Assembly (NCBI GenBank): GCA_002067365.1
Contig: MVRK01000060.1
Coordinates: forward strand, 1-43,572
Reading direction: 5' to 3'
Origin: Methanosaeta sp. PtaU1.Bin060
GTDB lineage: Archaea > Halobacteriota > Methanosarcinia > Methanotrichales > Methanotrichaceae
Length of the DNA: 43,572 bases
Shown here: positions 1-43,572 of the stretch, piece by piece
Layout of the letters: each line of letters begins with the position of its first letter
Numbering within the stretch: position 1 is the first letter of the stretch
Program-made: the position numbers and the translations under genes
The notes under the pieces: generated by a model
The model's input: the letters and a program-made list of their open reading frames with translations, nothing else
The model's database searches: none
Told to the model about the DNA's origin: nothing

Positions 1-135
1 ATAGACGATTGACAAAGACTAATCTCAGATGCCGGATCGATGTCTATCCGCAGGCAGGGTGATAATAATAACAATTATAATAAAATATATCTTAAATGCG
101 TATTGCCATGCTATATGTTACTATATATTATTTAA

Positions 136-723
136 TCAGAGCACTTCGATCGTCATGGCATCCTCGAAGGTCTTGGACCTTCCAGCCTCAGAGGCTACTA
201 TGGCCACAGTATAAACCCCCGGCGGGAGGCTTGCGCTCCAATTGCCGACAAAGGCACCTTCTGTCTTCCTCTGCAGTTTCACTTCACCCACATCGATTCC
301 TGACGAATTCCTGATGATCGCCCTGGATTCCATCTCCGTCTCGTTGAAGGCCTTGGAGGTACTGCTGAATACTGCTGTTATATTGACAGGGCTTTCTGAA
401 CGTGTTTTATTTGGCATGGCGCTCGCATCTTTTAAAGAGATATCGATGCCGGGCACCTGAGCCGAACTCTTTGATCCTGAGGAATCCGCACTAATCTGCT
501 CTTTTGCCCTCTCTGTGCTGAATTGAGAATTCTTCATCCTGGCAGCTTGAGGACCCCACGTAGCAGGAGTCTCTGCCGGCGTACTTCCTTCGATAAATGC
601 CTGGGCGCTGCTGCTCCAGTCCTCATTGCTGCAGGATGGACACTGAGCGATCGCTGGTATTGCAGGCGAAGCTGTGAGGATTACTATCGATAGGAGAACC
701 ACAGTCAGACTCGATTTTGCCAT
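136..723 (-). CDS. secreted protein with C-terminal Ig-like domain, unknown function
   Basis: The 195-residue product begins with a Sec-type signal peptide: Lys at position 3, a hydrophobic stretch at about 6-24, and a likely cleavage near AIAQ at 24-27. The mature protein starts with a CPSC pair, followed by a low-complexity Ser/Gln/Ala-rich linker to about residue 90. The last 85 residues read as one beta-sandwich domain, with alternating hydrophobic strands and a PPGVYTVAIVAS segment typical of Ig-like folds. An AAAGG ribosome-binding site lies just before the ATG. It is probably anchored in or released from the cell surface. I do not recognise a family and assign no function. The gene stands alone and points away from queC. 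Confidence 0.75.
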   Translation of the reverse strand: MAKSSLTVVLLSIVILTASPAIPAIAQCPSCSNEDWSSSAQAFIEGSTPAETPATWGPQAARMKNSQFSTERAKEQISADSSGSKSSAQVPGIDISLKDASAMPNKTRSESPVNITAVFSSTSKAFNETEMESRAIIRNSSGIDVGEVKLQRKTEGAFVGNWSASLPPGVYTVAIVASEAGRSKTFEDAMTIEVL

Positions 724-897
724 AACCTTTTACCTTCACTATATCATTCTTCGACCCGGATAAAGGGTCCTTGAGAGGACGCTCAATCCTCTTCCTTGCT
801 CGTTATTGGTTATATCATCCTGACGCTTGGGGCCTGGGCTCGAAAACAAGAGCGTCCGTCACAGCATCCTCAGCACTCCTGTGGCCCTCTTTCGGAT

Positions 898-1569
898 TCA
901 AGACTTGGGCGATCCTGAACTGATCAGCAACGGGTCCACTGATCCGCTGAGAGCGAAGGCCTCCTCTCGCTCGATGCATGTCGGACAGCACCTGCACGGC
1001 TTCTCCTCACCGCGATAGCAGGACCAAGTGTGCTCGTAGGGAACCTTCAGCTGCAGGCCGAGCCTGACGATCTCCGCCTTGGTCATATCTACGAAGGGGG
1101 CCTTAAGCTCGACGGGATGCCAGGCCGTAGCCAGCCTGATGGCGGGAGATAGGGCCTTCACGAACTCCGCACGGCAGTCCGGATAGATGGTAGCATCATT
1201 TCTGTGGGCCGCGTAGAAGACCTCGGGAATCTCGCGGGCTTCGGCATACCCGGCAGCCACAGAGAGAAAGATCATGTTGCGGTTGGGAACGACAGTCTGC
1301 TTTGCCGCCTCCTCAGTGTAGTGGCACTTCGGCACATCCTTTCCCCCAAGCAGGGCGCTGTCGCCCAAGCTCTCGAAGACGGGGCGAAGATCGAGGATGC
1401 AGTGAGAAATCCCCAGGCGATCTGCGATCCATCGAGCGCAGTCGATCTCCTTCCTGTGCCTCTGGGCATAGTTGAATGTGAGGGCCTGAACCTGATAGCC
1501 ATCATCAAGCATCTTGTAGAGCAGGGTTGTGGAGTCAACGCCTCCGGACAGGATCAGAACAGCCTTCAT
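898..1569 (-). CDS. queC: 7-cyano-7-deazaguanine synthase QueC
   Basis: QueC converts 7-carboxy-7-deazaguanine to preQ0 with ATP and ammonia; in archaea preQ0 feeds archaeosine synthesis in tRNA. The 223-residue protein opens with MKAVLILSGGVDST, the PP-loop of the N-type ATP pyrophosphatase fold. Near the C terminus (about 186-201) it carries the zinc cysteines in CYRGEEKPCRCCPTC. The VVPNRNMIFLS segment is also typical of QueC. I chose the ATG at 1569 because GGTGA lies 6 bases upstream; a GTG at 1578 is in frame but has no better support. The C-terminal tail after the zinc motif is slightly longer than usual. No other archaeosine genes are adjacent. Confidence 0.95.
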   Translation of the reverse strand: MKAVLILSGGVDSTTLLYKMLDDGYQVQALTFNYAQRHRKEIDCARWIADRLGISHCILDLRPVFESLGDSALLGGKDVPKCHYTEEAAKQTVVPNRNMIFLSVAAGYAEAREIPEVFYAAHRNDATIYPDCRAEFVKALSPAIRLATAWHPVELKAPFVDMTKAEIVRLGLQLKVPYEHTWSCYRGEEKPCRCCPTCIEREEAFALSGSVDPLLISSGSPKS

Positions 1570-1702
1570 CTGCTTCACCTTTCGGATTATTCCTCTTCAA
1601 GGTTTTCATCGAGCGAATTGAGCCGGATTCCTCCGCCAACTTCTTTAAGTGCGAGAGGCCTTTTATACAGTCTAAAGCTCGGCATCTCGCGAGGTGGTCA
1701 GG

Positions 1703-2809
1703 TTGCAAAGTGATGTCTATTTTGCCGGCATCAGGGCGCGAAGCGACAAGGAAAACAAGCTGAACAGGATTGGAAACCTCTTTGAGGCGGCAGGCCTAGA
1801 AGATGTGATCAAGAGGGGCGACCTCACTGCTCTGAAGCTCCATTTCGGGGAGCGCGGAAATGATACATTCATCAACCCCATCTTAGTGCGGCCCATCGCT
1901 GAGAGGATCAGAGCCCTTGGGGCCCGGCCCTTCCTCACCGACACCAACACTCTATACGGCGGTGGAAGAGCAAACTCCGTCGATCATCTGCAGACTGCAT
2001 TGGAGCACGGCTATGGCCTCACAGTCACAGGAGCGCCGCTGATCATCGCCGACGGCCTGCGTGGCGAGTACTACGAGAATGTCAGGATAGACAGGAAGCA
2101 CTTCAGAGAGGTCAAGATCGCGGGCGAGATCGCCAGGGCTGACAGCATGATAGTCCTGTCGCACTTCAAGGCCCATCTGCCAGCCGGATTCGGAGGTGCC
2201 ATCAAGAACCTGGGCATGGGCTGTGCCCCCGCGGCAGGCAAGTCGGAGCAGCATTCCGCCAAGCCCATCTTTCTCGCCGAGCTTTGTGTGGGCTGCAGGG
2301 CCTGCGAGGAGAACTGCCCTGTCGGCGCCATCGATGTGGAGGAGAAGATCACCTCAGTTGACCATGCGCTCTGCACAGGCTGCGGAAAATGCCTGCGCGT
2401 CTGTCCGACCCACGCCATGGACTTCGACTGGCTCGTGGAGCTTCGTCCCTTCCTGGAGAGGGTGACTGAGTATGCTCTTGGGGCAGTTGCAGGCAAGGAG
2501 GGGCGCGTGGGTTTCTTCAACTTCCTGCTGGACATCACGCCGGACTGCGACTGCGTCCCCTGGAGCGATGCGCCGATAGTTCCCGACATCGGCATCCTTG
2601 CCTCGCGCGATCCTGTGGCGATCGATCAGGCGTCCTTTGATCTCGTAAACCGGCAGCTTGGACTCCCTGGCACCCTCCTGCAGAAGAACAGCAGCCCAGG
2701 TCGGGACAAGTTCCAGGGCGTCTGGGAGAATACGCTTGGCACTGTGCAGCTGGAGCACGGAGCCCGGATTGGACTTGGGACGAGGGAGTACAGGCTGGTG
2801 GAGATCTGA
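1703..2809 (+). CDS. DUF362 protein with two 4Fe-4S ferredoxin motifs
   Basis: The N-terminal 190 residues match the DUF362 fold, including the KLHFGERGN and SHFKAHLPAGFGGAIKN segments. Two consecutive ferredoxin motifs follow at about 190-240: CVGCRACEENCP and CTGCGKCLRVCP. The rest returns to DUF362, ending with a VAIDQASFDLVN segment. Members are common in methanogens and anaerobes and are presumed to be electron carriers or cluster-handling proteins; the exact role is not known. The preferred start is TTG at 1703 because GAGGTG (1691-1696) sits 6 bases upstream. An in-frame GTG at 1694 overlaps that Shine-Dalgarno sequence. The gene is divergent from queC. Confidence 0.85.
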   Translation: MQSDVYFAGIRARSDKENKLNRIGNLFEAAGLEDVIKRGDLTALKLHFGERGNDTFINPILVRPIAERIRALGARPFLTDTNTLYGGGRANSVDHLQTALEHGYGLTVTGAPLIIADGLRGEYYENVRIDRKHFREVKIAGEIARADSMIVLSHFKAHLPAGFGGAIKNLGMGCAPAAGKSEQHSAKPIFLAELCVGCRACEENCPVGAIDVEEKITSVDHALCTGCGKCLRVCPTHAMDFDWLVELRPFLERVTEYALGAVAGKEGRVGFFNFLLDITPDCDCVPWSDAPIVPDIGILASRDPVAIDQASFDLVNRQLGLPGTLLQKNSSPGRDKFQGVWENTLGTVQLEHGARIGLGTREYRLVEI

Positions 2810-2950
2810 AAAGCCCTGGACCAGGCTCTTGGCTGGCATCGACGTCGTACCAGCCGCTGAGGAAAGGCGGTCGTCCGTTTCTTGAGGGTGACTGCTCTTG
2901 CCAATTCTCAAAAATCTGCCAGCAACAATGAATAAAAATCTTCATCAAAT
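2810..2950. other. intergenic segment with no recognised gene
   Basis: After the DUF362 stop codon the sequence becomes progressively AT-rich. I see no RNA gene or convincing open frame. It leads directly into the decayed polC-like sequence that begins near 2951. Confidence 0.5.
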
Positions 2951-3034
2951 TAACATGAAGCCCCCAGCACCATCTGCTTTGCCCTATCGTTCTTGAAAGT
3001 GCAGTCGATCTCGAAGCTTGAGCCTCTGCATTTT
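2951..3034 (-). pseudogene. decayed duplicate of the 3' end of polC (DP2 C terminus)
   Basis: This segment matches the 3' end of the intact polC gene at about 6471-6561, in the same orientation. Shared runs include CCATCTGCTTTGCC and TCGTTCTTGAA, with a few mismatches and small gaps. Read on the minus strand it gives FKNDRAKQM followed shortly by a stop, against FKNDKAKQM near the end of DP2. Upstream of this stretch (above about 3045) I see no continuing similarity, so only the last roughly 25-30 codons are present. Together with polC it forms a direct repeat around the frhB-fwdB-tfx block. It could be a duplicated target site or what remains of a larger duplication. Confidence 0.75.
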
Positions 3035-3108
3035 GCATCTCTAAAACTCAGTGCTCGACCTTTGCATTCGCGGTTATCTTCAGATGGCCCGGCGACTATG
3101 AAACCGTT

Positions 3109-3123
3109 TATGCTTACATATTA
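3109..3123 (+). promoter_or_regulatory. putative TATA box of the frhB-fwdB pair
   Basis: The AT-rich TTTATGCTTACATAT lies 20-30 bases before the ATG at 3142. Archaeal transcripts usually begin about 25 bases after the TATA box, which would make 3142 leaderless or give a short leader for the ATG at 3199. Confidence 0.4.
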
Positions 3124-3141
3124 TTATCAAAGTTAGCATAT

Positions 3142-4398
3142 ATGGAAACATACTTAAACTTCATTGTGATACAGACTGAACCGATTGGAGCCATAATCAT
3201 GAAAATGATCACGGAGAAGATTGCAGACTCAATGTCACATCCTTTAGAGGATGCAAGTCATAATTCACATCAACAGGATCGAGAAGAAACTCCCTCTTGT
3301 CAGTCAAAAGAGATTTCTGGTATTGCGAATAGGGACCCCATTGAGCCTTTGCTTCTGCCCATTCATGAGCTTGAAAAAAGCGTATGGCTGAAGGATGTCT
3401 GTTCCAGCTGCATGGGCTGTATCTCAGTATGTCCTGCCGGCACGCTCGCTTATGATCATGAGAGAAACCGGCCGCATCAGATCACTTCTTGCGTTGATTG
3501 TAAGGCCTGCCTCGATGTCTGTCCCCGTATTCCTGCTAATAATCAAAATATTTCTTCACAAATCCTTGGGCCTTACATCTCTATCAAGAACGCCAAATCG
3601 AAGATTGACAGCATAAGATCTCAAAATGGAGGTGTGGCCACAGCACTATTGACTGCTGCTCTCGATGAGGAACTGGTAGATTGCGCCCTGGTAATGGGCC
3701 AGGACCCGTGGTCTCAGAGGTCATATCCGAGAGTCGTCTACGACGCAAAAGAGCTGAAAAAGTGTGCAGGAAACAAATACACGAGCAATGCGATACTAGA
3801 GCCCCTGAAAGATCTCATCAAATGCACAAAAAATATTGCACTCGTCGGGACACCATGCTCTGTACATGCCATGGGATTGATGAGAAGGTCTTCCAACGAA
3901 TTCGCAGAAAGAGTTGCACAAAAAGTGCGATTTGTCATAGGACTATTCTGCTTTGAGGCCTACGACGAGTCCGTAATTGCTGATATATCCAAGATCATCG
4001 GGGAGCCTGCATGGCGCTTCGATGGCATGAATATTGGCGATGGCAAGATGACAATAAAACTGCGTGATGGCGGCTTCAGGACGATTCCACTGCAGCACCT
4101 CGCAGAAGATGTCAAGACCGGCTGCAAGGCTTGTGCGGACTTCACCGCAAAGCTATCGGATATTTCCATAGGCCGCATGGGAAGCGCTTCTGGCATGAGC
4201 ACAGTCATCGTCAGAACCTCTGAGGGCATGGGTTTATTCGATATCGCCGAAGATATGGGGCTCCTTGAGGTCACAGACGGCGTGAATGTAGAGGCCATCG
4301 AAAGGGCGAGCAGGCTGAAGCTTACAAAGAATGGCATTATTTTATCCGATATTTTCGGCGGGAGGCATCAATATGTAAGATCGAAGTCGGAAAGATGA
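3142..4398 (+). CDS. FrhB/FpoF-family F420 oxidoreductase with two 4Fe-4S clusters
   Basis: The protein belongs to the F420-reducing hydrogenase/dehydrogenase beta-subunit family, which binds FAD and exchanges electrons between Fe-S clusters and coenzyme F420. Two ferredoxin motifs lie at about residues 90-130: CSSCMGCISVCP and CVDCKACLDVCP. The FrhB domains follow, with the typical segments NGGVATALL, GTPCSVHAMG, GLFCFE and CKACADF...LSDISIG. ATG 3142 may be leaderless. ATG 3199 has GGAG 8 bases upstream and would remove 19 poorly conserved residues. It is followed after 48 bases by a FwdB-like gene on the same strand. I infer that the two proteins act together in F420-linked electron transfer. 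A lone FpoF-like role is an alternative. Confidence 0.85.
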   Translation: METYLNFIVIQTEPIGAIIMKMITEKIADSMSHPLEDASHNSHQQDREETPSCQSKEISGIANRDPIEPLLLPIHELEKSVWLKDVCSSCMGCISVCPAGTLAYDHERNRPHQITSCVDCKACLDVCPRIPANNQNISSQILGPYISIKNAKSKIDSIRSQNGGVATALLTAALDEELVDCALVMGQDPWSQRSYPRVVYDAKELKKCAGNKYTSNAILEPLKDLIKCTKNIALVGTPCSVHAMGLMRRSSNEFAERVAQKVRFVIGLFCFEAYDESVIADISKIIGEPAWRFDGMNIGDGKMTIKLRDGGFRTIPLQHLAEDVKTGCKACADFTAKLSDISIGRMGSASGMSTVIVRTSEGMGLFDIAEDMGLLEVTDGVNVEAIERASRLKLTKNGIILSDIFGGRHQYVRSKSER

Positions 4399-4446
4399 GT
4401 AAAGACTAGCGAAGATAAATCCAACTCGACTTTGGGAGAGAATGAG

Positions 4447-5742
4447 ATGTTCAAGAATGTTATTTGCTCAGCATGCAGTGCCTGCTGCGATGACATACAA
4501 GTGGACTTCAGCGAAAATGGGCTGATTGTGAACAATGCCTGCAAGCTTGGCAATGCCAAGTTTCAGGAGGTGGTTTGCAATCGAAGGATCAGAGAGCCAC
4601 TGATGCGAATAAGCGGAGATCTCGAGGGCTCCCCATGGAACGATGCTCTGCAGAAGGCCTGCCATTTGCTCGCAGATGCAAAGCGTCCCCTCATCTTCAT
4701 GGGCAGCGATATCTCATGTGAAACCATGAAAGTCGGGCTCGCATTGGGTGAGTTTCTGGGAGGCGTGGTGGATTCCACAACGTCGGTCAGCGATGGGCCA
4801 GCAGTTATGGGCGTCCAGGAGGCCGGACGCGTCGGCGCTACCGCAGGCCAAAACAAAATCAGGTCCGACCTGGCGGTTTACTGGGGCACAGATCCCCTGG
4901 AATCAATGCCGAGGCATATGTCCCTTTATGCGATTTATCCACGAGGTTACTGGACCCGCAGGGGCTGGCTCGACAGGACTATCATAACTGTGAATAACAG
5001 AGGATCCTCTCCCTCTGATAGATCAGATCTTCATATTCAGCTTAAAGCCGCCAGAGATTATGAGCTTCTCTCAGCTTTGCTCACCCTGTTGCACGGAAAA
5101 GAGCCCAACTCGTCGGTCGAGGACCTAACAGGCGTTTCAGTATCCCAGATCAAAGAGATGCTGGAGATCATGAAGGGCTGCAATTTTGGAGTCATTTATC
5201 TCGGAACGGGGTTTTCTTCTTGTGGAAAAGATCGCATCATCGAGCTATTCCTCCACCTTGTAAAGGAGTTGAACGGCTTCACGAGGTTTGTCATGAGCTC
5301 CTTGAAGAGCTATTGCAACACGGGAGGCTTCAGCCAGATAGCTTCAGCGCTCTACGGCTACCCATTCGGCCTGGATTTCGCCAGAGGATATCCGCGCTAT
5401 AATCCCGGAGAGTTCACAACAGTCGATCTTTTGCGAGAAAGGGATGTGGATGCGGCTCTGCTGATCTCATCCGACCTGGATGTCCATCTCCCAGCAGCTT
5501 GTTTAGAGTATCTCGCCGAGATTCCCGTGATCTCCATCGAAGCATTTCTTTCGCCGATGACCCTGTTATCAGATGTCGTCCTGCCCGGCGTCATAGATGC
5601 TGTGGAGTGCGAAGGCACGTTATACCGCTTTGATGATGTCTCCCTCTACTCCAAACGCATAACATGCTCTCCTTTTGAGTTTACAGAGAGCAATGAGCAT
5701 ACCCTCTGCCAGCTCTTCGAAAAATTGAAGTGCATCAGATAG
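4447..5742 (+). CDS. FwdB/FmdB-like protein (formylmethanofuran dehydrogenase subunit B homologue) lacking the metal-ligand Cys
   Basis: The 431-residue protein aligns along its length with subunit B of formylmethanofuran dehydrogenase, the molybdo/tungstopterin subunit. It keeps the N-terminal 4Fe-4S cysteines (CSACSACCDDI, plus Cys32) and the later segments YGYPFGLDFARGYPRYNPGE and SDLDVHLP. In catalytic FwdB the metal-binding Cys (or Sec) is followed by His in a motif like SVCHGP. Here the motif reads SVSDGP, with Ser115 and Asp116. That predicts loss of the normal CO2/formyl chemistry, though pterin or cluster binding may remain. The start is ATG 4447 with GGGAGAG upstream. It sits behind the FrhB-like gene and faces tfx. 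It may be an electron-transfer paralogue rather than a formylmethanofuran dehydrogenase. Confidence 0.85.
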   Translation: MFKNVICSACSACCDDIQVDFSENGLIVNNACKLGNAKFQEVVCNRRIREPLMRISGDLEGSPWNDALQKACHLLADAKRPLIFMGSDISCETMKVGLALGEFLGGVVDSTTSVSDGPAVMGVQEAGRVGATAGQNKIRSDLAVYWGTDPLESMPRHMSLYAIYPRGYWTRRGWLDRTIITVNNRGSSPSDRSDLHIQLKAARDYELLSALLTLLHGKEPNSSVEDLTGVSVSQIKEMLEIMKGCNFGVIYLGTGFSSCGKDRIIELFLHLVKELNGFTRFVMSSLKSYCNTGGFSQIASALYGYPFGLDFARGYPRYNPGEFTTVDLLRERDVDAALLISSDLDVHLPAACLEYLAEIPVISIEAFLSPMTLLSDVVLPGVIDAVECEGTLYRFDDVSLYSKRITCSPFEFTESNEHTLCQLFEKLKCIR

Positions 5743-5757
5743 GCTGAAATCAAAAAA

Positions 5758-5785
5758 ATCAAAAATGCAAAATCAAAAATGCAAA
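5758..5785. repeat. tandem 14-bp repeat, 2 copies, in a T-rich terminator zone
   Basis: ATCAAAAATGCAAA occurs twice back to back between the convergent fwdB-like and tfx genes. Read on the minus strand it gives repeated TTTTTG tracts, as expected of an archaeal oligo-T terminator for tfx. Confidence 0.5.
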
Positions 5786-5830
5786 ATACACGAAACAAAA
5801 ATACACCCTATTATCATAATTCATGGCCGA

Positions 5831-6301
5831 TCATGATTCATGGCTGGATGATCTTGTTTTCTCATCAATTAGGAGTATTTGGCCCTCGATGGTGATGAAA
5901 ATCTCCACATCGTTCGGCAATGCCTCTCTTTTAAATAGGAAAGGCGCTTCTGTCTTAAGCTGGACTAATAGATCAATGGCGTTTACAGGAAGATGTATTC
6001 CTTTCAGGTCGGCCGCCTTGAAGACCATGCCCGGCACATGGAGAATATCTGTGCCCTTGGGGATGGACAGGCTTATAGGTGCCTGGATTTTCATCCAATC
6101 GTGGATCGTCCTCTCGGCCATTTTTATGTTCTGATGGGCTCTTCGCTCCAGTTTACTTATGTTGGCGCGAGTGGTGCCCATTAGTTCTGCCACTTCTTGC
6201 TGAGAGCGCCCTTGGGACCTGAGCTGCAATACCTGAACCTGACGCTTGGTGAGGTAAGATTCTATTTTATCGGGTTTTCCAGCTTCCAGCTTCCTGGGCA
6301 T
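5831..6301 (-). CDS. tfx: Tfx-family DNA-binding transcriptional regulator
   Basis: The 156-residue product matches Tfx, first described in Methanothermobacter as a protein that binds near the fmdECB (molybdenum formylmethanofuran dehydrogenase) promoter. The helix-turn-helix lies at about 15-65: LTKRQVQVLQLRSQG, then MGTTRANISKLERRAHQNI. The second half is the small alpha/beta domain of the family. I chose ATG 6301 because an AT-rich promoter element lies 40-55 bases upstream (6343-6356) and the longer open frame upstream overlaps the polC coding end. GGTGAT is directly upstream. Its position facing a FwdB-like gene supports a role in regulating that gene pair, although no binding site can be proven here. 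Confidence 0.9.
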   Translation of the reverse strand: MPRKLEAGKPDKIESYLTKRQVQVLQLRSQGRSQQEVAELMGTTRANISKLERRAHQNIKMAERTIHDWMKIQAPISLSIPKGTDILHVPGMVFKAADLKGIHLPVNAIDLLVQLKTEAPFLFKREALPNDVEIFITIEGQILLIDEKTRSSSHES

Positions 6302-6342
6302 ATCACCGGCTGTATTCTCGACTGATGTAATAAAACTGTACC

Positions 6343-6356
6343 TCACAAATAAAATA
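6343..6356 (-). promoter_or_regulatory. putative TATA box of tfx
   Basis: On the minus strand AAATATTTTATTT lies about 42-55 bases before the tfx ATG. This leaves a short leader that includes the GGTGAT ribosome-binding site. Confidence 0.5.
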
Positions 6357-6470
6357 TTTCCCAGAGCATGCATGCCGAAGACTGCCGCATCCAATCCGCC
6401 AAAGAGGGCCCTATGGCCTGCATGAGCGGCCAGAAATGCTGAAAAATTATGGATATGAGAGGCTATGCCT

Positions 6471-9400
6471 TCACATGAAGTCCGCCAGCCCCATCTGCTT
6501 TGCCTTGTCGTTCTTGAAGATGGAGTTGATCTCGATCTTGAGAAGCTCAAGCCTCTGCTTTGTGTAGCTCGAGACGCCGTACTCCTCGGCCACCTTCATT
6601 GAGACCTCAAGATATTTTCGCACGCTGCCCTCATGAACTGTTAGGATCAGCCTGCCGCCGCATTTGGGGCAGGTCTCCTTGAGCGGCGGCCTCCTGAACT
6701 TGGTGCCGCACTTCACGCACCTGACCTTCTGCTTTGAGAAGGCATGGAGGTTGCCTATAAGATCCGGCAGGAAGTGAGAGTTGATGACCCTCTCGGCGAC
6801 GTCCCGCTCATCCACCGCCCTGATCAGCCGCGCCAGCTCGAGCTGCGCATCCATCTTGTCGATCATGGTCTCCAGGGTCTTGTAGGCGCTGTTCTGTGGT
6901 CCTGCGGCGATATCCGAAGTCTCATGGCTGAACCTGAAGCCCTCGTACTGAGCCTCAGAGCCGAGCCTCTTCGAGACGAGGTCGAACCTCGCCTCAACAT
7001 CCTTGGGGCTCGCGCTCTTCAGCGTCGCCTCGTAGAACTCCAGGGGATAGACCGCAGTGAGGTCCAGGTTGTGAGCCTCCTTGTCCACCTCCAGAGGATT
7101 GAGCTGCGTGGTCATGACGAGGCACGCATCCATCTTGCCGCCGCGCTTCTCGGGAAGGTACGACATCGAGAAGTTCAGCAGCGCGTCCATGAGGAGCATC
7201 ACGCAGTCCTCGTCCCCGTCGCAGTTGCGTCTCTTGGCCGCGTGAAAGAACGGATGGCCGAATCCCGCGGAGGCTGTGCTGTAGCCTATGAGGCGGCAGA
7301 GAACTCCTGCTGAGGTGTGCGGTGCGAGCCCCACCATCAGAGTGCCGATCAGGTCCTGAGGAGACTTCGCGTTGTAGTAGGGCTTCAGGCCGTAGAACTT
7401 GAGAAGAAGATCGTCCACAAACTGGGCGACCTTGAGAAGGTACTCGCCCGCATCCTTGGACAGGATGATGTCTTGGACCTTCAGCTCGCAGACCTGCTCT
7501 GGCCCTGTCAGAGGCATGCCATTCATATCCTTTTCATAGCCCATCTGCCTCAGCCTCTCCAGGGAGGTACCTATCTCGTCAGGCCGGAAATGAGTTAGCG
7601 GAAGGTCGGTGAGGTCGTATCTGACAGTGCCATCCTTGAAGATGTTCACACCGTGCTTGGCCCTCAGAATTCCCTTCTCCAGCGCCTCAGGCGTCTTGTC
7701 CCTGGAGGAGAGGCCCATCACCCCTTTCAGGATCTCCGGCTCACGCTCGCCCAGGTGCTCCAGAGCCTCATGGTAGAGCCTCTTCAGATCCACTCGCATC
7801 GGGGATGCTGCCGTCGTCTCCTCTCCGCACTTCGGGCACTTCTCCTGGCCCGGAATGTGGCACTTGGGGCAGACCCTCTTCTTGTCTGTATAGCCTCCGC
7901 ACTCGCAGCGGAAGGCGAAGCCCTCTTTCCCGCAATCTCTGCAAACCCTGCGCTCGATCTGGACATCGACGATCCCGCTGATGTTCCCCTCGGCGTGCTT
8001 CGCAGCCTCCTGGATAGATCTCGACTTGCCTCCAGCATCGCCAGTAGGAAATAAGACATGAGGCGGCGGGCGCATCAGCCGCTTATCCGACTTCTCAGGC
8101 CTGCCCATCCTGGCCCCGACGCGCGTGGGAGCCCTCGCCCTGACAGGAATGCCAGCGAGCCTGTTCACAGCCTCCAGGGTCGAGGCCTCCTCCAGCCGCT
8201 CCCATCTCTTTCGCAGCCCCTCTGGCTCGATGCCGAGGCATAGCAAGAGCGGCAGAGGATCTTCGATGATAATCCAGCCGTCACTCACCCTGTGCAGCAC
8301 GAGCAATGTCTCCAGAGCATCTTTTGCGTCCGGGGGAAGGAGAAGGCCCCCCGATTCCAGGCGGCCCTCAGAGGAGACCATTGAGGCCAGGCGCTCGAAA
8401 TCCTCGATGGCCAGGTCGTGCCAGAGGTATGTATGAGCCGGATGAAGCGCAATGCCGTATCTCCTTGAGATGGCCACTGCCTCCTCCCCGCTGATCCTCT
8501 CCTTTCCCGAGGGATCGCCTCCGGCTTTCGCAAGCTCCTGAGCCCACCACTCGAAGGTGTAGGATGCAGGAGCCAGGGTTCTGTTGTTCTCGAGAAACTC
8601 CCCGAAGCTTATGAGGATCTCCCCGAGGTCCAGGATCTTGGAGACGTGGGCCTTGATGGCCGTATTTATGGCTCTCGGGTCCTTGGGCCTGGTGGGCATC
8701 CAGGCCAGGAGATCCTCTGCAGAGTCCAGGCGCACGACATCTCCGTTCAGGAGACAGACTGTTGGCCCCTCGATGGAGCTTACAGGTGCCACTGCCGCTG
8801 CTTTCCCTGGCTGCTCGACCTTGATCTGGGTTCCCGCGGCCATGAACTCGCCTAGGAGCAGCATCGACGCCGGATTTATGCCTGCAGCGGCAAGGCCCGT
8901 GTTCCTCGCCCTGCCGTAGCGCAGCCGAAAGCCGCCCGGCCTTGAGGGATGCGAGAAGACAGGCCTTCCAGCGATGAGGTCGCGCAGGAACTTTGGACTC
9001 GAGTCCCCGCCGTCCTTCTTGCCGCTCGCCAGGCTGTCAAGCCACTCCCATCCTGCGATGCCCAGCTTCGAGACATGCTTCTTGAGCTTCGGCCTCTTCA
9101 GGGCGATTCCCTCAGCCGAGACCAAGGCGATCCCCCCGCGAACGCGGTTCGTCTCTATCCTCGGAAGGTCACGAAATCCTGAGACCTCCTCCTCCTCTGT
9201 GGGCTCGCCGTCGATGCAGATCGGACAGTTGCGAACTATGGTCCTTATCTCATCGTCCGAGGGTGAGTACTGAAGACCTGCAACCCTTTTGTAGACGCCT
9301 ATCTCCTCAACATAGCGCTCGACCTCCTCCGGCCGTGGCCGCCAGGGCTCGATTCCCACCTTCCTTCTAACATAGTCCGCCACGAGGACGGAGAGGGCCT

Positions 9401-9848
9401 GGGCGGTGCCGCCTGCAGACCTTATCGGACCTGCGTAGTAGACCTTGAGATAATCTGACCCGTCATCGTTCTTTCCGAGCGATACGCGGGCAATGCCCTC
9501 GATCGGCGCAGCGACGACGCCCTCCGTGAGGAGCGCGACTGAGGTGCGAATGGCGCTCTCCACCGACTCGATCTTCGAGAAGCCCTGGCCGAGCCTTCCC
9601 TCGGCGAAGTCGATGCCTATGGCAAGGGCAGCTTCCTCCCTGCTCATCCCCTTCGCCTCAAGCTCCCTGATCCGAGAAGCAATCCCGGGAATCCCAATCA
9701 GCTTCTCGACGCGCTCAGCCAGGTCGACGGCCAGAGGTATCTCAACATCCGTCGTAGGGTCCTTTCCCTGGCTTCGTGCCTCTTTGGCGATGGCCATGGC
9801 CTCATCGAGGCCGCCTTCAAGAAGGTCGAAGTACTCTCTGGTCTTCAT
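6471..9848 (-). CDS. polC: DNA polymerase D large (catalytic) subunit DP2
   Basis: This is the 1125-residue catalytic subunit of the euryarchaeal replicative polymerase PolD. It works with DP1 (the 3'-5' exonuclease subunit, not in this window) and PCNA. The N terminus ([20 protein letters not shown]) and the length are typical. The catalytic aspartates lie in NCDGDED at about residues 876-881. Zinc modules are visible at about 630-675 ([17 protein letters not shown], then CPKC...CPKC) and about 1040-1062 (CVKCG...CPKCGG). The C-terminal [15 protein letters not shown] resembles the PCNA-binding tail region of the family. The active-site motif is uninterrupted, so no intein is present. The start ATG overlaps the stop of the upstream PPC gene by 4 bases (ATGA), so the two are translationally coupled. 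Confidence 0.97.
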
Positions 9849-10273
9849 CGCTCTCCCCAGAGATGGAGCCCTGTCGCAGGATCATGCTCTCTTATCAGCG
9901 GCTGCCCCACAAGCTCCTGCAGACAGATCTCAGCAGCGAAGACCTCTCCCTTCATGAGGTGGCCGCCCCTCGTTCTTCCCTCGCCGTCTGCGAGGACAGC
10001 GTGAGCATGAACGAAGGGCTGGCCGTCCCTGAGGGATATGTTTCCCAAAGCTGAGACCATCTCGACAGGTCCTTCCACTCTGATCGTCTGATACATATGA
10101 GCCGCCTGATCATAGCAGGCCAGCTCGGCTCGGCTCAGCGCACCGATGGCTGAGAGCGTGCCAGTCTTGATCCCCTCGCGCTTTGCCAGATCAGATATCT
10201 GGCTGACGATCTCAGCTCCGAGGTCGAGCCTTGCGAGAAAGCATCGGCCTTGCTCAAAGTCTCTGACATTCAT
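9845..10273 (-). CDS. PPC/DUF296-domain DNA-binding protein
   Basis: The 142-residue protein is a single PPC (plant and prokaryote conserved, DUF296) domain, a trimer-forming alpha/beta fold that in plants is linked to AT-hook DNA binding. Recognisable segments are [39 protein letters not shown] and the GG-rich [18 protein letters not shown]. The His-x-His of PFVHAH fits the metal-binding site seen in several family structures. ATG 10273 has GAGG 7 bases upstream; a GTG at 10276 is also in frame. The gene ends in an ATGA overlap with polC, so it is the leader gene of that operon. The function is unknown; a replication-linked or nucleotide-related role is inference from position only. Confidence 0.85.
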
Positions 10274-10514
10274 CACGCAGCCTCATCTTCCAGGTCATAA
10301 TCCATCTGATCGGGTTTCATCTAGCATTGCTCAATTAGCCATTCTCGCATTAAAGCATCTTTCCTTGAATGCCTGCTTGAGGGATACATCCCCTCGCATG
10401 CATCTCCTTGCCTAATGCATAGTTTGATGGGCATTACTGCTGTCGGTGCCATCTTAACAATCTTCATCAAATATATTATTGCTTTACCCCTTTTTTTCTG
10501 ATGAATGCGTACGT

Positions 10515-10596
10515 CTACAGATATCGTTTAGAGAAAACAGGAAAAATTAAGATTAATATTATTATTCTCTAAGTTCCTTTTTTTCGATATCTGTAG
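10515..10596. repeat. 82-bp imperfect inverted repeat
   Basis: The outer arms CTACAGATATCG (10515-10526) and CGATATCTGTAG (10585-10596) are perfect 12-base reverse complements. Inner arms TTAGAGAA (10528-10535) and TTCTCTAA (10565-10572) also match. The interior is AT-rich and a T7 run lies just before the right outer arm. The structure could be a miniature mobile element remnant, a terminator-like RNA hairpin, or a regulatory RNA. I saw no second copy elsewhere in the window and no clear target-site duplication. Confidence 0.65.
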
Positions 10597-10867
10597 AAGC
10601 ATCGAATTTTTCTTGAGCTACATTTCCGATGGAACTTAGGGCAGAAAGCGGATCGATCGGCTGAGAGCCAGAGCTTTGCCGTTTGGCTATCGATATTTGC
10701 GCTCTATGTGCCTTTCGCATCATATCGACAGCCTCATGTCGATCGCCTCATGCCAATAACTCCCATTGTCAGGGTTCTCGGGCCCTTTTGCAGTCGGGGC
10801 CATCCATTATCTTGCGGATATATTTCGTCGGCATCTCAGGCGCAGGTCTATCCCACAGCCAATAGTG

Positions 10868-10875
10868 ATTTATAA
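10868..10875 (+). promoter_or_regulatory. putative TATA box of aspD
   Basis: TTTATAAC lies about 35-42 bases before the aspD ATG. It would start a transcript just upstream of the AGGAGG ribosome-binding site at 10899-10904. Confidence 0.5.
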
Positions 10876-10909
10876 CGTAATGGCTCTGGTTCATGTGCAG
10901 GAGGAAGCC

Positions 10910-12502
10910 ATGCAGCGCTCAGTTGAAGAGAAAGGTTACGAAGCCCTCAGCCCTTTTGAACTCAAAAATAAACTCGTCAGTATGGCCCAGACAAGTCGCG
11001 AGAGGATAATGCTCAATGCAGGCAGGGGAAACCCTAACTGGGTGGCCATCGCCCCCCGCGAAGGATTTTTCCAGTTTGGCCTCTTCGCCCTCGATGAGTC
11101 GCAGCGCGCTAAACACCGCCCCGGTCTAGGCGGCGTCGCCCAGAAAGAGGGGATCTCTCAAAGGTTTAAAACATATCTAGCGGCGCATTCCGGCGAGGCT
11201 GGCATCCAATTCCTCGATGACATATTCGAGCATGTGTGCGTGACTCTCAATATCGACGGCGACGCATTCCTGAACGAGATGGTCGATGCAGTCCTAGGTG
11301 ACCACTATCCTACCCCCGACAGGATGCTCACTCTGTGCGAACAGATCATCCACAAATACATCGAGCAGGAGATGCTGGGCGGCGATCCCGCCATCGGGAA
11401 GTTCGACCTCTTCGCGACAGAGGGCGGCACAGCGGCTATCGACTACATCTTCACGACGCTGGCAGAGAACAAGATCCTGCGCAAAGGCGAGAAGATAGCC
11501 CTTGGCACTCCGATATTCACACCATACATCGAGATACCTAGGCTCAATGATTATGAGCTCGTCGAGCTCGATGTGGCGCAGGACGAGAACTCAGACTGGC
11601 AGTATCCTGACTCGGAGATAGAGAAGCTCGCCGATCCGTCAGTCAAGGCCTTCTTCCTCGTCAATCCCTCCAATCCGACGTCGGTGAGCATTCAGCAGAA
11701 GACGCTCGATCGGATCTCTGAGCTTGTCAAGACGCGCAGGAAGGACCTCATCATACTCACCGATGATGTCTATGGCACATTCGTCAACGGATTTAAGTCC
11801 CTGGCGGCGGCAGCTCCCCACAACACCATCCTCGTCTATTCGTTCTCGAAATATTTCGGGGCGACGGGATGGCGCCTCGGCGTCATAGGGATACATCAGG
11901 ATAACATATTCGACGAGCGTATAGCTTCGCTGCCTGCTGCCGACAGAGAGGAGCTGCACGCCCGTTATTGCACAGTCGAGCTTGACCCGGACCACATGAA
12001 GGTGATTGACCGTATGGTCGCCGACTCACGTTCTGTGGCGCTCCATCACACGGCTGGCCTCTCAACGCCTCAGCAGGTCATGATGGTCTTCTTCTCGCTA
12101 CATTGCCTCATCGACAAGAAGGGGGTTTATAAGAGATTGACGCAGGACATCGTCGCCACTCGCTTCAAGACGCTTTATGCCGCCATCGGCATACCGCATC
12201 CGACGAACGCCTACGACGCTCACTACTATACGACGATCGACATACCAACACTCGCCCGAACGCGCTACGGCGACGCATTCGCCGAGTTCCTCGTAAAAAG
12301 CTATGAGCCCATCGACTTTGTATGGCGGCTGGCGAAAGAGAAGTCGATTGTGCTGATGGACGGCGGCGGGTTTGATGCCCCGAACATGTCGGTACGCATA
12401 TCCCTGGCGAACCTCCCCGACAGCGCCTACGATTCAATCGGCAAGGGCATATCGAGTCTGCTCGAGGACTATTACAATACGTGGAAGGCGTCGGAGAGAT
12501 AG
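10910..12502 (+). CDS. aspD: aspartate 4-decarboxylase / aspartate aminotransferase (AspD type)
   Basis: This PLP enzyme of aminotransferase fold converts L-aspartate to L-alanine and CO2, with aspartate aminotransferase side activity. The 530-residue length matches the AspD family and exceeds ordinary class I aminotransferases (about 400). The start at ATG 10910 is set by AGGAGG 5 bases upstream, and the protein opens with the family segment SPFELKNKLVSMA. The PLP lysine is about Lys314 in VYSFSKYFGATGWRLG; NPSNPTSVS and DDVYGTF are the usual cofactor-binding stretches. It is followed 9 bases later by aspT, whose ribosome-binding site overlaps the aspD stop, so the pair is coupled. With AspT it forms an aspartate:alanine decarboxylation-antiport cycle known from bacteria. 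Confidence 0.9.
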   Translation: MQRSVEEKGYEALSPFELKNKLVSMAQTSRERIMLNAGRGNPNWVAIAPREGFFQFGLFALDESQRAKHRPGLGGVAQKEGISQRFKTYLAAHSGEAGIQFLDDIFEHVCVTLNIDGDAFLNEMVDAVLGDHYPTPDRMLTLCEQIIHKYIEQEMLGGDPAIGKFDLFATEGGTAAIDYIFTTLAENKILRKGEKIALGTPIFTPYIEIPRLNDYELVELDVAQDENSDWQYPDSEIEKLADPSVKAFFLVNPSNPTSVSIQQKTLDRISELVKTRRKDLIILTDDVYGTFVNGFKSLAAAAPHNTILVYSFSKYFGATGWRLGVIGIHQDNIFDERIASLPAADREELHARYCTVELDPDHMKVIDRMVADSRSVALHHTAGLSTPQQVMMVFFSLHCLIDKKGVYKRLTQDIVATRFKTLYAAIGIPHPTNAYDAHYYTTIDIPTLARTRYGDAFAEFLVKSYEPIDFVWRLAKEKSIVLMDGGGFDAPNMSVRISLANLPDSAYDSIGKGISSLLEDYYNTWKASER

Positions 12503-12511
12503 GAGGACTCT

Positions 12512-14200
12512 ATGTTGCAGGAAATCGCCGAGATAATGCGCGCCAATCCCCAGGTGGTTCTATTTCTGGCGCTCGCCATCGGATACTTCGCTGGCAATAG
12601 GCTCAAGATATTCGGGTTCACACTCGGCTCCACGGCATCGATCCTCCTGGCGGCGATCATCGTGGGCCAGGTCGGCGTGGAGATCCCAAGCCTCGTGAAG
12701 GACATCAGCTTCGCGCTATTCATCTTCACCCTCGGATATGAGGTCGGGCCGCAGTTCTTTGGATCGCTCAAGAAGGACGGGGCCAATTATCTTTGGCTGA
12801 CATTGGCGGTGGCCATCACTGCGATAGTTGCGACGCTGCTGCTTGGTAAGTTCATGCATCTCGATAAAGGCACTGCCGCGGGAATGCTCGCAGGAGCGAT
12901 GACGACCTCTGCAGCGCTTGGAACCGCAAGTGATGCCATAGGGCATCTGACGGTCTCTGCTGGCACGAAGAGCATGCTCAACTCTCATCTGGCCATAGCA
13001 TATGCCGTGACCTATATTTTCGGCACCGCAGGCACAATCCTCCTCTTGAAACTGGCTCCTTACTTGCTGAGGATAGACCTGAAGGAGGAGGCGCGAAAGC
13101 TCGAAGAGCATATGGGCGGCGGTGCAGCATCTGGTGAAAAGAGTTCCGAGCTCTTCTCTTGGACGAACCGGCTCGATATGAGGGCCTACACGGCCCTTAA
13201 CGGCGCTGTCATAGGCAAAAAGGTCTCACAGATCGAGTCTCTCTTTCCTGAGAGAGTGGCCATTGATAAGATAAAAAGGGGCAAAGAGGTCATCGAAACC
13301 ACCCCGGAGACAGTCGTGGCGCGCGAGGACACACTCCTGGTGCTCGGCCAGACATCCCAGCTGGCCTATGCTGACGAGCTGATAGGGCCGGAGGTGGACA
13401 GATCTTCTGTTATGGACATCACCGGCGAGATGATGGACGTGTGCGTCCTCAATAAAGATGCAGCAGGAAAGACTCTCGGCGAGCTTGGCCGATCGAAGCT
13501 GGCGCACGGGATCTTCCTGCGCAACGCGTCCAGGCAGGGGCACGATCTGCCTATCCTTCCGGGAACAGTCATTCATAAGTGCGACATCCTCACTCTCACC
13601 GGCGCAAAGGAGGATGTCGAAAGGGCTGTCAAGCTCCTGGGATATGCCGAAAGACCGACGAATGTCACAGATCTCGTCACAGTTGCAGTCGGCTGCATCA
13701 TCGGCACTCTCCTGGGGCTCATAGTCATCCCTGTCTTTGGCGTGCCAGTGACTTTGGGCGTCGGCGGCGGGGTGCTGGTCTCGGGGCTTCTGTTCGGATG
13801 CCTGAGGATGGTGCATCCGACATTCGGCCAGATACCCGGTGGCGCGCGGTGGATCTTGAGCGACCTCGGCCTGAACCTCTTCATAGCCTGCGTAGGTGTC
13901 TCTGCTGGACCACAGGCCATAGACGCACTCAAGACGATGGGCCTTCCTGTGTTCCTTGGCGGGATCCTGATAACAACGCTGCCGATCATAGTCATCTTCT
14001 TCTTAGGGCTTAAGGTCCTGAAGATGAACCCGATACTCCTCTTCGGAGCTGCAACCGGCTCGCATAACTGCACAGCCTCGCTCAATGTGGTCGTCGAGGT
14101 ATCCGAGAGCCCTCTGGCGGTATTGGGCTATGCCGCTCCGTACGCTTTCGCGAATGTGCTTCTGACCGTCGGTGGAAGCCTCATAGTCAGCCTGTTGTGA
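12512..14200 (+). CDS. aspT: aspartate:alanine antiporter, AspT/AAE family
   Basis: AspT imports aspartate in exchange for alanine. Coupled to cytosolic decarboxylation this consumes a proton inside and can generate a proton-motive force. The 562-residue protein has the family layout: five or so membrane segments in residues 1-185 (including the motif AGAMTTSAALGTASDAI), two TrkA-C/RCK-C regulatory domains at about 205-375, and a second hydrophobic block at about 388-562 with the related motif GAATGSHNCTASLNVVVE. AGGAGG at 12501-12506 overlaps the aspD stop and lies 5 bases before the ATG. The substrate is inferred from its partner gene; other YbjL/YidE-type anions remain possible. Confidence 0.87.
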   Translation: MLQEIAEIMRANPQVVLFLALAIGYFAGNRLKIFGFTLGSTASILLAAIIVGQVGVEIPSLVKDISFALFIFTLGYEVGPQFFGSLKKDGANYLWLTLAVAITAIVATLLLGKFMHLDKGTAAGMLAGAMTTSAALGTASDAIGHLTVSAGTKSMLNSHLAIAYAVTYIFGTAGTILLLKLAPYLLRIDLKEEARKLEEHMGGGAASGEKSSELFSWTNRLDMRAYTALNGAVIGKKVSQIESLFPERVAIDKIKRGKEVIETTPETVVAREDTLLVLGQTSQLAYADELIGPEVDRSSVMDITGEMMDVCVLNKDAAGKTLGELGRSKLAHGIFLRNASRQGHDLPILPGTVIHKCDILTLTGAKEDVERAVKLLGYAERPTNVTDLVTVAVGCIIGTLLGLIVIPVFGVPVTLGVGGGVLVSGLLFGCLRMVHPTFGQIPGGARWILSDLGLNLFIACVGVSAGPQAIDALKTMGLPVFLGGILITTLPIIVIFFLGLKVLKMNPILLFGAATGSHNCTASLNVVVEVSESPLAVLGYAAPYAFANVLLTVGGSLIVSLL

Positions 14201-14228
14201 AAATGGCGAAGTCTAAGATGGAGGGGAT

Positions 14229-14396
14229 ATGATGATCGGTCATCGCGGCGGTTTCGTGAGAGATTCTGAGGGCCTCGAGTGCTTAGTGCGCCAGAGCATT
14301 GTAGCCTGCCAGCTGGCCTCCAGACTCCTTCAGCGTCATCTATTTTTGATCGAAACGCGAGCGTGCTATGATGAATCTGGAGTCTCTGGCGGCTGA
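14229..14396 (+). CDS. possible 55-residue small ORF upstream of mmp2
   Basis: An ATG-ATG pair lies 2 bases after a strong GGAGGGG. The frame encodes 55 residues beginning MMIGHRGGFVRDSEG and ends 29 bases inside the next gene. I recognise no family, and the composition (several Cys, Arg, Leu) is not distinctive. It could be a coupling leader for mmp2, which has a weak ribosome-binding site of its own, or it could be chance. Confidence 0.25.
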   Translation: MMIGHRGGFVRDSEGLECLVRQSIVACQLASRLLQRHLFLIETRACYDESGVSGG

Positions 14397-15333
14397 GCTT
14401 CGCGGGTTTGTGGGAGTAACCCGCAAGAAGAAAATCGGAAATCTGATCCAATTCTTCCCAATAGAATCAGAGCGCATCATCGCATCTTTCGGAGAAGATG
14501 CGGCTGTCATCGACGATGGCGATGAGGTGATGCTGCTCGCGGCGGACGGCATCTGGTCCAGGCTGATGGAGGCTGACCCCGAGTGGGCCGGATACTGCTC
14601 AGTCCTTGTGAATGTGCATGACATCGCGGCGATGGGCGGCTGGCCCGTGGCGATGGTGGATGTCCTCTCCGTGAGCTCTCAGAAGATAGCGGATGCAGTT
14701 CTGAGGGGGATGAAGAAGGGGATCGAGAAGTTCAATGTACCCATCGTCGGAGGGCACCTGCACCCCGATACACCTTACAGCGCCCTGGATGTCGCGATCC
14801 TCGGGAAGGCCAGGAAGGATTCTGTCATCCTGAGCAGCACTGCTGAGGCGGGCGAGGTAGTAGTAGCCGCAGCAGATCTGGATGGTGTGGCGCATCCCAG
14901 GTTCTCCATCAACTTCGACTCCACAAGCTCCAAGGGCCGCGAGATGCTGCAAAAGCAGCTCGGTGCGATGAGGGAGCTGGGCGAGGCCGGGCTTGTTCGG
15001 GCTGGCAAGGACATCTCGAACCCTGGCCTTCTCGGAACCCTCGGGATGCTTCTGGAGACGAGCAGGGTCGGGGCTGTGGTCGATCTCGAGGCCATACCTC
15101 TCCCTCCTGGCCTGGATCTTTCAATCTGGCTGAAGATGTATCCTGGAATGGGATTCGTGGTGACGACGAAGCCTGAGAATGCAGAAGAGGTCATGAGGAT
15201 CTTCAGCAGACGCGAATTGACGCCTGGAGTCATCGGAAAGGTCGTCGAGGAGAGGAAGCTCAAGATGGCCTTTGGCAAGGATCAGGCTGTTCTCTTCGAC
15301 TTGACCCAGGAATGCGTGACGGGAATAAGCTAG
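14368..15333 (+). CDS. methanogenesis marker protein 2 (AIR synthase-like)
   Basis: This 321-residue protein has the PurM/SelD/HypE two-domain ATP-binding fold and matches the methanogen-restricted marker 2 family. The N-terminal region has FGEDAAVIDDGDEVMLLAADGI, and the middle has VNVHDIAAMGGWPVAMVDVL and PIVGGHLHPD, all characteristic of the superfamily. The enzymatic reaction is unknown; an ATP-dependent activation in cofactor or MCR maturation is plausible from the fold. It lies 28 bases upstream of mtxX (marker 4) on the same strand, so the two probably form an operon. The start codon is one of two adjacent ATGs with only a weak ribosome-binding site. Confidence 0.9.
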   Translation: MMNLESLAAELRGFVGVTRKKKIGNLIQFFPIESERIIASFGEDAAVIDDGDEVMLLAADGIWSRLMEADPEWAGYCSVLVNVHDIAAMGGWPVAMVDVLSVSSQKIADAVLRGMKKGIEKFNVPIVGGHLHPDTPYSALDVAILGKARKDSVILSSTAEAGEVVVAAADLDGVAHPRFSINFDSTSSKGREMLQKQLGAMRELGEAGLVRAGKDISNPGLLGTLGMLLETSRVGAVVDLEAIPLPPGLDLSIWLKMYPGMGFVVTTKPENAEEVMRIFSRRELTPGVIGKVVEERKLKMAFGKDQAVLFDLTQECVTGIS

Positions 15334-15361
15334 CCTCATGGATGTGTGAATTGGATCGTGG

Positions 15362-16174
15362 ATGATCATGGACCAGGAATTCCTTCGCTCTCTGGAGGCC
15401 AGAGCCAGAAAAAGACATGCCAGGATCGGCATTGGAATCTTGAATGCGGATGCCCAGCTGATAACATCCCTTCAGCCGGCCACCGAGTACGCGGATCTGC
15501 TTCTGGTGGGCGGCGAGCCGTGCTGCGACTGCGCCCTGGAGCAGATCGCCACAGAGGAGCCCTGGAAGGAGCTTGTCAGGCTCCTGGCCGAGGGAGAGAT
15601 CGATGGGGCTGTGCGCGGCAACCTTCCTGCAGGGCGGACGATGAGGGCCCTGGCCGATAGGTTCAATGTGAGGGTGAGAAGGCTGGCGCTTCTGGAGCTT
15701 TCAGGCTGGGCGTTCCTCTTCGGGCCAGTGGGAATAGACGAGGGCGATACAGTCTCGGACAGGCTGGGCCTGGTGCTCGACGGCTCAAATTTCCTGAAGC
15801 AGCTGGGAGTCATGCCCAAGGCCTCGATCCTCTCCGGCGGCAGGATGGAGGATCTTGGGAGAAGCGAGCGCGTGGACAGGAGCCTGGCGGAGGGCGAGCT
15901 GATCGCATCTCTGGCGCGCGAGGCTGGCGTGGAGGCGAGGCACAGAGGCATATTGATCGAGAGCTGCCGCGGCGACGATCTGCTCGTAGCGCCCGAGGGC
16001 ATCTCAGGGAACCTGATCTTCAGGACGCTTCTGCTTTTGTGCGGTGTTCGCTCCCTCGGCGCTCCTGTGATTATGGAGGATGTCTTCGTGGACTCAAGCC
16101 GCGCGCGCGGGGACTTCAACGGCCCTGTGATGCTTGCGAGCGCGATGGTCGGGACAAAGGAAAAGAAGGTTTGA
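15362..16174 (+). CDS. mtxX: methanogenesis marker protein 4, MtxX
   Basis: The 270-residue product matches the MtxX/marker 4 family, named for its proximity to methyltransferase genes in other methanogens. Its fold is related to phosphate acetyl/butyryltransferases, consistent with the mixed alpha/beta pattern and the FGPVGIDEGDTVSDR and SILSGGRMEDLGRS segments. A CCDC pair at about residue 55 is distinctive. No reaction is established. The start is ATG-ATC-ATG at 15362, the second ATG being a near equal choice. It follows mmp2 by 28 bases and faces purF. Confidence 0.88.
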   Translation: MIMDQEFLRSLEARARKRHARIGIGILNADAQLITSLQPATEYADLLLVGGEPCCDCALEQIATEEPWKELVRLLAEGEIDGAVRGNLPAGRTMRALADRFNVRVRRLALLELSGWAFLFGPVGIDEGDTVSDRLGLVLDGSNFLKQLGVMPKASILSGGRMEDLGRSERVDRSLAEGELIASLAREAGVEARHRGILIESCRGDDLLVAPEGISGNLIFRTLLLLCGVRSLGAPVIMEDVFVDSSRARGDFNGPVMLASAMVGTKEKKV

Positions 16175-16213
16175 TTGAAAATAGATTTGGCTGTCTCTTT
16201 TAGCTCCGGCTCT

Positions 16214-17644
16214 TCACGCAGGGCCCTTGAGGCTCTCCGAATCGATGTACTCTGAGAGCTTTGTCTGGGTGGCTATGCACTTCTCTCCGGGTATCTCGAC
16301 GGGATAGACCCCTGTGAGGCAGCCCATGCAGAGGTTCTCCGCGGGAATGCCTATCGCATCCACAAGGCCCTTGTGGCTCACATATCCGAGGGAATCAGCA
16401 TTGATGACCGCCTCGACGCCGGGAATTGTCTTGTGCGCCGCAATCAGCTCATCGCGGCTGGCCATATCGATGCCCAGGTAGCATGGGGCCAGGATCGGAG
16501 GGCTGCCTATCCTGACATGCACAGCCTCTGCACCTGCCTTTCTGACCATATTCACAATCCTGCGGCTGGTCGTGCCCCTGACTATCGAGTCGTCCACGAG
16601 AATAAGCTTGTGGCCTTCGATGTTAGGCCGAATCGTGTTCATCTTCAGGCGCACAGCAGTCTCGCGCATGTTCTGATCCGGCATGATGAAGGTCCTACCG
16701 ATGTACCTGTTCTTCATCAGACACTCGCGATAGCTGATGCAAGAGCGCTGGTGATAGCCCACTGCGAGGGTGATGCCCGAATCAGGGATGGGCGTGACAG
16801 TGTCGGCATCGGCCGGATGCTCCTCTGCTAGCTTTGCGCCTATGTTCACCCTCACATCGTAGATCAGGCGACCGTCGAGGATGCTGTCCGGCCTGGCGAA
16901 GTAGATGTACTCGAAGACGCAGTGGGCCGGATTGGGCAGGTGGGCGAGCTGATAGGACTTCATCTCGCCTTGTTTCAGAACAATCAGCTCCCCCGGCTTC
17001 ACATCGCGTACCAGGCAGCCGTTCAGGGTGTCCACCGCAACGCTCTCGGATGCTACCACATAGCCTGAATCCAGCTTTCCAAAACACAGGGGCTTGATGC
17101 CCAGGGGATCGCGCAGCCCGAGGACAGTGTCTCCCATAAGAAAAACGAGCGAGTAGGAACCGACTATCTTGTGCATCAGCGCGCGCACGGCCTCCAGCAG
17201 ATCATGACGCAGAAGCTCTCTCACGAATAGGTGCGCTATTACCTCGGTATCAGAGGTTGAATAGAATATGTCTCCCGTCTGCTCCAGCTGCTCTCTCAGC
17301 TGAGAGGAGTTGACGAGATTTCCGTTATGCGCTACTGCTATGGCCCCATCCTTGTACTTGACGAGCAGCGGCTGGCTGTTTTCGATGCACGATCTGCCGG
17401 TGGTAGGATATCTGACATGCCCGATGCCAACGCTCCCCCGCAGAAGAGATATCTGGGCATCATCGAAGACCTCTGAGACAAGCCCCATGCCCCTGTGGGT
17501 GCGAATGGACTTGCCGTCGTGAACCGAAATCCCGGCGGCTTCCTGCCCCCGATGCTGCAGAGCGTATAGGGCATAGTAGATGGACTTGGCGACATTGCCC
17601 GCCTCCTGAAAGGAGACTCCGACGACACCGCAGGCATCGTGCAA
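16214..17644 (-). CDS. purF: amidophosphoribosyltransferase
   Basis: PurF makes 5-phosphoribosylamine from PRPP and glutamine, the first step of purine synthesis. The 476-residue protein begins MHDACGVVGV. The catalytic N-terminal cysteine is Cys5, implying removal of a short propeptide as in Bacillus-type enzymes. Downstream it carries SDTEVIAHL, the PRPP loop LILVDDSIVRGTTS, and cysteines of the 4Fe-4S type (PCYLGIDMASRDEL and CMGCLTGVYP). It is last in an lsm-rpl37e-purF gene order, 18 bases after rpl37e, and is probably co-transcribed with it. Confidence 0.96.
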   Translation of the reverse strand: MHDACGVVGVSFQEAGNVAKSIYYALYALQHRGQEAAGISVHDGKSIRTHRGMGLVSEVFDDAQISLLRGSVGIGHVRYPTTGRSCIENSQPLLVKYKDGAIAVAHNGNLVNSSQLREQLEQTGDIFYSTSDTEVIAHLFVRELLRHDLLEAVRALMHKIVGSYSLVFLMGDTVLGLRDPLGIKPLCFGKLDSGYVVASESVAVDTLNGCLVRDVKPGELIVLKQGEMKSYQLAHLPNPAHCVFEYIYFARPDSILDGRLIYDVRVNIGAKLAEEHPADADTVTPIPDSGITLAVGYHQRSCISYRECLMKNRYIGRTFIMPDQNMRETAVRLKMNTIRPNIEGHKLILVDDSIVRGTTSRRIVNMVRKAGAEAVHVRIGSPPILAPCYLGIDMASRDELIAAHKTIPGVEAVINADSLGYVSHKGLVDAIGIPAENLCMGCLTGVYPVEIPGEKCIATQTKLSEYIDSESLKGPA

Positions 17645-17662
17645 CTCTTGACCCCTAGTATC

Positions 17663-17833
17663 CTAGTAGCCAGCCTTCCTCATCCACTTGTGGCTTCTGA
17701 GCCTCGAAGATAGGCCGAAGCCGCATTGGACGCATATTTTTCTCTTGAAATTGAACGAGATGCTGCCACAGCGTCTGCACCTGATGTGAGACCTCTTGTG
17801 GCGTCTGCCCATGGATGGTGTACCCTTAGTCAT
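17663..17833 (-). CDS. rpl37e: 50S ribosomal protein L37e
   Basis: This 56-residue protein begins [20 protein letters not shown] and contains the four zinc cysteines as RCRRCG and CVQCG, followed by the basic [17 protein letters not shown] tail. That is the full length of archaeal L37e. It lies 10 bases after lsm, a pairing conserved in many archaea, and just before purF. Confidence 0.95.
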
Positions 17834-17843
17834 CTAGAATACC

Positions 17844-18062
17844 TCAAGGTGAAATGTAAACGACGTTATCGCCTCGAACGATCACGGTTCCCATCTTTCG
17901 TGTGACCGCTCCTTCCGCTACTTCCTCTGTCTTATCGACCACCAGGTTCATGTGGATGTCGTAACCCTGCAGTTCTCCCCTGAAGACCCTGCCATCCTTG
18001 AGTTTGACTATGACGGGTCCATTCAGTGATTCATTCAGAATATCAAGCGGTCTCTGACCCAT
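17844..18062 (-). CDS. lsm: Lsm/Sm-like RNA-binding protein
   Basis: The 72-residue protein is an archaeal Sm-like protein that forms a heptameric ring binding U-rich RNA. Sm1 motif features are [28 protein letters not shown], and the Sm2 motif is [14 protein letters not shown] chose ATG 18062 because GAGAGG lies just upstream and the family begins near this point; the longer open frame is not conserved. Its promoter region is shared with the divergent PUA gene. It heads the lsm-rpl37e-purF operon. Confidence 0.95.
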
Positions 18063-18118
18063 TAACCTCTCTCCAGCGATGATAACCGCAAAAGGCTTCG
18101 AATTCAAACTTGCTCGTT

Positions 18119-18130
18119 GCATATTTAAAC
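18119..18130. promoter_or_regulatory. AT-rich core promoter shared by lsm and the PUA gene
   Basis: GCATATTTAAAC lies between the divergent genes. It is nearly symmetric and can act as a TATA box in both directions: 22-33 bases before the PUA gene ATG at 18152 and about 57 bases before lsm. Confidence 0.5.
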
Positions 18131-18151
18131 CTATCGGGATACGTGGAGACC

Positions 18152-18634
18152 ATGAAGATAAAATCCAGGCACCACCTCAAGGGGAGCGAGGCCAGGAGGA
18201 TAATCTCGGCCATCGAGCCCTTTCTATCCGACGCCTCGACTTTTCGGATGGCGTCTTTCGAGAAGGCCATAACCGATGAGGAGATAGATCTCATCTTCGT
18301 GAACGGCCAGCCTCTGGTGATGATCGTGGATGGCCAGCCATTTTTCACCGTTTTGGGTGCCATTGAGCTGGTTCCAATTAAAAGGGTGGTGGTCGTGGAT
18401 TCAGGAGCAGTGAGGTTTGTGGTGAACGGGGCAGATATCATGAATCCGGGCATAGTGAGCGCCGATCCTGAGATCGCCTCCGGTGATCTTGTGGTGATAG
18501 CGGAGGAGAGACACAAGAAGCCTCTGGCCATCGGCAGGGCGCTGATACCGGGCATCGAGATGAAGGGTGAAGGAAAGGCTGTGAAGTCGCTGCATCATGT
18601 GGGCGACCAGATATGGAAGGGTCTGGAGGGATAG
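18152..18634 (+). CDS. PUA-domain RNA-binding protein (MCT-1/Tma20-like)
   Basis: The 160-residue protein has an N-terminal pre-PUA region ([17 protein letters not shown]) and a C-terminal PUA domain at about 75-155, with [24 protein letters not shown] and [18 protein letters not shown]. This is the archaeal family related to eukaryotic MCT-1/Tma20, implicated in ribosome and tRNA interactions. GGAG lies just before ATG 18152. It ends 1 base before the next start codon, so the following membrane protein is co-translated. Confidence 0.88.
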
Positions 18635-18635
18635 C

Positions 18636-19499
18636 ATGGAGAACGTAGGTGATCTGATAGGTCGCGGATTTCGTACATGGATGGGGAACCTGAACCTGTG
18701 TATTCCCTATCTGCTCGACGTCGTCCTCTCGCTGTTGATCATAGTCCCCATCACTGCGGCCTTCGCGGGCTCCTTTGCGCCTCTGGAGAACCTGAACATG
18801 ACGGGCGTCGAGGATGTGCAGGAGCAGTTTCCTATTCTGATGGATACCCTGCCGGCCCTTATCGGGGCCTTCCTCCTGCTTATCATTCTTCTATCCCTGA
18901 TCAGCGCCTTCTTCATCTCAGGGGCCATTGGGATGGCGAGGCAGGCTCTGGAGACTGGCGAGGCCACTCTAGGAGCTATGTGGTCCTCGGGCCGGAAGAA
19001 TTTTGTGAATATGTTCCTGACCAATATCATAGCGGGCATTATCACTGTGGCTGGGCTCCTCTTTTTGATTCCTGGAATGGTGCTTCTTCCAAGGCCTCTG
19101 CAGCCTGAGCCCCAGGCGATGGGCCTCCTTCTGATCGGGTTCATCCTCCTCATCCTTTATGCCCTGGTGATCTCCCTTGTCCTCGCTGCAGCGCCCTACG
19201 CCCTGGTGGTGGGCTCCACAGGCCCCATCGAAGCTGTCAGGGCCAGCGTGAAGTTCTTCAGCTACAACAAGTTCGATGTCTTCGTCATCTGGCTTGTGAT
19301 ACTGGCGATCTCCCTCGGCCTGCAGATGATAGGGGGAGCGATCTCCACTGGGAATTCCGGGGTCTTTCAGCCACTGCCTATATTGACGGGGGTCGTGAAC
19401 CTGCTGGTGCTCTCGCCGCTCTCCACAGTCTGGTGGACAAGGCTTTATATGGACAGGACAGGGAAGTTAACGGATATCGGAGATAGGGATTTATGGTGA
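18636..19499 (+). CDS. multi-pass membrane protein, unknown function
   Basis: The 287-residue protein has about six hydrophobic segments, including 22-42, 78-100, 130-150, 170-200 and 225-250. The N-terminal DLIGRGFRTWMGNLNLCIPYLL resembles archaeal DUF-type glycerophosphoryl-like membrane families that start with an amphipathic segment. No catalytic motif is visible. GGAGGG overlaps the end of the PUA gene and lies 6 bases before ATG 18636. The stop overlaps the next start by 7 bases. The role is unknown. Confidence 0.75.
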   Translation: MENVGDLIGRGFRTWMGNLNLCIPYLLDVVLSLLIIVPITAAFAGSFAPLENLNMTGVEDVQEQFPILMDTLPALIGAFLLLIILLSLISAFFISGAIGMARQALETGEATLGAMWSSGRKNFVNMFLTNIIAGIITVAGLLFLIPGMVLLPRPLQPEPQAMGLLLIGFILLILYALVISLVLAAAPYALVVGSTGPIEAVRASVKFFSYNKFDVFVIWLVILAISLGLQMIGGAISTGNSGVFQPLPILTGVVNLLVLSPLSTVWWTRLYMDRTGKLTDIGDRDLW

Positions 19500-19777
19500 A
19501 CTATGACAATCTGAGCTATAAAGATCTGCTCATTCGTTTCCGGCAGCTTGTGCCTTTCCAGCAGGCAGTCGTGGTCGGCTTGCTGATCTTCGTGATTTAC
19601 TCTGCCTACGACTACATCTTTCTCAAGCATAGCCTGGTGGAATCAGTCAGCTCATCGATATATTCCTCAATACTCTTCATGGTCGTCTTCTACTTCACGA
19701 CGGTCCTCATACTGAGGAAGAGCACTGATATAATTAAGCAATCCAAGGGGCCGAAGAAGGGGCAGAGGAACAAGTAA
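19493..19777 (+). CDS. small membrane protein, unknown function
   Basis: The 94-residue protein has two hydrophobic segments (about 26-46 and 56-76) and a basic C-terminal tail (SKGPKKGQRNK). The ATG overlaps the stop of the preceding membrane gene by 7 bases (ATGGTGA), which implies coupled translation. The two proteins may act together. No family is recognised. Confidence 0.7.
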   Translation: MVNYDNLSYKDLLIRFRQLVPFQQAVVVGLLIFVIYSAYDYIFLKHSLVESVSSSIYSSILFMVVFYFTTVLILRKSTDIIKQSKGPKKGQRNK

Positions 19778-19787
19778 GCCCGAAGTA

Positions 19788-19834
19788 TTCGATTCTTGAT
19801 CTTTTTTTGAGGCTCGTGAAAGAGAAGAATCGAA
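19788..19834. terminator. 10-bp inverted repeat with T7 tract
   Basis: TTCGATTCTT (19788-19797) and AAGAATCGAA (19825-19834) are perfect reverse complements, and a T7 run lies between them at 19802-19808. Placed just after the membrane-protein operon, it most likely helps terminate it; an operator for the MerR gene 170 bases away is an alternative. Confidence 0.5.
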
Positions 19835-20002
19835 CCATGAAGCATCATCAAGAGCTCCAAAATCTTTTTCGCATTCTCTATTTTCAGTTTTGAGTGTCCT
19901 TGAGACCGACTTCTGCATCTTAAGCCCAGTCTGGCTCCAAACCTTTCCCCGGGGCAGACTGCATGAGCTTACAAATAAGGCGATCTCCATTCTGAGTGAG
20001 CA

Positions 20003-20869
20003 ATGAACGCTGACAAGATACCCATCGGCTGGTTCTCGTTTATCACGGGGCTCTCTCCCAGGGCGCTGAGATACTATGGCCAGAAGGGCCTGCTCGTGCC
20101 AGAGGCCAGAGACACCATAACAGGCTATCGCTACTACACTGCGGAGCAGTTGGATCGAGGTGTCCGGATAAAGACGCTGTGCAATCTGGGCTTTCGCCTG
20201 GAAGAGATAGCGAGCTTCCTGGAGGCTGAGGCAAAAGGAGACGGCATGGCAGTCGAGGCGCTGCTGGGAGAGCGGCTCCTAAAGACAGAGAGCGAGATCG
20301 CCAGGCTGCAGAGGATCAGGGCATTGCTCAAACGGGAATGTAAGGAGATGATGAAGATGGCTCTGATTGAGCCGGCAATAAAAGAGGTACCCGCTCTGCG
20401 GGTTTTGAGCAAAAGGGAGAAAGGCGCGCTTCACGCGACGATAGGAAAGACGATAGGCGACCTGATGGCAGTGGTCTTCGACCCCAAGAACCAGAGGAAT
20501 CAGGTCAAGATGACGGGCCCCTTGATGACGATCTATCACGATGAGAACTGCGCCGAGGGCAGCCCGGACGAGGTGGATTGCTTGTCGGATAAAGTGGTGG
20601 ACATCGAGGTGGCAGTGCCAGTGGTTGGCAGGCTGGAGATAGGCGACCCTGGCATGGAGCTGAAAAGCCTTCCTGAAACAAGGGTGCTATCCGTGGTGCA
20701 TAAAGGCAGCTATGAGACATTGCATATGACCTACAGGGATATCTTCAAGCATATGATGAAGGGCTGCATGGAGATAGCTGGTCCAATCAGGGAGCTTTAT
20801 CTCAATGATCCTGCAAAGGTGATGGCTGAGGAGCTGATGACTGAGATACAGGTGCCGATTAAGGGCTGA
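20003..20869 (+). CDS. MerR-family regulator with GyrI-like effector domain
   Basis: The 288-residue protein has a MerR winged helix at about 6-75 (IGWFSFITGLSPRALRYYGQKGLL, then GYRYYTAEQLDRGVRIKTLCNLGF), a coiled-coil dimer helix at about 80-115, and a C-terminal GyrI/BmrR-like ligand domain at about 125-285 (TRVLSVVHKGSYETLHMTY). Such regulators sense hydrophobic or cationic drugs in bacteria; the ligand here is unknown. No efflux gene is adjacent. The ribosome-binding site is weak. Confidence 0.88.
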   Translation: MNADKIPIGWFSFITGLSPRALRYYGQKGLLVPEARDTITGYRYYTAEQLDRGVRIKTLCNLGFRLEEIASFLEAEAKGDGMAVEALLGERLLKTESEIARLQRIRALLKRECKEMMKMALIEPAIKEVPALRVLSKREKGALHATIGKTIGDLMAVVFDPKNQRNQVKMTGPLMTIYHDENCAEGSPDEVDCLSDKVVDIEVAVPVVGRLEIGDPGMELKSLPETRVLSVVHKGSYETLHMTYRDIFKHMMKGCMEIAGPIRELYLNDPAKVMAEELMTEIQVPIKG

Positions 20870-20880
20870 AGTCAAAAAGG

Positions 20881-20912
20881 CGCACCCCGCCGCGTATCTG
20901 GCGGGGCGTGCG
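20881..20912. other. GC-rich stem-loop upstream of the adenosine-specific kinase
   Basis: CGCAC-CCCGCC (20881-20891) pairs with GGCGGG-GC-GTGCG (20900-20912), a stem of 11 pairs with one 2-base bulge and an 8-base loop. No T-run follows, so it is not a typical terminator. It may be an RNA structure or an operator in the 88-base gap between the MerR gene and the kinase. Confidence 0.45.
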
Positions 20913-20957
20913 ATGAGTATAAGTTCCGACCTGATAATTTCTATCCGAGGGTTGAAG

Positions 20958-21440
20958 ATGGAGTTCAAAGCAGTACAGATGAATATTCCCGAGGGATCAA
21001 ACCTGATCCTGGGGCAGAGCCATTTCATAAAGACCGCCGAAGATCTCTATGAGGCCATCGCAGGCACTGTGCCCGGCGCAAAATTCGGGATAGCCTTCTC
21101 AGAGGCCAGTGGAGACTGTCTCATCAGGCTGGAGGGAAACGACAGGGACCTGATGGAGGCTGCGAAGCAGAATTCCCTGACCCTCGCCTGCGGCCACACC
21201 TTCGTAGTTCTCATGAAGGGGGCCTTCCCGATCAACGTCCTGAACGCCATCAAGACTATCCAGGAGGTCTGCGGCATCTTCTGTGCAACCGCAAATCCTC
21301 TGGAGGTGGTGGTGGCCGAGACGCAGCTTGGGAGGGGCATCATGGGGGTCATAGACGGTCAGCCGCCAAAAGGCATCGAGGACGAGGCGAAGGTCGAGGA
21401 GAGGCGCAGTCTCCTGAGGAGGTTCGGGTATAAACTTTGA
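20958..21440 (+). CDS. adenosine-specific kinase (DUF355 family)
   Basis: The 160-residue protein matches the archaeal/bacterial adenosine-specific kinase family, whose structural founder was described from Pyrobaculum. Conserved segments are GQSHFIKTAEDLYEAI, GAKFGIAFSEASGDCLIR, CGHTFVVLMKGAFPINVLNAI, CGIFCATANPLEVVVAET and GRGIMGVIDGQPPKGIE. The start ATG 20958 has GAGG 7 bases upstream. Its last 11 bases overlap the proposed AUA start of pyrC, and its coding sequence supplies the pyrC Shine-Dalgarno site. Confidence 0.9.
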   Translation: MEFKAVQMNIPEGSNLILGQSHFIKTAEDLYEAIAGTVPGAKFGIAFSEASGDCLIRLEGNDRDLMEAAKQNSLTLACGHTFVVLMKGAFPINVLNAIKTIQEVCGIFCATANPLEVVVAETQLGRGIMGVIDGQPPKGIEDEAKVEERRSLLRRFGYKL

Positions 21441-22719
21441 TCTAGGGGTCTTAAACGGCCGGGTCTACACCACAGCTGGCCTGAGATCCATCGACCTGTG
21501 GATCAGCGACGGGCGCATTGCCGCCTTGGGCGGCGCTCACAGGGCAGAGGAGAGGATCGATGCGCGGGGACGGCTGATACTTCCTGGTGCAATCGATGCG
21601 CATGTTCATTTTCGCGATCCTGGAGCCACATACAAGGAGGACTGGGAGAGCGGCTCAGTCTCAGCGGCCGCTGGCGGAGTCACCACAGTCGTGGACCAGC
21701 CGAATACAGATCCAAGAACGCTAGACGCTCGATCCTTCGATCTGAAGCTGGATCTGGCGCGCCACGGCTCCGTGGTGGACTTCTGCATCAACGGGGGTCC
21801 GGGAGAGATCGAGGAGCTAGTCAGCGCTGGCGCGACAGCTATCGGCGAGATCTTCGCCTACGAGCACAGCGACCAGGAGATGCAGAGGATCCTGGAGAGA
21901 ACCGGGGCCGCAGGGACACTGGCTACAATTCACGCAGAGGACGGAGAGGTCATCAGGGACGAGAGCGCGCCCCTGGCGCAGATCCACGAGCCGGAGGTCT
22001 ACTCCAGGGCAAGGCCTGCGGCTGCTGAAGCTCTGGCCATCGAGAAGGCCCTCGCCTGGTCAGATCGCCTGCACATCTGTCACATCAGCACTGGACGCGG
22101 CCTTGAGCTGGTGGCAGGCGCTAGGAAACTGGGGAAGAATGTCACCTGCGAGGTCACACCTCATCACCTTCTCCTAAACGTCAAGGACTACCGCAGCCAG
22201 GGCTCCTTCGTGAAGATGAACCCGCCGCTGCGCCTCCACGAGGACAACGACGCCCTCTGGGGGGGTCTTCGGGCGGGCCGGGTGGACATCCTCGCCTCGG
22301 ACCATGCTCCCCACCTGCCAGAGGAGAAGAGGGACGATATCTGGGAGGCGCCCGCGGGCGTTCCGGGCGTCGAGACCCTTCTGCCCCTCATGCTCTTCTC
22401 AGTGAGAAGAAATCTCCTCAGCCTTGATAGGCTCGTGGATGCCCTCTCTGTGAGGCCGGCAGAGATCTTCGGCCTCGTCTCTAAGGGAAGGATTGAGGTG
22501 GGAATGGATGCAGATCTCGTGATAGCTGATCCGAGGAACGTCCGGGTGATCAGGGCGGATCGGCTGCACAGCCGTGCCGAATGGACGCCTTTCGAGGGGC
22601 AGCAGGCAATCTTCCCGGAGATGACCATAGTCCGTGGAAGGGTGGTCTTCCATGAAGACCTGGAAGCCAGGCCGGGCTATGGCCGTCTTCAGAGTCCGAA
22701 AAAGCAAAAGGTTTTATGA
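21430..22719 (+). CDS. pyrC: dihydroorotase, apparently initiated at AUA
   Basis: PyrC cyclises carbamoyl-aspartate to dihydroorotate in pyrimidine synthesis. Metal and catalytic motifs are present: HVHFRDPG, TVVDQPNTDP, CEVTPHHLLL, ICHISTGRG and ASDHAPH. The segment AIGEIFAYEH occupies the region of the usual carboxylated-lysine strand. The first beta strands of the amidohydrolase fold are encoded upstream as NFDLGVLNGRVYTTAG and WISDGRIAALGG, but no ATG, GTG or TTG precedes them after the in-frame stop at 21415. An ATA at 21430 lies exactly 7 bases after GAGGAGG (21416-21422). The first conventional codon, TTG 21526, would cut off these strands. I therefore place the start at the ATA. A base error at this codon is the main alternative. 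Confidence 0.85.
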   Translation: MNFDLGVLNGRVYTTAGLRSIDLWISDGRIAALGGAHRAEERIDARGRLILPGAIDAHVHFRDPGATYKEDWESGSVSAAAGGVTTVVDQPNTDPRTLDARSFDLKLDLARHGSVVDFCINGGPGEIEELVSAGATAIGEIFAYEHSDQEMQRILERTGAAGTLATIHAEDGEVIRDESAPLAQIHEPEVYSRARPAAAEALAIEKALAWSDRLHICHISTGRGLELVAGARKLGKNVTCEVTPHHLLLNVKDYRSQGSFVKMNPPLRLHEDNDALWGGLRAGRVDILASDHAPHLPEEKRDDIWEAPAGVPGVETLLPLMLFSVRRNLLSLDRLVDALSVRPAEIFGLVSKGRIEVGMDADLVIADPRNVRVIRADRLHSRAEWTPFEGQQAIFPEMTIVRGRVVFHEDLEARPGYGRLQSPKKQKVL

Positions 22720-22741
22720 GAACAACGCCTCAATTTTAGGC

Positions 22742-23200
22742 ATGAGATCTGATTCTACAGGCAGCAGCGATCTTGAGCGCATGATAGGTAAGGCGGCAGT
22801 CGAGGCCGCGAGGGTCTCCGGCCAGGCAAGCCAAGTTGCGAAAAGGGTTTTAAGAGAGGTTTCGAGCGAGATGGCAGAGTCAAAAGGGTATGATCTTGCT
22901 GCCATCGACCTAATCGAGACCAACGAGGAGCTGATAGCCATCATCGCCCTGCCTGGTGCCTCGAAGGATAATATCGACCTGAGGGTGACGGAGGACAGCC
23001 TCTATGTGGAGGCCAAGGCCCCGGCGAGGGAGGGCAGGTACCTGAGAAGGGACACAAGCCCACTCGGAATGAGGCAGGAGATCCATCTGCCGGTGGAGAT
23101 CAAGCCCGAGCAGGTCAAGGCCAGCTTCAATGATGGCATCCTGGAGGTGCACCTTCCCAAGCTCGTGGTGGTGAACGCCCAGCGCGTCCAGGTGGATTGA
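22742..23200 (+). CDS. small heat-shock protein, Hsp20/alpha-crystallin family
   Basis: The 152-residue protein has a variable helical N-terminal arm (1-60) and an alpha-crystallin domain at about 62-150. The domain starts DLIETNEELIAIIALPGASKDNIDLRV and ends with the conserved A-x-F-x-N/D-G-I-L-E-V motif (ASFNDGILEVHLPK). It is a holdase that keeps unfolding proteins soluble. ATG 22742 lies 22 bases after pyrC; an AT-rich element about 30 bases upstream suggests its own, nearly leaderless transcript. The C-terminal I-x-I tail motif is not obvious. Confidence 0.9.
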   Translation: MRSDSTGSSDLERMIGKAAVEAARVSGQASQVAKRVLREVSSEMAESKGYDLAAIDLIETNEELIAIIALPGASKDNIDLRVTEDSLYVEAKAPAREGRYLRRDTSPLGMRQEIHLPVEIKPEQVKASFNDGILEVHLPKLVVVNAQRVQVD

Positions 23201-23264
23201 ATCCCGGCAGTCTAGAGAGCGCAATGCGAGAAGTCCGGGCGATACGGCTCAAAAATATCGCAGC

Positions 23265-23669
23265 CTAGTAGGGCAGGCTTCTGTAGAGCACAGGACGCCC
23301 GTTTATCTGGGCGATGGTCCAGGGGTCTTCCAAGAGGGCCGGGTTATTGAGCTGAGTTGCGTTGAAGCTGGTTATCGCCTGGATTGGCATCGTCACATTC
23401 AGGATTATGGGATTGGGATCTGTGGGAAAGGCCGGATAGATCAATGTCACAGATCCAAGCTCAGTCAACTTCCCATTCGAGAGCACATGGCCTTTTGGGA
23501 TTATGCCCCAGTCCCAGAGGCCCGTGGACTGCGCGACGATGTTCTTGCTTCCATAATTCATGAGCCATGCCCTGCCGTAATCGCCACCCACGGCGGTCGG
23601 CTGGCCGAAGGATGGATGGGGAAGCATTCCGGCGGCTAATACTATCAACAGAATCCAAAGAGCTCTCAT
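23265..23669 (-). CDS. small secreted protein, unknown function
   Basis: The 134-residue product has a clear signal peptide (MRALWILLIVLAAGMLPHP, cleavage near SFGQ at about residue 23). The mature part is rich in Gly, Asn and Pro with segments GDYGRAWLMNYGSKN and WDWGIIPKGHVLSNGKL; no domain is recognised. It could be an envelope or sheath-associated protein. It stands alone between hsp20 and pstS. Confidence 0.65.
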   Translation of the reverse strand: MRALWILLIVLAAGMLPHPSFGQPTAVGGDYGRAWLMNYGSKNIVAQSTGLWDWGIIPKGHVLSNGKLTELGSVTLIYPAFPTDPNPIILNVTMPIQAITSFNATQLNNPALLEDPWTIAQINGRPVLYRSLPY

Positions 23670-23805
23670 GTCAGTCCCATAGATATCATGATGCCTAAAA
23701 GGTTTAAATTTTTCTGGTTAACTATTTGGAATTCAGTCATCAGTTTCCTCGGCCCTCGCCTTTGCAGGATAGCCTGATACAGGTGGCATATCTGACAAAT
23801 GCAGT

Positions 23806-23819
23806 ATATAGATCTATAT
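23806..23819. promoter_or_regulatory. 14-bp palindrome upstream of pstS
   Basis: ATATAGATCTATAT is a perfect palindrome about 60 bases before the pstS start codon and about 20 bases before a likely TATA element (TTTACATAAT, near 23837). It is a candidate operator for phosphate control. Confidence 0.35.
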
Positions 23820-23877
23820 TTCTTATCTCGGAAAGATTTACATAATTTCGCAACAGCTTCATCATTGTGGTGATAGC

Positions 23878-24693
23878 ATAAGCAAATTAACTCTTGCGTT
23901 ATTGGTTGCCGTCTTCATCGGATCGATCTCAGCAGGATTATCAGAGAAAGTGACCATCTCTGGGTCCACGACAGCACTGCCTCTGGTGGAGGCAACAGCT
24001 GAGGTGTTCAATGATCTGCAGGGAGATTGCGAGGCGACTGTCACTGGAGGCGGCACAGGGGCTGGAGTAACAGCCATCGCCGAGGGCAGATCGAGCATCG
24101 CCATGGCCTCCCGTGAGGTGAAAAAAGTCGAGATAAGCAAGTACGGCGACGGATTCAGGCAATTCGCAATTGGGTACGATGGTGTTGCTATCGCCGTCAG
24201 CAAGTCCATATACGACGCAGGCGTCAGGCAGTTGACATCTGACCAGGTCAGGAAGATCTATGCGGCAGAGATCAAGAACTGGAAGGAGGTCGGCGGTCCC
24301 GATAAGGCCATCTTCGCCATTGCGAGGGAGCAGGGCTCCGGAACGAGGGACACCTTCGATGAGGACATCATGGGCAGCAAAAGCGCTGAGACGCCTGGCG
24401 TAAGCACAGTTGCTGCAGGAAACGCGGAAGTGAAGACAGCGATAATCGGCAGCGATAAAGCCATAGGTTACCTGGGGTTCAACTACGTCCAGAGAGGGAA
24501 CATCAGGGCCTTGAGCATCGACGGGGTTGCACCCAGCGTTCAGACGATAAAAGATGGCACCTACAAGCTGCATCGCCAGCTATTCCTCTACACCTTCGGC
24601 GAGCCCAAGCCCTGCGCCCAGAAGTTCATCGACTTCGCCACGGGTCCCGAGGGCAAGAAGGTCGCAGAGGAGCTTGGATTCATTCCTTTTTAG
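23878..24693 (+). CDS. pstS: phosphate-binding protein PstS, apparently initiated at AUA
   Basis: PstS is the extracytoplasmic phosphate receptor of the Pst ABC importer. The mature domain has the family hallmarks: ISGSTTALPLVEATAEVFN, GGGTGAGVTAIAEGRSSIAMASR, and REQGSGTRDTF. Reading from ATA at 23878 gives a good signal peptide, SKLTLALLVAVFIGSISAG, with Lys in its n-region. No ATG, GTG or TTG lies upstream in frame near enough. The first conventional codon (TTG 23902) would start inside the hydrophobic core, without a basic residue or ribosome-binding site. GGTGAT (23869-23874), complementary to the 16S tail, lies 3 bases before the ATA, the same register as in pyrC. No pstCAB genes are adjacent, so it is an orphan receptor here. 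Confidence 0.83.
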   Translation: MSKLTLALLVAVFIGSISAGLSEKVTISGSTTALPLVEATAEVFNDLQGDCEATVTGGGTGAGVTAIAEGRSSIAMASREVKKVEISKYGDGFRQFAIGYDGVAIAVSKSIYDAGVRQLTSDQVRKIYAAEIKNWKEVGGPDKAIFAIAREQGSGTRDTFDEDIMGSKSAETPGVSTVAAGNAEVKTAIIGSDKAIGYLGFNYVQRGNIRALSIDGVAPSVQTIKDGTYKLHRQLFLYTFGEPKPCAQKFIDFATGPEGKKVAEELGFIPF

Positions 24694-24726
24694 CCAGGAA
24701 GAATATCTCCGACTCATCTATTTTTT

Positions 24727-24765
24727 GTCCATCTCATAGGATGATGCCATCATGGACGAGATGGA
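24727..24765. other. inverted-repeat segment with two mutually exclusive stems
   Basis: TCCATCTC (24728-24735) pairs with GAGATGGA (24758-24765). GTCCAT (24727-24732) can instead pair with ATGGAC (24752-24757), and ATGAT/ATCAT pair inside. A T6 tract precedes it. It may be a pstS terminator region or a switchable leader. HisG is 160 bases further on but seems to have its own promoter. Confidence 0.4.
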
Positions 24766-24843
24766 ACTACAGGTGGGCGGACATATATCCCGAAGCCATT
24801 GATCCCGATTTTCTATGAACTAACTAAACTAAATAATATTATC

Positions 24844-24860
24844 GGCCCGGGATCCGGGCC
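24844..24860. other. GC-rich 7-bp hairpin upstream of hisG
   Basis: GGCCCGG and CCGGGCC are perfect arms around the triloop GAT. It lies about 30 bases before the hisG TATA element, so it could be an operator or a terminator for upstream transcription. Confidence 0.4.
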
Positions 24861-24890
24861 CATTGGCGGATTGGATTCTGAGCAAAAGGC

Positions 24891-24899
24891 AAAAATATC
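24891..24899 (+). promoter_or_regulatory. putative TATA box of hisG
   Basis: AAAAATATC ends 23 bases before ATG 24923, the spacing expected when transcription begins at or near the start codon. No Shine-Dalgarno sequence precedes the ATG, so the mRNA is probably leaderless. Confidence 0.5.
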
Positions 24900-24922
24900 T
24901 TCTAAAAAAGCAGATCTTCTGG

Positions 24923-25795
24923 ATGATCGATATCGCCATTCCCAAGGGCAGCCTTCAGAATCAGACGCTGCAGCTCTTCGAGCAGGCAGGCCTGGAGGTC
25001 AAGAGAACCGAGCGCGAGTACAATGCGCAGATCGACGACCCGCGCATCGGGAAGGTGAAGATCCTCCGCCCCCAGGAGATACCCGGCTATGTCGCCAAGG
25101 GCTACTTCGATCTCGGCATCTCGGGAACCGACTGGGTCATGGAGTCGGGGGCAGTGGTGGCCAAGGTCATAGATCTGAACTACGGCAAGCAGGGCCCCGG
25201 AAAGGTGAAGCTGGTGGTGGCGGTGCCAGCAAGCCTGGAGATCGAGAATGCGAGCCAGATCAAGCCCGGAAGCCGCGTGGCCACAGAGTACCCCAACCTC
25301 ACAGCATCCTTCTTCCAGAGGCTTGGAATACCAGTCGAGATCCAGTTCTCCTACGGTGCCACTGAGGCGAAGGTGCCCGAGCTGACGGACGTCGTCGTGG
25401 ATCTCACAGAGACCGGCTCCACCCTGAGGAAGAATGGCCTCAAGATCGTCGATGTGATGCTCGAGTCCACATCGGAGCTTATAGCGAACAAGAAGAGCTG
25501 GGCGGACCCGGAGAAGCGCGATGACATCCTGGCGGTCGAGACCCTGCTCTCGGGGGTGATGAGGGCGAGGGGCAAGGTCCTGCTGAAGATGAACATCCCC
25601 GAGGCGGAGATCGGGAATGTGATCGCCATCCTGCCCTCCATGAAGAACCCCACGATCTCGAAGCTGTACAACTCGGGCTACTATGCTGTGGAGACTGTCG
25701 TGGACAGGTCCCAGGTCAACCTGCTCATCCCTCAGCTGAAGAAGGCGGGGGCGCAGGATATCCTGGAGCTGGCGATATCTAAGATAGTTCCATAG
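24923..25795 (+). CDS. hisG: ATP phosphoribosyltransferase, long form
   Basis: HisG joins ATP and PRPP in the first step of histidine synthesis. The 290-residue protein starts MIDIAIPKGSLQNQTL and has the catalytic domains to about 210, with LGISGTDWVMESG and the PRPP-binding segment VVVDLTETGSTLRKNGL. The C-terminal PII-like regulatory domain at about 215-290 marks the long, HisZ-independent form that is feedback-inhibited by histidine. It precedes hisA by 135 bases, and both seem to have their own promoters. Confidence 0.96.
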   Translation: MIDIAIPKGSLQNQTLQLFEQAGLEVKRTEREYNAQIDDPRIGKVKILRPQEIPGYVAKGYFDLGISGTDWVMESGAVVAKVIDLNYGKQGPGKVKLVVAVPASLEIENASQIKPGSRVATEYPNLTASFFQRLGIPVEIQFSYGATEAKVPELTDVVVDLTETGSTLRKNGLKIVDVMLESTSELIANKKSWADPEKRDDILAVETLLSGVMRARGKVLLKMNIPEAEIGNVIAILPSMKNPTISKLYNSGYYAVETVVDRSQVNLLIPQLKKAGAQDILELAISKIVP

Positions 25796-25901
25796 AATTC
25801 GAGGGCGAAATGCCCTGAGAATCGCAGCAGGGCGTAATTGTCATCGAAACCCCCGAATCATTCAGTTTTTAAATTCAAAGAGCCATCATTGGCGAACAAA
25901 T

Positions 25902-25909
25902 CTTTAAAG
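25902..25909 (+). promoter_or_regulatory. putative TATA box of hisA
   Basis: CTTTAAAG ends about 21 bases before ATG 25931; with no ribosome-binding site upstream, the transcript is probably leaderless. Confidence 0.4.
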
Positions 25910-25930
25910 GATGAGCATAATCTTCCCCAC

Positions 25931-26659
25931 ATGTCCTTTGCCTTCTTCCCGGCTGTGGATCTGCGTGGCGGCAAGTGCGTGCAGCTCGTGGGCGGAGTGC
26001 CTGGCACCGAGGTCGTGGCTCTCGATAACCCCCTTGCACAGGCCGAGAGATGGGTCGCTGAGGGTGCGGACAACCTGCACATCATCGATCTGGATGGCGC
26101 CATTCAGGGAAAGAGAATCAATGCGCCCATCCTTCGTGAGATCGTGAAAAAGCTCGACCTATTCATCCAGGTGGGCGGCGGCATCAGGTCGCAGGAGGAC
26201 GTCCAGGAGATTCTCGATCTTGGCGTGGATCGCGTCATCCTCGGGACGGCCGCCCTGAAGGAGCCCGATCTTGTGGAGAGGCTGGCGGAGAGATATGGTT
26301 CCAATAGGATCATGGTGGCCCTGGACGTGAGACGAGGCGACGTCACCAGCGAGGGGTGGCAGAAGACCCTTGGGAAGAGGGCTGTCGAGCTTGGGCTGCT
26401 CTTCCAGGAGAAGGGCGCGGGATCAATCCTCTTCACTAATATCGATGTGGAGGGTCGGCAAAAGGGCATCGAGATAGCGCCCACAAGGGAGCTGGTGAGG
26501 GCTGTGGATATCCCTGTGATCGCAGCCGGTGGAGTCACATCCTTCGAGGACGTCTTGGCCCTGAGGGCAGCCGGGGCTGCGGGTGCTGTGGCTGGCACTG
26601 CGATCTACACGGGCATGCTTGGCGTGCGGCAAACCCTTGAGGCCCTGAGGAGGGCTTGA
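25931..26659 (+). CDS. hisA: phosphoribosylformimino-5-aminoimidazole carboxamide ribotide isomerase
   Basis: HisA performs the Amadori rearrangement in histidine synthesis. The 242-residue TIM barrel starts MSFAFFPAVDLRGGKCVQLVGG, with the first catalytic Asp in PAVDLRGG and the second in VALDVRRGDV. Phosphate-binding loops are QVGGGIRSQED and AAGGVTSFEDV. Its 3' end supplies the GGAGG for hisB, whose ATG is 3 bases after the stop codon. Confidence 0.96.
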   Translation: MSFAFFPAVDLRGGKCVQLVGGVPGTEVVALDNPLAQAERWVAEGADNLHIIDLDGAIQGKRINAPILREIVKKLDLFIQVGGGIRSQEDVQEILDLGVDRVILGTAALKEPDLVERLAERYGSNRIMVALDVRRGDVTSEGWQKTLGKRAVELGLLFQEKGAGSILFTNIDVEGRQKGIEIAPTRELVRAVDIPVIAAGGVTSFEDVLALRAAGAAGAVAGTAIYTGMLGVRQTLEALRRA

Positions 26660-26661
26660 AG

Positions 26662-27222
26662 ATGAGAAAAGGAGACGCTGAATTTGAGTTCAGGGACAGC
26701 AAGGCATGCGTCGGCCTGGACCTGGATGGCTCGGGCAGGGCAGACGTCTGCTCCGGGTGGGGCTTCCTGGATCATATGCTTGCGGCCTTCTCGAGGACGG
26801 GCCAGATCGATCTCACCCTTCGCGTCGAGGGCGGGCTCTGGAAGGCCGAGGCTCTGGGAAATGCCATTGGCCTGGCCCTCGGAAGCGCCCTCGGAGACTG
26901 TAGCGGCATTCGGCGCTACGGCTCGGCTGCAATCCCGATGGATGACGCTCTGGCCGAGATCGCCCTGGACTTCGGCGGCAGGGCCTACCTCGTCTTTTTA
27001 GGAGAGTTCAAGGGAGAGAGGATCGGGGACTTCGATGTCCAGCAGATCAAGCCCCTCCTGGAGAGCCTGACCCAGGGGGCGAGGCTTACGCTGCACGTGC
27101 GATTCTCGGGCGAGAATGATCACCACAAGGCGGAGAGCATCTTCAAGGCCCTCGGGCTGGCTGTCAGGCAGGCTGCAAGAAGAGAGGGCGCCGGAGTGCC
27201 CAGCACCAAGGGCATAATCTAG
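26662..27222 (+). CDS. hisB: HisB-like imidazoleglycerol-phosphate dehydratase homologue with missing catalytic residues
   Basis: The 186-residue protein aligns with imidazoleglycerol-phosphate dehydratase (GFLDHMLAAFSRTG, GIRRYGSAAIPMDDALAEIALD, NDHHKAESIFKALG, PSTKG ending). It keeps the FLDH histidine, LHV histidine and the second His-His-Lys-x-Glu motif. The first metal motif, normally DDHHTVEDxG, is replaced by LWKAEALGNAIG. The N-terminal R-x-T-x-E-T glutamate is absent, the AKHG histidine is Thr, and the EHFF histidine is gone. The dehydratase therefore may be inactive or unusual. It is co-translated with hisA (ATG 3 bases after its stop, GGAGG within hisA). No second hisB is in this window. 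Confidence 0.8.
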   Translation: MRKGDAEFEFRDSKACVGLDLDGSGRADVCSGWGFLDHMLAAFSRTGQIDLTLRVEGGLWKAEALGNAIGLALGSALGDCSGIRRYGSAAIPMDDALAEIALDFGGRAYLVFLGEFKGERIGDFDVQQIKPLLESLTQGARLTLHVRFSGENDHHKAESIFKALGLAVRQAARREGAGVPSTKGII

Positions 27223-27278
27223 TTCTGTGAGCTGTGCCCATCACAGCCCTGAAGAACTGCTGACCATCTGGCTTTGCC

Positions 27279-28319
27279 TTAAGCAGAGGTCGCCCGCTCA
27301 TCAGGTACGACCTCCAGCAGCAGCTTTCCGGGAGGCCGAACCACTGTCAGCGACGCCCTCAGCCCGATGCGCTCCTCGGAGAGCTGCCTATGCAGGTCGT
27401 CGATGCCCTCTATCGACTCTCCATCCAGGCGGACTATCACGTCCCCCGGCTGCAAGCCGGCTCTCGCCGCCGGGCCACTCTCATCGACTGAGGATACAAG
27501 AACGCCTTTGCATGCTGCCAGGTTGTGCTGCTCTACCAGCTGCTCGCTCAGATCGATGTCCTGGCCGCTGGCACCGATGCAGCTGCGCCTGATTCTTCCG
27601 TATCTGATGAGCCTCTCCGCCACATAGAGGGCGATATGAGAGGGGATGGCGAAGCAAATGCCCTGCGCCGGCAGGATGATCGCCGTGTTGACGCCGATCA
27701 CCTCGCCCCTGGCAGTGACCAGCGGGCCGCCCGAGTTTCCGGGGTTGAGGGCTGCGTCTGTCTGGATGACGTCGTCTATAAGCCTGCCAGTGCCAGCCCT
27801 CAGGGAGCGCCCGAGAGCACTCACCACACCCGAGGTGATGGTGCACTGAAAGCCGTAGGGATTTCCTATCGCCACAACCAGCTGGCCGACCTTGAGGGAC
27901 CTTGAGTCGCCAATCCTGGCGGGAACAAGGTCTGCTGATCCGGCGTCTGCCGCGTCGATGCGTATCACAGCCAGGTCCGTGTCCGGATCGTCGCCGACGA
28001 TGCAGCCCGTGAAATGGCGCTTATCCGAGAGAGTCACCTCGATCTTCTCTGCATCGTGCACCACGTGGCTGTTGGTGATGATGAGGCCGTCGGCGCTGTA
28101 GATGAAGCCCGATCCGCTACCTCTCTGCTCGCGAAGCTTACCGTGTCTTCGAATATGGTGGACCTCCACGTTCACCACTGAGGGGCTGACCCTCTGTGCA
28201 GCGCTGGTCACCGCCAGTGAGTAGGCGTCCAGGAGCTTGTCTTCCGAATCGTACTGCGTTTCCCGCAAATTAACGGACTCGACGCATGAGTCCGGCCTCT
28301 CTTGAACTAGGGTCTCCAT
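27279..28319 (-). CDS. HtrA/DegP-type serine protease with PDZ domain, no signal peptide
   Basis: The 346-residue protein has a trypsin-like domain at about 40-235 with the triad His (TNSHVV), Asp (TDLAVI) and Ser (NPGNSGGPL), followed by one PDZ domain at about 250-340 (GVLVSSVDESGPAARAGLQPGDVIVRLDG). No signal peptide or membrane anchor is visible, so it is probably cytoplasmic, unlike bacterial DegP. It is divergent from atwA across a regulatory region with an inverted repeat over its probable transcription start. Confidence 0.92.
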   Translation of the reverse strand: METLVQERPDSCVESVNLRETQYDSEDKLLDAYSLAVTSAAQRVSPSVVNVEVHHIRRHGKLREQRGSGSGFIYSADGLIITNSHVVHDAEKIEVTLSDKRHFTGCIVGDDPDTDLAVIRIDAADAGSADLVPARIGDSRSLKVGQLVVAIGNPYGFQCTITSGVVSALGRSLRAGTGRLIDDVIQTDAALNPGNSGGPLVTARGEVIGVNTAIILPAQGICFAIPSHIALYVAERLIRYGRIRRSCIGASGQDIDLSEQLVEQHNLAACKGVLVSSVDESGPAARAGLQPGDVIVRLDGESIEGIDDLHRQLSEERIGLRASLTVVRPPGKLLLEVVPDERATSA

Positions 28320-28358
28320 TTTCCTGCTATAACCTCTCTTTTGTGAAAGCTGCTGAAC

Positions 28359-28375
28359 ACTAACTTGTGGTTAGT
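28359..28375. promoter_or_regulatory. inverted repeat, candidate htrA operator
   Basis: ACTAAC-N5-GTTAGT is a perfect 6-base inverted repeat. It lies about 40-56 bases before the htrA ATG and 10-25 bases downstream (on the minus strand) of a TATA-like core, placing it around the expected transcription start. That position suits a repressor. Confidence 0.4.
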
Positions 28376-28426
28376 AACTCTAATGTATTTAACCCTTTGG
28401 ATTATCATTTTCTTCGAGGAGAAGAT

Positions 28427-28471
28427 ATGATGAATGGAGAGGACATGAACGGAAAGACCCTTTGGTTCTGA
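28427..28471 (+). CDS. possible 14-residue leader peptide upstream of atwA
   Basis: GAGGAG (28416-28421) lies 5 bases before ATG-ATG, and the frame encodes MMNGEDMNGKTLWF then a stop. A TATA-like element (GTATTTAACCC) is about 40 bases upstream. It could be a leader peptide, an unannotated microprotein, or a decayed gene start. It lies 190 bases before atwA. Confidence 0.3.
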   Translation: MMNGEDMNGKTLWF

Positions 28472-28659
28472 CATCAATGCAACCACCTTCGACAGCCGGG
28501 AAGATCTCTAAGAAATATATTCCATCATCAACTTTGATGCTCTTTTGGGAGATATTCTGTAACAATCGTTATCGGTCGGTTCCTTTGACCGCCTCGGATA
28601 ACCTTAAGTAGCATTGTATATGGATTGGTATCGAATGAACCTTGCGTTACAATGAGCTT

Positions 28660-30276
28660 ATGGGGCATGATAGTTTGGCACCTTTTATAGAGATTCGGGA
28701 TCTAACGGTTCGATTTGGTGAGGTCGTTGCTCTGCGCAACATAAATCTCGTCATCGAGGAGGGCGAGGCGGTGGGCATCCTGGGACGTAGCGGCTCCGGC
28801 AAGAGCGTCCTGATGCATGTGCTGCGCGGGGTTGAGTCTTTTCCAGGCATAAGCGGGAGCGTGATCTACCATGTTGCCAGATGCGAGAAGTGCAGGCATG
28901 TAGAGCCGCCAAGCCATGCGGGCGAGAAATGCAGGTGCGGCGGGGTTCTAAAGCCCGTTGATGCTGATTTCGTGGCCCTGGACATAAACGACTCGCTGCG
29001 GCGCGACATAGCGAAGAGGATTGCCATCATGCTCCAGAGGACCTTCGCTCTATATGGAGACGAGAGGGTGATAGTGAATGTCATGAGGGCTGTCGAGGAG
29101 ACGGGCGAGTCCATGTCCATTCACCGTGCTGCTGACCTGCTGGATGAGGTCAACCTCTCTCACAGGCTGATGCATGTGGCGCGGGAGCTATCGGGCGGGG
29201 AGAAGCAGCGCGTCGTTCTGGCCCGACAGCTTGCCAAGTCACCCATGATCCTACTTGCGGACGAGCCCACAGGAACCCTCGATCCGGCTACAGCCAAACT
29301 GGTCCATGATTCCATCAAGCGCTCTGCCGAGGACTTCAAGATGACCTTGGTCATCACCAGCCACTGGGAGGACGTGATGGTCGAGCTGGCGGACAGGGCC
29401 ATCCTCCTGGATCAGGGTGAGATCAAGGCCGAGGGCGACCCGAAGGACGTGGCAGCTCAGTTCCTGGCCATGGCCGGAGAGCTTGGCAAGCGCGAGAAGG
29501 TCGAGGTGGGCGAGCCCATCATCAAGGCCATAGACCTGTCCAAGAGGTACATCAGCATCGATCGGGGCGTTGTCAAGGCCGTGGACAACGTGAGCTTAGA
29601 GGTCAAGGAGGGGGAGATCTTCGGCCTCGTCGGAGTCAGCGGCGGCGGCAAGACGACCCTATCCAAGATGTTGAGCGGCATCATCACTCCCACAAGCGGC
29701 AGCATCTATGTTCGGGTGGGTGAGGATTGGGTCGATATGACTGTGCTAGGATCCAATGGCCGGGGAAGGGCCACAAAGTATATCGGCATCCTCCATCAGG
29801 AGTACACCCTCTACCCTTCGAGGAGCGTCATCGACAACCTCACTGAATCCATCGGCCTGGCGCTGCCCTATGAGCTGGCGGAGAGAAAGGCCATTCACAC
29901 CCTGGAGACGGTCGGCTTCACAGAGGATCAGGCTGATGCTGTGCTCGAAAAGATGCCGGACGAACTCTCGGAGGGAGAGCGTCACAGGATTGCCATGGCG
30001 CAGGTGCTGATCAAGGAGCCACGCATTGTGATCCTCGACGAGCCTACAGGAACTATGGATGCGATAACCAAGATAGAGGTGACAAAGTCCATCCTCAATG
30101 CCCGCGAGGAACTGGGGGAGACCTTCGTCATAGTCAGCCACGATATGGATTTCGTCAGGAACATCTGCGACAGGGCGATGCTCATGCGCAACGGCAGGGC
30201 GGTATTTGCGGGTATCCCAGACGAGGTCCTGGCCAAGATCACAGAAGAGGAAGAGAAGGAGTTGTTGGGGAGTTAA
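28660..30276 (+). CDS. atwA: MCR activation component A2 (double ABC ATPase)
   Basis: Component A2 binds ATP and drives reductive activation of methyl-coenzyme M reductase. The 538-residue protein has two ABC domains. The first has Walker A GRSGSGKS, a four-Cys zinc-type insertion (CEKCRHVEPPSHAGEKCRCGG) typical of A2, signature LSGGEKQR and Walker B LLADEPTGTLD. The second has GVSGGGKT, LSEGERHR and VILDEPTGTMD. I favour ATG 28660; an in-frame TTG at 28642 fits a leaderless transcript from the TATA at about 28614. The gene starts a seven-gene operon with marker proteins 3, 6, 5, 15, 17 and 7, and mmp3 begins 2 bases after its stop. Confidence 0.95.
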   Translation: MGHDSLAPFIEIRDLTVRFGEVVALRNINLVIEEGEAVGILGRSGSGKSVLMHVLRGVESFPGISGSVIYHVARCEKCRHVEPPSHAGEKCRCGGVLKPVDADFVALDINDSLRRDIAKRIAIMLQRTFALYGDERVIVNVMRAVEETGESMSIHRAADLLDEVNLSHRLMHVARELSGGEKQRVVLARQLAKSPMILLADEPTGTLDPATAKLVHDSIKRSAEDFKMTLVITSHWEDVMVELADRAILLDQGEIKAEGDPKDVAAQFLAMAGELGKREKVEVGEPIIKAIDLSKRYISIDRGVVKAVDNVSLEVKEGEIFGLVGVSGGGKTTLSKMLSGIITPTSGSIYVRVGEDWVDMTVLGSNGRGRATKYIGILHQEYTLYPSRSVIDNLTESIGLALPYELAERKAIHTLETVGFTEDQADAVLEKMPDELSEGERHRIAMAQVLIKEPRIVILDEPTGTMDAITKIEVTKSILNAREELGETFVIVSHDMDFVRNICDRAMLMRNGRAVFAGIPDEVLAKITEEEEKELLGS

Positions 30277-30277
30277 T

Positions 30278-31804
30278 TTGAGGATCTCAGTCGACGGCAA
30301 GGAGATGGATCTTGCGGCTCCTGCCGTTTTGTCCGATGCTCTGACCAAAGCTGGAACCATCCTGGCCAGAGGCACCATCCTTGGCGTGATCATGGGCAGG
30401 GGCGAGAAGGCTCGCCAGACAAACTCCTACTGGATCAACACCACCAAGGGCAAGCTGCGAATAGAGATCGCAGAGACAGACCTGCAGAGGATCTGGCATG
30501 ATAGTGTGGAGAAGATCGAAGGCGCTGAGGCGAGATGGGCAACTGCAGACGGCGTCGCCTTCGGGCCCTTTGAATCGGCATTGGCCTTCGGCAGGGAGGC
30601 TCACGAGTACAATCGCTGGGAGGTGGTCCTGGGAGCCGCCGGGTTCGAGGCCGAGAAGACGCACTTAATCTTCATGCGCAGGAGGCACACTGCAGCCTAT
30701 GGCACGCCCGCGAACGGCGGCGTCCTGGCGCGCGTAGTCGGGGGAAAGAACACCCTCGATCGGCTGGAGAAGGGAGACCGTATAGAGTCCATCGAGCCCA
30801 TTGTCGAGTGGGAAGACCTGACTGAGAAGCTGGCAACAGATGATCTGAATCTTCCGCTCTCCGAGGGGATGGAGATCTACACCCATCTGGATGTGGAGCT
30901 GATAGAGGATGCCCCGAACGGGGCAGAATTCTTCCTGGCACTGACGAGGGATGGGGCGTTCAAGGTCGATTCCGTCTCAAGCTCCTATATATCCTCGGAT
31001 CAGCTTTTGACTGAGCCGATAGCCTTCGAGCACCGCGAGCCGAGGCTCGAGGGCGTGGCGACGATACGCACCATCGGGCGAGGACGCGGAAGGGTCTTCA
31101 TATACAAGGCAGATCGCACCTCCAACCCCGGCCATTCCGTCGTTGCGAGGGTCACCGCTGGCATGGAGATGGTGAAGCTGGCGAGGCCGGGCGACCTTCT
31201 GACTGTGTATGTGAGGCCTGAGCGCATAATGCTCCTCGGCTTGAGTCTCGACAAGGCTTTGAGGACGATGTCGGAGCGCGGGATCGAGACGGAAGTGGAA
31301 GGGCACAAGGGCGAGGACGCTGTGGTGGTGAAGCAGGAACCTAGGCCTACGATGGCGATCTTGAAGGAGAAGAGGGTGAAGCTGACTGCTATTCCCTCCA
31401 GCCACCTTGTGAAGATCGATCTGTACGACGATAAAGCTCCGAAGTCGCTGGACTACTTCAGGCACGTCACAGGCCTCAAGGAGAGGCCCGTGGGCCCTAT
31501 GCCAGTCTATTTCGTCTACGAGAATACTCTGCTCTTCAAGCCAGAGATCGAGGCCACGAGCTACAAGGAGCTTCTGCCCGAGAACAAGCCCACAGGACCT
31601 GTTCCTGCCGGATCCATAGGCGTCTCGAACCAGGTCGCCAAGAGGATTGGCTTGGTGGGAGTGAGGCTCGTGGAGGACAAGCGCTACGGACCCTCGGGCG
31701 AGAAGTTCGAGGCCACGAACATCATTGGCAGGGTTCTTGAGCCTGAAAAGCTGGCGGGCGTGAAGGAAGGGGAGACCATCTACGTCCAGGAGGTGCGAAA
31801 ATGA
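30278..31804 (+). CDS. methanogenesis marker protein 3
   Basis: The 508-residue protein matches marker 3, which has a ThiS/ubiquitin-like N terminus (MRISVDGKEMDLAAPAVLSDAL) and a C-terminal cyclophilin-like region (VKIDLYDDKAPKSLDYFRHVTG). From memory, it is among the subunits reported in the ATP-dependent MCR activation complex. The start is TTG 30278, supported by GGGGAG (30267-30272) 5 bases upstream, at the end of atwA. The protein contains no cysteine, so it cannot itself ligate an Fe-S cluster through Cys. It overlaps mmp6 by 4 bases. Confidence 0.92.
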   Translation: MRISVDGKEMDLAAPAVLSDALTKAGTILARGTILGVIMGRGEKARQTNSYWINTTKGKLRIEIAETDLQRIWHDSVEKIEGAEARWATADGVAFGPFESALAFGREAHEYNRWEVVLGAAGFEAEKTHLIFMRRRHTAAYGTPANGGVLARVVGGKNTLDRLEKGDRIESIEPIVEWEDLTEKLATDDLNLPLSEGMEIYTHLDVELIEDAPNGAEFFLALTRDGAFKVDSVSSSYISSDQLLTEPIAFEHREPRLEGVATIRTIGRGRGRVFIYKADRTSNPGHSVVARVTAGMEMVKLARPGDLLTVYVRPERIMLLGLSLDKALRTMSERGIETEVEGHKGEDAVVVKQEPRPTMAILKEKRVKLTAIPSSHLVKIDLYDDKAPKSLDYFRHVTGLKERPVGPMPVYFVYENTLLFKPEIEATSYKELLPENKPTGPVPAGSIGVSNQVAKRIGLVGVRLVEDKRYGPSGEKFEATNIIGRVLEPEKLAGVKEGETIYVQEVRK

Positions 31805-32217
31805 GGGTCACAAAATATGTGATAACATCTTCTGAGTCTGACATCCTTCCCTCGGACATCGCCATGAAGATCTATGGCTCAAAATACGATGTTAGCGTGA
31901 AGGAGACCTGCTTCGGAGTCATAGTGAACGGCGAGGAGAAGGAGATCGAGGCCTTGGTGAAGGATATCAGGGCAATGGACCCATCAGGCATCTTCATCAA
32001 GGACAGGGGCTTTCCGCCTGGAGACCCGCGCCGCTGCCGCGGTCGAAGGGGTGGTGGAGCGCGTCCCGGGTTTTACATGATCGAGTCCGAGTCCAAGATG
32101 CTGCCCATGATCTCAAGAGCACTGGCATCTGATGCAGAGGCTCCCGCAATCCCCGAAAAGAAGAAACCCATCCAGATGAAGAAGCTGGAAGAGATAGTGA
32201 AAGAGGAGTTATCCTGA
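31801..32217 (+). CDS. methanogenesis marker protein 6
   Basis: The 138-residue protein matches the small marker 6 family: VTKYVITSSESDILPSDIAMKIY, then CFGVIVNG and the conserved GFPPGDPRRCRGRRGGGARPGF loop, which carries a single Cys. The Lys-rich C-terminal tail is variable. The ATG overlaps the mmp3 stop (ATGA), so translation is coupled. The function is unknown beyond its constant linkage to MCR activation genes. Confidence 0.9.
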   Translation: MRVTKYVITSSESDILPSDIAMKIYGSKYDVSVKETCFGVIVNGEEKEIEALVKDIRAMDPSGIFIKDRGFPPGDPRRCRGRRGGGARPGFYMIESESKMLPMISRALASDAEAPAIPEKKKPIQMKKLEEIVKEELS

Positions 32218-32226
32218 GGTACACGG

Positions 32227-32664
32227 ATGGCAAAAGTCATAGTTTATCCTCCTACGAGCATGATCCTCTCCGACCTCGTGGAGAGGATGGGCCATAAAGC
32301 TCTCGTAGTTCCCGAAGCTGTGCGAACGCTGGTCACGGCAGAGGGGATCGAGTCCCCTCCATTGAATGTCACCCCCGAGGAGCCCAAAAAAGGGTTGCAC
32401 TACGCTGCAGTGGATGTACCATCAGGCGTGCGGGGGCGAATGGCGCTGATAGGTCCGTTGATCGAAGAGGCGGAGGCGGCCATCATAGTGAAAGATCCTG
32501 GGTGGCTGACGGGCTGTGCTGGCTGCTCACGAACCAATGAGCTTGTCAGGCTTCTCATCAGGACTAAGGGAATCCCAGTCCTCGACCTCGCCTATCCCAC
32601 TGATGATGCCGAGGCGAGGGTCTTCGTGCAAAATATCAAGAAATTCCTGGAGGGTTTGAAGTGA
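32227..32664 (+). CDS. methanogenesis marker protein 5
   Basis: The 145-residue protein matches marker 5 (MAKVIVYPPTSMILSDLVER start and the conserved PGWLTGCAGCSRTNEL loop with a CxxC pair near residue 100). GAGG lies 7 bases before the ATG, within the gap after mmp6. The CxxC pair could bind a metal or cluster. It overlaps mmp15 by 4 bases. Confidence 0.9.
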   Translation: MAKVIVYPPTSMILSDLVERMGHKALVVPEAVRTLVTAEGIESPPLNVTPEEPKKGLHYAAVDVPSGVRGRMALIGPLIEEAEAAIIVKDPGWLTGCAGCSRTNELVRLLIRTKGIPVLDLAYPTDDAEARVFVQNIKKFLEGLK

Positions 32665-33887
32665 TTCGCATAGCTCAGCTCTCCTGCGGTGCGGAGTACA
32701 GCGGCATTCAAAAGGAGATCGAACGCGCAGCAGAGACAGTTGGCGCGACGATAATCTTTCCAGAGGTCTCCCTTGAGGACATACTGAGCGTGGAGAAGAC
32801 CTTTGGGGTCTCAGTGGCCTCGGGTGACCTGAACATGGCGATGGCGAGGGCGGTGCGCATTGTGCAAAACCCGGATCTCGCGGACGCTGTGATAGTCATG
32901 ACGTGCTTCCGCTGTGCTGAGGCAGCCATCATCCGCTCGGAGATAAGGAAGTTCATCCACGAGCACTCCCGCATTCCCGTCCTCAGCTACTCCTTCACAG
33001 AGAGGACGACTGCGGAGACTCTCCTGACGAGGATGGAGGCCCTTGTCACGACTGTCAAGTACAGAGGGCTTCTCGCCAGGGAGCGCCAGAAAGGGCTGAC
33101 TGCAGGCGTAGACTCTGGATCCACCACGACCAAAGCAGTCGTCATGAGGGATAACGAGGTCGTGGGGACTGGCTGGGTTCCCACCACAGAGGTCATCAAG
33201 AGTGCAGAGGATGCCTATGAGGCTGCTCTGAAGCAGGCGGGCGTCCGAAGGGAGGAGATCCAGGCGCTTGGAGTGACGGGCTACGGCCGCTTCCTCGTGG
33301 GCAAGCACTTCGAGGCAAAGCTCGTTCAGGAGGAGATCACAGTCAACTCCAAGGGCGCTGTCTTTCTGGCTGACTCGCAGGCTGGCCCTGCCACGGTGAT
33401 CGATATTGGTGGCATGGATAACAAGGCCATCTCCGTCCAGGACGGCATTCCCGGAGGCTTCACAATGGGAGGCATCTGCGCCGGAGCCTCGGGGAGGTTC
33501 CTTGAGTTGACCGCGCGGCGTTTGGGCGTCGATATCACTGAGCTTGGGAAGCTGGCCCTGAGGGGCAACTACCAGAATGTGACCATGAACAGCTACTGCA
33601 TAGTCTTTGGGACTCAGAGCCTGGTGAACAGCCTTTCGATGGGCTGCAAGCCCGAGGACGTGGCGATGGCAGCCTGCCACTCAGTCGCAGAGCAGGTCTA
33701 CGAGCAGCAGCTTCAGGAGGTCGAGGTGAAGGAGCCTGTGATCATGGTGGGCGGGACGTCTCTCATCGAGGGCCTGCCAAAGGCGATGGAGCAGCTCCTT
33801 AAGGTCAAGGTGCTGGTTCCAAAGCATGCCCAGTACATCGGAGCAGTGGGCGCGGCGCTGCTCGTCTCGGGGTTGCTGGAGGATTGA
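32661..33887 (+). CDS. methanogenesis marker protein 15 (BadF/HgdC-type activator ATPase fold)
   Basis: The 408-residue protein has an N-terminal domain of about 145 residues (MIRIAQLSCGAEYSGIQKEI) and an ASKHA-type ATPase domain with GVDSGSTTTKAV, VTGYGRF, VIDIGGMDNKAI and GGICAGASGRFLE, as in activators of 2-hydroxyacyl-CoA dehydratases that use ATP to push electrons through a bridging 4Fe-4S cluster. Cys in GGICAGASG matches the cluster-ligating position of those activators. The GTG start overlaps the mmp5 stop. I infer an ATP-driven low-potential electron donor role in MCR activation. Confidence 0.92.
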   Translation: MIRIAQLSCGAEYSGIQKEIERAAETVGATIIFPEVSLEDILSVEKTFGVSVASGDLNMAMARAVRIVQNPDLADAVIVMTCFRCAEAAIIRSEIRKFIHEHSRIPVLSYSFTERTTAETLLTRMEALVTTVKYRGLLARERQKGLTAGVDSGSTTTKAVVMRDNEVVGTGWVPTTEVIKSAEDAYEAALKQAGVRREEIQALGVTGYGRFLVGKHFEAKLVQEEITVNSKGAVFLADSQAGPATVIDIGGMDNKAISVQDGIPGGFTMGGICAGASGRFLELTARRLGVDITELGKLALRGNYQNVTMNSYCIVFGTQSLVNSLSMGCKPEDVAMAACHSVAEQVYEQQLQEVEVKEPVIMVGGTSLIEGLPKAMEQLLKVKVLVPKHAQYIGAVGAALLVSGLLED

Positions 33888-33888
33888 G

Positions 33889-34461
33889 ATGGACCCCATG
33901 GAGGTCTTCAAGGTCGAGGCCACTGGCCAGGAGGAGTTCGGTGCCAGGAAATACAGGGAGATCATCATGGACATCCTCCAGGACCTCGGCCTGATCAGGT
34001 CGATCGGACGGCTTTATGTTTATATTGACATCGAGAAGCCCGTCTTCGCCGTTCGGGGCCTTCTGCGTACCGGCATACCGCCTTTGACTGTGAAGGACGT
34101 CGGGGATGTGCTGAAGGTCGAGGGCGGCTACCAGATCAAGATCAACGACGAGGAGCATATGGCTGACCTCCTCAATGTCCTGTGGGATCATTATGGGCGC
34201 GAGAGGGTGGAGCAGCCTGTGAGGGATGTCGTGATCATAGCTTCGGACACGCCGCCCTCGGAATTGGTGGTGGCGGACCTGGAGGCTGAGTTCATGCAGG
34301 ATCTGACGGATGCCCTCGTGAGGATAGCTCCTGAGGGATTTCGCAACAGGAGAAACGAGATGGCCAAGGACAGCTTCTTCTTCATCGCCGCAGAGGAGAC
34401 CTTGAAGCCGGAGCTGATCTTGGAGGTAAAGGAGAAGATCAGGAGCATGGAGAATGCTTGA
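33889..34461 (+). CDS. methanogenesis marker protein 17
   Basis: The 190-residue protein matches marker 17 (MEVFKVEATGQEEFGARKY, RLYVYIDIEKPVFAVRGLLR, FRNRRNEMAKDSFFFIA). From memory it is part of the reported MCR activation complex. It contains no cysteine. The ATG lies 1 base after the mmp15 stop, with GGAGG-like sequence in the mmp15 end. It overlaps mmp7 by 8 bases. Confidence 0.9.
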   Translation: MDPMEVFKVEATGQEEFGARKYREIIMDILQDLGLIRSIGRLYVYIDIEKPVFAVRGLLRTGIPPLTVKDVGDVLKVEGGYQIKINDEEHMADLLNVLWDHYGRERVEQPVRDVVIIASDTPPSELVVADLEAEFMQDLTDALVRIAPEGFRNRRNEMAKDSFFFIAAEETLKPELILEVKEKIRSMENA

Positions 34462-35377
34462 GCCAGTGATGTTCACCGGCGGCGTGTACAAGCACGACCT
34501 TGTCATCGAGCTGGTCGAGGACCTCGGAGGCTATGTCCTTCAGAGGAATGTGACCCAGAGCGAGGTAATCCTCTTGCTGTTGGTTCCGACTGAGGACCAG
34601 GCCGCCCTGCAGGCCCTGACAGGCGAGCTCAGGGGCGAGCTGGTGCGTGCGCCGCTGGCGGGAACCGAGGTGGCTGTGGTGACGCCAACCCTCGCGATCC
34701 ATCATCTGCCTCACACCGCCTGCGACATCGCCGAATATCTGCGCAGGCACGGGGCCAAGTCAAATATGATCGGCCTGGCCCGTGGGGTGGGGCGCGATAT
34801 AGCTCAGATCACAGAATACGAGGCTGGACTGATAAACGAGCATGATGCTGTGGTCTTCATCTTCGGCAACTTTGCAGAGTGCATTCGCAAGAAGGAGAGC
34901 CTCTATCGCAACATCAGCGTGCCTGTTGTGGTCACAGGCGGGCCCGAGATGCCGGCGAGCGATCTGCCCTATGCCTTCGAGTACGTTCCTGCGGTCGGGC
35001 GAATCTCTCACCGCGCCAGGAAGGCCACGGAGATCGGCACCCTGGACAGGATAATTGCCGCAGTGGCCAGAGCCCTTGATAGGACCAGGGCTGAGATCGC
35101 CAAGGATCCCCTCACCACCTCGCCGCCGCGCGTGATGGATGCCGTTCGCGAGCAGGTGCCAGAGGTCGAGTACTCCTATTCGCCGCTTCCAATAGCACTC
35201 AACCTGAATGGCGTGAGGGTGAAGCTGCCTTTCGAGGAATACAAGGATGCAGTCGAGGCGGTCACATTCGACGAGGGTGTCCGGCTTAAAGAGATAGCCG
35301 CAATCAAGCCCTCGCGAATGAAAGACTATATACTTGTGAGGATATTGCCCGCCTCTGAGACGGGATTTGTCTTCTAG
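34454..35377 (+). CDS. methanogenesis marker protein 7
   Basis: The 307-residue protein matches marker 7 ([32 protein letters not shown]). It carries two cysteines, in [10 protein letters not shown] and [10 protein letters not shown], which are the obvious candidates for cluster ligation. From memory it is a core subunit of the MCR activation complex. The ATG overlaps the mmp17 stop by 8 bases. It is the last gene of the atwA operon. Confidence 0.9.
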   Translation: [307 protein letters not shown]

Positions 35378-35460
35378 TGCCTTTGGTCGTGTGGCAGCCA
35401 AAAGGGCGGTCGGGACGATTGGGCTCCTGGAAGCAGGACTGTTGGATTCAGGTAGAGATC

Positions 35461-35919
35461 ATGACCTTCGAGGATGAGCTGGATGCCATTCTGGCAAAGG
35501 GAAAGGAGAAGGCGGCAGAGGATATCCTGAAAGCTGTAGAGGGCACCTACGGAGAGGTCCCTTACGTCTTCCATTTCATGAAGGACAGGCCGGAGATACT
35601 GCTCACCAAGATACTGCACATCAATGCTGTCCTGAGAAGTTCGACCCTGGACATGAAGACCATCGAGCTGATCTACATCGCAGTATCGGCTGCGATAAGG
35701 TGCAGCCACTGCCTGAAGCTTCATATCCGCATCGCCTCCAACCTGGGGGTACCTGATGACCAGATCGCTGCGGCCATTTTCCTGGCGGGCAACCTGGTGA
35801 ATGCCTCAGTTCTGGCAACTGCCGCGCGCCACCTGGACGAGGAGGCGGGGATCTGTCGCGCATGCGAGATGGGCAGCGAGCCCTGTGAGATCCACAGAGA
35901 GGGATCGAGGCAGCAATAA
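35461..35919 (+). CDS. carboxymuconolactone decarboxylase/AhpD-family protein
   Basis: The 152-residue protein has the AhpD-like all-helical fold. The signature is RCSHCLKLHIRIASNLG, a CxxCxxxH redox motif at about residues 81-88, followed by DQIAAAIFLAGNLVNASV. In AhpD this pair reduces partner peroxidases. An extra Cys-rich C-terminal tail (ICRACEMGSEPCEIH) is unusual and may bind metal. I chose ATG 35461 because GGTAGAG precedes it; the upstream extension is not conserved. It follows mmp7 by 83 bases, which suggests possible linkage to redox protection of MCR activation. Confidence 0.85.
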   Translation: MTFEDELDAILAKGKEKAAEDILKAVEGTYGEVPYVFHFMKDRPEILLTKILHINAVLRSSTLDMKTIELIYIAVSAAIRCSHCLKLHIRIASNLGVPDDQIAAAIFLAGNLVNASVLATAARHLDEEAGICRACEMGSEPCEIHREGSRQQ

Positions 35920-35983
35920 CGCATCACGATTCAGAAGCTTGCGGATGTACGACCAGATGGCCGGAACATCTTCTTTCGTCTTC

Positions 35984-35990
35984 TTTATAT
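35984..35990 (+). promoter_or_regulatory. putative TATA box of the winged-helix gene
   Basis: TTTATAT lies 33-40 bases before ATG 36024, giving a short leader that contains GGTG. Confidence 0.45.
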
Positions 35991-36023
35991 CGCCGACGAT
36001 GAGATAACATCACGGTGTCGGTC

Positions 36024-36352
36024 ATGAAGGCTTTTCGAGAATCCAAGAGCTGCGAAGAATCCGACCCATCGCGATGGGTCCCAGGCGAGGCGAAGTCATG
36101 GGAGACGCCGGAGGAGCACAGGTTCGCCCTGGAGGTCCTTCAGCTTCGCCTCAGGCGCGAGATCTGAAGTTCCTCGGATCTGGAGCCAGGGCGAAGCAGG
36201 AAGTGGAGAAGGAATTCGATCTGAAGCCGGAGCAGGCGGAGTATCATCTGGCCTTGCTGGAGAAGGCCCTGGTGGTCGAGGGGTCGGAGGGGATTTACGG
36301 GATCACAGCCACAGGCAGGCTGTACCTGGAGAAGGTGGAGGCGAGGCGCTGA
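36024..36352 (+). pseudogene. winged-helix DNA-binding protein, frameshifted
   Basis: The first frame from ATG 36024 reads MKAFRESKSCEESDPSRW and continues to a stop at 36165, ending FALEVLQLRLRREI. The next frame continues LKFLGSGARAKQEVEKEF, then YHLALLEKALVVEG and GITATGRLYLEKVE, an ordinary winged-helix domain. The join falls at GAGATCTGAAG: adding one C (GAGATCCTGAAG) restores LRREILKFLG, the expected recognition region. The whole product would be about 109 residues. This is a one-base deletion or a sequencing error. GGTG and a TATA box support real expression. It lies 113 bases before mscL. Confidence 0.7.
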
Positions 36353-36418
36353 TCCTGCACCATCGAATGTCACTTCTGTCTCTTTCGGCCTTCGACCAAA
36401 AGATTTTATCATCTATTA

Positions 36419-36434
36419 TCTCTTTAATAAGAGA
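36419..36434. promoter_or_regulatory. palindrome over the mscL TATA box
   Basis: TCTCTT-TAAT-AAGAGA is a perfect 6-base inverted repeat whose centre is the likely TATA box of mscL (about 35 bases before the ATG). A bound protein would block TBP, so it is a candidate repressor site. Confidence 0.4.
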
Positions 36435-36465
36435 CAAGGTTTTCGAATCCAACGGGTGAGGGTCT

Positions 36466-36909
36466 ATGAGTTTTGTGGGCGAGTTCAAGGAGTTCGCCAT
36501 GAAGGGGAATGTCCTCGACATGGCGGTGGGCATCATCATCGGCGCAGCCTTTGGAGGGATCGTCAATTCTCTGGTGAAGGATATCATCATGCCGCCTTTG
36601 GGGCTGTTTCTTGGCAAGGTGAACTTCACAGACCTTTTCGTCTCCCTGGACGGGAAGAGCTACGCGTCTCTGGCGGCTGCCCAGGCAGCGGGAGCGCCGA
36701 CCATAAACTACGGCCTCTTCATAAACACGATCATCAACTTCATCATAGTGGCCCTGGCCATCTTCGTCGTGATCAGGCAGGTCAACGCCATGAAGAGGAA
36801 GCCAGCGCCACCCGAGCCGAACACCAAGGAGTGCCCCTACTGCAAGGAGAGCATACCCAAGGCTGCTGTCAAGTGCCCGCACTGCACATCGGATCTGGCC
36901 GTCCATTAG
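36466..36909 (+). CDS. mscL: large-conductance mechanosensitive channel with C-terminal zinc ribbon
   Basis: MscL opens under membrane tension to release solutes during hypo-osmotic shock. The 147-residue protein has the N-terminal helix [23 protein letters not shown]1 at about 16-42 and TM2 at about 84-108, with a periplasmic-side loop between. After the cytoplasmic helix it ends with a zinc ribbon, [19 protein letters not shown], also known in some bacterial MscLs. GTGAGG lies just before the ATG. Confidence 0.95.
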
Positions 36910-37236
36910 CTCTTTTTTTCCGAAAAGGGATTTTGATCTCCTTTGGATTAAGCCAGCTCGCTGCACCAGCACACTCCGAATAGATTCTGCAGAAATCTAA
37001 GGGCTTGATCGCAGTTAGCCTCGCCGATGATATCCAACGGACGGATGACTGCTTCATAAAGGAGAACTGCCCATGTCCGAGCGGGAGGCGTGTCTTGAAC
37101 TGCCTGTAATCGAATAGTGGTTCGAAGGCGGGAAGAGGCCAAGGCTACAGGGGATCCATGAACTGAAGTCCTTTCTCCACGGGCTGATGGCGTCAAGGTT
37201 TTGATGCCAAAATATCCTTCTTGTGTTTTAAATAAT
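36910..37236. other. 327-bp intergenic region at the edge of the AT-rich island
   Basis: A T7 tract at 36913-36919 probably terminates mscL. The middle has no gene that I can support; a minus-strand open frame through it lacks a ribosome-binding site or recognised family and may be a decayed remnant. The right end becomes AT-rich as the Trypco2 gene begins. Confidence 0.5.
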
Positions 37237-37728
37237 TTATGACCCAACTAAATGAAGCTTTAAATTATGTGTGGTCTCTGATTTCATACCACCTTTAGCA
37301 ATTACTGATATTTTGCCCCCGCTACAGACGATAAAATTAAGTTCAACAGAAGCGTTTTGGAGCTTAAATCTAGGAGCTTCAACAATTGCATTTTTAATTC
37401 CCTGTTCAATTCCCATAATTAGATCTACCAAATTATCTTCTATCTTCTCGTCTCCAAAGAGCTGTACCTCTTCAACAGGGACAAGAGTCAATTCTATCGT
37501 TTGGGTCTCTTCTTTTGAGATATTCCCTTCCAGGCCCAGTGACTTATCCACTATAGGCAATTTTAGCTCCACCCCCCCTTCTTTATTATTATATGCCTTT
37601 AACCTCAAATCCAGCTTTTCGATTTTGACTCCCATCTTGGAGCTATAGGACCTTCGCTCTACCTCTCTGATAGCTTTCTTAACTTTTGATATTATTCCGT
37701 CTATCTGAACTCCAACATCTTCGGGCAT
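37237..37728 (-). CDS. tandem Trypco2-like (trypsin-co-occurring domain 2) protein
   Basis: The 163-residue protein appears to contain two copies of the Trypco2 domain. Copy 1 (about 8-84) has an amphipathic helix (IDGIISKVKKAIREVERR), beta strands around KIEKLDLRLKAY, and the typical end EETQTIELTLVP. Copy 2 (about 99-162) repeats this: LVDLIMGIEQGIKNAIVEA, ASVELNFIV and TTHNLKLHLVG. Trypco domains were described by comparative genomics as adaptors found beside proteases in prokaryotic conflict systems. ATG 37728 has GAGGTG 6 bases upstream; a GTG at 37737 is in frame. It follows the subtilase-TPR gene by 39 bases on the same strand and probably partners it. The domain call is by eye. Confidence 0.65.
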   Translation of the reverse strand: MPEDVGVQIDGIISKVKKAIREVERRSYSSKMGVKIEKLDLRLKAYNNKEGGVELKLPIVDKSLGLEGNISKEETQTIELTLVPVEEVQLFGDEKIEDNLVDLIMGIEQGIKNAIVEAPRFKLQNASVELNFIVCSGGKISVIAKGGMKSETTHNLKLHLVGS

Positions 37729-37767
37729 TCCTTTCACCTCTGGTGCAGTATCAATTCTGGTCAGTTT

Positions 37768-39267
37768 TTAACTCGACGACTGATTTTTCGCCTTCAAACC
37801 TGCTTCATTCAATTTTTTTAAAACTCGTATTCTCTCCTTCGATGCCATGACGAACGAAGGATCTTTTTCAATAGCCTCATCAAGAAATTCTAGTGATTCT
37901 GTATATCTCTTCAATCTGGAAAGGGCTAAACCCTTATTATACCAGTGATCCACGATCGATGGATCCAGTTCTATTGCTCTGTCGAAATATTTTACTGAGG
38001 CATCGTATTCCCCTCTACGCCCCAAAATTCCACCTAAATTGTTATAAGCTTTAGCATTCTTTTTATTAAGTCTAATGGCTTTGTCATAGCATTTTGCTGC
38101 CTCATCATATCGATTGGTTTGCTCGTAGAAGCAACCCATATTGCACCAGGCATCTGATGCGAAATCAAGATTGAGGGGGTAATATTTTCTAATCTCTTCG
38201 GCACAGGATTCAGACTCAAGAGATTCAGTTTGATTCGTCCACGGCAAAGAGGTTACACCTTCAAGTTCCAAGACTTTATCGAAGCATTCAATTGCTTTAT
38301 CGCTTTGTGAAAGGGCCTCTAATGCCATACCCTTGCGATACCAAACATCTCCATCTGTTGGATCAATTGCTATAGCTGCATCAAAAGATTGGATCGCATC
38401 TGCGTACCGTTTCAGACCATAGAAACACAGACCCTGATAATACCAAACCTGATAATGCTGTGGGTCTTTTCCGACCGCTGTATTCAGAGATTTCAAAGCT
38501 TGTTCATATAGACCGTTGCTGAGGGATAAATAGCCTTCATACACGAAGGTCGGAACTAGATATGAGTCAAAGAAATAACTGATTGTAGGGGCGATATCGT
38601 TTGTGAATAATGTTCTATGTTCCTCATTCTCAGATAGCTTTTTCCGATCGACCGCGCCCACTACAATGATCGACTTATGACAATCAGCCGGAAAGTTGGC
38701 TCCAGCTGCTACATTGATTTTAATGTCGTTCTTGATGGCTCGTTCGATGGCGTCGCATACATTCTTTACAGCTTCCGAACAATTGGTCTCTTTGGATAGA
38801 TCTTCTTTTCTCTTAGCAAAGCCAAGAGACATACTAATTGTATGAGCACCTCTATCTACCGCCCAGTTCACGCCTTGGGCTATCCTGTTGATCTGTTCTG
38901 GCAGCGAGGCCCCGTCATTTTCAAAAACCTTGCCGCTTAGAATTGATATATCTGGGTATGTCATGGCCATGATTAGAGTAACTACAGTTCCATGGCCCAT
39001 ATGGTCTTCAATTCCATTACCTGTAAAATCTTCAATTGCTTCCAATCGATTTTTCAAATAAGGGTGTTCTGGCAGGACGCCACTATCTAAAACCGCAGCT
39101 TTGGCTCCTTTGCCTGTATAGCCATGCATTTTATTGATATTAATGGCTGACGATGTGCCTTCATTGAGCATTGGAACGAAATAAATACCACGTTTTTTGT
39201 CAAAAACATCGTCAATCTCTATTCTTGAATTACCGAAAAGCCTTACCTTGGAAGTATCTCCAAGCAT
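37768..39267 (-). CDS. subtilase-like domain lacking the catalytic Ser, fused to TPR repeats
   Basis: The 499-residue protein starts with a subtilisin-like (S8) domain. It has Asp61 in AKAAVLDSGVLPEHP, His92 in DHMGHGTVV, and an oxyanion-type NVAAGANFPAD near residue 191, followed by IIVVGAV. The expected GTSMAxP serine motif is absent: after about residue 230 the chain passes directly into about six TPR units (243-490), for example YYQGLCFYGLKRYADAIQSF and YNNLGGILGRRGEYDASVKY. No signal peptide is visible, so it is cytoplasmic. It is probably a pseudoprotease or needs a partner to act. The gene is AT-rich compared with neighbours and upstream of the Trypco2 gene. Its target is unknown. Confidence 0.75.
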   Translation of the reverse strand: MLGDTSKVRLFGNSRIEIDDVFDKKRGIYFVPMLNEGTSSAININKMHGYTGKGAKAAVLDSGVLPEHPYLKNRLEAIEDFTGNGIEDHMGHGTVVTLIMAMTYPDISILSGKVFENDGASLPEQINRIAQGVNWAVDRGAHTISMSLGFAKRKEDLSKETNCSEAVKNVCDAIERAIKNDIKINVAAGANFPADCHKSIIVVGAVDRKKLSENEEHRTLFTNDIAPTISYFFDSYLVPTFVYEGYLSLSNGLYEQALKSLNTAVGKDPQHYQVWYYQGLCFYGLKRYADAIQSFDAAIAIDPTDGDVWYRKGMALEALSQSDKAIECFDKVLELEGVTSLPWTNQTESLESESCAEEIRKYYPLNLDFASDAWCNMGCFYEQTNRYDEAAKCYDKAIRLNKKNAKAYNNLGGILGRRGEYDASVKYFDRAIELDPSIVDHWYNKGLALSRLKRYTESLEFLDEAIEKDPSFVMASKERIRVLKKLNEAGLKAKNQSSS

Positions 39268-39518
39268 ATGAACACCTTAAATAATCTTCTTTTGAAGACG
39301 GTTCTAATACTACATATAACTTTCTTACATGTTATGAGGCGGCTTAATCTTCGGGCAGCATGTGCCGGTGGCCGAGCCTGACGAAGATCTTTGCCTCGCT
39401 GCTATCCTGCATCTTCCTGTACAGCATTGCAGGTGACCAAGTGAGGGGCCCGCCCGCCAGACTGTTCTGCCGCTAAATAATCTCCGGCATCATCCTTCGC
39501 GCGGCCTGCTTCTTCCCC
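39268..39518. other. intergenic region with a possible gene remnant
   Basis: Next to the subtilase gene the DNA is AT-rich and probably carries its promoter. From about 39,344 composition turns GC-rich. A minus-strand frame at 39344-39427 reads MLYRKMQDSSEAKIFVRLGH and ends HMLPED before a stop. It looks like natural coding sequence but is only 27 codons, so it may be the end of a lost gene. No family is recognised. Confidence 0.35.
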
Positions 39519-40106
39519 TCAATCCCCGCCCCAGCAGCTCCTTTGATGGGCAGTCCTCTCCAGCAGGTCGCAGAGCTTGTTCGCGCTGGCGACCACAGTC
39601 TTCCTTCCGATCCTGTCCTCCGCGGCGGGCCGGACCGCGATGCCTCCGAAGTGGCTGTCGTCTCCCGCCACTATCATACCGTGAATATGCATCCAGGCAT
39701 GGATCGTCTCGATGGCCTTCTCCTGGCCTCCGTTCCTGGACCCGCCCACAGTGATGGCGCAGCCGACCTTATCCTTGAGCTTGAAGCCCTGCCGGCGCAG
39801 AGGTATCGTCCTGTCAAAGACCGCCTTCAGCTGGGCTGTGATGCTCCCGAAGTAGACGGGCGAGGCCACTATCAAGCCGCTCGCGCTCTCGAGGGCCGCG
39901 AGAACCCGGGGCATCTCATCCTCCACCGGGCAGGGCCTGCCCTTGCTGCACTCCCCGCAGTCGGTGCAGAAACCTATCTCAAGGTCGGAGCACAGCAGCC
40001 TCTCTGTCTGAAAGCCTCGCTCCTTCGCCACTGCCAGGGCCTCGCCGAGCAAGAACTCGGTGTTTCCGGCCTTCCTGGGACTGCCTGAGATCCCGACCAC
40101 CATCAT
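39519..40106 (-). CDS. iron-sulfur flavoprotein, NADPH-dependent FMN reductase family
   Basis: The 195-residue protein starts MVVGISGSPRKAGNTEFLL after a few residues, the FMN phosphate-binding loop of the flavodoxin-like fold. A 4Fe-4S type cysteine cluster lies at about 45-60 (CTDCGECSKGRPCPVEDEM), and SPVYFGSITAQLKAVFDRT is the second FMN-binding segment. It matches the Isf family of methanogens, proposed to reduce O2 or peroxide or shuttle electrons from ferredoxin. Several start codons are close together; ATG 40106 has GGGGTG 6 bases upstream. It is divergent from the PRC-barrel gene. Confidence 0.9.
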   Translation of the reverse strand: MMVVGISGSPRKAGNTEFLLGEALAVAKERGFQTERLLCSDLEIGFCTDCGECSKGRPCPVEDEMPRVLAALESASGLIVASPVYFGSITAQLKAVFDRTIPLRRQGFKLKDKVGCAITVGGSRNGGQEKAIETIHAWMHIHGMIVAGDDSHFGGIAVRPAAEDRIGRKTVVASANKLCDLLERTAHQRSCWGGD

Positions 40107-40197
40107 CTTCATCACCCCTAAGAGAGTCTCGCGAGAGATATAATGTTTTTCAGATATCCGGCCATCGCAAAGTTAATATCAAAAACCAATTTTATTT

Positions 40198-40470
40198 ATG
40201 GGATTCAAGATGAATGTAGAGATCACATCTCTCCTGGACATCGAGGTCTACACGCAGGATGGCATCTTCGTGGGCAAGGTGGATGACGTCGTCCTGGACC
40301 CTGAGAAAGGGGCAGTGAGCGGCCTGGCACTCGGCGACGTCAACAAGGACCTCTTCGACCAGAAGGGAAAGGGGATTGTCATACCCTACAGATGGGTCAC
40401 AGCCGTTGGCGACATAATAGTAATCAGGCATCTGACCAGGAATGCAAAGGCAGAGCGCAAGAGCAGCTAG
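40198..40470 (+). CDS. PRC-barrel domain protein
   Basis: The 90-residue protein is a single PRC-barrel: EITSLLDIEVYTQDGIFVGKVDDVVLDPEKGAVSGLAL and IPYRWVTAVGDIIVI. Such proteins occur in RNA processing (RimM-like), photosynthetic centres and, in archaea, cell-division-linked CdpB proteins. The role of this one is not decided by context. It starts at ATG 40198, or at ATG 40210 by comparison. It overlaps thg1 by 29 bases. Confidence 0.9.
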   Translation: MGFKMNVEITSLLDIEVYTQDGIFVGKVDDVVLDPEKGAVSGLALGDVNKDLFDQKGKGIVIPYRWVTAVGDIIVIRHLTRNAKAERKSS

Positions 40471-41161
40471 CAGGGAGATCGCCAGCTGGGAGATCTATTC
40501 GAACCTGCGGGCGCGGGCACCTCTCGTGGTGCGGGCCGACGGTCGCGGCTTCAAGAAGATCCTCGAAGGCTGCAAGAAGCCCTACGATCTGGATTTCGCC
40601 AGGTCCATGGCCGATGCCTCAGCACGGCTCTTTCAAGATTCGGGGCTCGCGCCTGCTCTCGCCTTCACGTTCTCGGACGAGATCAGCATGCTCTTTCTTG
40701 ATGCGCCCTTCGGGGGAAGGCTGGAGAAGATAGACTCTTTGACTGCAGGCTTTCTCTCTGCAGCCCTCTCGCTGGATCTTGAGCGGCTGGTCACCGTGGA
40801 CTGCAGGATCGTTTCGCTCTGCGAGGCGGAGGTCGCGGATTACCTGGCCGCCAGGCAGGACGAGGCGTGGAGAAACCATGTCTTCTCCTATGGCTTTTAC
40901 ATGCTCCTCGGCGATGGCCTCTCTGCCGAGGAGGCGATGGAGCGGCTGCGGGGCATGAGGGAACACGAGATCCACGAGATTGTCTTCCAGAGGGGCATAA
41001 ACCTCGCCAAGACGCCTGCGTGGGAGAGGAGAGGGGTGCTGGTTCACAGAGAGAATGGGAGCGTGGTCCAGGACTGGGAGCCGCCGCTCTTCAAGGATGA
41101 GGACGGGCGGAAGCTTCTTTCTGGAATCATCGGGGAGTTCAAGGGCAGGTTGAAGAACTAA
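40442..41161 (+). CDS. thg1: tRNA-His guanylyltransferase-like polymerase
   Basis: Thg1-family enzymes add nucleotides in the 3'-5' direction to tRNA 5' ends. The 239-residue protein has the catalytic palm motifs VRADGRGFKK (first carboxylate) and FTFSDEISMLF (second), and the HEIHEIVFQRGINL segment. Archaeal members often repair truncated tRNA with Watson-Crick templating as well as adding G-1 to tRNA-His. The ATG lies 29 bases inside the PRC gene, without a strong ribosome-binding site, so the first about 15 residues are uncertain. Confidence 0.93.
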   Translation: MQRQSARAASREIASWEIYSNLRARAPLVVRADGRGFKKILEGCKKPYDLDFARSMADASARLFQDSGLAPALAFTFSDEISMLFLDAPFGGRLEKIDSLTAGFLSAALSLDLERLVTVDCRIVSLCEAEVADYLAARQDEAWRNHVFSYGFYMLLGDGLSAEEAMERLRGMREHEIHEIVFQRGINLAKTPAWERRGVLVHRENGSVVQDWEPPLFKDEDGRKLLSGIIGEFKGRLKN

Positions 41162-41173
41162 ATTCAGAATCGT

Positions 41174-41848
41174 CTATTTCCTGTAGAGCAGCGAGATTCT
41201 GTGCTCGCCCTCGCTGTCGTGCACAATGCAGGCCCCGCCTTTTTTTGGCCTTCCTCTCTCAAAGTCCCTGTAGGCCCTCAAGAGCGAGATGGCCTCGTTT
41301 ATCTCAATGATGCTCCGCTCGATCAGCTTTTCTGCAATCCGTTCAGCCTCAGTCGAGTCGATATCCTCCCCGAGGCCGCGGCATTCGGAGCAGCATAGGA
41401 CTCCCGCATCGAGGTAGAAGGGATAAGTGCTGCATAGCAGGGGCCTGGCCCCGTAGATCCTGCAGCCTGCTGGGGAATGAAACTTGCATGAGCCCGACTC
41501 TTTCTTCAGTCGCCACTCAAGCGTATGAAAATCACCTTCCTTGTCCCACTCCCCGGCAGCCGGAGGCTCGGCGACATCCTGCCAAGCTGCGCCTGTGATG
41601 CTCAGAATGCGCCTGATCTCGAAGGGAAAGAGGACGACGCTGTTCTCATCGCCTGTGCAGCACTCTCCACATCGAAGGCACCGAAATCCGATCTTCTGAA
41701 TCTTAGCAGCCAGATCCTTCCGGGAGATCATCCGCGCCGCATCAATTTGCCTTTGCAGCTCTTTTATCTGCTCCGCTCTCCTGGCGAAGGATTTCTCCGA
41801 GGCTGCATTCTCTGAAGCTTTCTTTGCAGAGCTTCCTTCGGAGATCAT
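41174..41848 (-). CDS. YkgJ-family cysteine-cluster protein
   Basis: The 224-residue protein has the CxxCxxCC signature (FRCLRCGECCTG at about 55-65) followed by further cysteines (CKFHSPAGCRIYGARPLLCSTYPF, CCSEC), typical of the UPF0153/YkgJ family predicted to bind zinc or an Fe-S cluster. The N terminus is a charged helix. I chose ATG 41848 because its ATGA overlaps the guaA stop; an ATG at 41857 is also in frame. It is co-transcribed with guaAA. The function is unknown. Confidence 0.88.
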   Translation of the reverse strand: MISEGSSAKKASENAASEKSFARRAEQIKELQRQIDAARMISRKDLAAKIQKIGFRCLRCGECCTGDENSVVLFPFEIRRILSITGAAWQDVAEPPAAGEWDKEGDFHTLEWRLKKESGSCKFHSPAGCRIYGARPLLCSTYPFYLDAGVLCCSECRGLGEDIDSTEAERIAEKLIERSIIEINEAISLLRAYRDFERGRPKKGGACIVHDSEGEHRISLLYRK

Positions 41849-42390
41849 CTTTTGCATATGGCGATGAAGTTGTCCAGAAGCTCCTGGCCATTCTCTGTGT
41901 GCACGACCTCAGGATGCCACTGCACTCCGTAAAGAGGCTTTTTCAGGTGCTTCATGGCCTCGATCTCGCAGACTCTTGACCTGGCCAGCACCTCGAACTC
42001 CCTGGGAAGCTCGACCACCTGGTCAGCGTGCGAGGCCCACGTCCTGAACCGTGGCGGAAGGCCCTTCAGGATCTCGTTTTCCCTGACAACTTCGACATCC
42101 ACCTCAGCGTAACCTCCAATGGTGCCCGGTGCGACCTTCCCTCCGAAGGTCGTTGCCATGAGCTGCATGCCCAGGCATATTCCGAGGATAGGCATGTCCA
42201 GCTCCCGCAGGTAATCTGCGCACCTCCCAGCGCGATCGAGGGTCGGCCCGCCGCCGAGGATCAGCCCGTCGGATGCTATCTTCTCCGGCGGGGTCTCGTT
42301 GGAGATGAGGTCAGTCTCCACCTTGTCCCTGATGGCCCTCCTTATGAGGTGGTTGAACTGTCCATAATTGTTGATCACTAATATACGCAT
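41845..42390 (-). CDS. guaAA: GMP synthase glutaminase subunit A
   Basis: Archaeal GMP synthase is split; this 181-residue class I glutamine amidotransferase supplies ammonia to the separate ATP-pyrophosphatase subunit, not in this window. The triad is visible: Cys in GICLGMQLMA, His and Glu in VQWHPEVVHTE. The start is MRILVINNYGQFNHLI. A TATA-like AAAAAATATATC lies about 26-38 bases upstream on the minus strand, with no ribosome-binding site, so it is probably leaderless. It is first in a two-gene operon with the YkgJ gene. Confidence 0.95.
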   Translation of the reverse strand: MRILVINNYGQFNHLIRRAIRDKVETDLISNETPPEKIASDGLILGGGPTLDRAGRCADYLRELDMPILGICLGMQLMATTFGGKVAPGTIGGYAEVDVEVVRENEILKGLPPRFRTWASHADQVVELPREFEVLARSRVCEIEAMKHLKKPLYGVQWHPEVVHTENGQELLDNFIAICKR

Positions 42391-42779
42391 TGCAACATCA
42401 GATATGCATCGTGATGATATATTTTTTGGCTTGAGGTCTCCTCGTCCCTAAGAGCAGATACTCCCGGGAGAACGCTGCTCAAAAATACAGTGAGCTTGGA
42501 CTATTATTTGGGTGCGGCGGATGCAATACATTTACAAATTTTAAGAAAATAGAAAGTATTAAACGATAGGAAGTCGGAAATAGGCAGGTGGAGTGGAGGA
42601 GAATAATTATACCTACTGATCGCTTACACAAGATCCACAAGATGTTCACATGATGTCTAGGATGGCGAGGATGCCAATAGAGCACCAATGTGAAAAGAAA
42701 TTACTTAAATCCCATCAGCCGAGTCCTAGATGTGAGCTGTTCGAAACGAGTTTAGCAGAAAGTGCGAAAGGGATGGATT
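42391..42779. other. 389-bp divergent intergenic region
   Basis: It holds the guaAA promoter (AT-rich core near 42,416-42,426) and, on the other side, a TATA-like TTACTTAAATC near 42,700 for the surface protein gene. Short open frames in it have no supporting features. I see no RNA gene. Confidence 0.5.
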
Positions 42780-43572
42780 ATGCAAAATCAGGAGACAGAG
42801 GGCGAAATGAGGGTTGATTTCGAGAGGATTTTGAAAAATAAATGCGCAAACGTAGGTCTCATATTTTTTGTAGCCATGATCTTCGGGCTGTTTTTGGCGC
42901 TGTCAGGTTCGGCGCAGCCACCCGTTCAGGTTCAGGGCATGGAAAACCTATCATCGGGCGGGGTAATAGCAGCCCCAGAGAGCCCGAATCAGCTGCCATC
43001 CCTGACTGGTCTGACAGCTGATAAGGAGAGCCCGCAAATAGCTGGCACCGCTGTGACCTTCACGGCGGTGGCGTCTGATCCCGAAGGCGATCCGCTTCAG
43101 TACCAGTTCTCCCTAGACGGCCAGCCGAAGACCCCTTGGTCCGGCGATTCCGCCTGGACTGCATCCGATATGGAGACTGGTTCGCACACGATCGAGGTGA
43201 GGTTGAAGGACGGCAAGCACAATCCTGATGGCGATGACTCGAAGACGTTGAGCTACGTCATATCTGCGCCGCCCAATCAGCCTCCAGTTCTGCAGAATCT
43301 TGGAGCCGACAAGGAGAGCCCGCAAATAGCTGGCACCTCCGTGACCTTCACTGCATCAGCCTCAGACCCCGAAGGCGATCCGCTCAGCTTCAAGTTCCTC
43401 TTGAACGGCACAGCGATGACAGACTGGCAGCCTCAGAATAATTGGGTTTGGACCGCCAAAGAGGTTGGGACCAGTGAGATTGAGGTTCAGGTCAAGGATG
43501 ACAGTCACACAGGGCCAGAAGAGGCCAATGGAAAGAAGACCACGGAGTTCACCATATCTCCTGCACCTCAGC
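42780..43572 (+). CDS. secreted or membrane-anchored protein with repeated Ig-like units (incomplete at window end)
   Basis: At least 264 codons are present and the frame is open at the window end. After a charged N terminus, a hydrophobic segment at about 25-45 (VGLIFFVAMIFGLFLALSGS) is a signal peptide or anchor. Then come two Ig-like repeats of about 90 residues, each starting with ADKESPQIAGT-V-F-A and SDPEGDPL. They share long identical DNA, for example GAGAGCCCGCAAATAGCTGG in both. Such repeats are typical of archaeal surface proteins. GGGATGG lies before ATG 42780; ATG 42807 would give a more ordinary signal peptide. No catalytic domain is seen yet. Confidence 0.85.
   Translation, partial: MQNQETEGEMRVDFERILKNKCANVGLIFFVAMIFGLFLALSGSAQPPVQVQGMENLSSGGVIAAPESPNQLPSLTGLTADKESPQIAGTAVTFTAVASDPEGDPLQYQFSLDGQPKTPWSGDSAWTASDMETGSHTIEVRLKDGKHNPDGDDSKTLSYVISAPPNQPPVLQNLGADKESPQIAGTSVTFTASASDPEGDPLSFKFLLNGTAMTDWQPQNNWVWTAKEVGTSEIEVQVKDDSHTGPEEANGKKTTEFTISPAPQ
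43026..43392 (+). repeat. direct DNA repeat inside the surface-protein gene
   Basis: The segments beginning near 43026 and 43313 share GAGAGCCCGCAAATAGCTGG followed closely by GTGACCTTCAC, and then CCCGAAGGCGATCCGCT, about 287 bases apart. Near identity at DNA level points to recent duplication or gene conversion between repeats. Confidence 0.8.

Follow-up and report, generated by a model that had tools for sequence, protein, structure and literature searches.

A two-gene module in the methanogen Methanosaeta sp. PtaU1.Bin060 encodes a subtilase domain without its catalytic serine, fused directly to about six TPRs (gene A), and, adjacent to it, a Trypco2-Pepco tandem adaptor (gene B). We read the pair as a conflict-type (immunity or cell-death) module, with a probability of about one half, in which gene A, equipped with a TPR groove, would act as a sensor or a decoy without cutting, and gene B would be its adaptor. 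The window, the whole stretch of DNA analysed here, comprises 43,572 nucleotides; the features relevant to the module are listed below.

36466-36909, plus strand: MscL gene
37237-39267, minus strand: two-gene module (genes A and B), between the MscL and FMN reductase genes
37237-37728, minus strand: gene B, tandem adaptor of the Trypco2-Pepco type; its length is 163 aa with the ATG 37728 start and 166 aa with GTG 37737
37249-37449, minus strand: second, diverged, Pepco-like copy (PF24393) in gene B (weak Pfam match, stronger in homologues; hhalign)
37477-37695, minus strand: Trypco2 domain (PF19631), N-terminal half of gene B (E 9.5e-11)
37729-37767, minus strand: 39-base spacer between genes A and B, holding the Shine-Dalgarno motif GAGGTGA (37740-37734)
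37768-39267, minus strand: gene A, 499 aa, serine-less subtilase domain joined directly to about six TPRs; Shine-Dalgarno motif AAGGTG at 39278-39273
37858-38547, minus strand: about six TPRs, residues 241-470, starting about where the subtilase serine helix is expected (TPR_1, AlphaFold2, Foldseek)
38548-39114, minus strand: subtilase (S8) domain without the serine helix, residues 52-240 (Pfam, phmmer, conservation against Methanosarcina acetivorans)
39087-39085 and 38994-38992, minus strand: codons of Asp61 and His92; Asn191 is a possible oxyanion residue
39519-40115, minus strand: FMN reductase gene

By domain homology, gene A belongs to the peptidase S8 (subtilase) family: residues 52-245 match Pfam Peptidase_S8 (E 7.4e-15, 55.4 bits against a cut-off of 21.8), and residues 47-209 align to subtilisin BPN' (phmmer, 2e-11). 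The family match stops at position 209 of a 288-position profile, having started at position 1, so the serine-bearing C-terminal part is absent. Asp61 (within LDSG) and His92 (within GHGT) are present, the GTSxAxP serine motif is missing from gene A, and neither this protein nor its M. acetivorans homologue has the complete Asp-His-Ser triad of an active subtilase. When both proteins are aligned with intact subtilases of archaea, they keep to the fold as far as the 'IAP' segment; the first TPR (LVPTF...) starts about where GTSxAxP is due. The repeats are matched by TPR_1 (E 2.3e-49), and in the AlphaFold2 model about six helix pairs of the TPR type run from residue 240 onward, with pLDDT mostly about 70-97 in the TPRs, low near residues 340-365, and moderate in the S8 part; Foldseek matches the model to TPR structures. 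Beyond confirming the TPRs, the structure models add little. The original prediction of a subtilase domain with Asp61 and His92 but no serine motif, running straight into about six TPRs, was therefore borne out. Its 'oxyanion-like Asn' is plausible as Asn191 but ambiguous, as this residue lies within VAAGAN, offset by a possible one residue from the usual AAGN.

M. acetivorans (locus L011 in genome G151, which we take to be strain C2A) carries the same pair, with a gene A homologue of 463 aa that also lacks the serine; identity between the two organisms is 57% for gene A and 70% for gene B. LDSG, GHGT and VAAGAN are strictly conserved between the two proteins. In this one comparison, between the only two serine-less S8-TPR sequences known, gene A has a pS of 0.75, at which synonymous sites are saturated, and a pN of 0.28, and its identity is 66.5% in the S8 part (residues 51-210), 55% in the TPRs and 32% in the linker. 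Gene A is under purifying selection. Because synonymous sites are saturated, pN is low and conservation of the protein peaks in the serine-less domain, we take the serine-less form to be old and maintained, and gene A appears to be a functional pseudo-enzyme and not a damaged copy.

It had been allowed at the outset that close homologues might carry a complete serine motif and expose gene A as a merely broken copy. They do not: since the M. acetivorans homologue is also serine-less, the module is not simply damaged, and recent breakage was rejected, the same segment being absent there and selection being strong. A decaying remnant, in which the serine-containing end was deleted and both genes drift to loss, might be suspected, since only two copies are known and the gene, foreign and AT-rich, sits at a break in synteny; with both frames intact in two distant genomes, and pN far below pS at synonymous saturation in a protein whose serine-less domain is best conserved, this is largely refuted and extremely improbable. 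The strict retention of LDSG, GHGT and VAAGAN in both members, within the most conserved domain, could instead mean that gene A is still a protease, either with a serine that gene B or another subtilase provides in trans, or with a different nucleophile working alongside Asp61 and His92. The S8 protein at locus L057, described below, keeps Asn and Ser without Asp and His, which indicates that the two halves can exist alone. We nevertheless hold continued proteolysis to be very unlikely, because the alignment places a TPR helix at about the point of the serine helix, and the complementary S8 half is missing from the vicinity, the two opposite halves occurring in different organisms.

Gene B is best started at ATG 37728, which follows a good Shine-Dalgarno motif, whereas the alternative GTG 37737 falls within that motif; with this start, the predicted 39-base gap between the genes is correct. 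Residues 15-87 fall within the Trypco2 family at 42.2 bits against a cut-off of 24.2. The C-terminal half scores below the Pepco cut-off (E 0.0022, 18.9 bits against 27), and Pepco is above the cut-off in the homologues at loci L012 (33.7 bits) and L013 (31.8 bits); we regard this half as a probable diverged relative of Pepco and do not call it a member. Profiles of the two halves align in register over their length (hhalign, E 1.6e-5 and 4.3e-5), and gene B is therefore a true tandem with one diverged copy. Of the two tandem Trypco2 copies originally proposed, the tandem arrangement and the N-terminal Trypco2 domain stand, while the C-terminal copy has diverged and is read by Pfam as Pepco; the refuting outcome, an HMM search without a Trypco2 fold in either half, did not occur, as the N-terminal half is Trypco2 and the C-terminal half holds a Pepco-like domain homologous to it. 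The structure model of gene B (pLDDT 43) shows, at low confidence, a helix-strand unit repeated twice, and a PDB profile search with the adaptor returned only meaningless matches to designed helical proteins. The source genome has one Trypco2 match, and both adaptor copies lie in that single protein; there is no second Trypco2 protein in the genome with which to form the paired adaptor copies on two proteins of the EAD principle.

Trypco2 was defined beside trypsins, as a domain that co-occurs with them in predicted conflict systems (Kaur et al. 2020, PMC7159879), and has been treated as an adaptor beside CHAT and TIR (PMC10907252). Its occurrence with other partners in archaea was surveyed in sampled class and phylum genomes of Halobacteriota; bacterial S8 partners of Trypco2 lie outside this sample. 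Eight archaeal Trypco2-Pepco-type proteins were found, two with a serine-less S8-TPR partner, one with an S8 protein that has Ser but not Asp/His, two with CHAT, one with TIR-STAND and two (L056 and L058) without an obvious partner. At L012 (2768-6836, minus strand), in Methanothrix genome G204 (probably M. soehngenii GP6), TPR, CHAT and Trypco2-Pepco genes form an apparent three-gene same-strand operon; the CHAT gene (E 7.8e-18) has intact His and Cys motifs, and the adaptor is 45% identical to gene B. At L013, on a contig of Methanosaeta sp. PtaB.Bin039, two CHAT genes are convergent with the adaptor, and the CHAT proteases at these two loci look active. At L059, the adaptor (7571-8065, minus strand) is divergent from a TIR-STAND NTPase gene (8855-11440, plus strand) that matches PADLOC ThsB and the candidate defence family PDC-S60. 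At L057, the adaptor (7916-8401, minus strand) overlaps by ATGA a 425-aa S8 protein (6642-7919, minus strand) whose match spans profile positions 89-255, with AAGN and STSFAAP kept and the Asp and His segments absent; this partner starts after the Asp/His segments and in that respect mirrors the gene A protein.

Genomes with S8 genes carry about 1-3 of them, so the adjacency of S8 genes to the adaptor at three of the eight loci (or at two, with the window and M. acetivorans taken as a single case) is far above chance. Across the eight loci, gene order shows partner swapping, with the adaptor as the constant element and the protease-fold protein as the variable one. The conflict-system architecture originally proposed thus gains indirect support, from the occurrence of Trypco2 in predicted conflict systems (PMC7159879) and from archaeal homologues beside CHAT, S8 and TIR-STAND genes. 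A broader generalization is put forward tentatively: archaeal Trypco2-Pepco adaptors may use pseudo-subtilases as non-proteolytic receptors, lineages having independently lost either one side of the catalytic site (Ser, in Methanothrix and Methanosarcina) or the other (Asp/His, in a further archaeon of the Halobacteriota), and, as the same adaptor also occurs with active-looking CHAT, one family might serve both cutting and non-cutting sensors.

Under the conflict-module reading, the subtilase domain of gene A would keep its fold up to the serine and be unable to cut by the usual mechanism. Its retained cleft, together with the TPR superhelix, might bind a peptide or protein, for instance a product of the invader, a protease of host or viral origin, or an inhibitor of such a protease, and the signal could then be passed on by binding or releasing gene B. 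Gene A would thereby serve as a decoy, a receptor without proteolytic activity or a dominant-negative regulator. It is presumed here that A and B interact physically, that A binds a ligand, that the pair has a role in defence and that a downstream effector is encoded elsewhere than in the operon; the models, with a pLDDT of 43 for gene B and a moderate S8 part for gene A, are too weak for judging cleft integrity or for docking. There is precedent for inactive domains in such roles, since, among the domains in effector position, nearly all of the trypsin type and about 70% of the caspase type are inactive and have been proposed to be dominant-negative or peptide-binding (PMC7159879).

Several known systems resemble the module in part. 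The VMAP (MoxR-vWA) ternary systems (PMC7159879) likewise place a separate small Trypco2 gene beside a peptidase-fold protein, and inactive peptidase domains are frequent in them; here, in contrast, the peptidase is S8 rather than trypsin or caspase, the adaptor is a Trypco2-Pepco tandem, the host is a methanogen, and a Pfam scan of 10 flanking ORFs (~6 kb upstream, ~3 kb downstream) found no MoxR, vWA or VMAP genes, so that no ternary system of this type is present in the scanned flanks. Fungal two-gene clusters in which S8 or CHAT is fused to TPRs act as cell-death sensors controlling gasdermins (PMC12881547). These S8/CHAT-TPR/WD40/ANK clusters share with the module the direct joining of S8 or CHAT to TPRs, the two genes and the S8/CHAT interchange, but their partner is a gasdermin instead of an adaptor, and the S8 domain here has lost its serine. 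The pseudo-subtilisin CspC of Clostridioides difficile is a proposed signal receptor (PMC6636752), and CspC/CspA are, like gene A, subtilisin folds with catalytic residues lost, serving there as regulators; they differ in carrying point changes in two triad residues of a complete fold, whereas in gene A the serine-bearing C-terminal segment is gone and TPRs stand in its place, and they have no partner or context in common with the module. The L012 operon combines the same adaptor type with TPR and protease genes, although its CHAT motifs are intact. Within the part of the literature that was searched, no paper describes a Trypco2 adaptor paired with a subtilase lacking its serine, and PADLOC has no model for the A+B pair.

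Two-gene organization and horizontal spread would also fit a toxin-antitoxin-like pair, in which gene B would hold in check a toxin, or a toxic binding protein, encoded by gene A, comparable to subtilase/AAA pairs. IetAS is a defence system of this kind, consisting of the subtilase IetS and the AAA ATPase IetA, and the S8 part of the M. acetivorans protein gives a weak PADLOC match to IetS (E 1.7e-6). Such similarity is what any subtilase would give, however; the S8 part has no nucleophile, the scanned flanks contain no AAA ATPase gene, so that neither an adjoining IetA nor an active IetS is found, and the adaptor also occurs without a protease neighbour. We consider a toxin-antitoxin-like pair decidedly unlikely.

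The interest of the module lies in the fact that Trypco domains have so far been named by co-occurrence with peptidases only. With a non-cutting protease partner, and a minimal pair in the genetically tractable M. acetivorans, both the binding of adaptor to peptidase fold and the need for catalysis become testable. A conserved serine-less subtilase, possibly with a second case in which the opposite half is missing, also joins a short list of regulatory pseudo-subtilisins.

The locus itself is AT-rich beside GC-rich neighbours, as had been noted from the sequence: GC is 0.41 in gene A and 0.39 in gene B against 0.55 for the window, and GC3 is 0.37 in the module against 0.73-0.83 for its neighbours. 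None of the 25 other genomes of the genus has the MscL and FMN reductase blocks together: they lie on separate contigs or far from each other, which rules out a clean empty-site comparison; the module, flanked by window positions 36910-37236 and 39268-39518, sits at a synteny or rearrangement breakpoint. A search for flanking direct repeats gave weak matches only, none convincing. A short orphan frame at 39347-39457 is absent from the rest of the genus.

The same 10 flanking ORFs, checked by Pfam, are housekeeping or core methanogen genes, with no defence gene or effector beside the module. TPR scaffolds are often co-chaperones, and the lack of a defence island amid core genes would suit a housekeeping or stress regulator, in which the pseudo-subtilase-TPR protein is a chaperone-like scaffold in protein quality control, gene B is its co-factor, and neither has a defence role. 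This explanation seems doubtful in view of the patchy distribution (of 238 class genomes, 4 have the tandem adaptor), the foreign composition and the homologous adaptors beside CHAT and TIR-STAND genes. The adjoining methanogen gene cluster (31801-35377) comprises the DUF2102, DUF2113 and MCR operon protein C (MCR_C) families.

Horizontal acquisition of the module, at the rearrangement point, is likely, given its GC of 41/39% against 55%, its patchy presence and the separation of the flanking blocks in relatives. Further, distant homologues of the adaptor occur in the phylum, and the branches of the adaptor tree are too few and too long to root or resolve it. Across about 480 sampled Halobacteriota genomes, the serine-less S8-TPR protein is found only in the window genome and in M. 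acetivorans; an S8 search with gene A drops from E 4.5e-80 to 2e-14 at the next matches, and none of the nearest S8 relatives examined there has the serine-less, TPR-fused form. Seven of those examined in full (L062, L063, L091 and L093-L096) have GTSxAxP; L092 is a short ORF (267 aa) without the serine motif that appears to end early, and none of these eight is TPR-fused beside Trypco2. Plasmids, phages and viral contigs yielded no Trypco2-Pepco relatives, and the plasmid S8 matches that were inspected, all of them S8 proteases about 1100-1260 aa long, have no adjoining adaptor gene. A pattern scan of the genome collection returned only L015, on the same contig as L013. An adaptor fragment with an in-frame TAG lies at 7514-7696 of locus L060 (genome G491), where a genome of the same genus (G543) has an intact stand-alone copy, that of L056.
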